From assembly GCA_008477525.1 (NCBI GenBank), contig SPDT01000006.1:2011501-2075500 (forward strand): a DNA stretch of 64,000 bases. Direction: 5' to 3'. The notes under the pieces were generated by a model. The model saw only the letters and a program-made list of their open reading frames with translations, searched no databases and was not told the DNA's origin. Positions 1-64,000 of this stretch are shown here, piece after piece. The stretch is from Hypomyces perniciosus (lineage: Eukaryota > Ascomycota > Sordariomycetes > Hypocreales > Hypocreaceae). Position numbers and translations under genes: made by a program. Numbering within the stretch: position 1 is the first letter of the stretch; each line of letters begins with the position of its first letter.

Positions 1-3000
1 GCGGCCCTGCGGGTATGTAATGTAGGTACTAGTACTAGTCGTACTGTTACGAGTCTTTCGCATCTCACTCGGCCCCATACAAAACCAAAGGTAATACGCG
101 ATGCCCAAGCAACCCTTCCCCCCCTTTTATAGTGCTGTGAAACGGTGGGACAACAATCAAAGACAAAGGCCTCTCGGATTGATGATGAGGGCAAGTTCTG
201 CCGGGGGATATAGGAGCCATAATTTCATAAAACCATCTCACTGCCAAGGAGAAACGGTCCGCCTCAAAACACGCAGATGGGGTGGAATGAAGACTTCGAG
301 AACAAGAAAAGGCCTCGTCACGCTCGTGTGCGAACCTCGTGGCAACATGGGAGCGATGATGAGGTTGTTGGTGATGCGAACTGAATTGGGGCCTATTAGC
401 TGCAAGACCGTTAACCGTTGTGATAGCCGACCGTTATGAAAATGAACCGGGGCCAGCCTGGTCAGCGTCACGGACGAAACGGCTAACAGGCACGTGGGTG
501 ACGGGCCAACGAAGCCCACACAATATCCGGATCAGCGTGGGTGTGCTCGTGCTTTCTGGACAATAGCATGTTCATGAATCATGAATCACGAATCATGCTC
601 CTCCTCCCTCCCACTTCTCGTTCTACAATGCCTTGTGTCACGACCAACAGTAAACAAAATGCCCTCCTCTCCTCCTGAAACTAAGCTCCTCATGGTGTGA
701 CGAGGTCTCCATTTCTTTCGATAAGCACGTCCTTACACGGCGGGAACCGGGGGACTGGGGCCATGAGATCGCCTCTCATGGGCATCTGCATCTGGACTGC
801 AAAGACCCACGATAACCGCGTCATACGCGACGCGAACGAACCAATGGCCCCGATGCATCGCGAACCTGCTCGAAAGCGTATTGATTGATTATTCGGACTC
901 TGTACTGCGCTGGTATTACTAATACGCTGTCTGTCGTAGAACCCCTAGACTGGCGGCAATGATTGCTACGAGTACAACAAGTAATCTCTGCGTCTAGAAC
1001 AGCCAAGAAGACTCGTGGAATTGGAGCCTCGTGCTCATTTGCCTTGGCGTGGTAGTGGTACCATGACGACGACGACCTGTAACGATGGCGTGGTTTGACA
1101 AAGTGTTTGCTTTCCGAACAGGGGTTGGAATGAAACAGAAGCCTTAGGATATGAATAAGGGGCTCGTTTCTATGGCGGATGGGTCAATAGCAGGCGATCC
1201 ATGCGTGTAATCTTTGAGCATGGGTAAGAAACTGGGTGAAATTGATGGTTGTTAATTCCGAACCGTCCGCTTGGGTCAGCAAGCACAAGGCTAAGGACGT
1301 GAAAGTCAAAACCCGGAACAACACAACACCTAACGGACGTTGTTGATGCCTTTCGGATGTGAAGGGACACACTTATTACGGCACAGCACATATTAGTCGA
1401 TGTGCTAGTCCCGGTATTGACGTCAGAGACGTGGTAGTAGCTTGACCTGCTAGCCCATAGCCCTGATTCCTGGGAGGGAACAGAGGGAGGGCTACGAGTA
1501 GTCCGTAGTATGTAGTGCTCTGTACGGAGTAGTAGTAGTACTAGTACTCATAGCAGATACTAGTACTAACAGGCTCATGGCTATCTAAATGGGCTCTTCC
1601 TGGTTACTCATTGCTAGCGCCAATTCAGGGAGCAAGGGTGTGTTTTCCCCGGACAGAAATGTGACATTGAGGCTTGTGAGGTTTGTTGCCCGGGTGGAGA
1701 TGCCTGGCGAATCAACCAACCAGAGCAAAAAATGATTATGAGAAGAAAAAGCAAAACCCGACGATCGGCGACTCCGGTGTTGGGTCAAGGAGGAAAAAGA
1801 AAACAAGAAACTGAGATCTCATCTTTTTGTTTTTGCTATGCATTTCGGGGTCTCGTGGAAAGTAAGTGTCTCTGTTCGCTCTATCGTATAGATAATACGA
1901 GTTGTTGTAAACGGGCAGCCCTTTTCCCTTGAGGCCCCTATGACGAGAACGCCACGAAATCGAAAACGAGGGCAGATCATGCTCCGCCCTGAACGCCATG
2001 CCCAATTATGAGGGTGTTCGAAGACGTCGTAAGGAGTCCCGAGAATCCGGTCCGATCGTTTTTCAAGGGGAGTCATACTGCTGGTGCTGATTCCCGACAT
2101 CATATCCTCAACCCGTATGGAGTACTTCGTACGTATAAGAATCCTTACACATTGCTTCTTGGAATAGTAGTACTAATACTACTACTACTCGTACTTCTCT
2201 GTAGGGCAATGCGACCTCGTAGGAGAGATACGGAGTAGTACTAGTATGAACTCGGTAGTAGTACTCCGTAGCTAATAAGCAAAAGAACTTACATTTTCAG
2301 GGTCCAGCAGCCATCCAAATGCCATTGTATAATTATGTATGCATACCCACACTGGACGGTTGAAAAGCCCTGTGCTCGGCCTTGACTGAAACAGTAGTAC
2401 TACTACTATTACGATTAGTAGTAGTAGTACATCCATTGCTCGTGTTTGGGTTTTGCTGTCTTTCTGATAACGAAGGAAAGATACACGCATGCTTTTCGTT
2501 CTCTAATTGTGTAAGGAAGAGACCGTTCCCCTTTCTTAGGCGTTGAGACTTGGAACAGAGCCTCATTGCCATATTGACCCACGCGATTCAGCGTCACAGT
2601 TTCAATGTGCTGAGGACGAACTTGGGCCGCCAGGCTTATTAGTGCACTGGTATTTCGTAGCGTATGTGAGATCAGATGTGTGCCGGGAATCCCTTGTATA
2701 GAAGCATGTCCGGAGTACCTGCCAAGCAGGTGAATCCGTAACAAGTTGGATAAGCCATGAAGCCTAAGGACAGGGCATTAGTTACCTGGCTATTCGGATA
2801 TACTATGATGAATGCGGCGTGCTCCGTAAAATTGGGAGGTTTGCCTCTGTCGTCGCAGAGCGTACGAGCTTTGTGATGACTAATCGTCCAGAGCCTGTTG
2901 TTGGTGGACAGTGCTTTCAGGAGGTTGTAATACCTCTCCTATGCATAATATGTATGTTTAAGGAGAATCTGGTGCCGACAAGGCCTTTAGCTCATAAGAG

Positions 3001-6000
3001 TGATTTAACTCGACCTTCATATCCCGGCGCGATCCGTTGTAAATGCTCCGTCAAGGGGTATCAAGTCCATTTTCGAATAACCGGCCAGGGTTTGATTGAC
3101 AGCCCATGCAGCTGAACAGATAATAGGCCTGGGTTCCGTTAGTATTCATCCAATCATCCCAGTTACAGGGCCAGATGATGGGTTTCCCCCCCCGGCTCGG
3201 CAGTCCTCGTCACATTATCAACTGAGCTGTCGATTGTTAATACATATGATAGATGCAAGGAACCAGGTCGAAAACTTACGTGAGCTGCAACAAAAACAAT
3301 CACCCCCTCCTCTGCGGAAACAACTCCCGCTGCATGCTGCAAAGATTTCGGTGGTAATATGGTGGGGTGCCTATGCAAGGCAGAAGCCGAAGCCAATGAC
3401 AACCATTGGACGGCACTAAAGAAGCAATGTGCTATCCACAAGGGTCTTGTCGACAGACGGCATAGCAGCGCTATAATATGCACGGGGGAGTGTCCGACAG
3501 GGAGGATCCCTTCGAGCCAAACCAATGAGCCGAGAATCCTTGCTTGCGCGATTCGGGAGAGTGGATTTGAGACAACAGGGACATTTCTCTTGACCATGCA
3601 ATCAAACACGTTTGTTTGGCTGACACAGAGTCTGATGCGCAAGAAATTGACTTGATCGTCCTCGTGGACACGTTTTTGGGAACACGCTGGGGCCAACCAC
3701 ATCACAAAGACGCTGAGCCGTTGGCGATCATGTCGGTCAGCGCTTCGTTCCCATGTAGGTGATACTGTGCTCAGTCCTCATACCTGCTGTACGACCTGCT
3801 GTACGATAATTGTGCTTGATCGGGTCATGGATTGGGCGGCAACGGAGAAGGGCCGTGCGCTTCGTGATAGTACTAGTAGTACGACAGACGGCATCACGAC
3901 AAGAGCAGCCTTCTTGCTCTCGAGCATTCCTTGATGGCGCCCCTCAATGTTGTTGAATGTCACAATAGGCAGTCGCCGTGGTTTCCGCTATACCGCCAGC
4001 CGGAGAGGTCAAGGCGTTCAGGCAGTGGCAGTGGTCCGGCACGGGATAATGCCTATGTAGGTATGGTATGGAGTAGTAGTGCTAGTGATGAATGTAGTGA
4101 CATGGTGATAGGTGCGTATGAGTGAGTCTTGGAATGCTTCATCGACTGGGGCCGGTGAGACGAAGAGAGTGACTCTGCATCGAAAATGACGAGGATGGTG
4201 CATGGAGGTGCATGCGCGGTGCATGCTTATCAACATGTCATAAAGAACAGATGTAGACGACATCAATGATGCAGCACAGTCAGAGCTGGCGGTATGCAGT
4301 ATGCAACCTGACTTGGTCATTGGTGGATGGGGCCTGTGTCAGTATCAGCTCGCCTACCCAGTGAGTGCAGCGCTGAGCGTTCTTCCAAGCAAGACTTACT
4401 TCTCAAGTCAGAGGCAAAATGATAGCTCGCTCGCAGGAGACATTTGCTTTTGTTGTCTCCGCTCGACGCGTTGGACCCTTTTTTCCCCAGTCGTATTCTC
4501 GTGGTTACGTAGCAGTATTTGCGTATGCCCCATTCGCCTTAAGCCTGGAGCCCTGGAAGAAAGACGTTGCAAGACGGGATGCCTTCAGGTGGTTCGGCTC
4601 GGGCGATGGGGGTGTTCGTACGAGTACGTTCCATGCTTGATGGCCTAAGCTCAGGGCTGAACAGCAATTCCGAAGAGGCCAGGGTTAGGCATCTTGTCTT
4701 GTCTGCCGTGCAACTTCAGTGTGCATGAGCGCTGCACCTCGAGGGAGGCGCACTAATAGCAGGAAAGCAAATATGGACGCCGAGTTGAGGGATGTAGCTT
4801 TTCCGCCGGCAAGAGTCCATTCCGTCAGTCTGAGCTGCATTGGACATGTTCTAATGCTAAACTTCCTCACGGGATGGCTGCATGGTGGTCTCTACCCGGC
4901 GCTCAATTTTCTTTTCGGGCTGGATACGGACCCCGTTGGCCTCGGTTGTTATTCATCTTGACAAGCGCTCAAGTCAGAGTTGCATACTCGTATTGGCACT
5001 AATATGACTTCCGGGCTTGTCCTCACCCGAGCCTCTAAAAGTCATGCATTAAGACACGGCTGTAGCCTGTCGATGGAAAAACTCGTACTATGTACTTCAG
5101 GAATCGGTTGACTGAAGCTCATCTGGCGGAGAAAAAGAGAATGCCAGATATGAGTGGAGGCCAACCGATCGCCACTGGCATGTTGGTGGTGAGCCCGAGG
5201 CTGGTGGCGCATCACCATTCGTGCGTAGTTTCGTTTCTGTCCTCCCTCAAGTTGCCCCCAAAAAGCAAGCCACCACTAGAGTGAACAAGAAGAAAAAAGC
5301 ATTGGAGGCGGGGTTGACGAGGAAATTCTGCCTGATAATACGGAGCAGTTGCTTGTTAGAGAAGAAAGATACGAACTACCTATTAGATGGACAGAAGAAG
5401 CCAAGAGTCTGACCGAGGACACACAAGCAAGGCGGGAGAGTGGAGGAAGCGACTAGCCAGCCGGAGTATCACAAGAATTCATTCGGCGATGTTGCGGTAT
5501 CATTGTCATCTCCCATTCCGAGCGGCCAGACGGAAGGAGCGGGCGTTTTGTGTCCGTGTGGATTGTCCTCACGTGTACGGAAGTCGTGCCAAGTATTGCC
5601 ATATACTATCACCATATCACCAGTTGAAGTATCCGTAGCGTCGTACATACTAGTACATAGTACGGCACGGTCTTGGAGTTTCTGGTTGTGTGATGCCCAT
5701 TTTGACAATGGTGGCGCTCGCAACCCTTCAATTGCCTGCCTGCCCTTCGTCCTGGAGCTCCCAGCTGCTTTGGCCATCGCAGCAGCAATACTCCGTACTA
5801 GCACCAAGCCTCCCTCAGGTCCAAGCTTGGCCAACGACAACAAGCACAGTGGAAGAGTGGACTCAGTGGAGGCTCTGGCACTCTGGAGGGAGTGGAGATG
5901 AAGCGGAAAGGTGATGCGTCACTCCACGGCGCGCGCCATCACTGCCATCGGCCGCGAATTGGTGGGTCGCTGCGGCCACCCTCCCCGGCTGGCGTCCGTG

Positions 6001-6400
6001 AGCCGCGGTGGCGTATCCCTGGTCTTCCTCTCTCTGCTGCCCTGCAGGCTTGCCAAGCCCTTGTTCGCTCGTTTTGCTGGCGGATTTCCTTTGCTCAGTC
6101 TGGGGATCCACCCCGGGGTCCTCGTAGCCTGTCGGCTCAGCAGGGTGTGCTTGGGCGCTTTGATTTTTTGATTGCTTTTGCGCGCGCTGGTTCTTGGTTC
6201 TGGGTGATCCGGGCCGTGGGTCTCACTTCTGCCCTCGACTGCAATGGATCGTTTAAAAGTCTCCCTTAGCCCCAGCTGGTTCGATCTCAAGGGACGGCTC
6301 TGAGAATGCATGACTTGTAAAGCCCGGATTGCGATTGCCCTGAATTGCTATTCCTGACTCCTTCTTTCCGTGGAAAAGCAGTGTATTTGCAGTCGTACCT
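1..6400. other. Gene-poor intergenic region
   Basis: I can support no gene here. Open frames on both strands are short, overlap one another and lack recognisable motifs or a coherent exon chain. The stretch holds several short runs of TAG/TAC triplets (around 25-50, 1525-1570, 2165-2190, 2235-2275, 2390-2430, 3868-3885 and 5642-5660). It also holds copies of the TACGGAGTA/TACTCCGTA motif (about 1526, 2229, 2268 and 5790). I see no terminal repeats, transposase motifs or tRNA. It could be accessory DNA, heavily decayed sequence or a region expressing non-coding RNA. Confidence 0.6.
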
Positions 6401-7041
6401 TCCCTCGACTTACACCTCAGCTCCTCCCACTTCTCCCCCCCCCCCTTGCTCGCTATATTCGGGATATTCAACACCAATCGCCACAAGAACACCATATATC
6501 GAACCTCGACCTCTACTTCGACAACTCTTGAACTCACGTCGTCTCGAATCAACCCTCGAGTCCCTTCTGTGACGCACGGTGGAGGTACAAAGCAACAAGA
6601 CACCGCACTGCCCCGACGCAACACGCCCGCAGAGACACTCCGCGAAGACGTACAAATATACGGAGGACACTTGCACCACGCTCGCTTCTGCCGTCTCAAG
6701 AATCGCGTATCACGTCCGTTGCGTCGCAATGAGAAGCTAGTGCGTGTATACCACATAGTCACCTTTGGTCAGCCTTGGTTCACCTCGATCGCCCATGCGC
6801 TCTTCACCCGTCTGAACCTGCCAGCCGCCGCTTCGGCCTCCTCAGTTCTGATTCACCCTGGCCTCACTTCTATGCTAGGGCTTTCCTGCTACCTACACAC
6901 CATTTTTTTCTACCACATTCTCCTCTCTGCGCTGTAATTTCTTTTACAAAGCTTCCTCCTTGGACAGCAATCACAGCAACCTCCCAGAGTCTCCGGCCCA
7001 GCTTTCCGACTACATCACCCACAAGTTTCAACATCGCAACA
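6401..7041 (+). promoter_or_regulatory. Promoter and 5' leader of the gene starting at 7042
   Basis: This stretch lies directly upstream of the first supported start codon. It contains a C-rich tract near 6437-6446 and CT-rich sequence typical of filamentous fungal leaders. An in-frame upstream ATG at 6775 would add 89 residues of low-complexity, unconserved-looking protein, so I read it as leader. A 5' UTR intron is possible but not demonstrable. Confidence 0.4.
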
Positions 7042-8613
7042 ATGTCGAACGGATTCGACCGCCTCGAGCGGTTCTTTTCCAAGCGCAAGGCTTCTCCCGT
7101 TTCTGTGGAGGCCAGTATCCTCATCAGCCAACCATCAGAACCTCAGTTTCCCTCTCCCTCTTTCATTAACCCCACAACTATCCGCATGACTGCTCGAGAT
7201 GAAGTGCGTTTGCGACATGCTTCTGAGCGATCTCCCTCTGTGCCAGATATCGCCTCTTTGCGTCTAGGATCATCTGATTCCCGCGCCTCCGGTTCCGCGC
7301 TTAATCTTTCACCAGTGCACTCTCCGTCACCGACCAGCCGCCGACCTGAACCTCTGGTTATGGGACTTCGCGAGTTTCGATTCCCCAACCCACCAACTCG
7401 GAATGGTGAAATCACCCCTCTATCAGCGACCTTCAATTGCATGGAGTCTCCCCAATCAGGCAGCCCTCGTTCTCGCTCGCCTCTTGACGTGAACGTTTCA
7501 TCACGACTTGACACGCCTCCCTCTTCGGACCCAGAGGATGACGGAACATCTCTCGAGAATCTCAAGAATACCAAATTCCCTAAGCTCCTATATGGAGCCC
7601 CCCCAACACCCGAGGACTCGCCTGAACTTGGACCTGTGCCAGACTCCCCGCTCTCAGCCTCGGAAGCATTTGATATGCTCGACAGAGCCTTGTTCAGCGA
7701 CTTTGAAGATCAACTGGGTGACAACTTTGACCAGCTATCTCTCAATGGAACATGCAGCGAACCCAGCGTGGCACCATCACCTCGCATTTCCTGTTGCAGC
7801 TCTACCCTGCGAGAGCCTGATTTCAACGACTTCCTCAACCTCAGTGATGATGATATTGCTGAGTCGACACCGGACAGCCCGACACTGGACCCACAGTCCG
7901 ATTCACAACTCTCACTCCCCCCTATGGACCTTTCCATCGCATCATCTGAACCTCTTTCCTCCTCCCTCTTGACGCTCACACCACCACGAGCAAGTCGTCC
8001 TGCCACGGCTGCTGCTTTTGAAGCTGCCAGAATTGCCAAGCGATACGACTTCGACCTTGTCTACGTTGTCAACCTTTGGCCGGGTAGCCCTAGAAGCCAG
8101 ACCTTTGCTTCTGGAGCCGATGGGCCATCAGAACAACCTTTGATCGGGCGATTGTTGGCGGCTCATGGTCTTCACAATGTCCCCTCGCCATTGCAAATTT
8201 CGTCGTTTGTTCATACCACAATATTAAGGTCTGATGGCTGGATCGAATATCGGAATACCGGCGCGCGACCACAAGACCTCGCCCGCGGCTATGCCTGTGC
8301 TTTCTACACTGGACAATATGCAAGGGGTAGCTCGGGCGAACCAAGCGGTCCCGTCTCGGGAGTACGGCTGTCTGAGAAGATTGACCGTGGCATCGTATTC
8401 GCTGCGTACAGAAAACCTAGACTTGGAGAAACCAAGCTTGGACACAACTTCACGGAAGAGAAACTCGGTGATCTTCACAGGGATGCTGAGGTACTCGTGG
8501 AGATGCTCATTGACATTCACGCTGCCAACCGAAAACGACAACCACCATCACACCACCGACTCTCTGACGAAACGGGCCCCATGCCCTTGCAGGAGCTCCA
8601 ACAGCTCTTCTAA
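7042..8613 (+). CDS. Conserved fungal protein of unknown function, possible GAF-like C-terminus
   Basis: This is a single-exon frame of 523 residues. I do not recognise a named family. The N-terminal 300 residues are Ser/Pro-rich and probably disordered, with many Ser-Pro dipeptides that would suit phosphorylation. A globular part follows at about residues 325-490. It begins RIAKRYDFDLVYVVNLWPG and includes RGIVFAAYRKPR, a strand pattern reminiscent of GAF domains, and it ends in a helical segment near HRDAEVLVEMLIDIHAANR. I chose the ATG at 7042 because protein-like sequence starts there (MSNGFDRLERFF) and the context CAACAATGTC fits fungal initiation. There is no signal peptide or membrane segment, so a cytoplasmic or nuclear protein is likely. 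The GAF resemblance is inference only. Confidence 0.8.
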   Translation: MSNGFDRLERFFSKRKASPVSVEASILISQPSEPQFPSPSFINPTTIRMTARDEVRLRHASERSPSVPDIASLRLGSSDSRASGSALNLSPVHSPSPTSRRPEPLVMGLREFRFPNPPTRNGEITPLSATFNCMESPQSGSPRSRSPLDVNVSSRLDTPPSSDPEDDGTSLENLKNTKFPKLLYGAPPTPEDSPELGPVPDSPLSASEAFDMLDRALFSDFEDQLGDNFDQLSLNGTCSEPSVAPSPRISCCSSTLREPDFNDFLNLSDDDIAESTPDSPTLDPQSDSQLSLPPMDLSIASSEPLSSSLLTLTPPRASRPATAAAFEAARIAKRYDFDLVYVVNLWPGSPRSQTFASGADGPSEQPLIGRLLAAHGLHNVPSPLQISSFVHTTILRSDGWIEYRNTGARPQDLARGYACAFYTGQYARGSSGEPSGPVSGVRLSEKIDRGIVFAAYRKPRLGETKLGHNFTEEKLGDLHRDAEVLVEMLIDIHAANRKRQPPSHHRLSDETGPMPLQELQQLF

Positions 8614-9356
8614 TTATGAGCGGTCACAAAACACACGTATATCTCTTGTCGGCCGTTTCTTAACACAATACCTGTACCAAAAAATATGCATGTTTTTTTC
8701 TTCTCTCTCTTTTTTGTCTGTTTTCTGAGCGCGCGATGATACATCATGGTCGGAATTTTTCTTTCTGTCGCTTGCAAAGATACCTAGGGCGGCGGTGGTT
8801 TTCTTTTGAATCGGAAAAAGAGCAAGTAACATGATTATGACTGGCGTTTTGTCTTGCTTTAGCTACTCGATTCCTATCTATGGAATTACGGCATATATCA
8901 TACCCCGGGTTGGGGCGGCCATGTTCTCTTTCTTCTTATTTTCTTCTCGTTGTTTGAATGAAAAGGGGGATCAAGGGGACGGTGTTTTGGAGCTTATGAG
9001 GAAACGAGTTTCATCAAAGACCTGTTCTGTGATGAACGGGTACGGACTGCATTCAGTATGCCTGGTGTGTTTCAGCTGCTACTGCTGCAGATCAAAGGGA
9101 TTGAGTGGTTAGCCACTTCCGAGTCCTCAGAAGGACGAATAAACACGAATTGTTAAGAAACATTGAATTTAGTTCCCGTCGTCTCCTTTTTGCGGTGCCT
9201 TTTTGACATGTCCTCTTGGTAGCAACGTTTTGGTTAATCATAATGATTCGCCATCGATGAAGACGTCTTTGCCCTAGTGATTGCCAAAAGACTAAGTTTA
9301 AAAAAAAAAAAACCCAGGCATTCTCAGCCAGTTCTATACATGATGGTGTAAACCCA
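8614..9356. other. Convergent 3' intergenic region
   Basis: This lies between the 3' ends of the 7042 gene (+) and the PTPA gene (-). It is T-rich after the first stop and carries a 13-nt A run at about 9300-9312. It probably holds the two 3' UTRs. I see no gene. Confidence 0.6.
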
Positions 9357-10643
9357 TCAATCAAACGGAATTCTTCGCAAAGTTTCCCCGTCCCCCCTCT
9401 TTTTCAGTTCTTGAGCAGCCGCAATGCTACTCGGTACCTTGATTCCACAACAATCTCCCCAGCCGGTCCCATTGCGAGCATGGCTGGCGTGATCGTGGCC
9501 AGCATGGTCTGCTCCGCTCTCTAGGTCATCACCGGCAGCAGATGGGTCTTCCTCACTCATGCCGTCGGTAGCGGAGATGAGAGAACCGAAGAGAAAGTGC
9601 TGCATGACGGGGAGCTTGCCCAAGACCTCGGCAACGAACATGCGGCGCATCCCGCCATCAATCTTGGTCCAGGACTTGGCTGAGGAAATGTCATCGAGCA
9701 TCGGGCTGTGCCATCGCAACCCCTTGACGGTTTTGGTACTGTTTACGAAGCTGACCTGGTTCAGATACAAAAAGTCGTCACCGAACTCCTCAATGGCGAG
9801 GTCTTGGTGGATGGCACGAGGGGTGATGTAGGGGTGATGCAGCAGCTGGGAGGCGCCAAAGAGGAACGGCAGGAATTGATAATCGTCAAGTCCCCATACA
9901 CCGTGGGATCCTGCAGGCTCCAGGTAGTATGCCATTTGGACGACCCGCATGAGGGAGAGATAGCGAGTGAAGACGCTGAGAACCAAGGCCGGGAAGTCTG
10001 CCCGCTGCAAGAGGCCGAGTTGGTAGAGGCAAAGCAGCCACATCATGAAGTTGAGTTCATGCCCCGATCCGTAGTCGATCCGGTTTCGATTGCCGAAGGC
10101 TTGGTTGAAATATGTGGATGCCTCCTCGACAGCATCGGCGTTGTCCAGGCCAAGGCTCTTGTGCCACTTGGCAGCATTTTCCTTGACGAGGTCGAGAAAT
10201 CCCCTAAAGGCTTTGTTCCCGAAGCGGGAGCCGCCTTGCTCATCGGGTGGAGACTTGGACACAAGCTCTTCAGTCTCGTTTAGAATCGTCAAAATGGCCT
10301 TGACATTGTCGCCCAGAGCTTCATCCTTGATAGCGGACCTCGGCGTATCAACGACGGCCTCTGACAGCGTGAAAACCCAGGCAATCACGAGGTTGTAGGT
10401 TGGTGAAGCTAGGAAAAGCTCATGATCCTTGCGGGAAAGGATTCGCCTTGTTGGGAGTTTGAAGCTCCATCCTGACGTGTCCAGTGGCAAGGGGAGTGCG
10501 GGAGTCTCAGGCACAGGCGTGGGGTTGGAGGGAAGCTGACGCCGCTTGCGAGGCTCAAGCTTTGGGATCCTGTCCTTCAGGTTGGGGATCCCGGGGGCCG
10601 TGTTCTGTGTAGATGCGGGCTGTTCAGGAGTTTCCGAGGCCAT
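9357..10643 (-). CDS. rrd1: Serine/threonine-protein phosphatase 2A activator (PTPA, Rrd1/Rrd2 family)
   Basis: This is a single-exon protein of 428 residues. PTPA proteins bind PP2A-type catalytic subunits, act as peptidyl-prolyl isomerases and help assemble active phosphatase holoenzyme in the cytosol and nucleus. The family signature is clear: IDYGSGHE at residues 189-196, GVWGLDDYQFLPF at about 248-260, and a conserved core from about 60 to 375. The first 55 residues are Pro-rich and disordered. The C-terminal extension contains GWGDCCGIKVPSS, which I associate with the Rrd1-type branch, but the Rrd1 versus Rrd2 assignment is only moderately sure. The start at 10643 is the first ATG of the frame. 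The gene is divergent from rrp46, with 334 bp between the two start codons. Confidence 0.93.
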   Translation of the reverse strand: MASETPEQPASTQNTAPGIPNLKDRIPKLEPRKRRQLPSNPTPVPETPALPLPLDTSGWSFKLPTRRILSRKDHELFLASPTYNLVIAWVFTLSEAVVDTPRSAIKDEALGDNVKAILTILNETEELVSKSPPDEQGGSRFGNKAFRGFLDLVKENAAKWHKSLGLDNADAVEEASTYFNQAFGNRNRIDYGSGHELNFMMWLLCLYQLGLLQRADFPALVLSVFTRYLSLMRVVQMAYYLEPAGSHGVWGLDDYQFLPFLFGASQLLHHPYITPRAIHQDLAIEEFGDDFLYLNQVSFVNSTKTVKGLRWHSPMLDDISSAKSWTKIDGGMRRMFVAEVLGKLPVMQHFLFGSLISATDGMSEEDPSAAGDDLESGADHAGHDHASHARNGTGWGDCCGIKVPSSIAAAQELKKRGDGETLRRIPFD

Positions 10644-10977
10644 GATGCGCTGTATACAGTGTTGATGTTGATGTTGATGTTGATGGGAGATGGCAAGATC
10701 TGGGATCTGGGTAGGTAGTTTAGGTAGTAAGTAGATAATATGCAGTGGGCAGCTTGCCAGCTCCTCACGTCACTGGTGGTGGATGGCCCCGCACGTACCG
10801 CCGTCAAGGCTCTACATGACCCAGCCACTGGAGAAGGCCTAAAACAGGAGTATTCAATCGATAAAGTTACTTCTATTCCCAATACGACAACCACCAACTT
10901 CTGCGATACCTGAAAATATCGATTATCGAAATTTCAACCCGCCATACACCGACAAAACCTTATTACAGCCTCTGGAT
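10644..10977. promoter_or_regulatory. Bidirectional promoter between PTPA and rrp46
   Basis: These 334 bp separate two divergent start codons and must hold both promoters and leaders. A fourfold GTTGAT repeat lies at 10661-10684, close to the PTPA start. TATCGATAAAG/AATATCGATTATCG-like AT-rich elements lie nearer rrp46 (about 10855-10930). No clear TATA box is visible. Confidence 0.6.
10661..10684. repeat. Hexanucleotide tandem repeat (GTTGAT)x4
   Basis: Four perfect GTTGAT copies lie in the probable 5' leader of the PTPA gene, 18 bp upstream of its ATG. The array reads ATCAAC on the mRNA strand. Confidence 0.9.
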
Positions 10978-11867
10978 ATGGCTCCTACGGCCGAGCTATC
11001 GCATCTCCCTAAAGCAGATGGCTCTGCATCTTTTTCATATGGCGGTTATACTGTCACCGCAGCTGTGAACGGCCCTGTCGAGGCTGGAAGACGAGATGAG
11101 AACCCGTTTGAGGCTGTGATAGATGTGAACGTCCGCCCAGCAGCAGGCGTTGGAGGTAACATGATATTTGCACCCAAGGAGGAGACTGCATCTGTATCTC
11201 ATATTCAGGGCTAATTGCATGTTTCAGGCACTGCTGAGCGACAGCTCGAGGCCATTTTGCAGCCTGCACTACGACATCTCATTCCCGTCAAGAACTTTCC
11301 AAGGTGTGTGGTCCAGGTCACACTTCAAGTGACGGTGACGCCCGAGAATGCCTATGTCAACACCAAGATCACTCAGGCTCGATTGGTAAGAGCAAAGCCT
11401 CCAGGATGAATCCTCCCCTCCCTCCGTTCCCCCCTCTTTCGTTGACACACCGGTCTCTACAGAATCTTGGCATCATCCCAGCGTTGTTGCACACTGCCGT
11501 CCTGGGACTGCTGACTGCTGCTATTCCTCTACAGACCATCGCCTCAGCAGCTACTCTGGCTATTACGGATGGAGAGAACGGCAGCATCAACGTTGACCCC
11601 ACACCCACAGAAATAGACAGTGCGAAATCCGTTCATGTTCTTGGTTTCACTTCCGACGCAGAGCTCCTCCTCGCAGAAAGCGAGGGCTCATTCTCGGTTG
11701 ATGAGTGGGAAAAGGTTCTCCAGACGGGGCAGCGCATTTGCTGCAAAGGCCAAGAGACTGGCCTTGATACGGCCATGGGAGGATATGGAGCGGAGTCCCA
11801 TAACATCCAAGCGTTTATTCGTTCAGTGATGGAGACGAAAGCAGCAGAGAGCATTCACTGGAAGTGA
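10978..11867 (+). CDS. rrp46: Exosome complex subunit Rrp46
   Basis: Three exons (10978-11155, 11228-11385, 11463-11867) encode 246 residues. Rrp46 is one of the six RNase PH-like ring subunits of the eukaryotic RNA exosome, which trims rRNA, snoRNA and other transcripts in nucleus and cytoplasm. The RNase PH fold is recognisable from the start: ADGSASF at about 14-20, VNGPVEA, then NPFEAVIDVNVRP. The second exon carries the helix AERQLEAILQPALRHLIP and the strand VVQVTLQVT. The third begins NLGIIPALLHTAVLGLL and includes a SFSVDEWEKVL helix near the C-terminus. Both introns (72 and 77 nt) use GTAA donors and CAG acceptors, and the joined frame is continuous. Length is close to yeast Rrp46. 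The subunit is expected to be structural rather than catalytic. Confidence 0.95.
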
Positions 11868-13725
11868 AGTCGGGACCAATCACCTTCTCGACTCACGCCA
11901 TGCAGTCTCTTATCTCGAACCGACTGAATTCCGCTGCAGGCATGATAGAATGAACCAGCTTGTCATCTCACATGTTGGGCATCAAGTGGGCGAGGCACTA
12001 CCCGCCTCAAACCTACGACGCGAGAGACGAGTGTTGTAAAGATGAAGGACCCAGCCACAAACACGACTTGAGACATGTTTACTCATGAGCTTGTGATAGA
12101 CACCGGGCGAAAAGGCCCGAGTTGGCGGTTGTGAAATTCCAGTGGGCGGAGATAATTATCGAGATCTGATGCATCACTCAGATGGGGTTGCATCAGCTCT
12201 CCTAAAGAAGACGCCACCAGCTTGGTGGCGTTGGGTGATGGATGATGAAACGGGTTGATTGGAACCTTTCTTCTCGCTGAATTCCATAGTTAATTAAAGG
12301 GAACAAATACATGACCGCAGTTCTCACCATCTCCGTGGTTGAATGTCTGAATTTGGTGGCTGTTCGCTGATAGTCTGTGACAACTCCTGGGATCCTGACA
12401 TCGATGTGAAACACACTTGGGTGCTAACGCCACCTCTCTCACCTCCTCATAGAGTACAGATCTGATGCTGATGTGTGAGACAGCCAAGGTGCCGCACTAT
12501 CAAGAAGACCGATTCATAGCTGCGACACAACAATACGAGACGGTCTCAGGTTAAGACCGAGTTGGTAGTATTTCCTCCTCCGTCGTAAACTTGGTCAAAT
12601 CCTAACGAGGAGATGTTTCGTCCGCTGCGAACACCACGGGCCGGAAGAAACGACGGTGATTACTTCGTATACTGTATCTATATGTGAAGGGTTTTTAGTA
12701 GGCGAGCGTACGGAGCGCGGAGTATTTAATAAGAGCTCGGGACTTTGATCGCTTTCGCTCGGTTGATATCGTTGTAGGGCGGTCTGAAGCAGCAGAGCTC
12801 TGGTAGTTCTTGCGCTGTTATGCTTTTTGATCCTTTTTTTTTGCCGACATTCTTTAGTGCTCTCATTTATTTCTTTGTGACTAGGTACCTACCTATTTTG
12901 TTTTCTTTGCTGTTCATCATCAGCGTCAGTCATCAATCATTTTCTGAACAGTGCCTCTCCTCCGAGTTTAAATTCGGAACTTTTCCCTCGACTCATCATT
13001 TAGCTTTGACAGCGTCAACGTTCTTTTTTTCAACTCAACCTTTTCTTCTTTCTTTTTCTTTTTAGACCTTCGCTCAATATCGCCCCAAAGATATTTGTCG
13101 TCCCGTCGTTTCCTTCATCTCGACCAGCCGTGATTTGTTGCCGCGCGCCACAAACCCGCTTGTCTCTGCAGCCTCCATCACTCGTCACTCATATCATCAC
13201 TCTCGTCACGATCAGCACCAATCGCTCCCCAGCCTCGGGCGCTTCCCGCGGACCTGGTTTGCGGGACGTGTTTGACACGTGGGGAAGCCGACGGGTACGG
13301 AGTATTACTTTGTGAAAAAGGCCGAGTTGTCCTTGTGGTGAAATTACTCCTATAAGAAGGTAGCCAGCCTATTACGACCCGTTCGGGGCATCGAGTGCTG
13401 ACAGTTGCGTCAGTCCGGAGCAGATCGTGCGTCCGTCCGAGGCGGATTCAACTCATCAATCTGATCGGTTCGTTGTCGACAACGATTCGCTCGGGCTGTT
13501 CGTCCGAACTCTCCGCGTGTCAAAGTCGAGCATACCTACTCCTTAGTATCTGCATTCCTTTCCATTTCGGGGGTTCGTTCTGCAGCTCAACTCGCATTCC
13601 GGAGCTAAGGAAAAGTAATCACCGAAGCTGGCTGGCTGGCTTGCTGGCTCCTCTGGACAGACGACAGACACACGCACACCACACATTCCTCCGCATAATA
13701 GCACTGCTAATAGTAAATAATAATC
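11868..13725. other. Long intergenic region and NAD kinase leader
   Basis: This is 1.86 kb without a supportable gene. The right-hand part (about 12750-13725) is rich in T and CT tracts and looks like a long promoter and 5' leader for the NAD kinase. ATG-initiated upstream frames at 12820 (81 codons) and 13130 (61 codons) lie in it. TACGGAGTA-like motifs occur near 12710 and 13294. The left part probably holds the rrp46 3' UTR. Confidence 0.5.
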
Positions 13726-14072
13726 ATGGCGTCCGTCACATCGCCTTCCACAAATCTCCGCCCTACCCTTGGCGGAGATCGAGCTGGCCGTGCTCCGGCT
13801 GACGTTATTAATCCTGATAAGTCCGCTGTTGACCGCCGCCCCAGGTCTTCAGCGGGCCTTCATAATCTGTCCATAAGCGTCACCAAGGCATCGCAATATG
13901 AAGTGGACTCGAAAACCCCGTCCACGGCCATCCCTGCGCTAGGAGGAACGTCGTCTTCGTCTTCGTCTTCGTCGTCGTTGTTGCCGTCTGTTTCCTCGGA
14001 CTCCGACACATCATCAACAGTGGACCTCGGCGTTTCTCAGCTACCTCAGCATCCTCAGCAACCTCAGCAACC

Positions 14073-14111
<39 letters not shown>

Positions 14112-15666
14112 CCAGCAACGCGCTTCCCGCGACTTGGTCCCCCGCCAAACCCTCATCAAGGCTCTGGCCTCCTCTGTCCCCGTCTCGCGATCCAAGAAAC
14201 CCAAGGCCCTCTCTCTCAACGACATGTTATTCCCTCACAGCGGTGCTGGTGCTGGCACTGGCACCTCTACTGGCGCATCGTCCTCGTCAGCCGCCGCAAG
14301 CCCACACCAGCTTGCCCATGCGCTGCAGGACCTGGTTAAGCGGCGATCTACACCAACCACCGCAATCAACAGCCTGCTGTCGCCCTGTTTCTACCACCAG
14401 CGATTTGACGATGCTGTCGATATCGACAAGCTCCTCGAGGAAATCAAAAATGACGAGTCCATGTCGCATTCACGCCTCGTCCAGACCGCGACAAGTGTCC
14501 GCGAGGTCTCCAAGCAGCTACAGCGCCGGCCCATCAAGCGTGCCGTGCGCAATGTCATGATTGTCACCAAGGCGCGTGATAACCAACTTGTTTATCTCAC
14601 CAGGGAGCTGGCCACCTGGCTCCTGCAAACCCCGCGCTATGGATCTGATGTTGGCGTCAATGTCTATGTAGATGCCAAATTGCGCAATTCCAAGCGCTTC
14701 AACGCTGCCGCCATCCTCGCCCAAGACGACCGCTTCGAGCACATGCTCAAGTACTGGACCCCGGATCTGTGCTGGAGTCAGCCTGAGAAGTTTGATCTTG
14801 TCCTCACCCTCGGCGGCGACGGCACAGTTCTCTTCACCTCATGGCTTTTCCAGCGCATCGTCCCGCCCGTCCTGTCCTTCAGCCTCGGCAGTCTCGGCTT
14901 CATGACCACGTTCGAATTTGAGCACTACAAGAAGCATCTCAACCGCGTCATGGGCGACGACGGCATGAAGATCAACCTCCGCATGCGCTTCACCTGCACC
15001 GTCTGGCGCGAAGCCTCCAAATCCAGCCCCATGGACGAAGGCGAGCAGTTCGAGGTCCTCAACGAGCTCGTCATTGACCGCGGGCCATCACCCTATGTCT
15101 CCAACCTGGAGCTCTACGGCGACGACGAGCTCCTCACCGTCGTCCAGGCTGACGGCTGCATCTTCTCCACGCCCACTGGCTCAACCGCCTACTCCCTCTC
15201 TGCCGGCGGCTCCCTCGTCCACCCAGACATCCCCGCCATTCTTCTCACCCCCATCTGCCCTCACACACTCTCCTTCCGCCCCATGGTCCTCTCCGACACC
15301 ATGGCCCTGCGCGTAGCCATCCCGCGCAACTCCCGCGCCACCGCCTACTGCGCCTTCGACGGCAAAGGCCGCATCGAGCTCCGACAGGGCGACCACGTCA
15401 CCATCACCGCGTCGCAGTACCCTTTCCCCACCGTCACCCGCACCGACACCGAGTGGTTCGACAGCGTCAGCCGCACTCTGCGATGGAACGTGCGCGCCGC
15501 TGCCCAGAAGCCCTTTGACGCCTCAGGGTTATCGTCTGAAGCCGGCGAGGACGACGACGACGACGCCAGCTGGGACATTGATACAGATAGTGCGTACTAT
15601 GCCAGTGAGGAGGGCAGTGCGGCTGCCAGTCCCGTCAGGAGACAGATGAGCATGTTGGGACTATGA
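13726..15666 (+). CDS. NAD+ kinase (ATP-NAD kinase family)
   Basis: This is a single-exon protein of 646 residues. NAD kinase phosphorylates NAD to NADP and so supplies NADPH for biosynthesis and redox defence. The catalytic domain occupies about residues 270-600. It has the hallmark GGDG at 363-366 (LGGDGTVLFTSWLFQ), the strand GSLGFMTTFEFE, and the substrate-binding loop STPTGSTAYSLSAGG with PHTLSFRP downstream. The first 260 residues are low complexity, with Ser runs and 13 consecutive His at residues 117-129. The acidic C-terminal tail contains a run of five Asp. There is no obvious mitochondrial presequence, so a cytosolic Utr1-like enzyme is more likely than a Pos5-like one. The third codon positions are strongly C-biased in the catalytic part, suggesting good expression. 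Confidence 0.95.
14074..14112 (+). repeat. CAT microsatellite encoding 13 histidines
   Basis: Twelve CAT codons plus one CAC give a poly-histidine run inside the disordered N-terminus of the NAD kinase. Such tracts are length-variable by slippage. It could bind metal, but this is speculative. Confidence 0.95.
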
Positions 15667-16440
15667 TGTCTCACTCTCACACATATACATACTCTTATCA
15701 GACATGACTCGGATTCTGCCTCTCTTTCTTCTTTCATCTCTTCTTTTTCTATTTCTTCATGTAGTATATACACCTTTGTTTTTTGACAGAGAGAGATATG
15801 GGGCATAATATTTAGTTAGGAGTTTTAGGCGTTGAAATGAACAAGGAGGGGAAAGGGGACCATTTTTGTCACAGCCCTTGAGGTTCCTTGCTAGAAGCAT
15901 CAGCATGAGGAACGATCCAGGGCGACTTGCGCGTCGTCGTCATACATCAAGTAGAAACACACACAAGAGCCATTACCATAAGTTCATCACTTCAAAGTAC
16001 CAAGGCAATAAATAGTAAATGTGGGCACGTTTCAATTGCTTTGCAGCTTCGTATAAGACCTGTATCAATCAACACTGGTCTTCTACTACACCCGCACCAC
16101 CTTGCGCCAAAAATAACAACAACAAAAAAACAACATCTGCTGAAGTGTACAAAGCCACACATGCGTGCCTATCCAGATTTTCTTTTACCAATCCAACCAT
16201 AAGACCAGGACGTCAAGAAAATGACCCTCCATCCCCCATATCCCCCTGCCGCCCCAGGAATGCGAGAAAATAGAGACGAACTCCTCTCTTCCCACCCAAA
16301 CAAAAAAAAAAGGAAATCTTAAACCAACAAGCCGCCAAGCCCATTTCCCCCAGTCGTTAGAATAAAAGAAAAATCCAATAACATCGTGTCTTCATGCAAG
16401 TAGTACAAAGGAAACAAACTTGCTGCTCATAGCATCGTCT
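15667..16440. other. Convergent 3' intergenic region
   Basis: This lies between the NAD kinase stop and the stop of the homeobox gene. It is AT-rich with T-rich and A-rich tracts, consistent with two 3' UTRs. No gene is visible. Confidence 0.6.
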
Positions 16441-18482
16441 TCACCTCCATGCACCCTGACTCAAGGAAAGCAGTCCTGCTACACAATCCATGTCGCCCTT
16501 CTTGCTGGGGCTGATGGAGCCCCGCATAAATTTGCCAACATCATCGTCCCGTCGTGTGTCCGTCTTGCTCTCTGGGTCTCGGAAAATCTCAACACCAGCC
16601 TTTGTCAGAGTGCGAGACTCTGATGGCATGGTGTTTGCACGATTGCTAAGGAAAGACGGACTCTTCTGATCCTGAAAAACTCGGCCCAGTCGTCGCGGAT
16701 TCTGTGCTTTGAGAGGGCTGCCAGGCAGTAGTCGTCGGTGACTATCGTGTGAATGTCCATCCGAGTCGGGGCTCCAGTTCTCTTTGTCCGAGTCGGTCGG
16801 GGAGACGAGCATCGAAACGTTCAGCTTGCCGCAGTGCGAGTCCCGTAGCTTCTCTGAATCTCCCACTACTGTCTCTAATCGTGCGACACTGGAGCTAGTC
16901 CGGCTCAGCTTGGGCTTCTTGACTTGACGGGGCTGCGATAGCTTTGATAAGGGCGCGTTACGCTTAGTTCCACTGGGTTGCAAAATTCCACTTGTAGACC
17001 GCAGCAAGCTAATGGCGGCAATAGCAGAGCCATTCGACTCGTGTTCAGCCTGAGCTGTCAGCTCATCTCGTATATCTGCATCCGCACATAGTTCCCAGGC
17101 GTGGACATCACGGGATCGACCTCGAATGAGTCGTGGCGGGAGTGAGCTAGTTAGGGTTGAGATAGGAGGCAACGTAATGGTAGGGAGTGCACTATGACTC
17201 CGCTGGAAGATTCGTTGACGGGTCTGAGGAAACGAAGGCAACGTGGATGATGGCCTTGAGGGGGTGACCAGAGTTGGGGAAGTCACATTGGGAACTAGTT
17301 CAGCCTTGCCTTCAAGAGACAATGAGAGCCGTATGTGAGACTGGCTCGCTCTCTGAGATGTGGTAGAAGAGCAAGATGACGGGGGAAAAGGTTCAAATCT
17401 GCCACGACAGTTAGTAAAAAATCGGCAATAGTATCCAGGCACGGTCTTACCTGAAAGAGTCATCGCCGCCACGTGAGAACGTAGATGGCGTTGAGAAAGA
17501 GCTGCCGAGGTTCCATCGGTTCGCCAGATATCCTACGGAGCTTGAGAAGGATTGTGATAAATGAGAGCCATCTTGGGAGTCTTGGGAGGATGAGAACTCT
17601 GGGCGCTGTGGTGTTACGAGGGACTGGCTGCTCGCATGGGAGTGTTGGCTGGTAAAGCGCGGCGTGGCATGGACAGCATCTGAGTTTGGCTGAGAGCGTA
17701 TGGGACTGACGGGAGCCCGGGGCGATGTGGGAGCATGATCGACAATGGCTTGGGAGACAGCCGGGTCGGAGGCAGGGAAAGTCTTGTCGGGTTCGGCGAT
17801 GACACTTCGGGACGTGACAGGATCTGATGAGATGCTGTGCATGCCGCCGAAGCGGAGGGCCGCCAACTCTTGCGGGGATAGAGGACGCGATTTTCGCCTG
17901 TCATTTTGTCGTCGGTTTTGGAACCAGATCTATGATGGATTGAATGTAAGCATTTATGCCTTGATGAACATTGTGCACAAAATGCATTGGACGCGATGGC
18001 CACCGGCAATCTAAGCTGGGGCCATGGGTTTAAGATATTTTAGGACTTGTGTGATGTACCTGGACCTCTTTCTCATTAAGCGAGACGCGGTTTACGATTT
18101 CAAGACGCGCTTGCTTATCAGGCTTCGGGTTAATTGAGTACGCATCTTCGAGAATCAGCTTGTCTTTGGTCCTGCACACACAACAACCATTAGTTAGTGT
18201 CTGATAGTCAATGCCCAGTCTCCATAGCATCTGTCGCGGCCCAATTGAGGCTTTAGCGAACCCATAGGACGTCCAATGCACGTACGCAGTTCGTTTCCTC
18301 TTCCCTTTGGGGTGTTTCTCGGTGGCGGGGTTAGGGCCTGAGGGCAGCGGGCTCTCTGTCAGACGGGGAAGAGATTCGGAAACTGAAGAGGCGGTGGCAT
18401 AATGGCTTGGTGATGGCGAGCTGATGGGCTGCTGCTGCTCGGCCGAGAGGGCGGCGGGCGGCGGAGGAGAAACCGTCGACAT
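16441..18482 (-). CDS. Homeobox transcription factor
   Basis: Four exons read 18482-18286, 18171-18060, 17929-17451 and 17398-16441, giving 581 residues. The homeodomain spans about residues 60-118 and is split over three exons. The N-terminal arm is KGKRKRT, helix 1 follows with LILEDAY, then NPKPDK, and helix 3 carries IWFQNRRQNDRR at 104-115. The exact WFQNRR motif shows a DNA-binding nuclear regulator. The remainder is Ser/Pro-rich and disordered, with a SDKENWSPDS stretch and many Ser-Pro sites. All three introns have GT-AG borders and keep frame. I chose the ATG at 18482 (context CCGCCATGTC). An in-frame ATG at 18677 would add a Leu/Arg-rich 65-residue extension that could mimic a presequence but looks like leader. 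Fungal relatives control conidiation and hyphal development. I do not assign a specific ortholog. Confidence 0.9.
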
Positions 18483-18735
18483 GGCGGGGGGCGAGAGATA
18501 GAGAGATAGAGGATTGATCGTGGAGGAGTCGAGGGTCAATGTGGGAGGAGGAGAGGCATTACTGTGCTTCCGAGTCGTAGGCACAGCACAGCAAGACAGA
18601 GAACGAGGATTGAGTCGGGAGAGAAGAGAATCAAGATGCAAGAATAAAGTCGCTGCAAAAAGCCGACGTGTTGGCAAGAGGGAGAAAAGACGCTGCGTGG
18701 TTGGCGCGGACGTGCAGAGGCGGTGGAAGAGGAAT

Positions 18736-18755
18736 GGTCAGGTCAGGTCAGGTCA
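18736..18755. repeat. Pentanucleotide tandem repeat (GGTCA)x4
   Basis: Four perfect GGTCA copies lie about 250 bp upstream of the homeobox start codon. Direct GGTCA half-sites could serve as regulator sites, but this is speculation. Confidence 0.85.
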
Positions 18756-19919
18756 GCGTGCATTTCGCAGGCGCCAGGACCTGAGGTGATCAGTGAGAAG
18801 CGAGACGGAGGGCCCTGGTTAAGCTCGCCCCTCCAACTTGGCACAAATTGATCCGCGTCTGCTCCATTTACGGCAAATCACGTCGCGCGCCTGTCGTTGA
18901 GATGGCCAAATACGGAAACATGTCAACACGCGTTGCACGTGCATGGGTTCATCGAAACTTTTTTTTCTCTCACTCAAACGCCGATATTTACATGCTGGTG
19001 CATGTCACGTACTCGATACCTGGCATACCAGCCTCTCTTCTTGTTCCTGCTGCGACGCTGCCCTGCTACTCCGCACGGCATGGGTTCTTTTTTGCGGACA
19101 CCTAGATAGTATTGTCCGCGAGTTGTTGATGTTGTTGTTTACTGACTAAGTTCAGTCAGTATCTCAGTCGTCCTGCGCTAGTAAATAAACACTTCAATCG
19201 ACTCGCACATTGCATTCCAGCGTCTGTCTCGTCCGCCATGGCGCGTGTCTAGTATCCCATTTAAGGCTGATTATCGCTAAAAGGGTACTTTGCTGCAAGC
19301 ATTCAAACTTGTACTCGGTACCCCGGACGTTGGCGCTCCACCAAAATACTGCAGTGGGGCTTCACGCCCAGCCCCCTGCCTGGTGGGAGCCGCCACGTTG
19401 TAAATGTACTAACTCTTAGGTTGTCAGAGAAGCCGCCCTGATGCGACAAGTACGCGCGTTGGTCTGGTCCCATGGAGGGGTTTGGCAGATGTCTCCGAGT
19501 AATTGGCAGTACATAATCGAATGCATACTCCTTCCGTAGTATCAGCAAGTTTATTTGATGGACATGAGGTATTCATTGCATTAGTACGAAGTGGTACGAG
19601 CAGCAGCATTTCTGACCTTCGTAAATATAACAGATAGTACGACATAACGCATAGTACATACTAAGGTATGCATGCATTGTGCGATGCATGTAGGGCCTTC
19701 AAGGCCGTTTACGTGTGTGCTGGCCCTGCGTGCATACTACATACACCTACAGCTATGTACATGCATCCCAGCCACACCTTTTGGCTCACCGCAGTAACGA
19801 ACCACGCGAGAGTGAGAAAAATGCAACGTACGGACCTGTACTCCGTACCTAGGCTTTAGCATATCGTGATGTCAATGGATGGCGAAAAGTGTCAACGGGG
19901 TGGTCCTTGCAGCACTAAA

Positions 19920-19920
<1 letters not shown>

Positions 19921-19948
<28 letters not shown>
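19921..19948. repeat. ACAT tetranucleotide microsatellite
   Basis: About seven perfect ACAT units lie in the intergenic DNA between the homeobox and Ran genes. No coding role is apparent. Confidence 0.95.
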
Positions 19949-19950
<2 letters not shown>

Positions 19951-20855
19951 CCAGCCAAGTCAGGTATTCTAATCATTTCAAACCAGTTCAGTAATTTCGA
20001 GCTGGTATTCCAGGACGCTTCTCAAGTTGATTAATTGAACGCGTGAACTCGATTGGACGGATTACAAAACCCGTTTATGTGTCATAGGTCCCCCGTCGAC
20101 ATAGAAACTATGTGGAATGCAATCAATCGATCGATCATTAATATTCTTCCCGCATATCAGGGATGTCTTTCCCTCCAATGTTGTCACGAGAGAATCACAT
20201 TGTTTATTAGCTTATAAAAAAAGAGAAGCACATACCAATAAACAATGCGTTAAACACATCTTTCTATCCACGACAACTGTTTACCTCCAGTAACGTCACG
20301 CCAACTCATCCACGCACGCAATCATACCAGGACAGCAACCGCTATGTGATAATGAGAGTGGCGTCATCAGTCCTATTGATAAAGCCTAAATCCTGTGAGG
20401 GGGCGTTGGTTGGGATAATGATGTAGGTTTTTCGTCACAGACATCACTCTTTAAATGCCTTGTGGTTATGAGTTACGCACTCCTTAGTGCTCCGTACTTG
20501 GGCGCTGTCACCATTCATCCGGTAGTACATGCATGAGTTGCCAGAGTTGTTCGGCTGCCATTTTAGGTACCATGTTTTTGACTCAGGACCAAACTTCCAA
20601 GCACATGCAATGAGTGGGTTCTGTCGAGCCAGGGGGTTGCAGAACTGGCAATACGTAGATGGTCGTCTTTAATATGAAGTCTAGCTAAGGTGGATTTGCT
20701 GCTCCCTGCAGCGACGCCTGAAAAATTCTACCCCAAAGAGGTATCAAGGACAATACAATGCCCTCTCCAATCACCCTTCATTTATCATAAATGTCATCCC
20801 GGCCCCAGTGTCACCTAATAAAAAACTCTCTTTTTCCCGCTATTGTCCGACTCAT

Positions 20856-21804
<949 letters not shown>

Positions 21805-22844
21805 CTTGAGGGCTCGATGTGACAGCGACGAGAGGAAGTGATGTAAACAAGCGGGGTGCTGCGAGATGGCGTTAGCCCTTTATTCTAAACTGTCCTTAGC
21901 GAAGAACAACTCTGTTGTAGGGCGCAAAGAGACGGTCGCAGCGGATAGCAGAGGCTGACAATACCTTCAGGAATTTTTCGACGGACGCGAATGTGGTGTG
22001 AACGTCGAAAGTTGCACCGGGATGGCCGTGGACCTGAGTCTTTTGAAGGTGGCGGGGGGGAAATGGGTGGGACGGTAAGAGAGAGCACGGCCTGCCTCGC
22101 TCATCATCAAGCGAAAAATTCAGTCGCCAGGGGTGGGCTTGCCTGCACGTGACATCACCGCCTGCACGGACAAAGAGAGCCCCTCCTTCATCCCAAGAGC
22201 AGGGTTTCACAGAGGGAGAGCATCGGCAGTAAATTTTCTTTCACTGCTAGTTTGCTATTAGACCGCCTACCAATTCAAGACGCTGGCGTTTTCGTTAGCA
22301 GCTCTTCGTCTCACCGGAACAGTGCACCAAGCATTACTACTAATAGTAGTAGTACTTCGTAGTACTACTCCCTATCAAGCTTCTCAGCGCTAATACTGCA
22401 GGATCCGCGAAGGTGCGGTGTACAATATCTCCAGTATTAATCCACTGGCTATTAGGCATCGTCATATTTGTCATCAGAAGGCTATTATCAAAGCTCCTGT
22501 TATGTCTTAATGACCGAGTTACTACCTACTACTACTACTTCGTAGTAGGTACCTCTATGTCAATGCTGTCCATGTCCTCCCTGAATTGGTCTGCAGGCTT
22601 GACGCTGCTACTTCTGACGTAGTGCATCATTACCCGCTACGCCTTGTTGTCAACCCTCTTTTCGATGCCTGATCCCAAGCATTTTACCCGCCCCTGCCTG
22701 TTTGTTCTTCTGCGCTGTGGCTTATGAATTGTGCGTGAGTGACGGTGTCGACGAGAACCAATAGCCCACACTTTTCACCCGGTTGCCTCTGCCCAACTGA
22801 AGTCGCGTATGCACCGAGGCGGGCATCTCCTCGTGATATGAACG
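21805..22844. other. Ran promoter and Nas2 3' region
   Basis: No gene is visible. Two short inverted repeats built on TAG/TAC triplets lie at about 22337-22376 and 22523-22551. They are separated by a stretch containing no coherent frame. Confidence 0.55.
22523..22551. repeat. Inverted repeat with 10-bp arms
   Basis: TACCTACTAC (22523-22532) and GTAGTAGGTA (22542-22551) are perfect reverse complements around a 9-nt spacer. A similar, less regular structure with AGTAGTAC/GTACTACT arms lies near 22340-22376. Either could form a cruciform or RNA hairpin. No T run follows, so this is not a bacterial-type terminator. Confidence 0.8.
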
Positions 22845-23727
22845 TTACAGAGGCAAGATGTGGCAGCCCAACATCCCTCTTCCACCCCAATCTTTCCTCG
22901 GAGTTAGTGTCAAGCGCAGCTCCTGGCAGCGAGCCACTCCGGTTGGTCGAGATACTTTCATAAAGATATTACCCTTTCGTTTAAGTTAGAAGTCAGAACC
23001 CGAGCCTAGACTCAGTCGGTGTGCTAAACGTACCCCTTCATTGCCCTGGACACACTCGGCCAACTTTTTGAGGTTGTCGTGGTTAGAGCGGTTAACATAT
23101 CCGAAGTTGCGGATTTCATCACCGGGTTTCAAGCCAGCTTGCTCAGCAGGACCGCCTGGTGCTACAGCATTGACTTTTGCGAATGGTTCATCCAAGGCCT
23201 CAGATTGTGAGTCAGGGAGGATAGATGATGATTCGGCGTTGCCACCTGGAGTCAGGGTATCACCACTGCTTTCGATATTCGCAAAGTGCTCGTGAAGAAA
23301 CTTCTCTATAACTGTCATCAGGTCCTTGTAGTCGTTGCGTAGCCGGATTATCCGCGCTCTTGTTGTTCGAACTGCGCCATGTCAGGACTCAAGTCAAGCA
23401 GAGATTCTGGTATTATATACTTTGAGCAACATCAAGATCTGCTCGAGGGAAACCATCTCTCGTCAGAAGCGACGTGTTCATATCTACTCCATGCTACCGT
23501 CTGATTAGTCCAGGCGGACCAAGCCGTGCCATTTCCAGCGGCTATACACGCACCGATTCGAGAACACTCCCCAGAGCCTTCAGCTCTTCCTCCAGGTTGT
23601 CTTTCTTCCTCTGCAGTTCTGTGAAGCTAAGCTGCCCCGCGATGCCATTCACGGCAGCGGAATTAGTAGTTGGCCCTGAGGGCACGGTGGGCGCATGAAG
23701 GTTATCCATCCTGAGAGGTAGGCCCAT
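22845..23727 (-). CDS. nas2: 26S proteasome assembly chaperone Nas2 (PSMD9/p27)
   Basis: Four exons (23727-23554, 23493-23421, 23371-23034, 22973-22845) encode 237 residues. Nas2 binds the C-terminus of Rpt5 and guides assembly of the 19S base of the 26S proteasome. The N-terminal coiled-coil is seen as ELQRKKDNLEEELKALGSVL, followed by the family hallmark GVDMNTSLLTRDGFPRADLD and the helix TTRARIIRLRNDYKDLM. A PDZ domain follows at about 125-215, with AKVNAVAPGGPAEQAGLKPGDE. The last exon gives a conserved end, PRKDWGGRGMLGCHI. All splice sites are GT-AG and keep frame, and the last intron is 60 nt with a CTAAC branch site. The ATG at 23727 is used here. A second ATG six codons on (23709) is equally plausible. 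The gene is divergent from the PWI gene. Confidence 0.95.
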
Positions 23728-24102
23728 ACTATTGCGTAGATTTTGGGAACAGGAAGAAGTGCACCTTCGTAATGTGCATGATATGGAGATTGAATGGAGT
23801 GGCCCAGAAGAACGTCTAGGCGGCCATCATTGCGAAGCCGCGGGGTCCAGTTAGCAGTACACTCGCTAGAACAGCTGGAGCGTCGTAACCTGTACGGAGT
23901 ACAGTGAGAGGTACTACTACCTGTAGTACCTGTATGGAACTGTGGACCTATGGTGAGGTACTGCGGAATTGGCCCGTGCGCCTCTCAGCACCTCCGCCAT
24001 TTTCAACTGCTGGTCAGCGCAAGACGTCACTTTTCATTTTCACACACACTCTTCCTCAGCAGACGCGTTTTTGGTCACCCTCACATCGCGAATTTGGCCG
24101 CC
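23728..24102. promoter_or_regulatory. Bidirectional promoter between nas2 and the PWI gene
   Basis: These 375 bp lie between two divergent start codons. One TACGGAGTAC motif (about 23893) and short GTACTACTAC runs are the only notable elements. The right side is CT-rich, as expected for a leader. Confidence 0.55.
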
Positions 24103-25808
24103 ATGGCTTCCGGGGGAGATGCTCGACTCATGAAGTCGACGAAATTCCCTTCTGAGTTTAATCAGAAGGTGGACATGCAGAAGGTCAACCTGCAGGTCAT
24201 CAAAAAGTTTGTCGCATCCTATCTCCATCGCCGATCTTTTCTCGTGCTGACTGCCTCTTCGCAGGTGGATTGCCAACAAGATCTCTGAAATCCTTGGCAG
24301 CGAAGATGATGTCGTGATTGAGCTCTGTTTCGGCCTCATCGAGGGTCCTAGATACGTGAGTGTTTGATCTTGACTTCAACTGAGCTGCGGTGTTGCTGAC
24401 TTTTTTTTGGGGGAATGTCTAGCCCGACGTCAAGACGCTTCAAATACAGCTTACGGGGTTCCTCGAAAAAGATACTGCGTCATTTTGTAAGGAGTTATGG
24501 AAGTTGCTGTTGAGCGCTCAGGGAAATCCGCAGGGTGTTCCCAAGGAGCTCCTTGAGGCCAAGAAGCTCGAGCTCATACAAGAAAAGGTTGGTGGATTCC
24601 TACCATCCCGAATAGTCTTCTGTTCTAACAAAAATTCATAGATTGAGGCCGACAGAGCAGCGGAAAATGCTCGGAAGCGCCGTGAAGAGTCAGACCGCCG
24701 TGATGACGAAATATCAGATTTGAAAGAACGGGATCGTCGAGAAAGAAAAACTCGCGGGGAAAACTGGCAAGGTCGCCGAGGCGATCGCGCCTTTGATGGC
24801 CGCGGAAGAGGAGGTCATGGCCGAGGTGCAAATCGGTCGCGATCTCCTGAGCCTCGGCACCGTGATGCTAGGGATTCATATGGCCGCGATAGTTACGTCC
24901 CTCGCGGACGAGAAGGTCGAGGCCGCGACCGCGGTTGGCAACGCCGACGGAATCGCTCACCGTCTGAGGCAGCGTCCAATAAATCCAGCTCACGCAGTCG
25001 CAGCGCTTCTCGCAGCAGCCGGGGCTCAATCAGCCCACCGCGGCACAAAGGTCGCCATAGAGATTCGAGGAAGAGATCTAGGTCACCTCGTGCTGATGCA
25101 TACCGACCTAGACAGCGCTCTCGAAATGGTAGAGACCACCGTGATACACGGCATCGCCGATCTCGCTCCGAGTCATCAGGCCGGGCCTCGCCTCCACCTA
25201 AGCGGAGACGACACCCATCTTCCAGAAGTCGGTCTGTGGAACGACGACGACGATATTCTACCGGATCGTCATCTCGTTCAAGGAGCCGCTCGGAGTCAAG
25301 GAGCCGCAGTCGCAGTCGCCGCCGCAACCGATCTCTTGATAGCGCACGTTCAGACTCACCTCCAAGACGTCGTGAACGACACCGAAGCAATGATATGAAC
25401 GATTCAGACGATGACCGAGAGAAAAATCGGCGGGACAGCCGCCGTCGTGTAGACGAGCGCTCGTCGCAAAATGGCAAAGAAACCAAAAGACGGAGGCGCA
25501 ATAGTTCCTCTCCGCCTTCATCTCCATCAATTCGTGGCAAGTCAGCTGATGTTTTGGAAGATGAACCTCGTGCTTCGATACCCAAACCAGATGGTGTCTC
25601 CGATAACGACAACCGAGAGGTGGGTAGCTCCTGATTGAAGGAGTATGGGGCCAAGGAGGATTTGCGGCTGACACTGACGACTGGTTCAATGACACAGAAC
25701 AAGAAATCTCAACCAAATACAGCTGTACTGAGGGAGAAGCTATTGAGGGAGAAGAGCAAGCAGATGAGATCCTCTGATAACGGTGCTGTTCTTAACAACC
25801 GAGGCTAA
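24103..25808 (+). CDS. PWI-domain, RS-rich splicing factor (SRRM1/SRm160-like)
   Basis: Five exons (24103-24206, 24265-24355, 24423-24587, 24642-25619, 25698-25808) encode 482 residues. The first 110 residues form a PWI domain, a nucleic-acid-binding fold of pre-mRNA processing factors. It has KSTKFPSEFNQKVDMQKVNL, then the K-W-I core with KKWIANKISEILG and GFLEKDTASFCKELW. A basic helix rich in Glu/Arg follows. A long Arg/Ser tract with many SRSRS and RSRSP units occupies about 190-430. The last exon, joined by an intron with a CACAG acceptor, gives a compact end with VLREKLLREK. Without that splice the frame would stop at 25634. SRm160 proteins act as splicing co-activators in nuclear speckles, and this role is inferred from the domain. 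The RS codons create long open frames in other phases, which I regard as artefacts. Confidence 0.93.
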
Positions 25809-26259
25809 CTGTCGTCAAAGCATTCGGTTCTATTACGTCGCAAGGTGCGACATTGTATGGCATACTGAGAAGGGTAGGGAAAGCTGGATAGGACCATGCT
25901 CTATAAACTCAATAGCTGAAATGACCAAACGTGGGTCATAGTAAACCGTGTTGTAGAGATGATACATAGGACATGCATTGCAAGATTCCATTGTCGGTGG
26001 TGCTACTCCGTAGACGGTGCGATGAGCTCATCGGTACGATGTACATTAGCCAATGGCAGCGCGGGGCAGCACTGGTTTTAGCGCCATTGCCCCCCAAAAT
26101 TCAGGCCTAGAATGCCTCCTGCTTTTGTCAATTCATACACTTTCTCCTACATAACCTCAACATCGAGGCGTGATTGACGCCTAGGCGACGCTTCTATCCA
26201 CCACTCTCCGACAACGACGCTGTCGTAGTGCCATACAACCCGATTTAGATCGCCCTCGC
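25809..26259. other. Intergenic region between the PWI gene and eaf6
   Basis: This 451 bp holds the PWI 3' UTR and the eaf6 promoter. One TACTCCGTAG motif lies near 26005. A CCAAT box (ATTAGCCAATGG, about 26045-26056) lies some 200 bp upstream of the eaf6 ATG. No gene is visible. Confidence 0.55.
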
Positions 26260-26918
26260 ATGGCAGATAACAAACAAGGAATTGCCTCAGGATCCAGCGA
26301 GGCGCAAGCTACCATGGCGGAGTATAAGAAAGCTCAGGCGCGTGTGCGAGACCTGGTCGACAAACGGAGAGTGCTTGAGCGCCGCCTCGTACGTCGCGTC
26401 TTTTGTTATCATCCGGATCGCAATTTCATCAACTGACAGCTTGACTAGGCACAGCTGGAAGATAGCATTGCGCAAAAGGAAACGGCGTACCTCGATAGTA
26501 CGCCGAGTGGCAACATAATTACGGGCTTCGACAACTACATGAAGGGCACAAGCGGTGCAGCAGCGCAACGGCGCAAGACGGGGCCTGCGGAGCAGAACCG
26601 TGTGTTTTCGCGATCGTCCATCTCGTATCGACCGAACAACGGGGTAAGAATGCGGGTTGCAATGTTTACCTTGAGAGACTGTCTTCTGACGAGAGGATTT
26701 TGCGTGTTTAGGACTCGGCGACGCCAGCATCAGTAGGGTCGACTCCCGCGCCAACACCTTTATCTGCCTCTTTCCGGGATAGCGGGTCAGCACATGCTAC
26801 GCCCACATCGGCGAGCGGGAACAAGGTGAACAAGGTCAAGAAGAAGGATAACGAGGATAGCGAGAACGACGCGCAGACAAACAAGAAACGGACAAATTTT
26901 GGAGCCTCTAGGAAGTGA
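26260..26918 (+). CDS. eaf6: Chromatin modification subunit Eaf6
   Basis: Three exons (26260-26388, 26449-26643, 26712-26918) encode 176 residues. Eaf6 is a small subunit of the NuA4 histone H4/H2A acetyltransferase and, in many eukaryotes, of NuA3/MOZ complexes. The N-terminal half is the family coiled coil: YKKAQARVRDLVDKRRVLERRL joined across intron 1 to AQLEDSIAQKETAYL. The signature STPSGNIITGFDNYMKG follows. The C-terminal half is low complexity, with many Ser/Thr/Pro residues and a basic Lys-rich end (KVNKVKKKD, NKKRTNFGASRK). Introns are short (60 and 68 nt) with TAG acceptors, and frame is maintained. The protein is nuclear by family knowledge and its length is typical for filamentous fungi. 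Confidence 0.96.
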
Positions 26919-28152
26919 GAATCTGGGAAATGGCCATAAAATCATATCACACGAGGGAAGGAAACCGATATGGCGTTCATGGATACAGGTACCATAGGCA
27001 TGGCGTTCAGGGGAGATGTTTGGAACAAATACATATCAAGAATGAGCCGCTCAAACGCATGCAGGCTAAAATGGTAAAGATGGCCTTCTTAATCCGGACG
27101 AGACCTAATGAAGACATTACAGCACAGGCATTAGAAACCAGATGGAATGGCCGATTGATATGATGCTGAGGCTGAATGGATAAGCATAACGCCACAAACG
27201 CAGCCCTTTTATTGCTTCGTAACGAACTCTCGGATGAGTCCACTCATCTGATGCCCGAACTAAAGCGGCCACAGCAAAGTTCCGCGCCCCTCCTCTCTGT
27301 TCCCTTTACTGGTGTGGCGATGCTATTATTGGATATCCTCCGCGAAGGATCTCTTTCCGAATTCACGGTCTTGGTGTGCTTTGATAGTCAACTAGGTATT
27401 TCCGATCTCAACTTTACAGCAATAATTAACTCCGTAACTACGAAGTACCGGTATTATATATCCGATATCATATTTGCTCGATTGACTCACCATAGACACC
27501 TGTAGTCATGGCGGTTTGCTGCTGCCTCCCAAAGAAAAGAAAACGCGCGTAATCTCTCTATTCTGCTCGTTCGTTGGTTCGCTCACTCCTTCACTCTCCT
27601 CTCTTATCATTCATTTACTCGGCGTAAGTATTCCTGGTGTTAGTCCTTTGAAAGTCGTAAAGACGCCTTGACTAACATCCAACATCACGGGCTAAGACGG
27701 GTACCGTACCAAGAAATGGAGTAATAATAGTACGATAGTACTTCGTATCCCATCTCAATATATTTATAGGACATAATTAATTGATGTTTCCAATTGATCA
27801 ACTGTCAAGGAAGTCCTTGAAAAGGGTACTTAAATCTGCCCTCAATCCAATGTACCTCTGCTACTTCGTACCTATGCGAAAGGATTGACCTTTAATGTAT
27901 GCAAGGCACTCCGCTAATGCACTCGTTTTGCAGAAGGCCCTCTATCTCGAGGCCATGGATCTCACCCACAGCTACCCTAGCAATTACGACCTAGGTACAT
28001 ACATTAGTGGTGCGGGGTTGCGGATGAGGGGTCCAGCCGTGTGTCCCCTAAGGCTGACTTGGAATTCCTATTAAGACGTGATCCTGAGCTCTTCCACTTC
28101 CTTCATCTTTTCTCAACACGCTCCTCCGTACTTAGCAGCTCGATCAATACCC
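26919..28152. other. Intergenic region upstream of dpp5
   Basis: This 1.23 kb has no supportable gene. TAG/TAC runs lie near 27725-27750 and a TACTTCGTA motif near 27865. The final 100 bp (28050-28152) is CT-rich leader for dpp5. Confidence 0.5.
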
Positions 28153-30459
28153 ATGATGACCATCCAAGCCAAAAAGTTCACCCCAGAGGTGCTCATCTCA
28201 GCGCCTCGACGTTCGCCCGGCGTGCCTAATTCCACTGGCGAGCTGGTCTTTTATACTGTATGCAATCTGCAATGCCTGTGGCGCCCCTTGGCTGGCATCG
28301 CTCCGTACCTAGGCTAATGACTTAGACAGGTCTCTACATATTCATTCGATACCCACTCCAAGACATCCCAGATCCGCGTCTTGAATATCAAAGAGGGGAC
28401 CTCCCATTTGGTTTCCGAGGACCCCACCGCGAGTGACCCGATCTGGATCAGTGAGAAAGAAATTGCATTTGTCAAAGGACTTGATAACGGCGCCTCTGCG
28501 CTCGTTGCTCAACATGTGCTGGACAAGTCTGAGTGAGTGGATTCATCCACTGCTAAGCCCAACCCAACCAAGACTGACACACCTGGCTAAGATCAAATAC
28601 CATCCATCGATTTGCCGGGAGCATTTCTAACCTCAAGGCAAAGTCATTGTCGTCAGACAAGGTGGCATTCTGCTGCTCTGCAGTGACGACCCCAAAGGGC
28701 GAATTATACGATCCCAACGCGGAGCCCAAGCCTCGTTCCACCGCCAAGATCTACTCATCCCTTTTTGTCCGGCATTGGGATACTTGGTCCACTGAGAACC
28801 ACAACTCTCTCTGGTACGGCCAACTCGAGAAGAAGGATGGAAAATGGACACTCACCAACTCGGCTCTCACAAATCTGCTTGCGGGCACACAACTGAGCTC
28901 TCCTGTCCCGCCTTTCGGAGGCACCGGTGACTTCGACGTCTCCACCTCTGGCATTGTCTTTGTCGCAAAGGACCCGGAGTTGAACCCAGCAAGATACACG
29001 AAGACGGATCTTTACTATGTCCCCATCAAGTCATTCCTGGAGAAGCCGACAAGCCCCCAAATTGTCAAGACCGGAAATTTACTAGGATACTCAATGTCTC
29101 CCACCTTCTCCGGAGATGGAAAGCAGCTTGCTTTTGTGCGGATGAAGTCCCAGCAATATGAAGCGGACAAGACGAGGTTGTTGTTGATCCCCGATGTGGC
29201 CGACTTGAGTAACGTGCAGGAATTCTATGAGACCAGTGACGGCAATGGTGGATGGGACTACAAGCCCGACTGGATCACATGGAGCCATGATGACAAGGAG
29301 CTGTACATTTCAGCCGAGAAGCATTCGAGATCTGTGTTGTGGAAGCTGCCGGCATCTCCCCAAGAAGCCAAATCTCTGCCAATTACCATCTACGAGGAGG
29401 GCTCTGTAGCTGAGGCAAGAGTGCTTGGAAACAGCTCCTCACTGCTTATAACTTCCAGGTCACGCGTTGAGAGCTCAGCCTACTCGATTCTCGAACCTGA
29501 AACCAAGTCCGTCACTGTCATCTCTTCTAGCTCGAAGCAGGGCAGGTCGTTGGCTTTACACGAGTCGCAATGCAAGGAGATCTGGTACCCTGGTGCCGCG
29601 GGCTACGATGTTCACGCTCTCGTGACAACCCCTTCAAACTTTGATCCGTCCAAGAAATATCCCCTCGCATTCTTGATCCACGGTGGTCCACAGGCTGCTT
29701 GGAAAGATGACTGGAGTACCCGATGGAACCCCGCCATTTTTGCTGAGCAGGGCTACGTTGCTGTGAGTCCCAATCCGACAGGAAGTACTGGTTATGGACA
29801 AGCGCATACAGATGCTATCCATAACAACTGGGGAGGGACACCTTACGAGGATTTGGTCAAATGTTTCGAGTATCTGGAAAAGGAAGTAAGCTATGTGGAT
29901 ACAACTCGAGCGGTAGCACTAGGCGCCTCTTATGGCGGTTACATGATCAACTGGATTCAAGGAAACGAGCTTGGACGCAAGTTTCGAGCGCTCGTATGCC
30001 ACGATGGTGTGTTTTCGACTCTGAGCCAATGGTCGACCGAAGAGCTGTTCTTCCCTGAACACGACTTTGGCGGTACGCTATGGGACAACAGGGCTGGTTA
30101 TGAGAAGTGGGATCCTGCCAAACACGTTGGCAATTGGGCCACGCCACAGCTCGTAAGTCGTGGTTTTCGTGTGTGTCATGCCATGACAGCTAATGCCTTC
30201 CTAGGTTATTCACAACGAACTCGATTACCGCCTGCCTATATCAGAAGGCTTGGCCATGTTCAATGTTCTCCAAGCTCGCGGCGTACCGAGCAAGCTTGTC
30301 ATGTTCCCCGACGAGAATCATGTAAGTGATAGTATAACACCAACATGTGGACTTCAGGCTAACCATCGTAAGTGGGTTCTAAAACCGGAGAACTCTTTAG
30401 TTTGGCATAAGGAGGTGCTGGACTGGATCAACAAATATAGCGGGATCGCGGAGGAGTAG
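28153..30459 (+). CDS. dpp5: Dipeptidyl-peptidase 5-like serine peptidase (family S9)
   Basis: Five exons (28153-28257, 28330-28532, 28592-30152, 30205-30321, 30373-30459) encode 690 residues. S9 peptidases remove N-terminal dipeptides from peptides. The N-terminal 400 residues form beta-propeller-like repeats (for example [17 protein letters not shown] and [16 protein letters not shown]). The C-terminal alpha/beta hydrolase has HGGPQAAW, the nucleophile elbow GASYGGYM with Ser549, the acid Asp630 in NELDYRLP, and the catalytic His662 in PDENH. The His is the last codon of exon 4. Unlike secreted fungal DppV there is no signal peptide; the protein starts [12 protein letters not shown], so it is probably cytosolic. 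The splice at 28532/28592 removes an apparent stop and restores KSESNTIHRF. All four introns are GT-AG. Confidence 0.95.
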
Positions 30460-31212
30460 TGAACGAAAAGTTTAGGTATAAAAGGGGGTTGCATCTCTTT
30501 CGGTGTGTCGAGAGGCAACATGCGCACGCCCTGGAGGTACCCCTTGATTTGTCCACAACAGCTAGGAAAAAGGACAATAATAGCTCACGAATAATTTCTA
30601 CCTGCCGGGATAAATCCACTGAGAAGATGAAATGATGAAATTCTAGGCCATAACTCAGGCACTGCATAAAGTTTGGTGCTGCTGATGTGGAAGGTGAGGG
30701 CCGTGGGACTCAAGAATTGATACAGAGGAGTTATATTACAAGTTGTGAACGATTGGATAAATGAAGGATGTCATTTCCCCTGCTTATTCTGGCATCAAAA
30801 GTCAAGAATTAAATGGAAAAGCCTTTGGAGGAGATGCAACGGATAGACACATAAGGTAGGGGGGCATAGTGCGGAGTGTGAAGTTACCAAATGGCACTGT
30901 GCGAGCTCACACGCCAACTGGAACCAAACCTGCAAAGAGAGCTCAAGCTGGTCCTGTGCATACGCAGCGCAGAAACCTTCTCGGACCACGCGAGCTTAAC
31001 CAACTCCCATTGCCGATATATAAAGAGCCCCGAGGCCCTGAGAGCGAACATGTGCCGTGTGTCACATTCACGACCCAGCCGATGACGCCCCCATATATGC
31101 GACAGCAGCATCGGTACAAACAGCAGCGTCAACTTTCCAGCTTTCTAGATCAACAGCTCTCTTCTTCTTGTCCCTCATCCCACGAACTCCTTCCTACCTT
31201 CGCGCCTTCAAT
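30460..31212 (+). other. Intergenic region with TAF3-like gene promoter
   Basis: This 753 bp holds the dpp5 3' UTR and the promoter of the next gene. No gene is visible. A TATATAAA box lies at 31017-31024 and the last 90 bp is CT-rich leader. Confidence 0.55.
31017..31024 (+). promoter_or_regulatory. TATA-like box of the TAF3-like gene
   Basis: TATATAAA stands about 190 bp upstream of the ATG at 31213, a plausible distance given a leader of 100-150 nt. It is one of few clear TATA boxes in this window. Confidence 0.5.
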
Positions 31213-32170
31213 ATGACATCTCCACCTTCTATATACCACGCTTTTCTGCGGCCTTCGATTCTGCAGATCCTCCGCGCGACGGGGTACCACAGCACACGGC
31301 CCGCAGTGCTCGACACTCTGACTGACCTGGCGGCGCGATACCTGACTGCGCTGTGCGAGAAGACGGCTAGCAACGCAATCAATAACCAGGGCGACGCTGG
31401 GGACTACACAGTCGTGGACATCAGGCTCGCGCTACAGGAGGTGGGCGCCTTGCTCCCTGAGAAGCTCGCCACAGAGCAGGCGTGGAAGGGAGAGGAGGAT
31501 ATGAGAGGGGTCGAAGAGTTTATTCAGTGGTTTGCGGGGCAGCGCATGAAGGAGATGATGGAGATGGGCAGCGAAGACGGAGAATCTGACGCAACTGATT
31601 ATTTAACAGGTAATGAGATCTTGAAGGCTCCTCTCGCGGGAAAGTTTAGCTGATGAAATATCCCAAACAGCCCTCAAGAAGAAGCACAGCAAGACTGGCG
31701 ATGACGCCAAATACCAAGGCACAATCTTCGGAAAACCCAATGATGTGGGCGAGATACTAGTCGAGGGTGGGCCGATTACAAGCATCAACGACTGGATATC
31801 CCAGAGGACACCTGAGTATCCGCAACAGAACGGCGAGCACGCAGAGGACCTGGACTCGAGGCCGCCTAGTTCAGGCCTCAGCTCTGTGGGCGATAGATTG
31901 GGTGAGGACGGTGGAGAGCACATGGACTTGACATAGGAGTCAGGCAACGGGCACAAACAAGAACACGAAGATGAAGACACCAACGTCGCTCCAAAACGAC
32001 GATCCGGTTCTAGGGATGCCGGGCGTCCTCTGAAAGACCTCAACGAAGCCATTGCCACGATATCCAAGTCGAAGCGCAAGAACCAGTCAAGGAGCCACGA
32101 TCATGTCATTGAAGAATCGCCGAGACGGTCAGGGAGGGCGAGAAAACCAAAGGTGTGGTTTGACAGATAG
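31213..32170 (+). CDS. TAF3-like histone-fold (bromodomain-associated) transcription factor subunit
   Basis: The first 75 residues form a bromodomain-associated histone fold: FLRPSILQILRATGYHSTRP, then LDTLTDLAARYLTAL and VVDIRLALQEVGAL. In fungi this fold at the N-terminus is typical of the TFIID subunit TAF3 (less likely TAF8). Exon 1 (31213-31609) joins exon 2 (31671 onward) as DYLTALKKKH. Exon 2 would end at a TAG at 31934-31936, yet the same frame continues for 78 sense codons. Those codons encode a basic tail with KSKRKNQSRS and RRSGRARKPKVWFDR, stopping at 32170. A 42-nt intron (31902-31943, GTGAGG donor, CAG acceptor) would remove the TAG and keep frame, giving 284 residues. A 51-nt alternative (31886-31936) also fits. 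If nothing is spliced, the protein ends at 31936 unless the stop is read through. The function is inferred from the fold. Confidence 0.8.
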
Positions 32171-32540
32171 AGGTGGGAGTTGCTGGAACGGGAAGAGATT
32201 ATCAGTGTCTATCTATATTCTTTTTAAGTAATTGCATAGCGTCGGAGTTCCGGATGACAGGATTGAACCAGGCTTGGGCCCAGGCTCCATTTGTACTTTT
32301 GGGTGGTTTGCGCAACAACAACAACACGGCTTTGAGCCTCGTTAGTTAATATCTGCCCATTTACTCACTCACCTGGTGATCTTATGGCGTGAAGCAGAGA
32401 CACATTGTTTCATAAGATTGAGTCAGGTGAAATATTGATATACATATGTCGTACACATGATTGTCTATGCCCGATGCCTTGTCGTCAGAGATGATTCGTT
32501 ACGTGATCCTAATGTACATTATATATCATCCATTCATCAA
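32171..32540. other. Convergent 3' intergenic region
   Basis: This lies between the stops of the TAF3-like gene and cia84. It is AT-rich with no gene visible and is probably occupied by overlapping or adjacent 3' UTRs. Confidence 0.6.
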
Positions 32541-35051
32541 CTATCGTCTCCTGCCACCTGCCCCTTTTCTAGGAGCCAGTAGCTCGTACACGCCCATCTG
32601 CTTCGCTGCCTCGAGGAGCATCATCCTCCGCTCGTCTTCATCGTCGAGCTTCGGCCAGAACTTCTTTTGCAAATACTCGTACAGGGCCTCGCCTCTCTCC
32701 CCTGCTTCGAGCTTCTCTGCGTCACCACCAGCCCGTGCAAGCAGTTCAACGTCTAGATCCCGCTTAGCAAGCAAGAGCCGTTGCCTCTGCGACGCGGTGT
32801 CCCAGGAAAGCTTTGTAGTCCCAAGAACCATTTCCAAGACGAGTGCCTCGGGAGGGAGGAACTTGAAGAGGTCTTTAAGGACCGTCAGGGCAACGAGGAA
32901 ACCTGCATTGTCGTTTAATCGACGGAATGTGTGCAAGATCTTGCGCGCCAGTTGGCCGTCCATGCCGTCGGGCTCGAATATATCTTTGAACCTAATTGTT
33001 TCATTAAAGAGGCTGCGGGTTGCCTCGATTTCCCCCTCGATGGCATCCTGAGCCACAATATGAAGTCGGTTTATGGCCAGCGTTTTCCAGAGAGCGCTGA
33101 AAGTGTAAGGGTCGGGCACGACCCCACGATCGTCAACGAAAGAGCGGTACAGGGCTAAAGCCTCCTTAGATCGGCCCTCTTGGATATGTGATTCAAGAAG
33201 TTGGTTCATCATGAAAGCATCAGGGCTAATCTCGGCACTACGAAAGGCATCCCATAGAGTCTCCAATTGACCGTGAAAACCGCGCAGGCGGTAGTTCTCA
33301 GCAAGAAGAGAGAACGTCTCGATAGTAGCCCTTGGCAATCCTGCATCCGCCCGGTCCGAGAGCTTAGGGTTCTCACCACCGTTTGACTTCCTGATAGACA
33401 CAAACTCGATCCTGCGCCTGATCATTCGCCAAGCCAGTGCCTCGGCTTTCTTGACGTCGTCAACACCTCCGGATCGTTGCCAAGCCCCGATGAGGCCGTT
33501 GAGTTGAATCGGCGATGCCTCAACCCCTTTGATTCGCATGAATTCCACGACTCTCCACGCACCGTCCATATCACCCGCGCCAATCAGTCGCTTTAGCCAC
33601 TTGCCCAGAAAGAATTTGTTGCCGACGACCGATGGCATGTAACTTCGCCGCTTCAAGTCAATCTGCCCATCGCTCATCATATGGACAAAGACATTGAGGG
33701 CATTCTCGACGTCATTTACGGTCAGAAAGTAGGAAATCACTTGATCGTAGTCCGAAAGCTTCATCTCCTTTCCGAGAAGCTTTCTCATCTGACGATAGGC
33801 ATCCCACGCTCGTTCCTGGCTTTCTTCCGTGCCTTGCTCGCAGCAGGTACGGATGAGCGCCATCAGGATTCGTGGGTTCATTTGTCGATCAAGGAGCTTG
33901 TCGATGGCCTGCTCTGCCTGCTCCATGTTTCCCACCCGCAACCACATGCGCGCACCAAGTTCCCAAAAGTCTTGAAACGTTGTGGCGTTTTGACTGCCAA
34001 GGTCCGCTTTGCACCTTTTCCAGTTTTCAATAGCTTTAGACTCCCATCCATCGATAAAGACGGCCTCCATCGCGAGAAGCTGCTGCAACGGGCTGAGTGT
34101 TACCCTGGCCTCGCTCATGTCTCTAGCTAGCAGGGCGATGTGTTCGAGCCGGTGAGCATTTATCGTCTCATCCTCTATCGAGAATACTTTCCAGAGAAAA
34201 TCCCAGACGCGGGGGGTAACGGTGCTCCACGAAAGAGCCAGAGTAAGTCTAGTCGCGTGATACGCCTTGTAGACGGCGTGAACGCTCTTCTTCTTCAGGC
34301 GTGGACTTTGCAAAGATTCCTGGAAGACACGCCTCAGAACTGCGTTCAGTTTGCGTATTTTTCTTGCCTGGTTTATCGTCCACTTTTTCTCCGGGATATA
34401 CGGCGCCGACTTTCTCAGATGACTTTCTTCTTCCATTAATTGTAGCTCTGGCATGTCCGCCGTCATCTCATCCAGTATGTCCTTTGGAAGATCCATGCCG
34501 GTCTCTTTGATTTCGGCGTCGATCGACTTTGTATATGCTTCCATTTTTGCTATCATCTTCTCCAGGTCATCTGCGGACTGCATGCTATCCCAGCCTTGAC
34601 CAACATCTTCCAGCACGGCCTTGAAAGCGTCCTTTTCGTCCTGTGTCCCAATGCCACCCTTGAGATCTAAAAGAGCGTCTTTCAGCTCAGAGATTTCAAA
34701 ACTGCGCAAGGACTCCCCGAATGCCTGTTCATTGGGCAATTCCGTCCGCTTCTTGTCGTCCTGTTCGAAGAACCGGACGGAAAAGTTGCCATCTTCTTGG
34801 CCTTTCTCCTTCTCGGAGTCGCGTAAGCCTTTCCCCCCCTGCAGGTATTGTGCCAGCTCAGCTTTTAGAGGATGGCCAGCAAGGCGTTTGCTCGATGATG
34901 GTGGCAGTTGTGGTTTCGGTTTGCTCGACGTCTGGGTGCTGTATGCCGCAATCCATGGCTGAGCTGGCTGTCTGGTGAGCCGGGACAAACATGAGCGGCA
35001 GACAATGTCGTTTCGACATCGGAGGTCGCGTATTATCGGTCGGCAAGACAT
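32541..35051 (-). CDS. cia84: Mitochondrial PPR protein, complex I intermediate-associated protein 84
   Basis: This is a single-exon protein of 836 residues. CIA84 is a pentatricopeptide-repeat protein needed to assemble the membrane arm of respiratory complex I and is found with assembly intermediates rather than in the finished enzyme. I chose the ATG at 35051 (MSCRPIIRDLRCRND) because it opens an Arg/Ser-rich, acid-poor presequence suited to mitochondrial import, ending near QPWIAAYSTQ. An in-frame ATG at 35159 would bury it. PPR-like helical pairs are seen in the middle, for example RILMALIRTCCEQG, DYDQVISYFLTVNDVENALNVF, KWLKRLIGAGDMDGAWRVVE and NQLLESHIQEGRSKEALALY. The C-terminus is charged and ends RKGAGGRRR. 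Family assignment is from the overall pattern and is fairly sure. The small gene at 35564-35883 lies upstream on the same strand. Confidence 0.88.
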   Translation of the reverse strand: MSCRPIIRDLRCRNDIVCRSCLSRLTRQPAQPWIAAYSTQTSSKPKPQLPPSSSKRLAGHPLKAELAQYLQGGKGLRDSEKEKGQEDGNFSVRFFEQDDKKRTELPNEQAFGESLRSFEISELKDALLDLKGGIGTQDEKDAFKAVLEDVGQGWDSMQSADDLEKMIAKMEAYTKSIDAEIKETGMDLPKDILDEMTADMPELQLMEEESHLRKSAPYIPEKKWTINQARKIRKLNAVLRRVFQESLQSPRLKKKSVHAVYKAYHATRLTLALSWSTVTPRVWDFLWKVFSIEDETINAHRLEHIALLARDMSEARVTLSPLQQLLAMEAVFIDGWESKAIENWKRCKADLGSQNATTFQDFWELGARMWLRVGNMEQAEQAIDKLLDRQMNPRILMALIRTCCEQGTEESQERAWDAYRQMRKLLGKEMKLSDYDQVISYFLTVNDVENALNVFVHMMSDGQIDLKRRSYMPSVVGNKFFLGKWLKRLIGAGDMDGAWRVVEFMRIKGVEASPIQLNGLIGAWQRSGGVDDVKKAEALAWRMIRRRIEFVSIRKSNGGENPKLSDRADAGLPRATIETFSLLAENYRLRGFHGQLETLWDAFRSAEISPDAFMMNQLLESHIQEGRSKEALALYRSFVDDRGVVPDPYTFSALWKTLAINRLHIVAQDAIEGEIEATRSLFNETIRFKDIFEPDGMDGQLARKILHTFRRLNDNAGFLVALTVLKDLFKFLPPEALVLEMVLGTTKLSWDTASQRQRLLLAKRDLDVELLARAGGDAEKLEAGERGEALYEYLQKKFWPKLDDEDERRMMLLEAAKQMGVYELLAPRKGAGGRRR

Positions 35052-35563
35052 AATTTCCAAATGAGAACAGCGTAGTGCCTTCTGCACTCGCTCGGATTGA
35101 GCGTTCGGACTTTTTTTTTTTTTGGGTGTTGAAGATTGCGTTGATAGGTTCCCATGCAACTGTTATCGATAAGGCGCGGGAGCCTCCACCTTATGATCGC
35201 CTTTATGTACATCAGCATACGCCGCTACGGAGTACTCGGTGGCAATACTGCCTCTGAATTATGAGGATAGCTGTCTGACTGATTTTACAAAAACCGAGAA
35301 TCGATGCTCTACACCACTTATATCTGTAGGAGAAAGTTTTACGCGGTAAGCCAAGTAACGAACTGAAGATCGAACTGTTGATAGATTGCTATTTCCATGC
35401 GGCTCTTATATCATACATGCAAAGGGGCCCATTTCGTCCAACTTTGCCACTGGGAACAATAATCCTTCCAGAAAAAGAATCCCAATCAATAATAATACAT
35501 CCTGAGTCCCTGATAAGGACTGCGGTTGTTGTGGCAGGTGGTATATGGCCATGTCGTGCCGAT
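35052..35563. other. Intergenic region upstream of cia84
   Basis: This 512 bp holds the cia84 promoter and the 3' UTR of the small gene. A T run of about 13 nt lies at 35110-35122. A CTACGGAGTACTCGG motif lies near 35225. No further gene is visible. Confidence 0.55.
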
Positions 35564-35883
35564 TTACTTGGCGTTTCTTCCGAAGTTGCTGCAGCATCAA
35601 AAGTCAGTCAAGTACCTTGGCATCGAGGTGATGAGACGAACTTGTGGAAGAACTGGCTGAAGATACCACCCTTAGTTTGCTGGTCGCTCATGCTCTGGCG
35701 ACGGGCCGCGGTGTTGGTGTCACGCCTGTGCTGTGAGAGACTCTCAAAGGCTGGCATGAAGCCGGAGCTCTGCAACAGGGTTTCAGTTAGATATAAAGTA
35801 GGATGCTATGGAAACAGGGGAGATCGAACCCTGCGGCGGGTGCCCGTGGGGGGAGTGTTTTGGTTTGGCTCGGTACCGCTCAT
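35564..35883 (-). CDS. Small conserved-looking protein of 68 residues, function unknown
   Basis: Three exons (35883-35830, 35769-35642, 35588-35564) join to a 68-residue basic protein. It starts MSGTEPNQNTPPTGTRRR, continues SSGFMPAFESLSQHRRD and TAARRQSMSDQQTKGG, and ends IFSQFFHNNFGRNAK. Both introns (60 and 53 nt) use GTTCG donors and GCAG acceptors. The second has a TTGACTGAC branch site, and its removal restores a tidy end where reading through would give a ragged tail. The pattern of a short Ser-phosphorylatable RRxS stretch followed by an aromatic FxxFFHNNFG end resembles a group of tiny fungal proteins seen in conidia and under stress, but I cannot name the family. The upstream DNA has a TATA-like box and two AGGGG elements. 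No domain, signal peptide or membrane segment is present. Confidence 0.72.
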
Positions 35884-36921
35884 GATGGTTGATATCTCAA
35901 TGTCCTTCGATTTCTGGCAACGAGATGTGATGGGATTAGTTGAAAAGTATTGGAATAAAGGTCTATCCTGCCATCAAGGAAGAATGGAGGCACGAGACAG
36001 GATGGGGAGCACGGTGAGGGGGTGGGGAGGGGAAGCTCTTTTATGTATGTACGGCGTATGTACGGAGCATGTATGTAGCTTGGTCAGAGAGGACAAGAGA
36101 GGACGAATTGATTGCTAAACAGACTGTGGACAAGCTTTCCAGCCATTGATGAATAGCCAATGACACCAACCAATACCATTTGCGCGGACCACACCAACTC
36201 ACACGACGTCGTTCCCCTCTCATCGATATACCGTTTCCCTCGATCGGCGCTAGTATTGGTGGTTATGCTCCATTCCCATTCCAGTCATTGATCATACATA
36301 CTGGGGGCGATCTCTAAGCACGTCGGAGATGGCGGACTATGTACGAAGTAAGAAGTAATCAAGTGGTAAGCAACATCGGGTGGTTCAATGCTGTTTACAG
36401 ATTGACCATCGGGTGCCCCCTGCTCGGGCTGGTTAGTACTATGCAGCCACCTTGACAGGCGACATCCGCTATTAACAAGCATGACAAGAAGTCGCAACAG
36501 CCTCTTCCGAGGTTTGGTGAGCGAGTACTTCGTATATCCTCACAAACATCAGCAAGCATCCGTGTATTCACGGCGTCCATAGGCCAGTGCATTGGTGACG
36601 TGACTGGTAAGCCATGGAATGGAGACGTTCGAAGCCGGTGTGGGGCTGCTCACGCCTTGGGACCCTGTTTTGCGGGGAGTCCCACTAGTATCGGCACGGA
36701 GTACGTACCGACAGGCTCAGCTCCCTCCCACCGGATTTAGTGTTGATCCTGATAGCCCCCTTGTCCGTTTCGATAAGCTCCACCAAAGGCCAGCAGGCTG
36801 CAGCACCGCATCACGCCAGATGTGTGACAAGCATTTGGCAACTTCTATGAGACTGAAAAAAGCGCTTGGGCTGCTTCAATGCAGAACAACTCTTGCTCAA
36901 GCCAGATGAGGACAGGCGACT
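35884..36921. other. Divergent promoter region between the small gene and the DUF1746 gene
   Basis: This 1.04 kb has no coding signal. On the minus strand, a CATAAAAG TATA-like box (36038-36045) stands about 155 bp upstream of the small gene. AGGGG motifs in the plus strand (about 36016-36031, CCCCT on the gene strand) resemble stress response elements. A TACGGAGCA motif lies near 36059 and GCACGGAGTACGTACCG near 36697. Confidence 0.5.
36038..36045 (-). promoter_or_regulatory. TATA-like box of the 68-residue gene
   Basis: CATAAAAG on the minus strand lies about 155 bp upstream of the ATG at 35883, just downstream of C-rich CCCCT elements. This arrangement is common in stress-induced or conidial fungal genes. 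The assignment is inference. Confidence 0.4.
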
Positions 36922-38057
36922 ATGAACCATGACGCCTCGCCTAGCTCCTCCGCGCGAATCCCCGGCCCGCCGCCCTCTGGGCCCAGAGACGATGTGTCGC
37001 CGGAGCGCGAGGAAGGGTCGCGGGTGCGCTCGCGCTCCGAGTCTCGCAACAGCCGCCGGCGCAAGAGGAAGAGCAAGAAGAAGCGGAATCCGGGCCTAGC
37101 AAAGAAGCTTGCATTCATCACGCATTTGCTCAAGACGCTCGACTTGGTGGTGTTTGCCGAGTTGAGCTCGCTGTATTATATGGAGTGCGTCGACTTCCTC
37201 CCCGCTGCATCACATTCATAATCAGACTTCGAATCTATAGACTGGCTGGCTGACATGTTCGGGTAATATGCAGGTGCTCCATGTTTCGATTTGCACTACG
37301 CGCCGCCGCCCAGTACATGTATCTAACCCCGAAAGACGAGGCCTTTCCTTTCCTTATGCCAGCCAGTCGCGTTCACGTTCTGTTGGTTGTCACACCCAAC
37401 ATCATCTGCATGCTTCTGCACCTCTTTGGCTCGCTTCCAACAGGGCCCGACTTCCATAGAGGATACCAACACGGAGGACTCGTGATTGATTTCATCGGCC
37501 AAAAACCCTCGACTTATAGAATCTATTACCTGCTGGCAGACCTGGTTATTCTAGCTATCCAGTGTCTCATGCTTACAATACACACCCAACGAGAAAACCT
37601 TCGAGTGACGCTCAAGACTTTCCGCCCCTTGGTGCCCGACCTTGTCCCGGAACTTGCGACTGCTGGTCGTTCGCCAGAAGATTTAGACGCTGAGGAACGT
37701 GGCGTCTCTCGACATGCGCCGGATATAATGGTGAACGAAAATGACGACATCGAACTGCAACAATTTGACAGATCGGAAAACAGAGGAAGACCAAATGATC
37801 GTGCTGGAGAATCCAGAGCCTCCGTTCGCGATAGTAGTTTGAGCGACGAGTCGCCCAGAAGCCACTTGTCTGACCTCATGAGCTCTGGCAACGCGGTTAT
37901 AGGTGAATATCACATCATCCACTCGATGAGGAACGCCGCGATGGAACTCGAGAGGACGGCTGCGCATTCCCTGCAGACTATCAGTTACCGGGCAACTTTG
38001 ACAGCCTTGCAAGCTCAACGGAATGCCCAAACCCGAGCGGAGCGTCCTAACAGATAG
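36922..38057 (+). CDS. DUF1746 membrane protein, probable Dsc E3 ubiquitin ligase subunit (Dsc4-like)
   Basis: Two exons (36922-37184, 37274-38057) encode 348 residues. The first 55 residues are disordered and end in a very basic stretch (RRRKRKSKKKRNPG). Three hydrophobic segments follow: one spanning the splice (LAFITHLLKTLDLVVFAELS), then VHVLLVVTPNIICMLLHLFG and IYYLLADLVILAIQCLML. The C-terminal 150 residues are polar. This matches the fungal DUF1746 family. From memory this family includes the Dsc4 subunit of the Golgi/endosome Dsc ubiquitin ligase, which activates SREBP-type regulators in fission yeast and aspergilli. The domain call is fairly secure and the Dsc4 role less so. The splice joins ME and CSM with GTGCGT donor and TGCAG acceptor. 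Confidence 0.82.
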
Positions 38058-38167
38058 GATTAAGAGCAGTCACGACAAGGAACACTTATCCAATGTGTTA
38101 TTTTTAACTTTCCCGACTTTCCCGACTTTCTTTGTGAAATTGAAAGACCATGCATGCATTATTGATT

Positions 38168-39385
38168 CTAGGCAATTTTCCTGCCCACATTACCAACACC
38201 GGTGCCCTTGACAGAAACAATGATATCCCCCGTGTCATCCTCGTCGACATCTCGTAAACCCCAGCTACTTGCTCCAAACGTCCTTAAATCTCTGGCTAAT
38301 CCAACCAACTCCTCCGTACCAATGATATCCTTGCCAATCCTTAACCGGCCAACATCCTCTGATCCCATCGCCATGAGAATGAGTACGGCACTTGCCGATA
38401 CGGGACTGACACAGCCTCCCTTTGCAATCGTCTCCAGCAATTGATAGGCACACCTCTTTCCAATCTCCTCCGGAACATCTCCACCGGATGGAGGAACCAC
38501 CACGTCTGCAGAATAGAGTACCCCGACGGAGCTCGACTCCGCCACAAGACTCAGACCAAAGCCTATGCCCAGTCGCCTCTTGCTGCCGGCCTTATCCCCC
38601 GTCGGCACCAACGGCGCCTGGTCGTACTGCGCCGCGATGTGGATATCGGCCACCAGCGGGTTAAGAATCTCTCGAGCAGCGTGTATCATTCGTGCATTAT
38701 TCGACGCAGACACACCCGTGCAGTAGGCGACGCCGCGTATCCTCTTCACACGGCCGGGGTTGCGGTGCAGGTGCAGAGTCTTGGGCAGACGGACCTGGCT
38801 AGCGAATCTGAGCTCAACGATACCACCGCCACCTTTGCCACCGGGCCCGGCACATGAGCGCTGCAGGACACGCAGTTCGATCCTAGCCGGGGGGATGCCG
38901 AAGAGGCCAAAGAGAGGGAGGATAGCAGTGCGGAAAGTGTCGACGGAGACGTCACCTGTTTCGGTAGAGGACGTGATGACGCCGGGACCAGAGAAGCGCA
39001 CGTTCATATGAGACTTTGAGAACGGCGCCAGGAGACAGAGTGGGAGGAGGAAGTAGGAGATGCCTCGGGTGCAGGTAACGGGGATGTTATGCTCAATGAC
39101 GTCTCCCTCAGCGGCGCCTAAGCCAGCAATGGTTCCGGTGATGAGGCCAGGATGGTACGTGATTGTGGTACCACTGTATGATATCTGCATGGAGCTGCCA
39201 TTCGTGATGGCCTCGAGGAGGCGCAGGAAGGAAACCTCATGAGGAGCGAGACCCGGGTTCGTGGGCGAGGAGCTTCGGATTTTGGTGATGTGGATGGGCC
39301 GGCCGGTGAGAGTGGCGATGGTCAGTCGCCGGGTGAATGACTGGTGGCCGGTGAACCGTAGGAACTCGGGCAAAGAGCTAGACAT
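38168..39385 (-). CDS. rcl1: RNA 3'-terminal phosphate cyclase-like protein Rcl1
   Basis: This is a single-exon protein of 405 residues. Rcl1 is a nucleolar factor of the small-subunit processome. It binds the GTPase Bms1 and is required for early cleavage of pre-rRNA leading to 18S rRNA. The fold of RNA 3'-phosphate cyclases is recognisable throughout. The N-terminus RFTGHQSFTRRLTIATLTG lacks the glycine-rich start of true cyclases. GPGVITSS, LRVLQRSCAGPGGKGGG, YCTGVSASNNARMIHAA and FGLSLVAES follow. The last segment, VSPVSASAVLILMAMGSEDVG, replaces the active-site histidine region. These features and the fungal N-terminus point to Rcl1 rather than RtcA. The start at 39385 is the only suitable ATG. 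The stop lies 110 bp from the convergent DUF1746 gene, so the 3' UTRs probably overlap. Confidence 0.95.
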   Translation of the reverse strand: MSSSLPEFLRFTGHQSFTRRLTIATLTGRPIHITKIRSSSPTNPGLAPHEVSFLRLLEAITNGSSMQISYSGTTITYHPGLITGTIAGLGAAEGDVIEHNIPVTCTRGISYFLLPLCLLAPFSKSHMNVRFSGPGVITSSTETGDVSVDTFRTAILPLFGLFGIPPARIELRVLQRSCAGPGGKGGGGIVELRFASQVRLPKTLHLHRNPGRVKRIRGVAYCTGVSASNNARMIHAAREILNPLVADIHIAAQYDQAPLVPTGDKAGSKRRLGIGFGLSLVAESSSVGVLYSADVVVPPSGGDVPEEIGKRCAYQLLETIAKGGCVSPVSASAVLILMAMGSEDVGRLRIGKDIIGTEELVGLARDLRTFGASSWGLRDVDEDDTGDIIVSVKGTGVGNVGRKIA

Positions 39386-39958
39386 GTTTTATTCCTTTTG
39401 ACTTTGGATGTCTATCTTGAGCCGATCGCAAATGGACTTTCTGAATGGCGACAAAAAATATTGTTTCTGCCGGCCGATTGATCTTGCATGACTGGGAAAG
39501 GCAGGCGGTGAACAAGCTCCACCAACTGCCTAACTGTTTTAGCACGAACCCTAACCCTGGAGTAGATGTTGCTTCACTCTTGACTCCCAAGGCATACATC
39601 AATTGAGAAGAGAATTAATTATAGATCATGAATGAAGATAATGTATGGATATCTGAGTAAAGCTCATAAGCTCCAACGAATGTTCACATATCTGCTGATA
39701 CTCGGCATCATCACCTATAATTGAGACAGAGAGTATATCAAGGAGGGTATCACGGGGGTGTTGTTTATAATTCAACCGACTGAGAAAGCCCGAGTCCATC
39801 AGCCATTACATTTCATGCCTCTCTGTAGGTAGTACAACGCCTAGCGCTTCAAACGGAAGCTTCAATATCCTTGATAGCAAACTTTTATGAGGACAAATAG
39901 GAATCAGAAGCAGGCTGACCCAACGCCACGCTCTTATGGGGATGCTTACAGCAGAGTG
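39386..39958. other. Intergenic region between pxr1 and rcl1
   Basis: This 573 bp holds the rcl1 promoter and the pxr1 3' UTR. A single CCCTAACCCTGG stretch (about 39547-39558) resembles one and a half telomere repeats, but it is not an array. No gene is visible. Confidence 0.55.
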
Positions 39959-41208
39959 CTATGATGCCTTTACCATTAAGATCTGGAAGTTTGTCAGTGG
40001 CTGTTCTTGCAATGGGGAGACCGCAGAGTTGCATACCTGTTTCAGTGCTGCGGGGTCCATGAAAGCCCGTGTCTTCTGTGCGATAAACCGAGATCTGACA
40101 AAGTTTCGGTGGTTTACAGGTGTGGAGGCTCCCGTGCCGGTTGGGGTTGATTGTCCGGTAGTTAATGTAGAGGTAAAGGAGGGCTGGACGGCATCCGACA
40201 TCTCGGTGTCGGGATTCTCTGAGCCATGTTTCTTCCGCTTCTTCTTGTCCTTCTTGTCCTTCTTCTCCTTTTCCTCTTTCTTATCCTTCTTGTCCCTCTT
40301 CTCTTTCTTTGACTTCTTGGACTCCTTCAGTCCATCTTTCGATTTTGTCACCTCCGATACTTCCTCCAACTCTGTAGCCTCCTCTCCGCTGCTCACGCTG
40401 GATGGCTCGGTCTCCGATTCTTTTCCATGCTGGGCCTTGTTTTTCTTGGACTTCTTCTTCTTCTCTTTCTTCCCCTTCTTTGCGCTGGCAGTCTCGGCCT
40501 TTTCCGTCTCGCTAGTATCGGTTGGCGTAGATGCAGCGAGCTTCTTCTTGGCTTTCCGCTCCTCTTTCCGTCTTTTCTTCTTCTCCTTTGCGTCCTCGTC
40601 TGAGGATTCTGAATTGCTGTCCTCTAAGGACTCTGCCTTCCTCTTCTTTGACCTCTCCTTCTTTGAGGTTGTTACCTGGGGCGCAGTCTCTTCAGTTTGA
40701 GAGTCTTGCTTCAGGTCGTTCTCCTCCTCCTTCATGGCGTCGCCAACCAATAAGCCTCCTCTCACAAATCGCATCGGGCCCCATCTCTGCTCCACATACC
40801 GATGTGTCTTGACAACTAACCGGGCCTGCTGCTCAATTTCCACTTCGGTTTGCGACTTGCCGTTAAGGCGACTCAACACATCCTGAAAAACATCGAGACC
40901 GGTCACCTCGTTCTCCTTGGCCTTGTCGAAACCAAGACCTTTCATGTCATCTTTGAGGAGGACTCTAATGTACGAGGCGTTGGCAGCCGTGTGCAGTTCA
41001 GAGTGCGGCGCATCCTTCGCTCCTAGAAACTGACCAGGCTCCCAACCTTGTGCTCGCAAGATCTTCTGGCCGAATGTGGTGGTGTCGCGGGTCCATTTCG
41101 TATTGTTCGGGTCGCGGGAGATCGTGCGGCGACTGCAGAAGATGTGAGCGCCCTGTTTATGAATACACTTGAATAGACTTACGTCTTGCTTTCGGCGAGA
41201 AGCCCCAT
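39959..41208 (-). CDS. pxr1: G-patch protein Pxr1 (PinX1 homologue)
   Basis: Three exons (41208-41183, 41132-40037, 39982-39959) encode 381 residues. Pxr1 is a nucleolar G-patch protein that activates the helicase Prp43 in rRNA and snoRNA maturation and, as in yeast and human PinX1, can restrain telomerase. The short first exon gives MGLLAESKT. The G-patch occupies about 25-79 with FGQKILRAQGWEPGQFLGAK and the conserved DDMKGLGF. The long middle part is Lys/Glu-rich with many KKEK and KKDK units, typical of the C-terminal arm of the family. The last 54-nt intron has GTATGC and TTCCAG borders. It is a multiple of three without a stop, so its retention would only insert 18 residues. I prefer the spliced end ALKQILMVKAS. 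It lies in tandem with rcl1. Confidence 0.94.
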
Positions 41209-42230
41209 CTTGTTCGCCGTAAAGAGTCCAAGATTCGTCGTGACAGTATGCGGTTTTGGTCTGGTTGATTGTGAGCGCTGATTGAAGCATTCTGGGTGGG
41301 AAAAAAATCCAAATGGTGGGGTCGATAACTCTTATCGCAGCTTGTGACTGGCTGGGTATCAGCCACAACTAATCAGGTCCCTGGCAACCGTCATTGGATA
41401 ATAACCTGTACTACGAAGTAGTGCTAGCTACTTTGGGGTCTGAAAGTTGCTTAATGTTGCCCAAGTACAACTTTCGGCTGAACAAACCATAGCGATGCAG
41501 GGTTCAGCGATTGGAGTGTAACGGTAACACTGTGTATGATATATTAGTTGTGTAACATGCAGATATTCAATCATCGTATTGTCGTGTACGAAGTACATTG
41601 CTAAAATCTTATGCTTTGCGTTCACAAACCAAGTCTGTCAGACATCAAGGCTTCGAACATAGGGCGTACGAAGTACATAAGTGGTATTTCCGGGCGGATA
41701 CTTAGACACCATTCTATTCCTACGGAGCTCAAGAAGTCTAGAAACCGGGACCAAAGAGCACATCTCCCTGGGTACTGTCAATATCAAGGTATAAAATGAA
41801 AGCTCAAGACAGAATACTAATCAACTCGATATAGTACAACTGTCAAGCTCCTATTTTTTCTGTTTATTTGTTCAAGCTTGATATGTGGTGGTTTCGAAGA
41901 CATATGTATCCCTTTTTCCTTTTCCATCTTTTTCTGCCCCCGGGTTTGGGCAATCTTACCCTCCCAAATCAAATCCATCGGGTTTGGGCAATCTTACCCT
42001 CCCAAATCAAATCCCTCGGGTTTTCGGCACCCGTCCAACGGGAGAAGACAAATTGTTGCCTGTATGGAGTACCTCCACATTGAATATGAAAAAACCTAGG
42101 CTCCTACAGGTATGTTGTGTGACAGTCCACACATATCTACTGGTAGTATTTACTTGTAGCTCTTCCCTCAATGATTTTGACGTTTCCTGTCTTGCCATCT
42201 CCCACCCTTGGCCTCGTCTAACGGCCTATC
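41209..42230. other. Divergent intergenic region between pxr1 and the GT32 gene
   Basis: This 1.02 kb has no supportable gene. It contains GTACGAAGTACAT-type motifs near 41590 and 41666, CTACGAAGTAG near 41411 and a 38-bp tandem duplication at 41941-42016. Confidence 0.55.
41941..42016. repeat. Direct tandem duplication, 38-bp unit
   Basis: Two adjacent 38-bp copies differ at one base (position 37 of the unit, A in the first and C in the second). The start of a third copy (CGGGTTTTCGG) follows. The unit contains GGGTTTGGGCAATC and CCCTCCCAAATC. It lies about 215 bp upstream of the GT32 start codon. Confidence 0.9.
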
Positions 42231-43348
42231 ATGGCAACACGTCGACAGAGGCGCATTATTTTATGCGTTTTGCTTATCACTAGTCTCGTCCTCTTTGTGT
42301 ATTTTGGCAACAGAATACATTCATTCGTGAACCTCTTCTTGGAACACGATGGGGTTGCGTTGACACAAGATGAAATCGCTCTCGCGCACAACTCGACCAC
42401 CCCAGAGTTGCGACGACAAGTTGTGCCTCGAATAATCCATCAAATCTATCACAATTGGCGGGATCCGGGCAACAATACTCTCCCCATCGATTGGGAGGAG
42501 ACCCGCCAGACATGCATCGCGTTGCACAAAGACTGGGAATATAAGGTCTTTCCAGCACATCGTTATTTGTTCGTTGGTGGTGATGCTAACGGGCGTTGTA
42601 GTTGTGGCATGACGAAGAATCGCGCGCCTTCGTAGAGAAGGAGTACCCGTGGTTTTTGTCGACGTATGATAACTTCAAGTTCCCTGTCCAGAAGATCGAT
42701 GCCCTGAGATACTTCCTCATGCGCCACTATGGTGGAATCTACATCGACCTCGACAATGTAGGCGCCCATATCTTCTGTTCTTCCAAACCGCTCAGTCTTG
42801 ATCCCCCCTCAGCGATGCCAGTCAACTAACTATCTTTGTCTATTTAGGGCTGCATAACAAGTCTGGAACCGCTCTTGTATTATCCTGCCTGGGTTACGGA
42901 TGGTGGTTGCGGCGCTCTGAGCAATAACATTCTCGGAGCCGAGCCAAACCATCCCTACTGGATTATGATGACAGACTCTATGCAGAGCTACGCATGGAAT
43001 TACCCATTCCCTTACCTCACGATCAGCTACGCAACAGGGCAGTGGTATGAGACCGAAATATGGCAGAACTACCATGCTCAGCGAGGGGGCGCACCAGGAC
43101 TTACACGCGTCATGATGGATCACCGACCGGGCGCCGCACCGATAATATTCTTCACGCAAGTTAGGGGTGGCTCATGGGATAATTGGGATAACTATGTCTT
43201 TGGATGGGTTGGCCAGCATTTGTTCCTCACAGGATTGGGCGTTGTCGGAATATTGGCCGTCATTACCGCAATCGGGTATTATTGGATTGTCCGGTTTGCA
43301 AGGCACTTTCGGAACCGGAGTAAAGGGTATCAACGCCTCGGGGCATAA
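42231..43348 (+). CDS. Glycosyltransferase family 32, inositol phosphoceramide mannosyltransferase-like
   Basis: Three exons (42231-42545, 42602-42757, 42848-43348) encode 323 residues. The protein resembles Sur1/Csh1, which transfer mannose from GDP-mannose to inositol phosphoceramide in the Golgi. It has an N-terminal membrane anchor (residues 9-25, IILCVLLITSLVLFVYF). The GT32 core follows with PRIIHQIYHNW and DALRYFLMRHYGGIYIDLDN, which includes the metal-binding DXD at 154-156, and then the downstream NNILGAEPNHPYW. A second membrane segment lies near the C-terminus (about 282-305, LTGLGVVGILAVITAIGYYW). Intron 1 uses an unusual GTCTTT donor but has a GCTAAC branch site and TAG acceptor, and splicing restores YKLWHDEE. 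Intron 2 begins exactly after the DXD motif. Substrate is inferred from the family. Confidence 0.92.
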
Positions 43349-46300
43349 ACGCTCCGTGTGGCGGGTCTTGCGGTGTTGGATTGCTTTTAGTGAGCTGTAC
43401 TCCGTATGGGGTAAGCATCTAATTACTTCGTATGTATCTTGTGTATTCGGATGCACTAATATTTACACGCCACATGACGGGAAACGATTCAGAAGATTTG
43501 AATAGTATTATAATCCATGCGTCACTCGAAGGGTGATTAATTTTAATTTCCTATCCTTTCGTTGTTTCACAGGCATCCCGAGTGCTGTGGCTAAAAGTGA
43601 CTTCTGGGTGAGGGTTAGCTTCGACGATTGTAGTCCTAGTTGAGAAGAACAAGGAAATAAAGTCTCCCATCTTAGAGTGCAAGCGAGTTTTTTATATTGA
43701 CCTTGGAACATTAAACTGCAGCCAATAGATTATTACATATTCTATAGTCAAGTCACTGTCTTTGAAATATAGGTGTAGTCCTCGTTATTGAATCCTATAT
43801 CTACGTGTATCCGGGTCCTAGAGCCCAAAATACTGCTTTAATAGTGTCCTCACCAAAATGGCAATGTAAACTCGATTTCTTACCCCTTCAACCATATTTG
43901 CAGCACGACCCTTTGCATATGCTAACAGTCACCTTTTTTCGATGGCTCGCGCATGGGCTGCCGTATACAAGCTCCTGATATGGATCTATCAGCATGGCAT
44001 GTGTCCCAGAGGGCGTCAAGACTGAAGATGAAGAAAAGTGATTAACAAGAATATTGATACTACTACTTATAATAGTACCAATGATGAAATGATCCTGGCT
44101 GCCTCCACTTCTATGTTGGACTTAGCTAGCCACAAACACGCCCAGATACCTACCTGTACGATGATCGGATAGTACCTCATATCGTCATCCACAAGGCAGA
44201 CCACGTTCCATAGATGAGCCCTATTACAGTGGAGTGCGATGCATGGTGCCGCAGTAGGTAGCACTAACGGGTCGCATGAGGTCGCATGAGGTCACCATGG
44301 CCTGTTGCGGATCGCTTTTCACCTGGTTGGTAATAGTAGTGCTGTACGAAATATTAGGGCTACTATTGGAATAATATCCCATAGCAAAATGGCAGAGTCT
44401 ACTCGTATGGGACATAGATAAGAACGGGAATTCCTGCCCGACGCTACCCTACGGATAGCCTGGTGGGATATTCCATTAATAACCTGGGCAGCATTACGGA
44501 CCGGGCCAGTATAGACTATGGGGGTATTGCCGTCATATTATCCCGTTTACCTTGACTTAGTGACGCATGACTTCGAATTGCCAAAGTATTCAAGAATCTA
44601 ACGCAATAGTAGTATTCTTATTTTGGGAGAGATCCCGGAGGACATACGGTGTAGGTTAGCTCTTGAGTCTGTCATCCAGGGGAAAAGGGAAACACAACTG
44701 CAACTAGAGAATCCATACTATTTTTCTTCCCTCAAGTCATCTCCTGTTGTTTACAAATGTCTGTTGGAGATATGCTTTAACTTGCATGTGTACTGGAGAG
44801 ATGCGAATAGAACGAATTTGTACTCCGTAGAAAACAAAAGATTTCGCATGATAGGTGGATAATTGCAACGTCATCCGACATGTTGGTAAGCGTATGTATC
44901 GTGGAGCCCAAGAAGTTGGTTGACGTGTTGACTTTGGACAAAACAAAGCGTAACCCGTAGTGGGCTTCTGTCCCCTAATTAAGGCATATATGGGTCGGTG
45001 TCTGACATGACTCACTCACGGCTGGAGTTTCAGTGCTCTGCTATGAGGTCTGTTAATTATTGAGGGTAGTATTAATGTTAACAACATTGAATACGAAGCA
45101 AATGTGTTCTTGGCAAACCCCAAAATATTACTACAATTGGGGCTGCTATGTATTATGTTGACCTCAAGAACTGCCCATACTAACTAACCAATTAGATGCG
45201 CCGTTCTGACAGATCTGACCCCTAAGCCGGCTAGATCTTATGGCTTGCAGGGAGGAAAAGCAAACGCTCGACGGCCCTACTTGGCGGAAATAAGCTACTA
45301 TACCAAGCCATCACGCCGAGATGTGGAGGCCACCCGCTTGTTATATGTATACTTTTATGAAGAAAGGCGCAGTTGAGTCCAGGCAGGCATCCGACATAAG
45401 TACGAAGTATGAACAGGGACATTCTCAGAGAACCAAGCAGGTTTGAGACCCAGCTGAAGCTTATTGGAACACCTCCTCGTCGGGGCTATGACGGAGTACG
45501 TAGTACGAAGTACTGTGCCACCCTAGTACTACTACTACTGCACGATTATGCTATGAGGAATCAATCCATTGGAAAAGCCTCGCCTCTCCACCTCGGCGAA
45601 TAAAAGAAATTCGATCAATTCATTTTGCTAAAATGCCGGAGAAAATTAGTGTCTGTACGGAGTAGTCCAACCGTCACCGCCGCCATGTGTCATCATACAT
45701 GTCGGGAACACGATGAGTTAGCAGCTTTGTGGCTTGTTGAGTGAGTTCCCTTAACAATATCGGGCCCTCTACGAGTCGTAGTAGTAGAAGCTCGGCGGTG
45801 CCGTTTTCCGAATTTTCAAGGCGGATTCCTCCAGAGACCTTTACTTGTGCCAATAGCATAAATATACTAGATTCGGGTAAGCTCTGCTTAAAATGAAGCT
45901 CCAACATGTGATAATCGAGGCGTACTCCGTACTCCGTTGATGATCAAACCACCAATCAATCAGTGGTAAGAAACTCGAGAGTGTACGAGCAAATAATAAT
46001 ACTACGTGCATATGAGATGGAGTGTACAAGCCTCAGTGTCCGTCGTCATCCCAGGCTATGCCCGGTAGGTGCAGAATGCAGCAAGCCGCCGAATCCCTCC
46101 AAGAAGAGCCTCGAGGGTAAAAAGGCGGCGATGGAAATGCAAACACTACTACGAGTACAAAGTAGTACTATCTATGTATCTATGTACTAATACTAGAAAG
46201 AGCGAGAGAGCTCGACACTCCGTTTCTACTCCGTACCATCGCTGCGTTTTGGTCTTTCTTGGCGGGACGGCACCTGGACAAGAGCCAAGGCTCGCCTCGC

Positions 46301-48856
46301 CCACTGAGGCGGTTCTCGCTCTCACTGCACTGAGCAGCGTGGCGGCAGAGTTGGCCCAGAACACTCCTCAGCCTCCGCCGCTCAGCGTTCCATTGGCTCA
46401 ATTGAGCTCTGAGACCCAGACCAGCCAGTCCAGGATGGAGAGTGCAGGGGTTCGCCTTTTTTGAGCGGACGCTCGGTACCTACGGAGCAGCGGGTGAAAA
46501 AAAAATCAAATCAAATCAATTCTTACCAAGCCGAGATTAAAGGATCTCTTCAGATATGTACACAGAAAATAGCTCATAGGGCTACTAGGTACTAAGTAGC
46601 ATGGAGCTTGTCAGGCAAAGTACCCCTCTAACAGACCGGATACCGCCTCCCGAGTCTCTTTGACTGTCATGGGGCTGAGAGACATGTATTCAATCGCCTG
46701 CGGGCATCCTTCGGCCGGTGTCTCTCATAATTTCCCATTCAACAAGCGTGCACGAGTATTTGTGCTGCCTCTCTCGCAGAGCCCCGTATGCATGGGCAGT
46801 ATCACAGCACAGCCATATGGCAGAACTGCCTGCTTGGCTTCCTTGTTGATCAATCGTGGGTCAGCCTTGGCCCTTGGCAAGGCGAAATAGGGCAGAAGGT
46901 TTTTGTCGACAGACCACTGCATCAGTACGGCGTAAAAGCGAGTGTATTCCTGATCGACTCAGCCCCTGATGATGGAAGAAGGGAGAATGGGGCTTCGGGT
47001 CTTACGTTTAATAAAAGATTACCAAAGCTGAGAGAACCCCTATGGAGTCGCAATCATTTCGCAACCCGGTACGGAGTACTTCGTAGTCAGAAGCTCCGCC
47101 TATCCCGATTCATGATGGTCTTTGCTGCAGAGCACAGGCACTTGCTGTCGGGAAGCAATAAATAATGCTACATGCACGTTGCTCATCTCTTTGAAAATGC
47201 GCGCGCAATCGATGTGTAGCAATCCTGTCAGCTGGCTTTACTCGTACGTCTTATCACCCCACCACCACCCATCTATCTCGCCATTTTTCGACATATGGTG
47301 TTTTGTGTGTGTGCCTCTTGTGCAGCCAACTGCTGAAGAAGTCTTGACTCGTAACGAGACGCTGAGGGATTGCCATCATCTCATGCCATGCGAGTTTGCG
47401 ACAACTTGACAGTAGTAAGGTGCGAGTAAGCATTTCCGCGGGTTTCAGGCCCCTGATAAAATTGAAGGGGGATAGAGAGCTGAAGGCACTCGGAGGATGC
47501 GACGTATTTGATTGTTACTGGGGTACAAATCCAATCCACTGCAAATATGCCCCCCTTTGCGCGGACACGTTACTTTGTGCTCCATGAACATTGTACCCCT
47601 ACTATCACAGCCAGCTGTAAGATGAGATACGGAGCCCTATGTAGGAGTATTACTCGTAAATCCGTCGCTCCACAGCGGACTTTCTACCTACTCGTAGTAC
47701 TACTACTACTACTACTACGGAGTACTAGCAGTGGTAATTAGTAATAAGCATGCTCGGACTCTGTTGTGAACCCAGGAGGCGATGAACCCATGCTCCGCAT
47801 TCGCGAGGAACCATTATTCTAGTGCTAGTAATTCCGCAGGAATTGACCACTTGGCATACTTCGTAGAGCCATGACGAATGGCGCTGGCTCAGATAACAGG
47901 TACTCACTCCTCTTCTAGGCTTGCATGTGAAATGGTGTGTGAAACTCGCCGTGGACTCGTCATGAGAGGCACCTCTTATGCAGATGCAAGAGTCACGCGC
48001 ACCAAAATCACGCTTTGAACGGAGCGCCAGCAGCAGTAGTAGTATCTGTGCATGCACAACTGCGGCCTCAAGCGACATTCGAATTTTATTTTTAAAATTT
48101 TTGTCCACTCTGGAAAATTTTGGCTCGCTCCGGCCCCATTATGCTCCGACGCATCCCTCTCGCAACTCCCAAGTGGGTCAGCTCTGGACCCCTGGAAAGC
48201 CCGCAAACCAACTAGTCCGGCGCGATGTCGTGCCCCAAACAGGACTAGCGGTGCCATAGTGAGGTTGCACCATTGTTAGGGGGCTATGATTGAGCACCGA
48301 CCAGTCAGAGTCCAATTGAAGGCGCGCAACACGCGCGTCCGCTAGCCTCTCCGATACGTGCCACTATGTACAGGAATCCCCACGCATCTCACGAAAAAAA
48401 GCCCAATTTAATCAAAGCAAATGCAGTGATTTCCACGGTACCGGCCGTTGTCCCTCTATTTCATCTCACGCTCTGCTCTGCCTGTTGCCTGTTCCGTCTT
48501 GTCACTGGTCAGCGCTCGCCTTGTGGGTCTCTTTCCCATTATACCTGACCTTGTTTCCTTCTCCCATCACACCTGGGCTGAAACTTCGCCTTTCCGCCTT
48601 CACTATTTGGCGCTACAGTTTTCTTTTCTCTCCTTTTCTCCCACCACCTCTTCTCGCACTGCTTCTTCTACTACTACAACTACTACAATAATATCAGCTG
48701 CTGTCTGCAACAACAACCGCCATTGATTTCGAAGTCGTCGTCGTCGCTGTCGCTCGTCTTTATCGCAGCCGTCGCCATCGGCTCGCTTCTCTCCTCCCCC
48801 CTTACCGTCCGTCTCCCCCCGTCTGCCATCGCTTCTTGGCCTCAGCAATTGCGACA
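43349..48856. other. Gene-poor intergenic region and GT2 gene leader
   Basis: This 5.5 kb has no supportable gene. Frames are short and incoherent on both strands. TACGGAGTA/TACTCCGTA/TACGAAGTA motifs are dense (about 43397, 43428, 44820, 45400, 45492-45516, 45657, 45923-45938, 46237, 47071-47089 and 47717), and TAG/TAC runs lie near 45528, 46147 and 47695. The last part, about 48540-48856, is a CT-rich leader with TACTACTAC runs that belongs to the glycosyltransferase gene. Confidence 0.55.
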
Positions 48857-51011
48857 ATGAGCTTCTTTGCGTGGTGCTCGCGACGCGTCGGCGGCCTGAG
48901 CATGCTTGCTCTCATCGGCCTGTCATACTATGTCATCACACGGGACTCTACTGTCCAGCGACAGGGCTACAAGTTTGAGCGGCCGGACTCCAAAGGCGCA
49001 GCGTACTCGTCCACCATTTCGACCACTGGCGCAGGCATCTGGACCTTGGTATTTGCCTATTATTGTCTATTAATTCATATTCTCGTTTTCATGTTTCCCC
49101 TTCGAGCATGCTGGTCGATCTGGGATATTACGCAGGCTCTCAAGCGATCCATGCAGAGTCGGGCTACGGAGGACTACAAGAACCTTGGCCTAGGTCGCCG
49201 CAGCTCCTTCGCCTCCGTCTCCAGCGCCGAGACCCTTACGTCTGACAACAATGGCATCTCTTCGACCAGCAGTGAGCTCAGCGACATTGAGGCCGAGTTG
49301 TATACCGACGGAAGCGAAATTCACCAAAATCCTGTTATTCACGTCATCATAATCCCTAATTACAAGGAAGAAATCGATACCCTGAAGGAAACGTTGGATG
49401 TCCTGGCATCACACCCTCAAGCCTCGAGCTGCTATGATGTAGGTTAACCCCTGTCGCCATCCACGTGTGTTGGTTAGTGACTCGACCACACCGTATGCTA
49501 ATTGGCTGTTCGCTTCACAGGTCTACCTCGGAATGGAACTGCGAGAAACTGGCGGCGAATCAAAGGCGCTTGGTCTTATTCAAGAGTTCGCTAAGAAGTT
49601 CCGCTCCATTGACTACACTCTTCACCCAGGTGACATCCCAGGCGAGTCTGCTGGAAAGGGCAGCAACTTGGGTTGGGCGGCCCGCAAAATCAGCTCCAAG
49701 TATCCAATGGCCATGCGCAAAAACGTCGTTGTCACTGGAATTGATGGTATGTAATACAGGTCACGACAAGCGACTGAGTCTTGAGTTTTTTTTCAATGTG
49801 TCTATTTCTGCGGCTTAGCATGGATGTCATTTTACTGACACACTTTCACTACAGCTGACAGCCACCTCTCCGCTCGGTACTTCTCTCAAATCACCAACTT
49901 GCATCTGGTTCACCCTGAAACGGCCGCGACGACTTTGTACAGTGCCCCCATTATTTTTGATCGCAATGCTCACAGTGTGCCCGCCGTTGTCCGTGTTGCC
50001 GATATCCTATGGTGCGCTGCTGGAATGTCTGGTTTGTACCGAGGCTCTACGATCGCCCCTCCTACTTCCGTCTATTCTATGCCTCTGGTGCTTGTGGATC
50101 GGGTTAATGGCTGGGACTGCGACGCTGAAGCTATTGGCGAAGACCTGCACATGTATCTGAAGTGTTTCTTTGCTCTAAACGGACATTTGACTTCCCGCAC
50201 CATTCTTAGCCCCGTCAGCCAGAGCAATGTTACAGGTGGTGGGAAGGGCGGCATTCGGGGCACTGTTGTCGACATCAAGGCTCGGTACAAGCAGGCTCTT
50301 CGTCACATGTGGGGTGCACTCGACTCTGGATTCGCGCTACGAAAAGGCGTCGAAATGTGGCAGGACAGGAAGTACACTTCGAGGGCCTTCCGTCCTCTCC
50401 ATCGAACCCATGGCGACAGCTCTGATGTCTATTTCCCCGAAAGCCAGATCAATGACGATAGCCCGGTGCTTCCCGACGCAACTGGCGAGACTGGTGCTTT
50501 TTCGGATGTAACGCAGGACACTCTAAAGGAACCTCATTGGGAGCGCATGTTCTATATGGCTCACCGTTTGTTTGAGGCGCACTTCCTACCCATCCACATG
50601 ACCGTCTTTGTTATTGCCTCAACCCTGTACATGTGGGTTACAGAGGGTAATGAGGACCCTCATAATCTGGCCTGGATCTTCAACATTTGCAACATTCTCC
50701 GAACCGTTGGCTTCATGGAGATAGCTTGCTACCTATTCCTCTACGAAAGCTACCACCGAATTTGTGTCACGGCTCGTGAGCGGGACATGACCAAGGCCGG
50801 ACTTGCCGATGGCATGTGCTTTTCCCACCGCTCAATCAAGAAGAACTTCATTGACTACGTCATGGTTCCCCTCGTGGCTCCAATGTTTGGTTCTATACCC
50901 TGTGCTCAGGCGGAGATTTCACACTTTTGGACCGTCGATTTGGTGTATGCCGTCAGCAAAAAGGTTACTCGACAACGAGCGAAGTCTCTGGTAATTGAAG
51001 ACATTGCATGA
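48857..51011 (+). CDS. Membrane glycosyltransferase, GT2-like
   Basis: Three exons (48857-49438, 49521-49746, 49855-51011) encode 654 residues. Two hydrophobic segments at the N-terminus (about 14-28 and 60-83) are followed by a Ser-rich cytosolic loop. The GT-A core follows with PVIHVIIIPNYKEE, NVVVTGIDADSHLSARY (a DXD-like aspartate pair across intron 2) and GWDCDAEAIGEDLHMYLK, which carries the acidic pair expected before the acceptor site. A QALRHMWG stretch resembles the Q-x-x-R-W region of processive GT2 enzymes. Two or three more membrane segments follow (HMTVFVIASTLYMWV, ILRTVGFMEIACYLFLY, FIDYVMVPLVAPMFG). It is conserved in filamentous fungi, and similar GT2 proteins are needed for normal hyphal walls. 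The product made is unknown. The splice sites are GTAGGT and GTATGT with CACAG and TACAG acceptors. Confidence 0.88.
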
Positions 51012-52165
51012 GCGCGCTGCATTATCGATTGTTTTGCATTTCTTCTTGTTCCCACTAGTCAGTTGACTGACTTGTGGGAAACCCAATTCTCTGTATGAAT
51101 ACCTTTTGAGCATTTTCACCACTTTGGAAAGAGGGCGGAATCTGCTGAGGAAGGGCGCAGATTTCAGGACTCATCTGTAAATAGACGGAATTTGGTCTTG
51201 TTTACGAGCGTGTCATGGATGGAGGCGTTTGATTTCTGGGGTCACGAACACTTTGACTGGAGTTGGGGGTTACGGACTAATATGCCCATAGCGTCATTGG
51301 CTGGGTTTTACATTCGCTTAAAAGCAACGGGACGAAGGATGATGAGCAAAGATGATGGTTTCTACCAGGGGCAAAGGTTTTCACCAACGGCTTCGAGCAT
51401 CACTGCAGGACAACTGAGTCGACGACGATAGAGAGGCTGCTGCTGAGGAAAGCGGCAGGCGATATACCTTAATCTTAGCTCCATAATACTTAATATTATA
51501 ACTATTCATGCACACAGTTGGCCACTACAGGCTGTGAGAGCATTGGAGTACGTGGACAGTGTTTCAACTTGTGGTGGTACATTACGCGGACGTCGATGGG
51601 ATACGTAGGTAGCTGCCGGCTTTCCCGGATTTATCTTACACCCTGCCTAGGCCCAGCAAGTAGCGTCCAACTTCACTACTCCGCATTTGTGCTGTGATTC
51701 CGAGAGGCTTCGGCAAACGAACAAGTGCGAAGATTTCATACTCGTACTCGTAGACTCTGCTCCACAAACGGTGGTGATGTCGATCCGATGAGGTTCGGAA
51801 CAAAGATGACCGTTGGCCAATCACTGAACAGAGTCGCATATGCCAAGTCTTGCGCCGCATGTGTTTGTGTGTCTTATCGGATCCGGAGAGCTTCGAGGGC
51901 CGATTGGACGAGGAAGATATCGCTGCTTTGCAGCTTGATGGGTTAGCATTTGTGCGAGGCTCATCGGCTCTTGTCGATATCACTCACCCCCAATGACACC
52001 TTCAACCCGTATGTCTGGACGAGTATATATAGGGATAGGATGGGAATGAATCTTGAATCTTGCTTCCCTCTCTTCTCCTCTTAACCAGTCAGCCAATTTC
52101 CTCCATCATACCACACTTCGTCTATAACAACACACCATCTATCCAAAGTTTGAACACAGCCCATC
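51012..52165. other. Intergenic region between the GT2 and DJ-1 genes
   Basis: This 1.15 kb holds the GT2 3' UTR and the DJ-1 gene promoter. No gene is visible. A TATATATA stretch lies at 52024-52031 and a CT-rich leader follows. Confidence 0.55.
52024..52031 (+). promoter_or_regulatory. TATA-like box of the DJ-1/PfpI gene
   Basis: TATATATA lies about 135 bp upstream of the ATG at 52166. CT-rich sequence (CTTCCCTCTCTTCTCCTC) lies between them, as expected for a fungal core promoter and transcription start zone. Confidence 0.5.
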
Positions 52166-52905
52166 ATGTCCAAGCAAGTCAAGATTGGTGTCTTTATCCC
52201 GGCAGACGCCCAACTGCTGGACGTTGCCGCCATCGACGCCTTGGGCTGCATGTCCAGGGAATATCTGGGTGACCTTCCATTCCCATCCGCCGTTATCGAC
52301 GCAGCTCCCAATGTCTCCTTCTTCTACGTCACTGTCCCAGAGCAGAGGGACTCCATACAACTGACTGCCAGTATGACGATCAAGACGACTCACGCCTACA
52401 CTGATCCCGAGGTCGCCCCAGGCAAACTGGATATCGTCGTTGTCCCCGGACCGAACCCTGTGGCCACGTTTGAGCAGGGTTCGTTGAAGTGGCTGCGAGA
52501 GCAATTTGAGACGCCGGGAGTGGATGTGCTGTGCATCTGCACCGGTATCCTTGTCTGTGGAGCGGCCGGCATTGTTGATGGCAGGCAGGCCAGCGGACCG
52601 AGGTCGCTGCAGGATATGATTCGGACGAGGTTTCCTAAAATCAAGCTGGTGGGAGATAGACAACGATGGGTGCAAGATGGTAACTTTTGGTCCAGTGGTA
52701 GGTCGTCTCCTCTCCCCATGTTGGTAGTATTTGGGAGGAGTCCATGGCTAATGGGCTTTGTGCAGGCGGCGTCACTAATGGGAATGACTTGGTGGCTGCG
52801 TATGCGCGGAGAAGCGGGCGTTGGCCCAAGGAGGTGGTGGAAATGGGATTGGAAATTACTGAGACTGGTGATCGTGGACAGTTTTACCCAGATGTCGAGG
52901 TTTAG
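52166..52905 (+). CDS. DJ-1/PfpI family protein
   Basis: Two exons (52166-52697, 52766-52905) encode 223 residues. The class I glutamine amidotransferase-like fold is seen as VKIGVFIPADAQLLDVAAIDALG, KLDIVVVPGPNP and the nucleophile elbow VLCICTGILVCGAAGI, with the probable reactive Cys125. Members include isonitrile hydratases, glyoxalase III-like enzymes and chaperone-like DJ-1 proteins. The usual Thr-Thr/Ser-His after the following strand, which supplies the catalytic histidine in many relatives, is replaced by DGRQASGPRSLQD. Hydrolytic activity is therefore uncertain. The second exon gives GVTNGNDLVAAYAR and ends FYPDVEV. It is cytosolic, with no signal peptide. The splice uses GTAGGT and GCAG. 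The exact substrate cannot be told from sequence. Confidence 0.9.
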
Positions 52906-53563
52906 GTCGTACCGGGGACGGCGTGAAGCTGCATATATGATAATCACCAATACTACTCTGGGAACCAAGGCATGTTGGCCTTGCTATGTTCGTGGTTGTC
53001 GATGACCTGATGGCTCTTTGGAACATCTCTTCTCTCTTTAGATAGGATAGCAATTCAAGCAAGGTCATCCAACTATTAATAGATACGTGCTGTTTGAGAA
53101 AGACTCGAGTCACTGACATGCAGGTGTACAGTAGGTTCTCATATGTACGAAGAAGATACTGGCTGCATGCACCTTGGCTGCTGACATTAGCGGTGAGACC
53201 ACTGAAGGCACAACGGCGTGAATCCACTACCAAACAAGGATTCTCCACCAACAGCGGGGTGGTTACCGAGCCAGCGACCACGCTTTTCCGATAAGAGCCT
53301 TATCACCTCTGCTCATTGGCCAACCCTTCTGGACAGTGGGGGTCGCCTTGGGCTTATTCGAGGCTCTTGGAAAAAAAAAAGCGACCGAAATTTTTCGAGC
53401 TCCAAAGGCCAGCCGCGTTTTTCTTCCGTCGCGCACTCGAGTCGATCTCTTCTTCAACCTCGAACAAGCAACAACACACTCTACCAGAGCGTTGTCAGGA
53501 AAGAACTTGATCGCTCGCCTTTCTCGTCTATTAAATCATCAGATTAAACATAATCCCTTCATC
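52906..53563. other. Intergenic region upstream of the FKBP gene
   Basis: This 658 bp holds the DJ-1 3' UTR and the FKBP promoter and leader. An A run of 10 nt lies near 53370-53380. No gene is visible. Confidence 0.55.
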
Positions 53564-55292
53564 ATGTCTGCTGTTCCTGGTCCAGTTTACGGCCTCGAGG
53601 TCCCGCCTGGCGAGATCTTGATCCCGGCCGCCATGGAGTTTCCTGCCTCTGTAAGTTTTTTCCTTGCTGCCATTGAGCAAAACAAACTGCATACGCATGT
53701 CTCGGCATGCCTTTTCTTGCTGCCAGACTGCTCCCAGCGATGCGCATTTGCTTTCGACTGGCGCTAACACTGGACGTCGCAGTTCCGCATCACCATGGCT
53801 GCCCTGGATCCTACTGAGGAGCCCGAGGCCGATGAGAATGGCAACATCCCCGCTGTCCCCCGCTCAACATTGCGGCTGGTGAAGCGCGCCTTCCCTGGCC
53901 TTGAGGATGGTGAGGATGACGAGGTTGATGAGGAGTACATGAGGGCCCTGCTCGGCGGCTCTGATGATGAGGATGACGATGATGAAGAGGAGTCCAACGG
54001 TGGGCCTAGCGACCCTGCCAAGGTTAAGAAGCAGAAGCAGGCTGCCGCCATCAAGAAGCTCCTGGAGGCTGCTGTGGAAGGCGACTCTGATGATGAGGAG
54101 ATGGAGGACGCCGAGGCCAGCAAGTCCAAGGGCAAGAATAAGGACAAGAAGGGTAAGGGTAAGGCTGTTGAGGAGGAGGAGTCTGAAGAGGATGAGGAGT
54201 CCGAGGACGATGATGACAGCGAGAGCGGTGATCTCGAGAACTTCGTTCTCTGCACGCTCGACACCGAGAAGGTGAGAAGCGCCACAGCCTGTGAAATGGT
54301 CTAACAGTGCAGTTTGCTAACACCCCCCCCAGCACTACCAGCAGCCTCTTGACATCACTGTCAATCACGGCGAAAAGGTCTTCTTCGTCGTCACCGGAAC
54401 CCACACTGTCTACCTCACCGGCAACTACATCATGGATGATGAGCATGATCATGACCACGACGAGGACGATGAGGACGAGGATGACTATGACTTCTCCCCT
54501 GATGAGCTAGACTATGCCATGGGTGAGGACGCCAGTGATGATGAGAGCGACGATCTCGATGACGTCGATAACCCCCGTGTTACTGAGGTCGACTCCGACG
54601 AGGAGGTCCCCAAGCTGGTTGCAACCGAGAGCAAGAAGGGCAAGAACAAGCGCACCGCCGAGGAGGTTGAGGGCCTTGATGACTTGATTGCCAAGTCTGC
54701 TGAGCCTAAGCTCTCCAAGAAGCAGCAGAAGAAGCTCAAGGACAACAAGGGTGAGCCTGTTGCCGCTGAAGAGGCCAAGAAGGACGAGAAGACGGACGAG
54801 AAGAAGGATGAGAAGAAGGTCCAGTTCGCCAAGAACCTGGAGCAGGGCCCCACTGGCTCTGCTGCCAAGGCCAAGCAGGCTGGCAAGCAGTCTGCCGCTG
54901 TCAAGGTCGTCCAGGGCGTGACCATCGATGACCGCACCATCGGCAAGGGACGCACCGTCAAGAGTGGCGACACTGTTGGCGTCCGGTACATTGGCAAGCT
55001 GCAGAACGGACAGCAGTTTGATGGTAAGCAGGCTCCTTTCTAATCAAATCATCAACGAATACGTAGCTAACGTGGGTGGAACACAGCCAACAAGAAGGGC
55101 AAGCCTTTCTCCTTCAAGGCCGGCAAGGGCCAGGTCATCAAGGGCTGGGACATTGGTGTCGTTGGCATGGCCATCGGAGGAGAGCGACGACTGGTCATCC
55201 CTGCTCACCTTGCCTACGGTTCCAAGAGCCTGCCCGGCATTCCCGCCAACAGCCAACTGACCTTCGACATCAAGCTACTTGAGATCAAATGA
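53564..55292 (+). CDS. fpr4: Nucleolar FKBP-type peptidyl-prolyl isomerase (Fpr3/Fpr4-like)
   Basis: Four exons (53564-53650, 53783-54271, 54333-55023, 55087-55292) encode 490 residues. The N-terminal part is a nucleoplasmin-like domain ([17 protein letters not shown], then [13 protein letters not shown], later [21 protein letters not shown] and [18 protein letters not shown]). It is interrupted and followed by long acidic tracts of Asp/Glu and basic Lys-rich stretches. The C-terminal 110 residues are the FKBP fold: [25 protein letters not shown], then [31 protein letters not shown] and [11 protein letters not shown]. The isomerase core is complete. Yeast Fpr3 and Fpr4 are nucleolar histone chaperones and prolyl isomerases acting on histone H3 tails and rDNA silencing. 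Fpr4 is used as the symbol, but fungi of this group usually have only one such gene. All introns are GT-AG. Confidence 0.95.
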
Positions 55293-56149
55293 GCCAAGTC
55301 CCTATGAGCTTGAGGTCTGCGTTGGATTTCTTCCAGTGTTATATGTACTAATTCTCTGCTCCCATATTCCATCGTCTCTGAAGACGTCGGGGAGGCTGGG
55401 GCGTGGTCGTTTGTTTAGGCTTTTGGTGTTTCATCCTTTTGATGCCATGCAGTGATGAAGAGTCTTGAACCCGGGGCTTCTGCAAGGACCTGCACTCCGT
55501 TGCGAGACAGTGGATGCAGCATGCAGATGGCTTGAGCGGGAATGATGAGGCGAGGAAACGCAGTGCATGGATTGGGCGTACGACTAGAGCAGTCTCTTCG
55601 TGTAAAATCTCTCTCATAGCTTTTAAGGGACGGTCAGTTCAGGGTTTGTTTGTAGACGATTTAGACGTCTATCAGAATAAAAGTTTGCTACCTATACCTA
55701 TACCTATACCTATACCAATATAAATGCCTTTGTTGTGCTCATGTTCTTCCCAGGAGAGCAATATATCAATGCTTGTTGATTACCTTCTCCGTTCATCTAG
55801 ACTGCTTCTGGAAGGAAGCATTGATCCTGACATGCAGGCAGTGACGATGACTGGTATGACAGGCTTGATTACCTGGACTCGTCTAGTGATGACAAAGGGA
55901 AGGAGCCCTCCATTCAGAGAACCTCGTCTCGGTGCCCTCTGCTCATCATGATCTAGCCGTATATCTGCTTTTCCTTTCGTCATTCTCGTCGCGTCCATTT
56001 CCATGATTATGACGCTGTCTTTCCTTAATAACTAATGCATCTGAACGAACCCATCATCATCATCACAACAAGCATTGATTCTTCATCAACAACATATCCT
56101 CAATGCTTCTATTTCGATCATTCAACTTCTCGATTACCCGCTGAGCAAG
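55293..56149. other. Intergenic region between the FKBP and kinase genes
   Basis: This 857 bp holds the FKBP 3' UTR, with a possible AATAAA signal at 55676-55681, and the kinase promoter. A CCTATA hexanucleotide array lies at 55691-55716. No gene is visible. Confidence 0.55.
55691..55716. repeat. Hexanucleotide tandem repeat (CCTATA)x4
   Basis: Four perfect CCTATA copies plus a partial fifth lie downstream of the FKBP gene. No coding role is seen. Confidence 0.9.
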
Positions 56150-58898
56150 ATGCGGTCTCGTCTGCTCAGCAACAAGCATAGTTGTCCCACGCTGGATCCC
56201 ATCTCCAGCAAGCAAAACCTTTCTCTCAGCGCTTCATTTCCGCTACTTACAAATGGTGAGGAGACTGCTGTCGTCTCAGAAGTTCCAAAGCTTCATCATG
56301 CAGGGTCAAGAGTCTGGTCTGAGATTCGAGGCGCCATCAAAGCCATTGGGAGAAATAGCCGCAGCAGTAAGTTACCTCTTCACACGTCCTCCTAGGTCAA
56401 GTCTGGCTAACATATTGCAGGTTCGCAGGGCTCTACCGTCCTCGAATAGTGTCCAGGCGAAGCGCCACCAGTCCCCAACAAAGGCAAGGCATCGACAGCC
56501 GCTACGCAGGTCGGGGATCCGTTTACTCCTACACGCAAGTCAAAGGGAATCACGCCAAGAGAACTTGTCAGAAAACTACGTCTTGATACATTGGGCCTGG
56601 CACCGACCAACACGGTGATTCTTCGTAGCTCTCCTTCGAAACGCAGGGGCTCGCTCCAAGTTCTTGCCAGCGACACCGACTCCGATTCATCCAGCGACCC
56701 AGACAGTTCATGTTCTTGGTCGTCTGCATATAGCAGCAGGCTGACAAGCCCAGAGGAAAATTCCACAAGAAAGACTTCTGTTGACTCTCGTTTCTCAGGG
56801 TCGCCTTCAGTCAAAAACAGTCCAAAGCGAAGGCATAGCCGCAGGAACCGATGGACCAGATCCAGCCCTGAGGGGGCCGCTCTAGACACGATTGAAGAAT
56901 CTGGCGTTAACAACGTCCAGCCAACCATTCTTACCATTGAACGGGCGGCGGCAGCCAAGATATATCTCGAAACTCACTTCAACGATCTCCTCAATAAACC
57001 GCAATCCTGGTCTGTTCGGCGCCAGTACCTCGAGTCCCAACTCTATTACAGCCCTCACCTAAGCATTGAACAGAAAGACACAATTCGAAGATCGTTTTAC
57101 CATCAAGAGAACTGCCATCTGAGGGAAATACGGGTCTTGAAGTCTCAAGGCGTAGTCAAATCCAGGGAACAGGATGTGAATCCCTTTCTAGCGAGGTATG
57201 AGCCCATCAAAGTCCTGGGCAAAGGGAGTTTCGGTGTTGTGCGATTGGTCCGTGAGAGGTTCAGTTCGGAAAACCCTTACGGAAATCAAGTCTATGCCAT
57301 GAAGGTAATTCGAAAGTCGGACATGCTTCGAAGCAGTCAGGAAGGCCATCTTCGTGCTGAGCGAGATTTTCTCGTGGCTTCCGAAGGAGCCAACTGGTAC
57401 GTGATGATTCAAGCATGCTTCTCCTTGGTTTTTTCATCTTCCTTTTCCCCCCAGGGCTGACACTGCTCTTCAGGGTGGTACCCTTGGTCGCTAGTTTTCA
57501 AGACCTTACGAGCCTATATCTTGTCATGGAATACATGCCTGGAGGCGACTTTCTGGGGCTTCTGATTCGTGAAAATATCCTACACGAAAGCGTGGCCCGT
57601 TTCTACATTGCTGAGATGATTCTTGCTGTTGAGGAGGCGCACCGTCTGGGATTTATCCACAGGGATATCAAGCCAGACAATTTTCTCATCTCCAGCTCCG
57701 GACATCTCAAGATTTCAGATTTCGGGCTTGCCTTTGATGGCCATTGGTCCCACGATGCGTTGTACTATAATTATCATCGGTACTCACTTCTTCGAAAGCT
57801 AGACATCAATGTTGATGGAGACCAGAAAGACCAGGAGAGCAACAAGACTGTACAAGGACGCGCTGATATATCCAAGGCTCTAACAGCAGGTTTGGGGCGG
57901 CATGAAAAGCAAAACATGGATCAGGATCTCGCCAGTCTTCTTGGGTGGAGGAACAGATACGGCAATCGCACAAGGGCTAATTCTGTTGTCGGCACCAGTC
58001 AGTACATGGCTCCAGAGGTGATCCAATCCCCAAACTACTACGACGGCAGATGCGATTGGTAGAGCATTGGCATCATTCTGTACGAGTGCCTATATGGACA
58101 CACGCCTTTCCTTAACGAGGGAGGCCGGAGCCCAACGAAAGACAAGATAAAAGTGAGTGGTGATTCGCACGGTGGTTTGCCGGTCAACAGCATACACTTA
58201 CACTCGAGCAGAAATTCAAGGAGATCTTCCATTTTCCTCCAAGACCTCCCGTCAGTGACAGGTGCAAAGATCTGATTTACCGCTTGATCCAGGACAAGGA
58301 GGTTCGACTATGCTCTAGACGATACCAGATGCTTGACCGCGGCCAGCGATCGGTGGATGTTTTTGGGCGGTATGTGTTACCCGACGATGCCGAGGACATC
58401 AAAGCCCATCGATGGTTCAAGAGCATCCCCTGGGACCGCCTGCAAACGATCACGCCGCCATTCATCCCCCACATCAACAGCGCAGAAGACACACACTATT
58501 TTGATGAGTCGGAGCCCGTTGATGACCTGTCCGAGTCGTCGGCTGAAATAGCTGAGCTCACCCCCGATGATGTTCGGACACTGTTGCGAGACTTCAGTCC
58601 AAACCTACAAAACGCGGCGATACACCTAATCTCTACACCATATGACTCGGGAGCTCTTCGAACCAGAGACCTTGAGGTTGACACATGGATAGGGTTTTCA
58701 GCAGAAGAGAGGGAATTGTTAAAGAGGTTTGTCAGGGAATACGGACGGAAAATGCCCAAGAGACCAAGGGATATCATTCTGCGAGACGAGAATATCAAGG
58801 ATGTGGCAATGGAGGTGAGAAAGCAGACAGCATTCATGGGCTACACGTGGAGGAGGATGAGGCCAGGGGGTTATGTGATGCCCAAGTGGGTGGACTGA
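56150..58898 (+). CDS. puk1: AGC/NDR-like protein kinase with in-frame TAG codons (PUK1-like, candidate A-to-I edited)
   Basis: Four exons (56150-56366, 56421-57396, 57474-58152, 58212-58898) give 853 codons including the final stop. The kinase domain starts near residue 332: VLGKGSFGVVRLV, YAMKVIRKSD, then LVMEYMPGGDF, HRDIKPDN, ISDFGLAF, GTSQYMAPEVI and CDW-stop-SIGIILYECLYGHTPF. The expected Asp-Trp-Trp-Ser has its second Trp as TAG (codon 594, 58060-58062), while homology continues without a break through the AGC tail to a hydrophobic motif FMGYTW. Another in-frame TAG is codon 82 (56447-56449). An alternative acceptor (exon from 56457) would skip it. No ATG lies between this TAG and the kinase core, so the gene must start upstream. 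PUK1 of Fusarium graminearum is a perithecium-specific kinase whose UAG codons at the matching site are edited to UGG. Orthology and editing here are inferred. A nonsense mutation is the alternative. Confidence 0.85.
58050..58067 (+). other. Possible RNA hairpin holding the TAG codon
   Basis: ATGC (58050-58053) can pair with GCAT (58064-58067), and a G-U pair (58049/58068) could extend it. The 10-nt loop GATTGGTAGA contains the A of the TAG (58061), preceded by U. Known fungal A-to-I sites favour a U at -1 and hairpin loops, so the setting fits. The stem is short and its formation in the mRNA is unproven. Confidence 0.45.
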
Positions 58899-59211
58899 TT
58901 TGAGTGTCTGACTGGTCGTGATGCATTGGGCATTCTCACGAACCCCCCAGTGACCATCAGGAACATGGCGTCGACTTGATGAGTGCAAGACATGGGCGCC
59001 TGACTGGTGAACTTGGTCCCCGATATGAGAGGAGGATGCGTGGTTGAATAGAATTAGATAGCATTATTCACGGAAAGGGCGGCGCTTTTATGGGCTATCA
59101 GAGGTGTGCCCTGTGTATCCTTGACTCGGTCGTCTCACGCTGGTTGTTTTGGTGAGAGAAAGGAGCAGTTAAGACAATAGGGTATAATAGTAGCAGTAAT
59201 TAGAGATTGAC
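58899..59211. other. Convergent 3' intergenic region
   Basis: This 313 bp lies between the stops of the kinase gene and isc1. No gene is visible. It probably holds both 3' UTRs. Confidence 0.6.
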
Positions 59212-60731
59212 TCAACTCTCTTTGGGAAGCTGACGATTCGTAATGGGATCTGTTGACGCAAAGGATCTAGCAGTCCGGATCTCCCACTCAAACTCCTTGA
59301 GGGCGCGGATCTCGGATGAGAAAAAGAGCAAGGCAAGCAGGCCATCGATGGCGCCAGCGGTAAGGCCCAAGCTGGCAAGGAGCATAAGAAGGAAAGCGAC
59401 GAAGTTGCGGGGACTGAACCAGACGGCAACAAGGCAGGCAACCCAGATGAAGACGGCGGCATAGAAGTGGACGGCACGCCAATATCGCTGGCTGACTTCA
59501 CGAGCCATATACGGGTGGATAGTAGCGAGGATTTCATCATAGACAGCCGGGGAGAGGTTCTCATTGTTGTCGTTGGTGGTATCTGAGAGGAGTTGGGCGT
59601 CGTGTTCGGGAGAAGAGGGGTTGAGTGATGTGGTGTGTAGTTTGAGGGTGGCGAAGACGGCGAAGTGATCGGAGAGGGAGACGTGAAGTTCTGGATGGCG
59701 TTGGGTCATGGCTACGGAAGCGGATTTGACGACCCAGCCAAGGCGTGTAGATAACGATGACGATGATGATGGTCCAGATTCGGAGCTGCCGGTAGAGGCA
59801 AAGATGTAGTCGAGACGCTTGCCTTTGGGATCGGGAGAGTTGGGATCAACAGGGCAAGGGTCGCCAGCACGGAGACGGTTCTGGGCGTTCTTTGTCCAGC
59901 GCCAGGTGTTGTAGACGCCGTCGCTGGTGGCGCCGTTGACGCGGAGGTTGAACTCGGCGGTGGGGACGGACCGGCCCCGGGTCAGCTCGGCCGGGTCGGA
60001 GGCGGGGCCGAGTGAGCTGTCCGAGTGGAGGACACGCCAGACGTCGCGGAGCGGAGTGCGGCCGGTGATGATGCGGTGGGCGAGGGAGAGGGGGAGCATG
60101 TTGTAGTCACCGAGGGCAACGACGAGATGGCCTCGGGAGGAGGCGCCGCGGAGCAGCTTGGAGAGTTCCCAGGCCTGGGCGGCGCGGTGGCAGAGGTAGG
60201 AGTCGTTGGGGCCGGATTCATAGGGGGCGTGAGTCTTTCACATGAGTGAGTGAGTGAGCGAGTGAGTGAGTGTAAGCTGGCTGGACTTACATGGGTGTTG
60301 AAGACGTCAATGACGTCCTTCTCGCCGGACCCGAATCTGACGCTCGCACAGGCAACGCCTTTGCCAACGAACCAGTCACCCCTCCAAAACGCCGTGGGCC
60401 TGCCATTGAGAGGATACTGAAACATGGAGCTCGACTCGAGCGGCCAGCGGCTCAGGATGGCGAGACCACCGCCAAATACGCCGCTGTGGTAGAACTTGCC
60501 GTATGGTAAGAGGCTGGCAGTGGCATCGCGGATGGCGCGGTAGTCGTCCTTGGTCCAGCACTCCTGGAGGCAGACGATGTCGGGAGACGGAGTCATGAGG
60601 GCGAGTTGGCGGCCGATTTCAGCGAGGCGGGGGGTGCGGAGGGCGGAGATGTGGAGGAGGCCCCAGCAGTTGAGTGTGAGGAGGTTGATTTCAGTGACAT
60701 TGTGGCTGTTGTTGGAGTTGGTGGCGTCCAT
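59212..60731 (-). CDS. isc1: Inositol phosphosphingolipid phospholipase C (Isc1, neutral sphingomyelinase type)
   Basis: Two exons (60731-60291, 60234-59212) encode 487 residues. Isc1 hydrolyses inositol phosphosphingolipids to ceramide and inositol phosphates in the ER and mitochondria and links sphingolipids to stress tolerance. The endonuclease/exonuclease/phosphatase fold is complete: LLTLNCWGLLHIS at about 16-28, the metal-binding glutamate in CLQECW, GGGLAILSRWPL, FNTHTHAPYESGPNDSY across the splice, then GDYNMLP and the catalytic LSDHFAVFATLK. Two membrane segments near the C-terminus (FYAAVFIWVACLVAVWF and FVAFLLMLLASLGLTAG) anchor it, as in yeast Isc1. The 56-nt intron carries a GAGT microsatellite. 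The gene's 5' leader is a long 14-bp repeat array. Confidence 0.95.
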
Positions 60732-60754
60732 GGCTGCTGCGAGAAGTTGAAGAT

Positions 60755-60885
60755 GAGTTGTATGAGTTGAGTTGTATGAGTTGAGTTGTATGAGTTGAGT
60801 TGTATGAGTTGAGTTGTATGAGTTGAGTTGTATGAGTTGAGTTGTATGAGTTGAGTTGTATGAGTTGAGTTGAGTTGAGTTGAGG
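60755..60885. repeat. 14-bp tandem repeat array in the isc1 promoter/leader
   Basis: About eight or nine near-perfect copies of AGTTGTATGAGTTG stand directly upstream of the isc1 ATG, ending in pure GAGTT units. On the mRNA strand it reads CAACTCATACAACT. It is probably in the 5' leader and would contribute no ATG to the isc1 mRNA strand. Boundaries are good to a few bases. Confidence 0.85.
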
Positions 60886-60988
60886 TGATGATAGTTGGGC
60901 GGCTGCCTACCCTACACACGAGGTGGAGATTTTAGGCCCGAATCTTCGGAGGTATGTGCAGTTGATATAAAGAAGTACACAGTGTAAT

Positions 60989-61002
60989 ACGGAGTACTCC
61001 GT
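60989..61002. repeat. 14-bp perfect palindrome ACGGAGTACTCCGT
   Basis: This is the fully symmetric form of the intergenic TACGGAGTA/TACTCCGTA motif seen across the window. A perfect inverted repeat of this kind could be a site for a dimeric DNA-binding protein. No protein is assigned. Confidence 0.9.
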
Positions 61003-61572
61003 CCGTACTTGGATAAAATAAAATACGGTTCCATTCTTTTCTTGCTTGAAAGGGAAGCAAAGCTATGAGATAGATGATCCCGATTGTAAGCATCATCGAG
61101 CATAAGTAGTTACACACTTCTTTGCATGAACGGCTCTCGTTCCAATTCGACCAGAGGAATCCATCCATGTCAACGCGCGCTATTAGACGCAAAGACGCCA
61201 CTGACTCAACATAATATTATGCGCCGCGCCCGTGAGTGAGTGTCCCCGAAAGATGGATTTCTCATCCAATACGCGCATCTTCACCCTACCCTAGGCTATC
61301 GCCATGTGCAAGTCTCACTCCGTTGACAAATCTAGATAAAACGATCCACACATATCTACATAGGTACTAGTAGTATACTTCATTAGGCTGGTGACGGTAG
61401 TATAAGTGCCAGTCTTCTCCCCCCATTAATTCATCTTCACCGAGTTGAATACTCATCATCATCATCGTCATACTAGTACTATTTTGCTGCAGATGACGCT
61501 ATATTGCTATACTGTCTCTAAATCATACAAAGCACATCAATCACCTAAACCACAAATAATACCTCCTTCACC

Positions 61573-62342
61573 ATGTCTGAAGTCTTCGAAATCGGCATCC
61601 TCACCTTCAACGACTCCCCCTCAACCCCTCCCCCCGCCTTCATCTCCGCCTGCACCACCCTCAGCTCCGTCTCCGGCGTCTTAGGCGTCTATCTCGGCGA
61701 GCATCTCGAGAGCCCTGGCCGCTTCTCCTGGGCCGTCCGCTGGGATGAGCTGTCCTCTATCCACGCCTTCCACGCGTCCCCCGAATTCCCGGCCTGGACC
61801 GCCTCCCTCGGCTCATCGCTCGCCTCGCTGAGCATCCTCAAGTCTGTGCTTGCGCCTGGCAGTGACATGGCCGCTGCTCTGGAGGCGCCGTGCACCGAGG
61901 TGTTTACTTGTTCTGGTGCGGAGGACGATTTCATGGAAAAGCACATGGGGCCGTTTACCCACGCTGTGACCAAGGATAACCTCCTGAAGGGCTACCATGG
62001 CTATGCGCTTGGGCAGTTTGAGGCGGGCACTCAAGTTGCTGCTGAGGCGCCGGAGGATAAGGTTGTGGTTTTGATGTTGGGATGGGATAGTATGGAGGCT
62101 CATTTTGCCGAGAGAGGAGAGGGCAAACGTAAGTTCCCGTCATCATTGATGGCTTCTCCATGATACATATTCACTGCAAGGAACTAACAATGCTCTGTAG
62201 TGATTGACAACAACATTCACCTTGTCAGAGAGGGCCACAAATCCGCTAATATGGTAAGATTTTTTTTAAGTCTCCAAAACCCTCGTATCCTGCCAGAGCT
62301 AATCTATGTTGCCAGTACCATGTCCAGTTTAAGAAGCTGTAA
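61573..62342 (+). CDS. Dimeric alpha+beta barrel (ABM-like) protein, function unknown
   Basis: Three exons (61573-62128, 62201-62253, 62316-62342) encode 211 residues. The protein has the layout of two ferredoxin-like half-barrels: EVFEIGILTFNDSP and VLGVYLGEHLES with GRFSWAVRWDELSSIHAFHASPEF, then a second repeat with YALGQFEAGTQVA and KVVVLMLGWDSMEAHFAERGEG. This fold is used by antibiotic-biosynthesis-monooxygenase-like and stress-related proteins, but no catalytic residue can be named. The end, after two short introns, is ANMYHVQFKKL. Acceptors are TGTAG and GCCAG. The context of the start (CACCATGTC) is strong. It is cytosolic, with no signal peptide. It is divergent from isc1. Confidence 0.82.
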
Positions 62343-62921
62343 GGTAGCTTGGATAGCCATAAGCAGGTGTGTATTGATAGCGCAAGACACAAGGTATTCT
62401 TGAATAGATAGCTATCTTCTATATGGATGGGTACGGATATGTAGTCACAATAATATACGTAGCCTACCTTAAAGGAAGTCAGGCCAAGTACCAAGAAGAA
62501 ACATGTGCAATATTAGAACGAATACTTTTTGCAATCGCTTTCAGTGCGAATGGATTGTCTCCCAAAAACAAATCAGGGTCACCGACTCCCTCCCAGTCAA
62601 GCAAAATGAGAAAACACAGAGCACAAAGAGCACCGTCCCGTTAAAGCACCCCATCTAGTGAATTTCGAATCCCCACCTGCACTCAGTCCTGGACCGTCAG
62701 GAATAGTTTGTAGCTTTCCATAACCATATGGCTCTCTCATTGTCCCTAGTAAGAAGATTACATAGTCCACCGTATGTATGTATTCCTTTGTCTCAATCAA
62801 CAAAGAAAAAGTAAAAAGAGAACCCCAACATGAATTGCACCTCGCTCGCCCGTCATCGCGCCTGATTAAATTCGGTGCTTTTCCGATTCTGTTTTTGCGT
62901 AAGTTGGTTAGAAGGTCACAC
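62343..62921. other. Convergent 3' intergenic region
   Basis: This 579 bp lies between the stops of the barrel protein and the KH gene. It is AT-rich with no gene visible. Confidence 0.6.
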
Positions 62922-64000
62922 TTAGCTGCTGCCGCTGGTTCTGTTTTGTGTCTCACCGAGTCGAGAGTACAACATGTACAGAGCCATACGGTTGCATTCC
63001 TCCGTTCCAGTAATCGTCACCAGTCGTTCGTTACTGTTGTCCTGAGGCTCATTAATTTTGATCACGCTACCGCTCATCTGTCGAATCTCATTGATCTTCT
63101 GTCCACCCTTGCCGATGATGGCGCCAACCATGTCGTTCGGAATGTATATCTGCTGAGTGATGGGGCCTCCGGGCATACCAGCATGCATCGGCTGCTGGCC
63201 TTGGGGACCACCGTGTGGTTGCGGGCCGGTATGAGGCGCAATGTGTGGCTGGACGTGAGGAGCAGCGGCTCCATAGGCTGCTGCGGGCTGGCCTCCGTAC
63301 TGCATGGGGATGGCGGGATTACCGTGGGGAGCTCCGTGAGGGTAGGGTTGCGGGTACGGCGCAGGTGGCGCGTGTTGAGGGCGCCGCTCCTGGTGACGAC
63401 CATAGTTCTCAGCACGACCGTAGTGTCCGGACGCCGGCTGAGGGGAATACGGAACGACTTGCATGCCGCCGGGGATCGATCCGACTGGCGCACCACTCCT
63501 GGTAGCATACGCCGAGGCGGCCGGACCACCGAATCGCTCATTCAACTGCTCGAGCAGCGTGCTGCCGACATAATACGTGGCAATGTGCACAGCATCGGCA
63601 ACGCCCATGACCACCAGAGAGCGCTCGCTTGACATAGGAAGGCAAGAATCCGATGCATTCAGCCTCGCTCCGGAGGCCTCCTGAATCTCTCGGATCCGAG
63701 AGCCACCCTTACCAATAATAGAGCCGATGAGGATGTGAGGAATGAGAAGACGAAGAGGGTAGGTCTTGGAGGAAGCGGTGGAGGCCTCCCCAAGCGGCTC
63801 GTTGTTCAACGTCCGAATAATCAAACCAAAGGCCTATGAAAGGTTTAGCACATACCAGAAAGACGCTGTCGACGAACAAAGACCGTGTTCGTTTGTTCTT
63901 ACCTTGGCAACTGCATCGACAATGCCACTGACCGTCAGGATTCGTTCGACGGCTCCCTTCTGGTAATCGCTCACAGTACACTTCGCATTAGACATCTTGC
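62922..64000 (-). CDS. KH-domain RNA-binding protein (Rnc1/PCBP-like), N-terminus beyond the window
   Basis: The visible exons (64000-63903, partial, and 63833-62922) give about 336 residues ending SRLGETQNRTSGSS. The gene is cut by the right edge. The partial exon ends a first KH domain (KCTVSDYQKGAVERILTVSG), so the ATG at 63995 is internal, not the start. A second KH domain follows with LLIPHILIGSIIGKGGSRIREIQ, then a long Pro/His/Gln-rich linker. A third KH domain follows, IPNDMVGAIIGKGGQKINEI with ERLVTITG. Both visible GxxG loops are GKGG. Three KH domains with this order match fission yeast Rnc1 and mammalian PCBP/hnRNP K, which bind and stabilise specific mRNAs. The intron (63834-63902) has GTAAG and TAG borders. 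The name is inferred from domain order. Confidence 0.93.

What the first reader, a model, noticed from the sequence alone, without database searches (positions are those of the whole stretch)
58060..58062. TAG replaces the conserved second tryptophan of the kinase Asp-Trp-Trp-Ser motif
The kinase gene at 56150-58898 keeps strong AGC/NDR homology on both sides of this codon, with no frameshift and no possible intron that would spare subdomain IX. The previous codon is TGG, so TGG-TAG stands where TGG-TGG is expected. Established knowledge: the perithecium-specific kinase PUK1 of Fusarium graminearum carries two tandem UAG codons in this region that A-to-I mRNA editing converts to UGG-UGG during sexual development. 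Inference: this is the PUK1 ortholog, here needing only the second codon edited, so full-length kinase would be made only when editing is active. Alternatives are a simple nonsense mutation, a RIP-type G-to-A change (the context TpG to TpA fits) or an assembly error.
Basis: partly seen in the sequence, partly recalled or inferred. Interest (0 to 1): 0.92.

Follow-up and report, generated by a model that had tools for sequence, protein, structure and literature searches.

The report
Fungal sex kinase interrupted by stops
A fungal kinase gene carries stop codons where tryptophan is expected, and the likeliest reason is that the fungus rewrites them in its RNA during sexual reproduction, as its relatives Fusarium and Neurospora are known to do.

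Summary
In detail: TGG-TAG stands at 58057-58062, in frame, in kinase subdomain IX where NDR/CBK1 kinases have Asp-Trp-Trp-Ser. The gene is the PUK1/STK-21 ortholog of a Hypocreaceae-like fungus (44 Mb; nearest named ortholog Cladobotryum mycophilum). Published work shows this codon pair edited from UAG to UGG in fruiting bodies of F. graminearum (both codons), N. crassa (first) and F. verticillioides (second, the form here). The mechanism is known; this is a new member. Not in the finding: (1) a second in-frame TAG at 56447-56449, at a column that is Trp in the 9 of 14 Trichoderma models not gapped there; (2) 80 of 82 named Hypocreales models lack an intact WW, 26 of 26 Leotiomycetes models have it; 21 of 24 early-ending models stop directly before a Trp column; (3) the RID-like methyltransferase of this genome has one exonic TAG at a column that is Trp in 107 of 108 homologs (Cladobotryum included); (4) the genome has Tad2 and a DUF726 protein with the Met-Val pair of editing-competent Ame1. 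A58061 folds into a hairpin loop; A56448 does not. No RNA data were available: editing here is inferred.

The parts
56150..56366 (+). exon 1 of the PUK1/STK-21-like kinase, from ATG
   Evidence: frame and splice sites; the ten best homologs cover 94-100% of the query
56367..56420 (+). intron 1 (54 bases, GTAAGT..CAG, branch site CTAAC)
56421..57396 (+). exon 2, kinase N-lobe; contains the upstream TAG
56447..56449 (+). second in-frame TAG (site 1), at a column that is Trp in Trichoderma, Tolypocladium, Stylonectria, Metarhizium and others
   Evidence: Trp in 20 of 71 homologs with a residue there (82 of 154 rows gapped); Trichoderma 9 of 9 with a residue, 5 more gapped
57397..57473 (+). intron 2 (77 bases, GTACGT..CAG, CTGAC branch site)
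57474..58152 (+). exon 3, catalytic loop, activation segment and subdomain IX; contains the reported TAG
58018..58062 (+). in-frame GTG..TAG stretch of 45 bases that an annotation program could take for an intron; removes the conserved Asp
   Evidence: no CTRAY branch site (intron 3 has none either)
58049..58074 (+). predicted RNA hairpin with a 6-base loop (58059-58064, GUAGAG) that holds A58061
   Evidence: -16.3 kcal/mol for the 61-base fold, A58061 in a hairpin loop in 996 of 1000 sampled structures
58060..58062 (+). TAG in place of the second Trp of DWWS (site 2); A58061 is the predicted edited base
58153..58211 (+). intron 3 (59 bases, GTGAGT..CAG, no CTRAY)
58212..58898 (+). exon 4, rest of kinase domain and C-terminal tail, downstream of both stops, open and conserved
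   Evidence: 66-72% identity of the C-tail (residues 701-852) to three Trichoderma models
54321..55289 (+). upstream neighbour: NPL/FKBP prolyl isomerase, which two other fungi's models fuse to this kinase (conserved gene order)

Best explanation
The gene is the PUK1/STK-21 ortholog, an NDR-like AGC kinase used in sexual reproduction. Its genomic stop codons UAG at 58060-58062 and probably 56447-56449 are read as tryptophan after A-to-I editing of the mRNA by the Tad2-Tad3 deaminase with its sexual-stage partner Ame1. In hyphae only truncated, inactive protein could be made; full-length kinase appears in fruiting bodies. Shown here: the codons, the frame, the Trp columns, the recurrence of the stop in relatives' gene models, the hairpin at site 2, the presence of Tad2-like and Ame1-like genes. 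Inferred: that editing happens in this species, its timing, and that site 1 is edited rather than skipped by splicing.
For: Same codon pair edited in perithecia of F. graminearum, N. crassa and F. verticillioides (PMC4817773). Sequence after the stop is conserved: to three Trichoderma models 71-74% in the kinase part and 66-72% in the C-tail (83-84% in the kinase N part, 44-49% in the N-terminus). Cladobotryum mycophilum (P0033) and five other models end exactly at CDW or CGW, ten end at CD, five at LLG before another Trp column. 80 of 82 named Hypocreales models lack intact WW, 26 of 26 Leotiomycetes models have it; editing has not been found in that class, and the Ame1 of one member, Sclerotinia sclerotiorum, does not bind Tad3 (PMC11087585, passages). 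A58061 has U at -1, G at +1 and +3 and sits in a hairpin loop. The RID-like gene of this genome has one exonic TAG at a Trp column, with preferred bases at all six flanking positions; rid homologs need such editing in F. graminearum and F. verticillioides (PMC7306014, passages). Tad2-like gene present; one of three DUF726 genes has Met-Val at -31/-30 from the GxS serine, as in Ame1.
Against: No RNA data for this species. A56448 is in a stem in the 61-base fold (hairpin loop in 1 of 1000 samples), and A58061 is in a stem in the +/-60 fold though in a hairpin loop at +/-30, +/-100 and +/-200. 38 of 83 UA sites of the coding sequence also fall in hairpin loops, so that feature discriminates weakly. 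At both sites the bases at -2 and +4 are of the disfavoured kind. An alternative in-frame acceptor, CAG ending at 56456, could bypass site 1. Stops in relatives are read from gene models, not from their DNA. The nearest relative's RID model keeps Trp where this genome has TAG (P0155), so the RID stop is not shared with Cladobotryum. Claviceps paspali is reported to have Trp codons in the genome (PMC4817773), while the 12 Claviceps models here skip the region.
Confidence: 0.86

Rival explanations
1. Plain pseudogene: the kinase has been lost and the stops are ordinary nonsense mutations.
For: Two stops in one gene; fungi that seldom mate can lose sex genes (general knowledge).
Against: Both stops are TAG at Trp columns, whereas TGG to TAG is 15 of 313 possible single-base nonsense changes, 11% when transitions are weighted fourfold; the rest of the frame and the splice sites are intact; the downstream part stays conserved; a stop recurs at the same codon pair in relatives' models.
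Confidence: 0.07
2. RIP-type G-to-A mutation or an assembly error made the TAG in this strain.
For: TpG to TpA fits RIP; a 201-base stretch round site 1 (56350-56550, part of intron 1 included) has a composite RIP index of +0.65.
Against: Composite index of the whole gene is -0.76 against -0.54 for the window, and -0.65 for 57900-58200; the locus is the only strong match in the genome; the nearest named ortholog stops at the same codon.
Confidence: 0.03
3. The stop is removed by splicing: a 45-base in-frame mini-intron 58018-58062 at site 2, and the acceptor ending 56456 at site 1.
For: Annotation programs place introns here in many orthologs; in F. graminearum BUD14 both editing and alternative splicing act on one such stop (PMC11156358).
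Against: No CTRAY branch site in the 45 bases (weak, since intron 3 lacks one too); it removes the Asp of subdomain IX; the matching intron of F. graminearum PUK1 was shown by cDNA to be false. For site 1 the acceptor at 56420 has a branch site 10 bases upstream, but skipping remains possible.
Confidence: 0.05
4. Ribosomal readthrough of the UAG makes some full-length kinase without editing.
For: Would also keep the downstream frame under selection.
Against: Does not explain why early ends fall at Trp codons (21 of 24 models), vary between the two neighbouring Trp codons, and are absent from 26 of 26 Leotiomycetes models; the known fungal readthrough context (UGA CUA, recalled) is not present.
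Confidence: 0.03

Closest known systems
PUK1 (FGRRES_01058) of Fusarium graminearum
   Same: Kinase, subdomain IX, stop codons at the Trp-Trp pair, UAG read as UGG after A-to-I editing in perithecia (PMC4817773, abstract and passages)
   Different: F. graminearum has TAG-TAG; here TGG-TAG, plus a distant second TAG in exon 2 at a column that is Trp in several families but not in the Fusarium models with a residue there
FVEG_01191 of Fusarium verticillioides
   Same: The identical TGG-TAG arrangement, edited in perithecia and not in hyphae (PMC4817773, passages)
   Different: Different family; no RNA evidence yet here
STK-21 (NCU03242) of Neurospora crassa
   Same: Ortholog with an edited UAG in the same codon pair (PMC4817773, passages)
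   Different: TAG-TGG, first codon instead of second
RID/rid-1 cytosine methyltransferase
   Same: Requires premature-stop editing in F. graminearum and F. verticillioides (PMC7306014, passages); in this genome it has one exonic TAG at a Trp column
   Different: Another gene, at G000 C3. The Fusarium models listed show Trp at that column and F. graminearum is not named among them, so the published site may be a different one; Cladobotryum also has Trp

Membership tests
PUK1/STK-21 orthologs | Full-length sequence relationship to the filamentous-fungal kinase, closer than to other AGC kinases | tested here: met
   The ten best hits cover 94-100% of the query; tree places it with Cladobotryum and Trichoderma orthologs; with the Trichoderma ortholog as query this locus gives 375, 355 and 339 bits and the next kinase of the genome 123 bits
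PUK1/STK-21 orthologs | Conserved gene order with the NPL/FKBP isomerase | tested here: met
   Window FKBP at 54321-55289; Stachybotrys chartarum and F. longipes models fuse the two; only these two fused models were seen
Premature-stop-correction (PSC) editing sites | In-frame UAG at a conserved Trp, with the frame conserved on both sides | tested here: met
   Site 2. Site 1 is Trp in 20 of 71 homologs only, mainly Trichoderma and some Ophiocordycipitaceae and Clavicipitaceae (family names recalled)
Premature-stop-correction (PSC) editing sites | Preferred sequence: U at -1, A/G at +1 and +3 | tested here: met
   GUAGAGC and AUAGUGU against the preferences in PMC9600606 section 6; -2 and +4 are unfavourable at both
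Premature-stop-correction (PSC) editing sites | Edited A in a stable hairpin loop (about 62% of known sites, not required) | tested here: inconclusive
   A58061 yes in three of four fold sizes, A56448 in none of four
Premature-stop-correction (PSC) editing sites | G in RNA from fruiting bodies, A in hyphae | not testable with these tools
   no RNA reads available
Sordariomycete mRNA-editing machinery | Tad2 deaminase | tested here: met
   HAE and PCVMC motifs at C5:2617418-2617858; the name Tad2 is by recalled motif, not by a family model
Sordariomycete mRNA-editing machinery | Ame1 (DUF726) with the Met-Val pair that gave it Tad3 binding | tested here: met
   C23:755629-756700 has MV at -31/-30 from the GxS serine, the spacing of 500-501 to S531 in PMC11087585; the other two DUF726 genes have AS and SL by straight count, SN and LD if the DNP flank is aligned by eye
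Sordariomycete mRNA-editing machinery | Tad3 subunit | not tested
   No clear Tad3 among the 5 PF00383 matches; not searched further

The most novel reading that the evidence does not exclude
Across the Sordariomycetes this kinase keeps a stop codon that wanders among its tryptophan codons (DWW first, DWW second, LLGW, and here VLEW), yet is almost never lost in Hypocreales. That would mean selection keeps the gene off unless editing is active, with the two distant stops here acting as a double lock, rather than each stop being a tolerated accident.
Probability: 0.35. Interest if true: 0.75.

Novelty: new member of a known kind. Interest (0 to 1): 0.56.

Why it matters
Whether fungal stop-codon editing repairs accidents or is kept as a switch is an open question. 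Liu et al. 2016 compared three species and named two others with TGG-TGG; the survey here suggests that a stop is nearly universal in Hypocreales, moves between Trp codons and is absent from the Leotiomycetes models seen, which turns the question into something that can be tested on public DNA. It also means that most of the hypocrealean models of this kinase seen here are wrong or cut short at subdomain IX, and it adds Hypocreaceae (the Trichoderma family) as a place to look for editing.

Tried and rejected
Simple nonsense, RIP, assembly error, mini-intron and readthrough were weighed and are listed as rivals. A MAT alpha-box search gave nothing, but its control was silent too, so it is uninformative. 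Family searches for SPO22 (1 match, 2 TAA), DCP1 (1 match, no stop) and RhoGAP (11 matches, 1 TGA), genes with relatives that are edited in F. graminearum, found no in-frame TAG; the SPO22 TAAs were not inspected. Stops reported inside exon-wise matches are not evidence by themselves: in the TCP1 control 5 of 16 matches held a TAG. All five TAGs were looked at: one ends a clear GT..TAG intron, four stand within the first 15 codons of the match and are read, not proven, as intron ends. The RID TAG was looked at in the same way and is mid-exon. No TAG was reported in the DUF726 (6 matches), PF00383 (5) and HMG-box (10) searches. The position numbers A1831/A1836 of the published genes could not be matched to a numbering of this gene and were dropped. 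The species was not identified beyond Hypocreaceae-like. No structure prediction was run.

Limits of the survey: the 153 kinase homologs are the listed top 120 of 2510 and of 2393 hits, clustered at 90%; taxon names other than Cladobotryum's lineage are recalled; of the 153, 53 have other gaps over the site that do not show which codon is a stop, and some may be annotation faults of another kind. The tree used 86 of the 153 plus the window, a quick search with SH-aLRT support only, and needs 8 changes between WW and not-WW (5 forced by its starred branches). Site 1 lies in a poorly conserved region: 82 of 154 rows are gapped there. Literature was searched only in the held open-access library: none of the eight listings showed a survey of PUK1 stops across Hypocreales; supplementary files were not open to me.

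Full report
Observation. The bases at 58054-58068 read GATTGGTAGAGCATT. A four-exon model with canonical splice sites (56150-56366, 56421-57396, 57474-58152, 58212-58898) gives an 852-residue frame that ends at TGA 58896-58898 and holds two internal TAG codons, residues 82 and 594. Residue 594 is the reported one. The PDB comparison aligns it with the second Trp of CDWWS in yeast CBK1 and human STK38. No convincing intron lies over it: the 45-base in-frame GTG..TAG stretch 58018-58062 would take out the conserved Asp and lacks a CTRAY branch site, though intron 3 of this gene lacks one as well.

Identity of the gene. The best homologs are annotated as AGC/NDR or cbk1-like kinases of Hypocreales; the ten best cover 94-100% of the query. 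A tree of 86 homologs and the window puts the window with Cladobotryum mycophilum (76% identity over 537 columns), an unnamed relative and eight Trichoderma rows in an 11-row group with 97% SH-aLRT support. Cladobotryum belongs to Hypocreaceae. With the Trichoderma ortholog as query the locus gives matches of 375, 355 and 339 bits; the next kinase of the genome gives 123 bits, so no intact duplicate was seen. Upstream lies an NPL/FKBP isomerase gene, which models of Stachybotrys chartarum and Fusarium longipes fuse to the same kinase, so gene order is shared with at least these two.

What is known. Liu et al. 2016 (PMC4817773; abstract, passages and one section seen) found that PUK1 of F. graminearum has UAG-UAG at this place, edited to UGG-UGG in perithecia; that N. 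crassa NCU03242 has UAG-UGG and F. verticillioides FVEG_01191 has UGG-UAG, both edited; and that M. oryzae and Claviceps paspali have G in the genome at both places. The arrangement in this window is therefore that of F. verticillioides. The third predicted intron of PUK1 was shown by cDNA to be false. Non-editable puk1 alleles fail to complement (PMC7306014, passages). Two of three parts of the review PMC11156358 were read, and passages of PMC5381528.

A second stop. TAG 56447-56449 follows the acceptor of intron 1 that has a branch site (CTAAC 10 bases upstream) and reads SSQGSTVLE*CPGEAPP. The same column is Trp in 20 of 71 homologs with a residue there, including 9 of 9 Trichoderma (5 more Trichoderma are gapped), Tolypocladium (STVLEWSPG) and Stylonectria (STVLEWSPN); it is Ala in 12 Claviceps and Tyr or Cys in several Cordyceps relatives. 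The Cladobotryum model lacks just the segment that would hold this codon, which may be a false intron made to avoid the same stop; this is inference. The alternative acceptor ending at 56456 would bypass the stop in frame, so splicing is a live alternative for site 1.

Spread of the stop. Among 153 distinct homologs from the two searches, 45 have an intact WW, 6 end at CDW or CGW, 10 end at CD, 5 end at LLG before another Trp column, 10 skip the region and resume exactly at the second Trp, 24 skip and resume exactly at the following Ser, and 53 show other gaps. An intron must end in AG, so resuming exactly at Trp points to TAG in the first codon and resuming at Ser to TAG in the second (the first may be either). 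By group (taxon names recalled): Hypocreales 2 WW of 82 (Clonostachys and Geosmithia), Leotiomycetes 26 of 26 WW, other named Sordariomycetes 11 of 32, unnamed 6 of 13. The N. crassa model, a known edited gene, skips the region, as does the model of F. culmorum, a close relative of F. graminearum (recalled); Gaeumannomyces, a relative of M. oryzae (recalled), keeps WW. The 12 Claviceps models all skip it, which does not match the report of G at both places in C. paspali, a species not in my list. Of 24 models that end early (23 listed plus P0136), 21 end directly before a Trp column; two of these (P0108, P0130) were judged from their last residues because the aligner misplaced them; the other three are P0129, P0141 and P0136. 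Zou et al. 2024 (PMC11169179, passages) describe these annotation faults (false end, false small intron) at a conserved edited stop in Fusarium CHE1. On the tree the WW and not-WW states need 8 changes, and both first-codon and second-codon stops occur within Trichoderma.

Editing context. Known sites favour U at -1 and A/G at +1 and +3 (PMC9600606 section 6). Both sites have this; -2 and +4 are unfavourable at both. A58061 lies in a 6-base hairpin loop in the 61-base fold (-16.3 kcal/mol, 996 of 1000 samples), and in the +/-100 and +/-200 folds, but in a stem at +/-60. A56448 is mostly in a stem or interior loop or unpaired outside helices, and in a hairpin loop in 1 of 1000 samples; the larger folds give stem, multiloop, multiloop. 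In the coding sequence 38 of 83 UA sites fall in hairpin loops, so the feature is only mildly telling.

The rest of the genome. A DUF726 gene at C23:755629-756700 has Met-Val at -31/-30 from its GxS serine; PMC11087585 (passages) places this pair at 500-501 relative to S531 of Ame1 and finds it essential for editing. The other two DUF726 genes have other residues there. A Tad2-like gene is present. A candidate RID cytosine methyltransferase at C3:1350235-1351107 has a single TAG in an otherwise open frame, AVDKSPEV*ETYKANF; a homolog of Drechmeria coniospora is named rid1. Among 120 homologs the column is Trp in 107, Cys in 1 and gapped in 12; the 12 gapped models are the 12 Trichoderma models of the list, while Cladobotryum and Escovopsis show Trp. 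The context CUAGGAG has preferred bases at all six positions. Its A lies in a hairpin loop at +/-30 and +/-60 and in a stem at +/-100 and +/-200. RID needs such editing in F. graminearum and F. verticillioides, perhaps at another codon, since the Fusarium models listed show Trp here. As a control, the five TAGs reported inside TCP1 matches were inspected and read as intron parts or intron ends.

Against other causes. Gene-wide composite RIP index is -0.76, lower than the window's -0.54, although a 201-base stretch round site 1 that includes intron sequence gives +0.65. TGG to TAG is 15 of 313 single-base ways to a stop in this gene. Identity to three Trichoderma models after the stop is 71-74% and 66-72%, against 83-84% in the kinase N part and 44-49% in the N-terminus.

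Verdict. The additions are the second stop, the RID stop, the Ame1 signature and the order-wide pattern. Editing in this species remains to be shown by RNA.

Noticed in passing
G000 C3:1350235-1351107 (-), L024/L035: Candidate RID cytosine methyltransferase with one exonic TAG at a Trp column; the 12 Trichoderma models among 120 homologs all skip that place, so a stop there may be common in that genus, while Cladobotryum has Trp.
   Followed up: yes
P0124-P0128 (Ustilaginoidea, Ophiocordyceps australis twice, Epichloe, Conoideocrella): PUK1 models end at LLG, directly before a column that is Trp in 134 of 142 rows with a residue there: probably yet another position of the stop.
   Followed up: partly
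G000 C23:755629-756700 (+), L004/L036: DUF726 gene with the Met-Val pair of editing-competent Ame1; two further DUF726 genes lack it.
   Followed up: partly
G000 C5:1818474-1818730 (-), L017: HMG box that looks like MAT1-2-1 (label recalled); no MAT alpha-box match, though that search had a silent control, so the strain may be a single mating type.
   Followed up: no
window 2001-2500: Only 500-base window that passed the RIP-like thresholds used (product index 1.46, substrate index 0.71).
   Followed up: no
window 59215-60911 (-): Downstream neighbour is an endonuclease/exonuclease/phosphatase-family gene (PF03372), perhaps the sphingolipid phospholipase ISC1 (name recalled).
   Followed up: no
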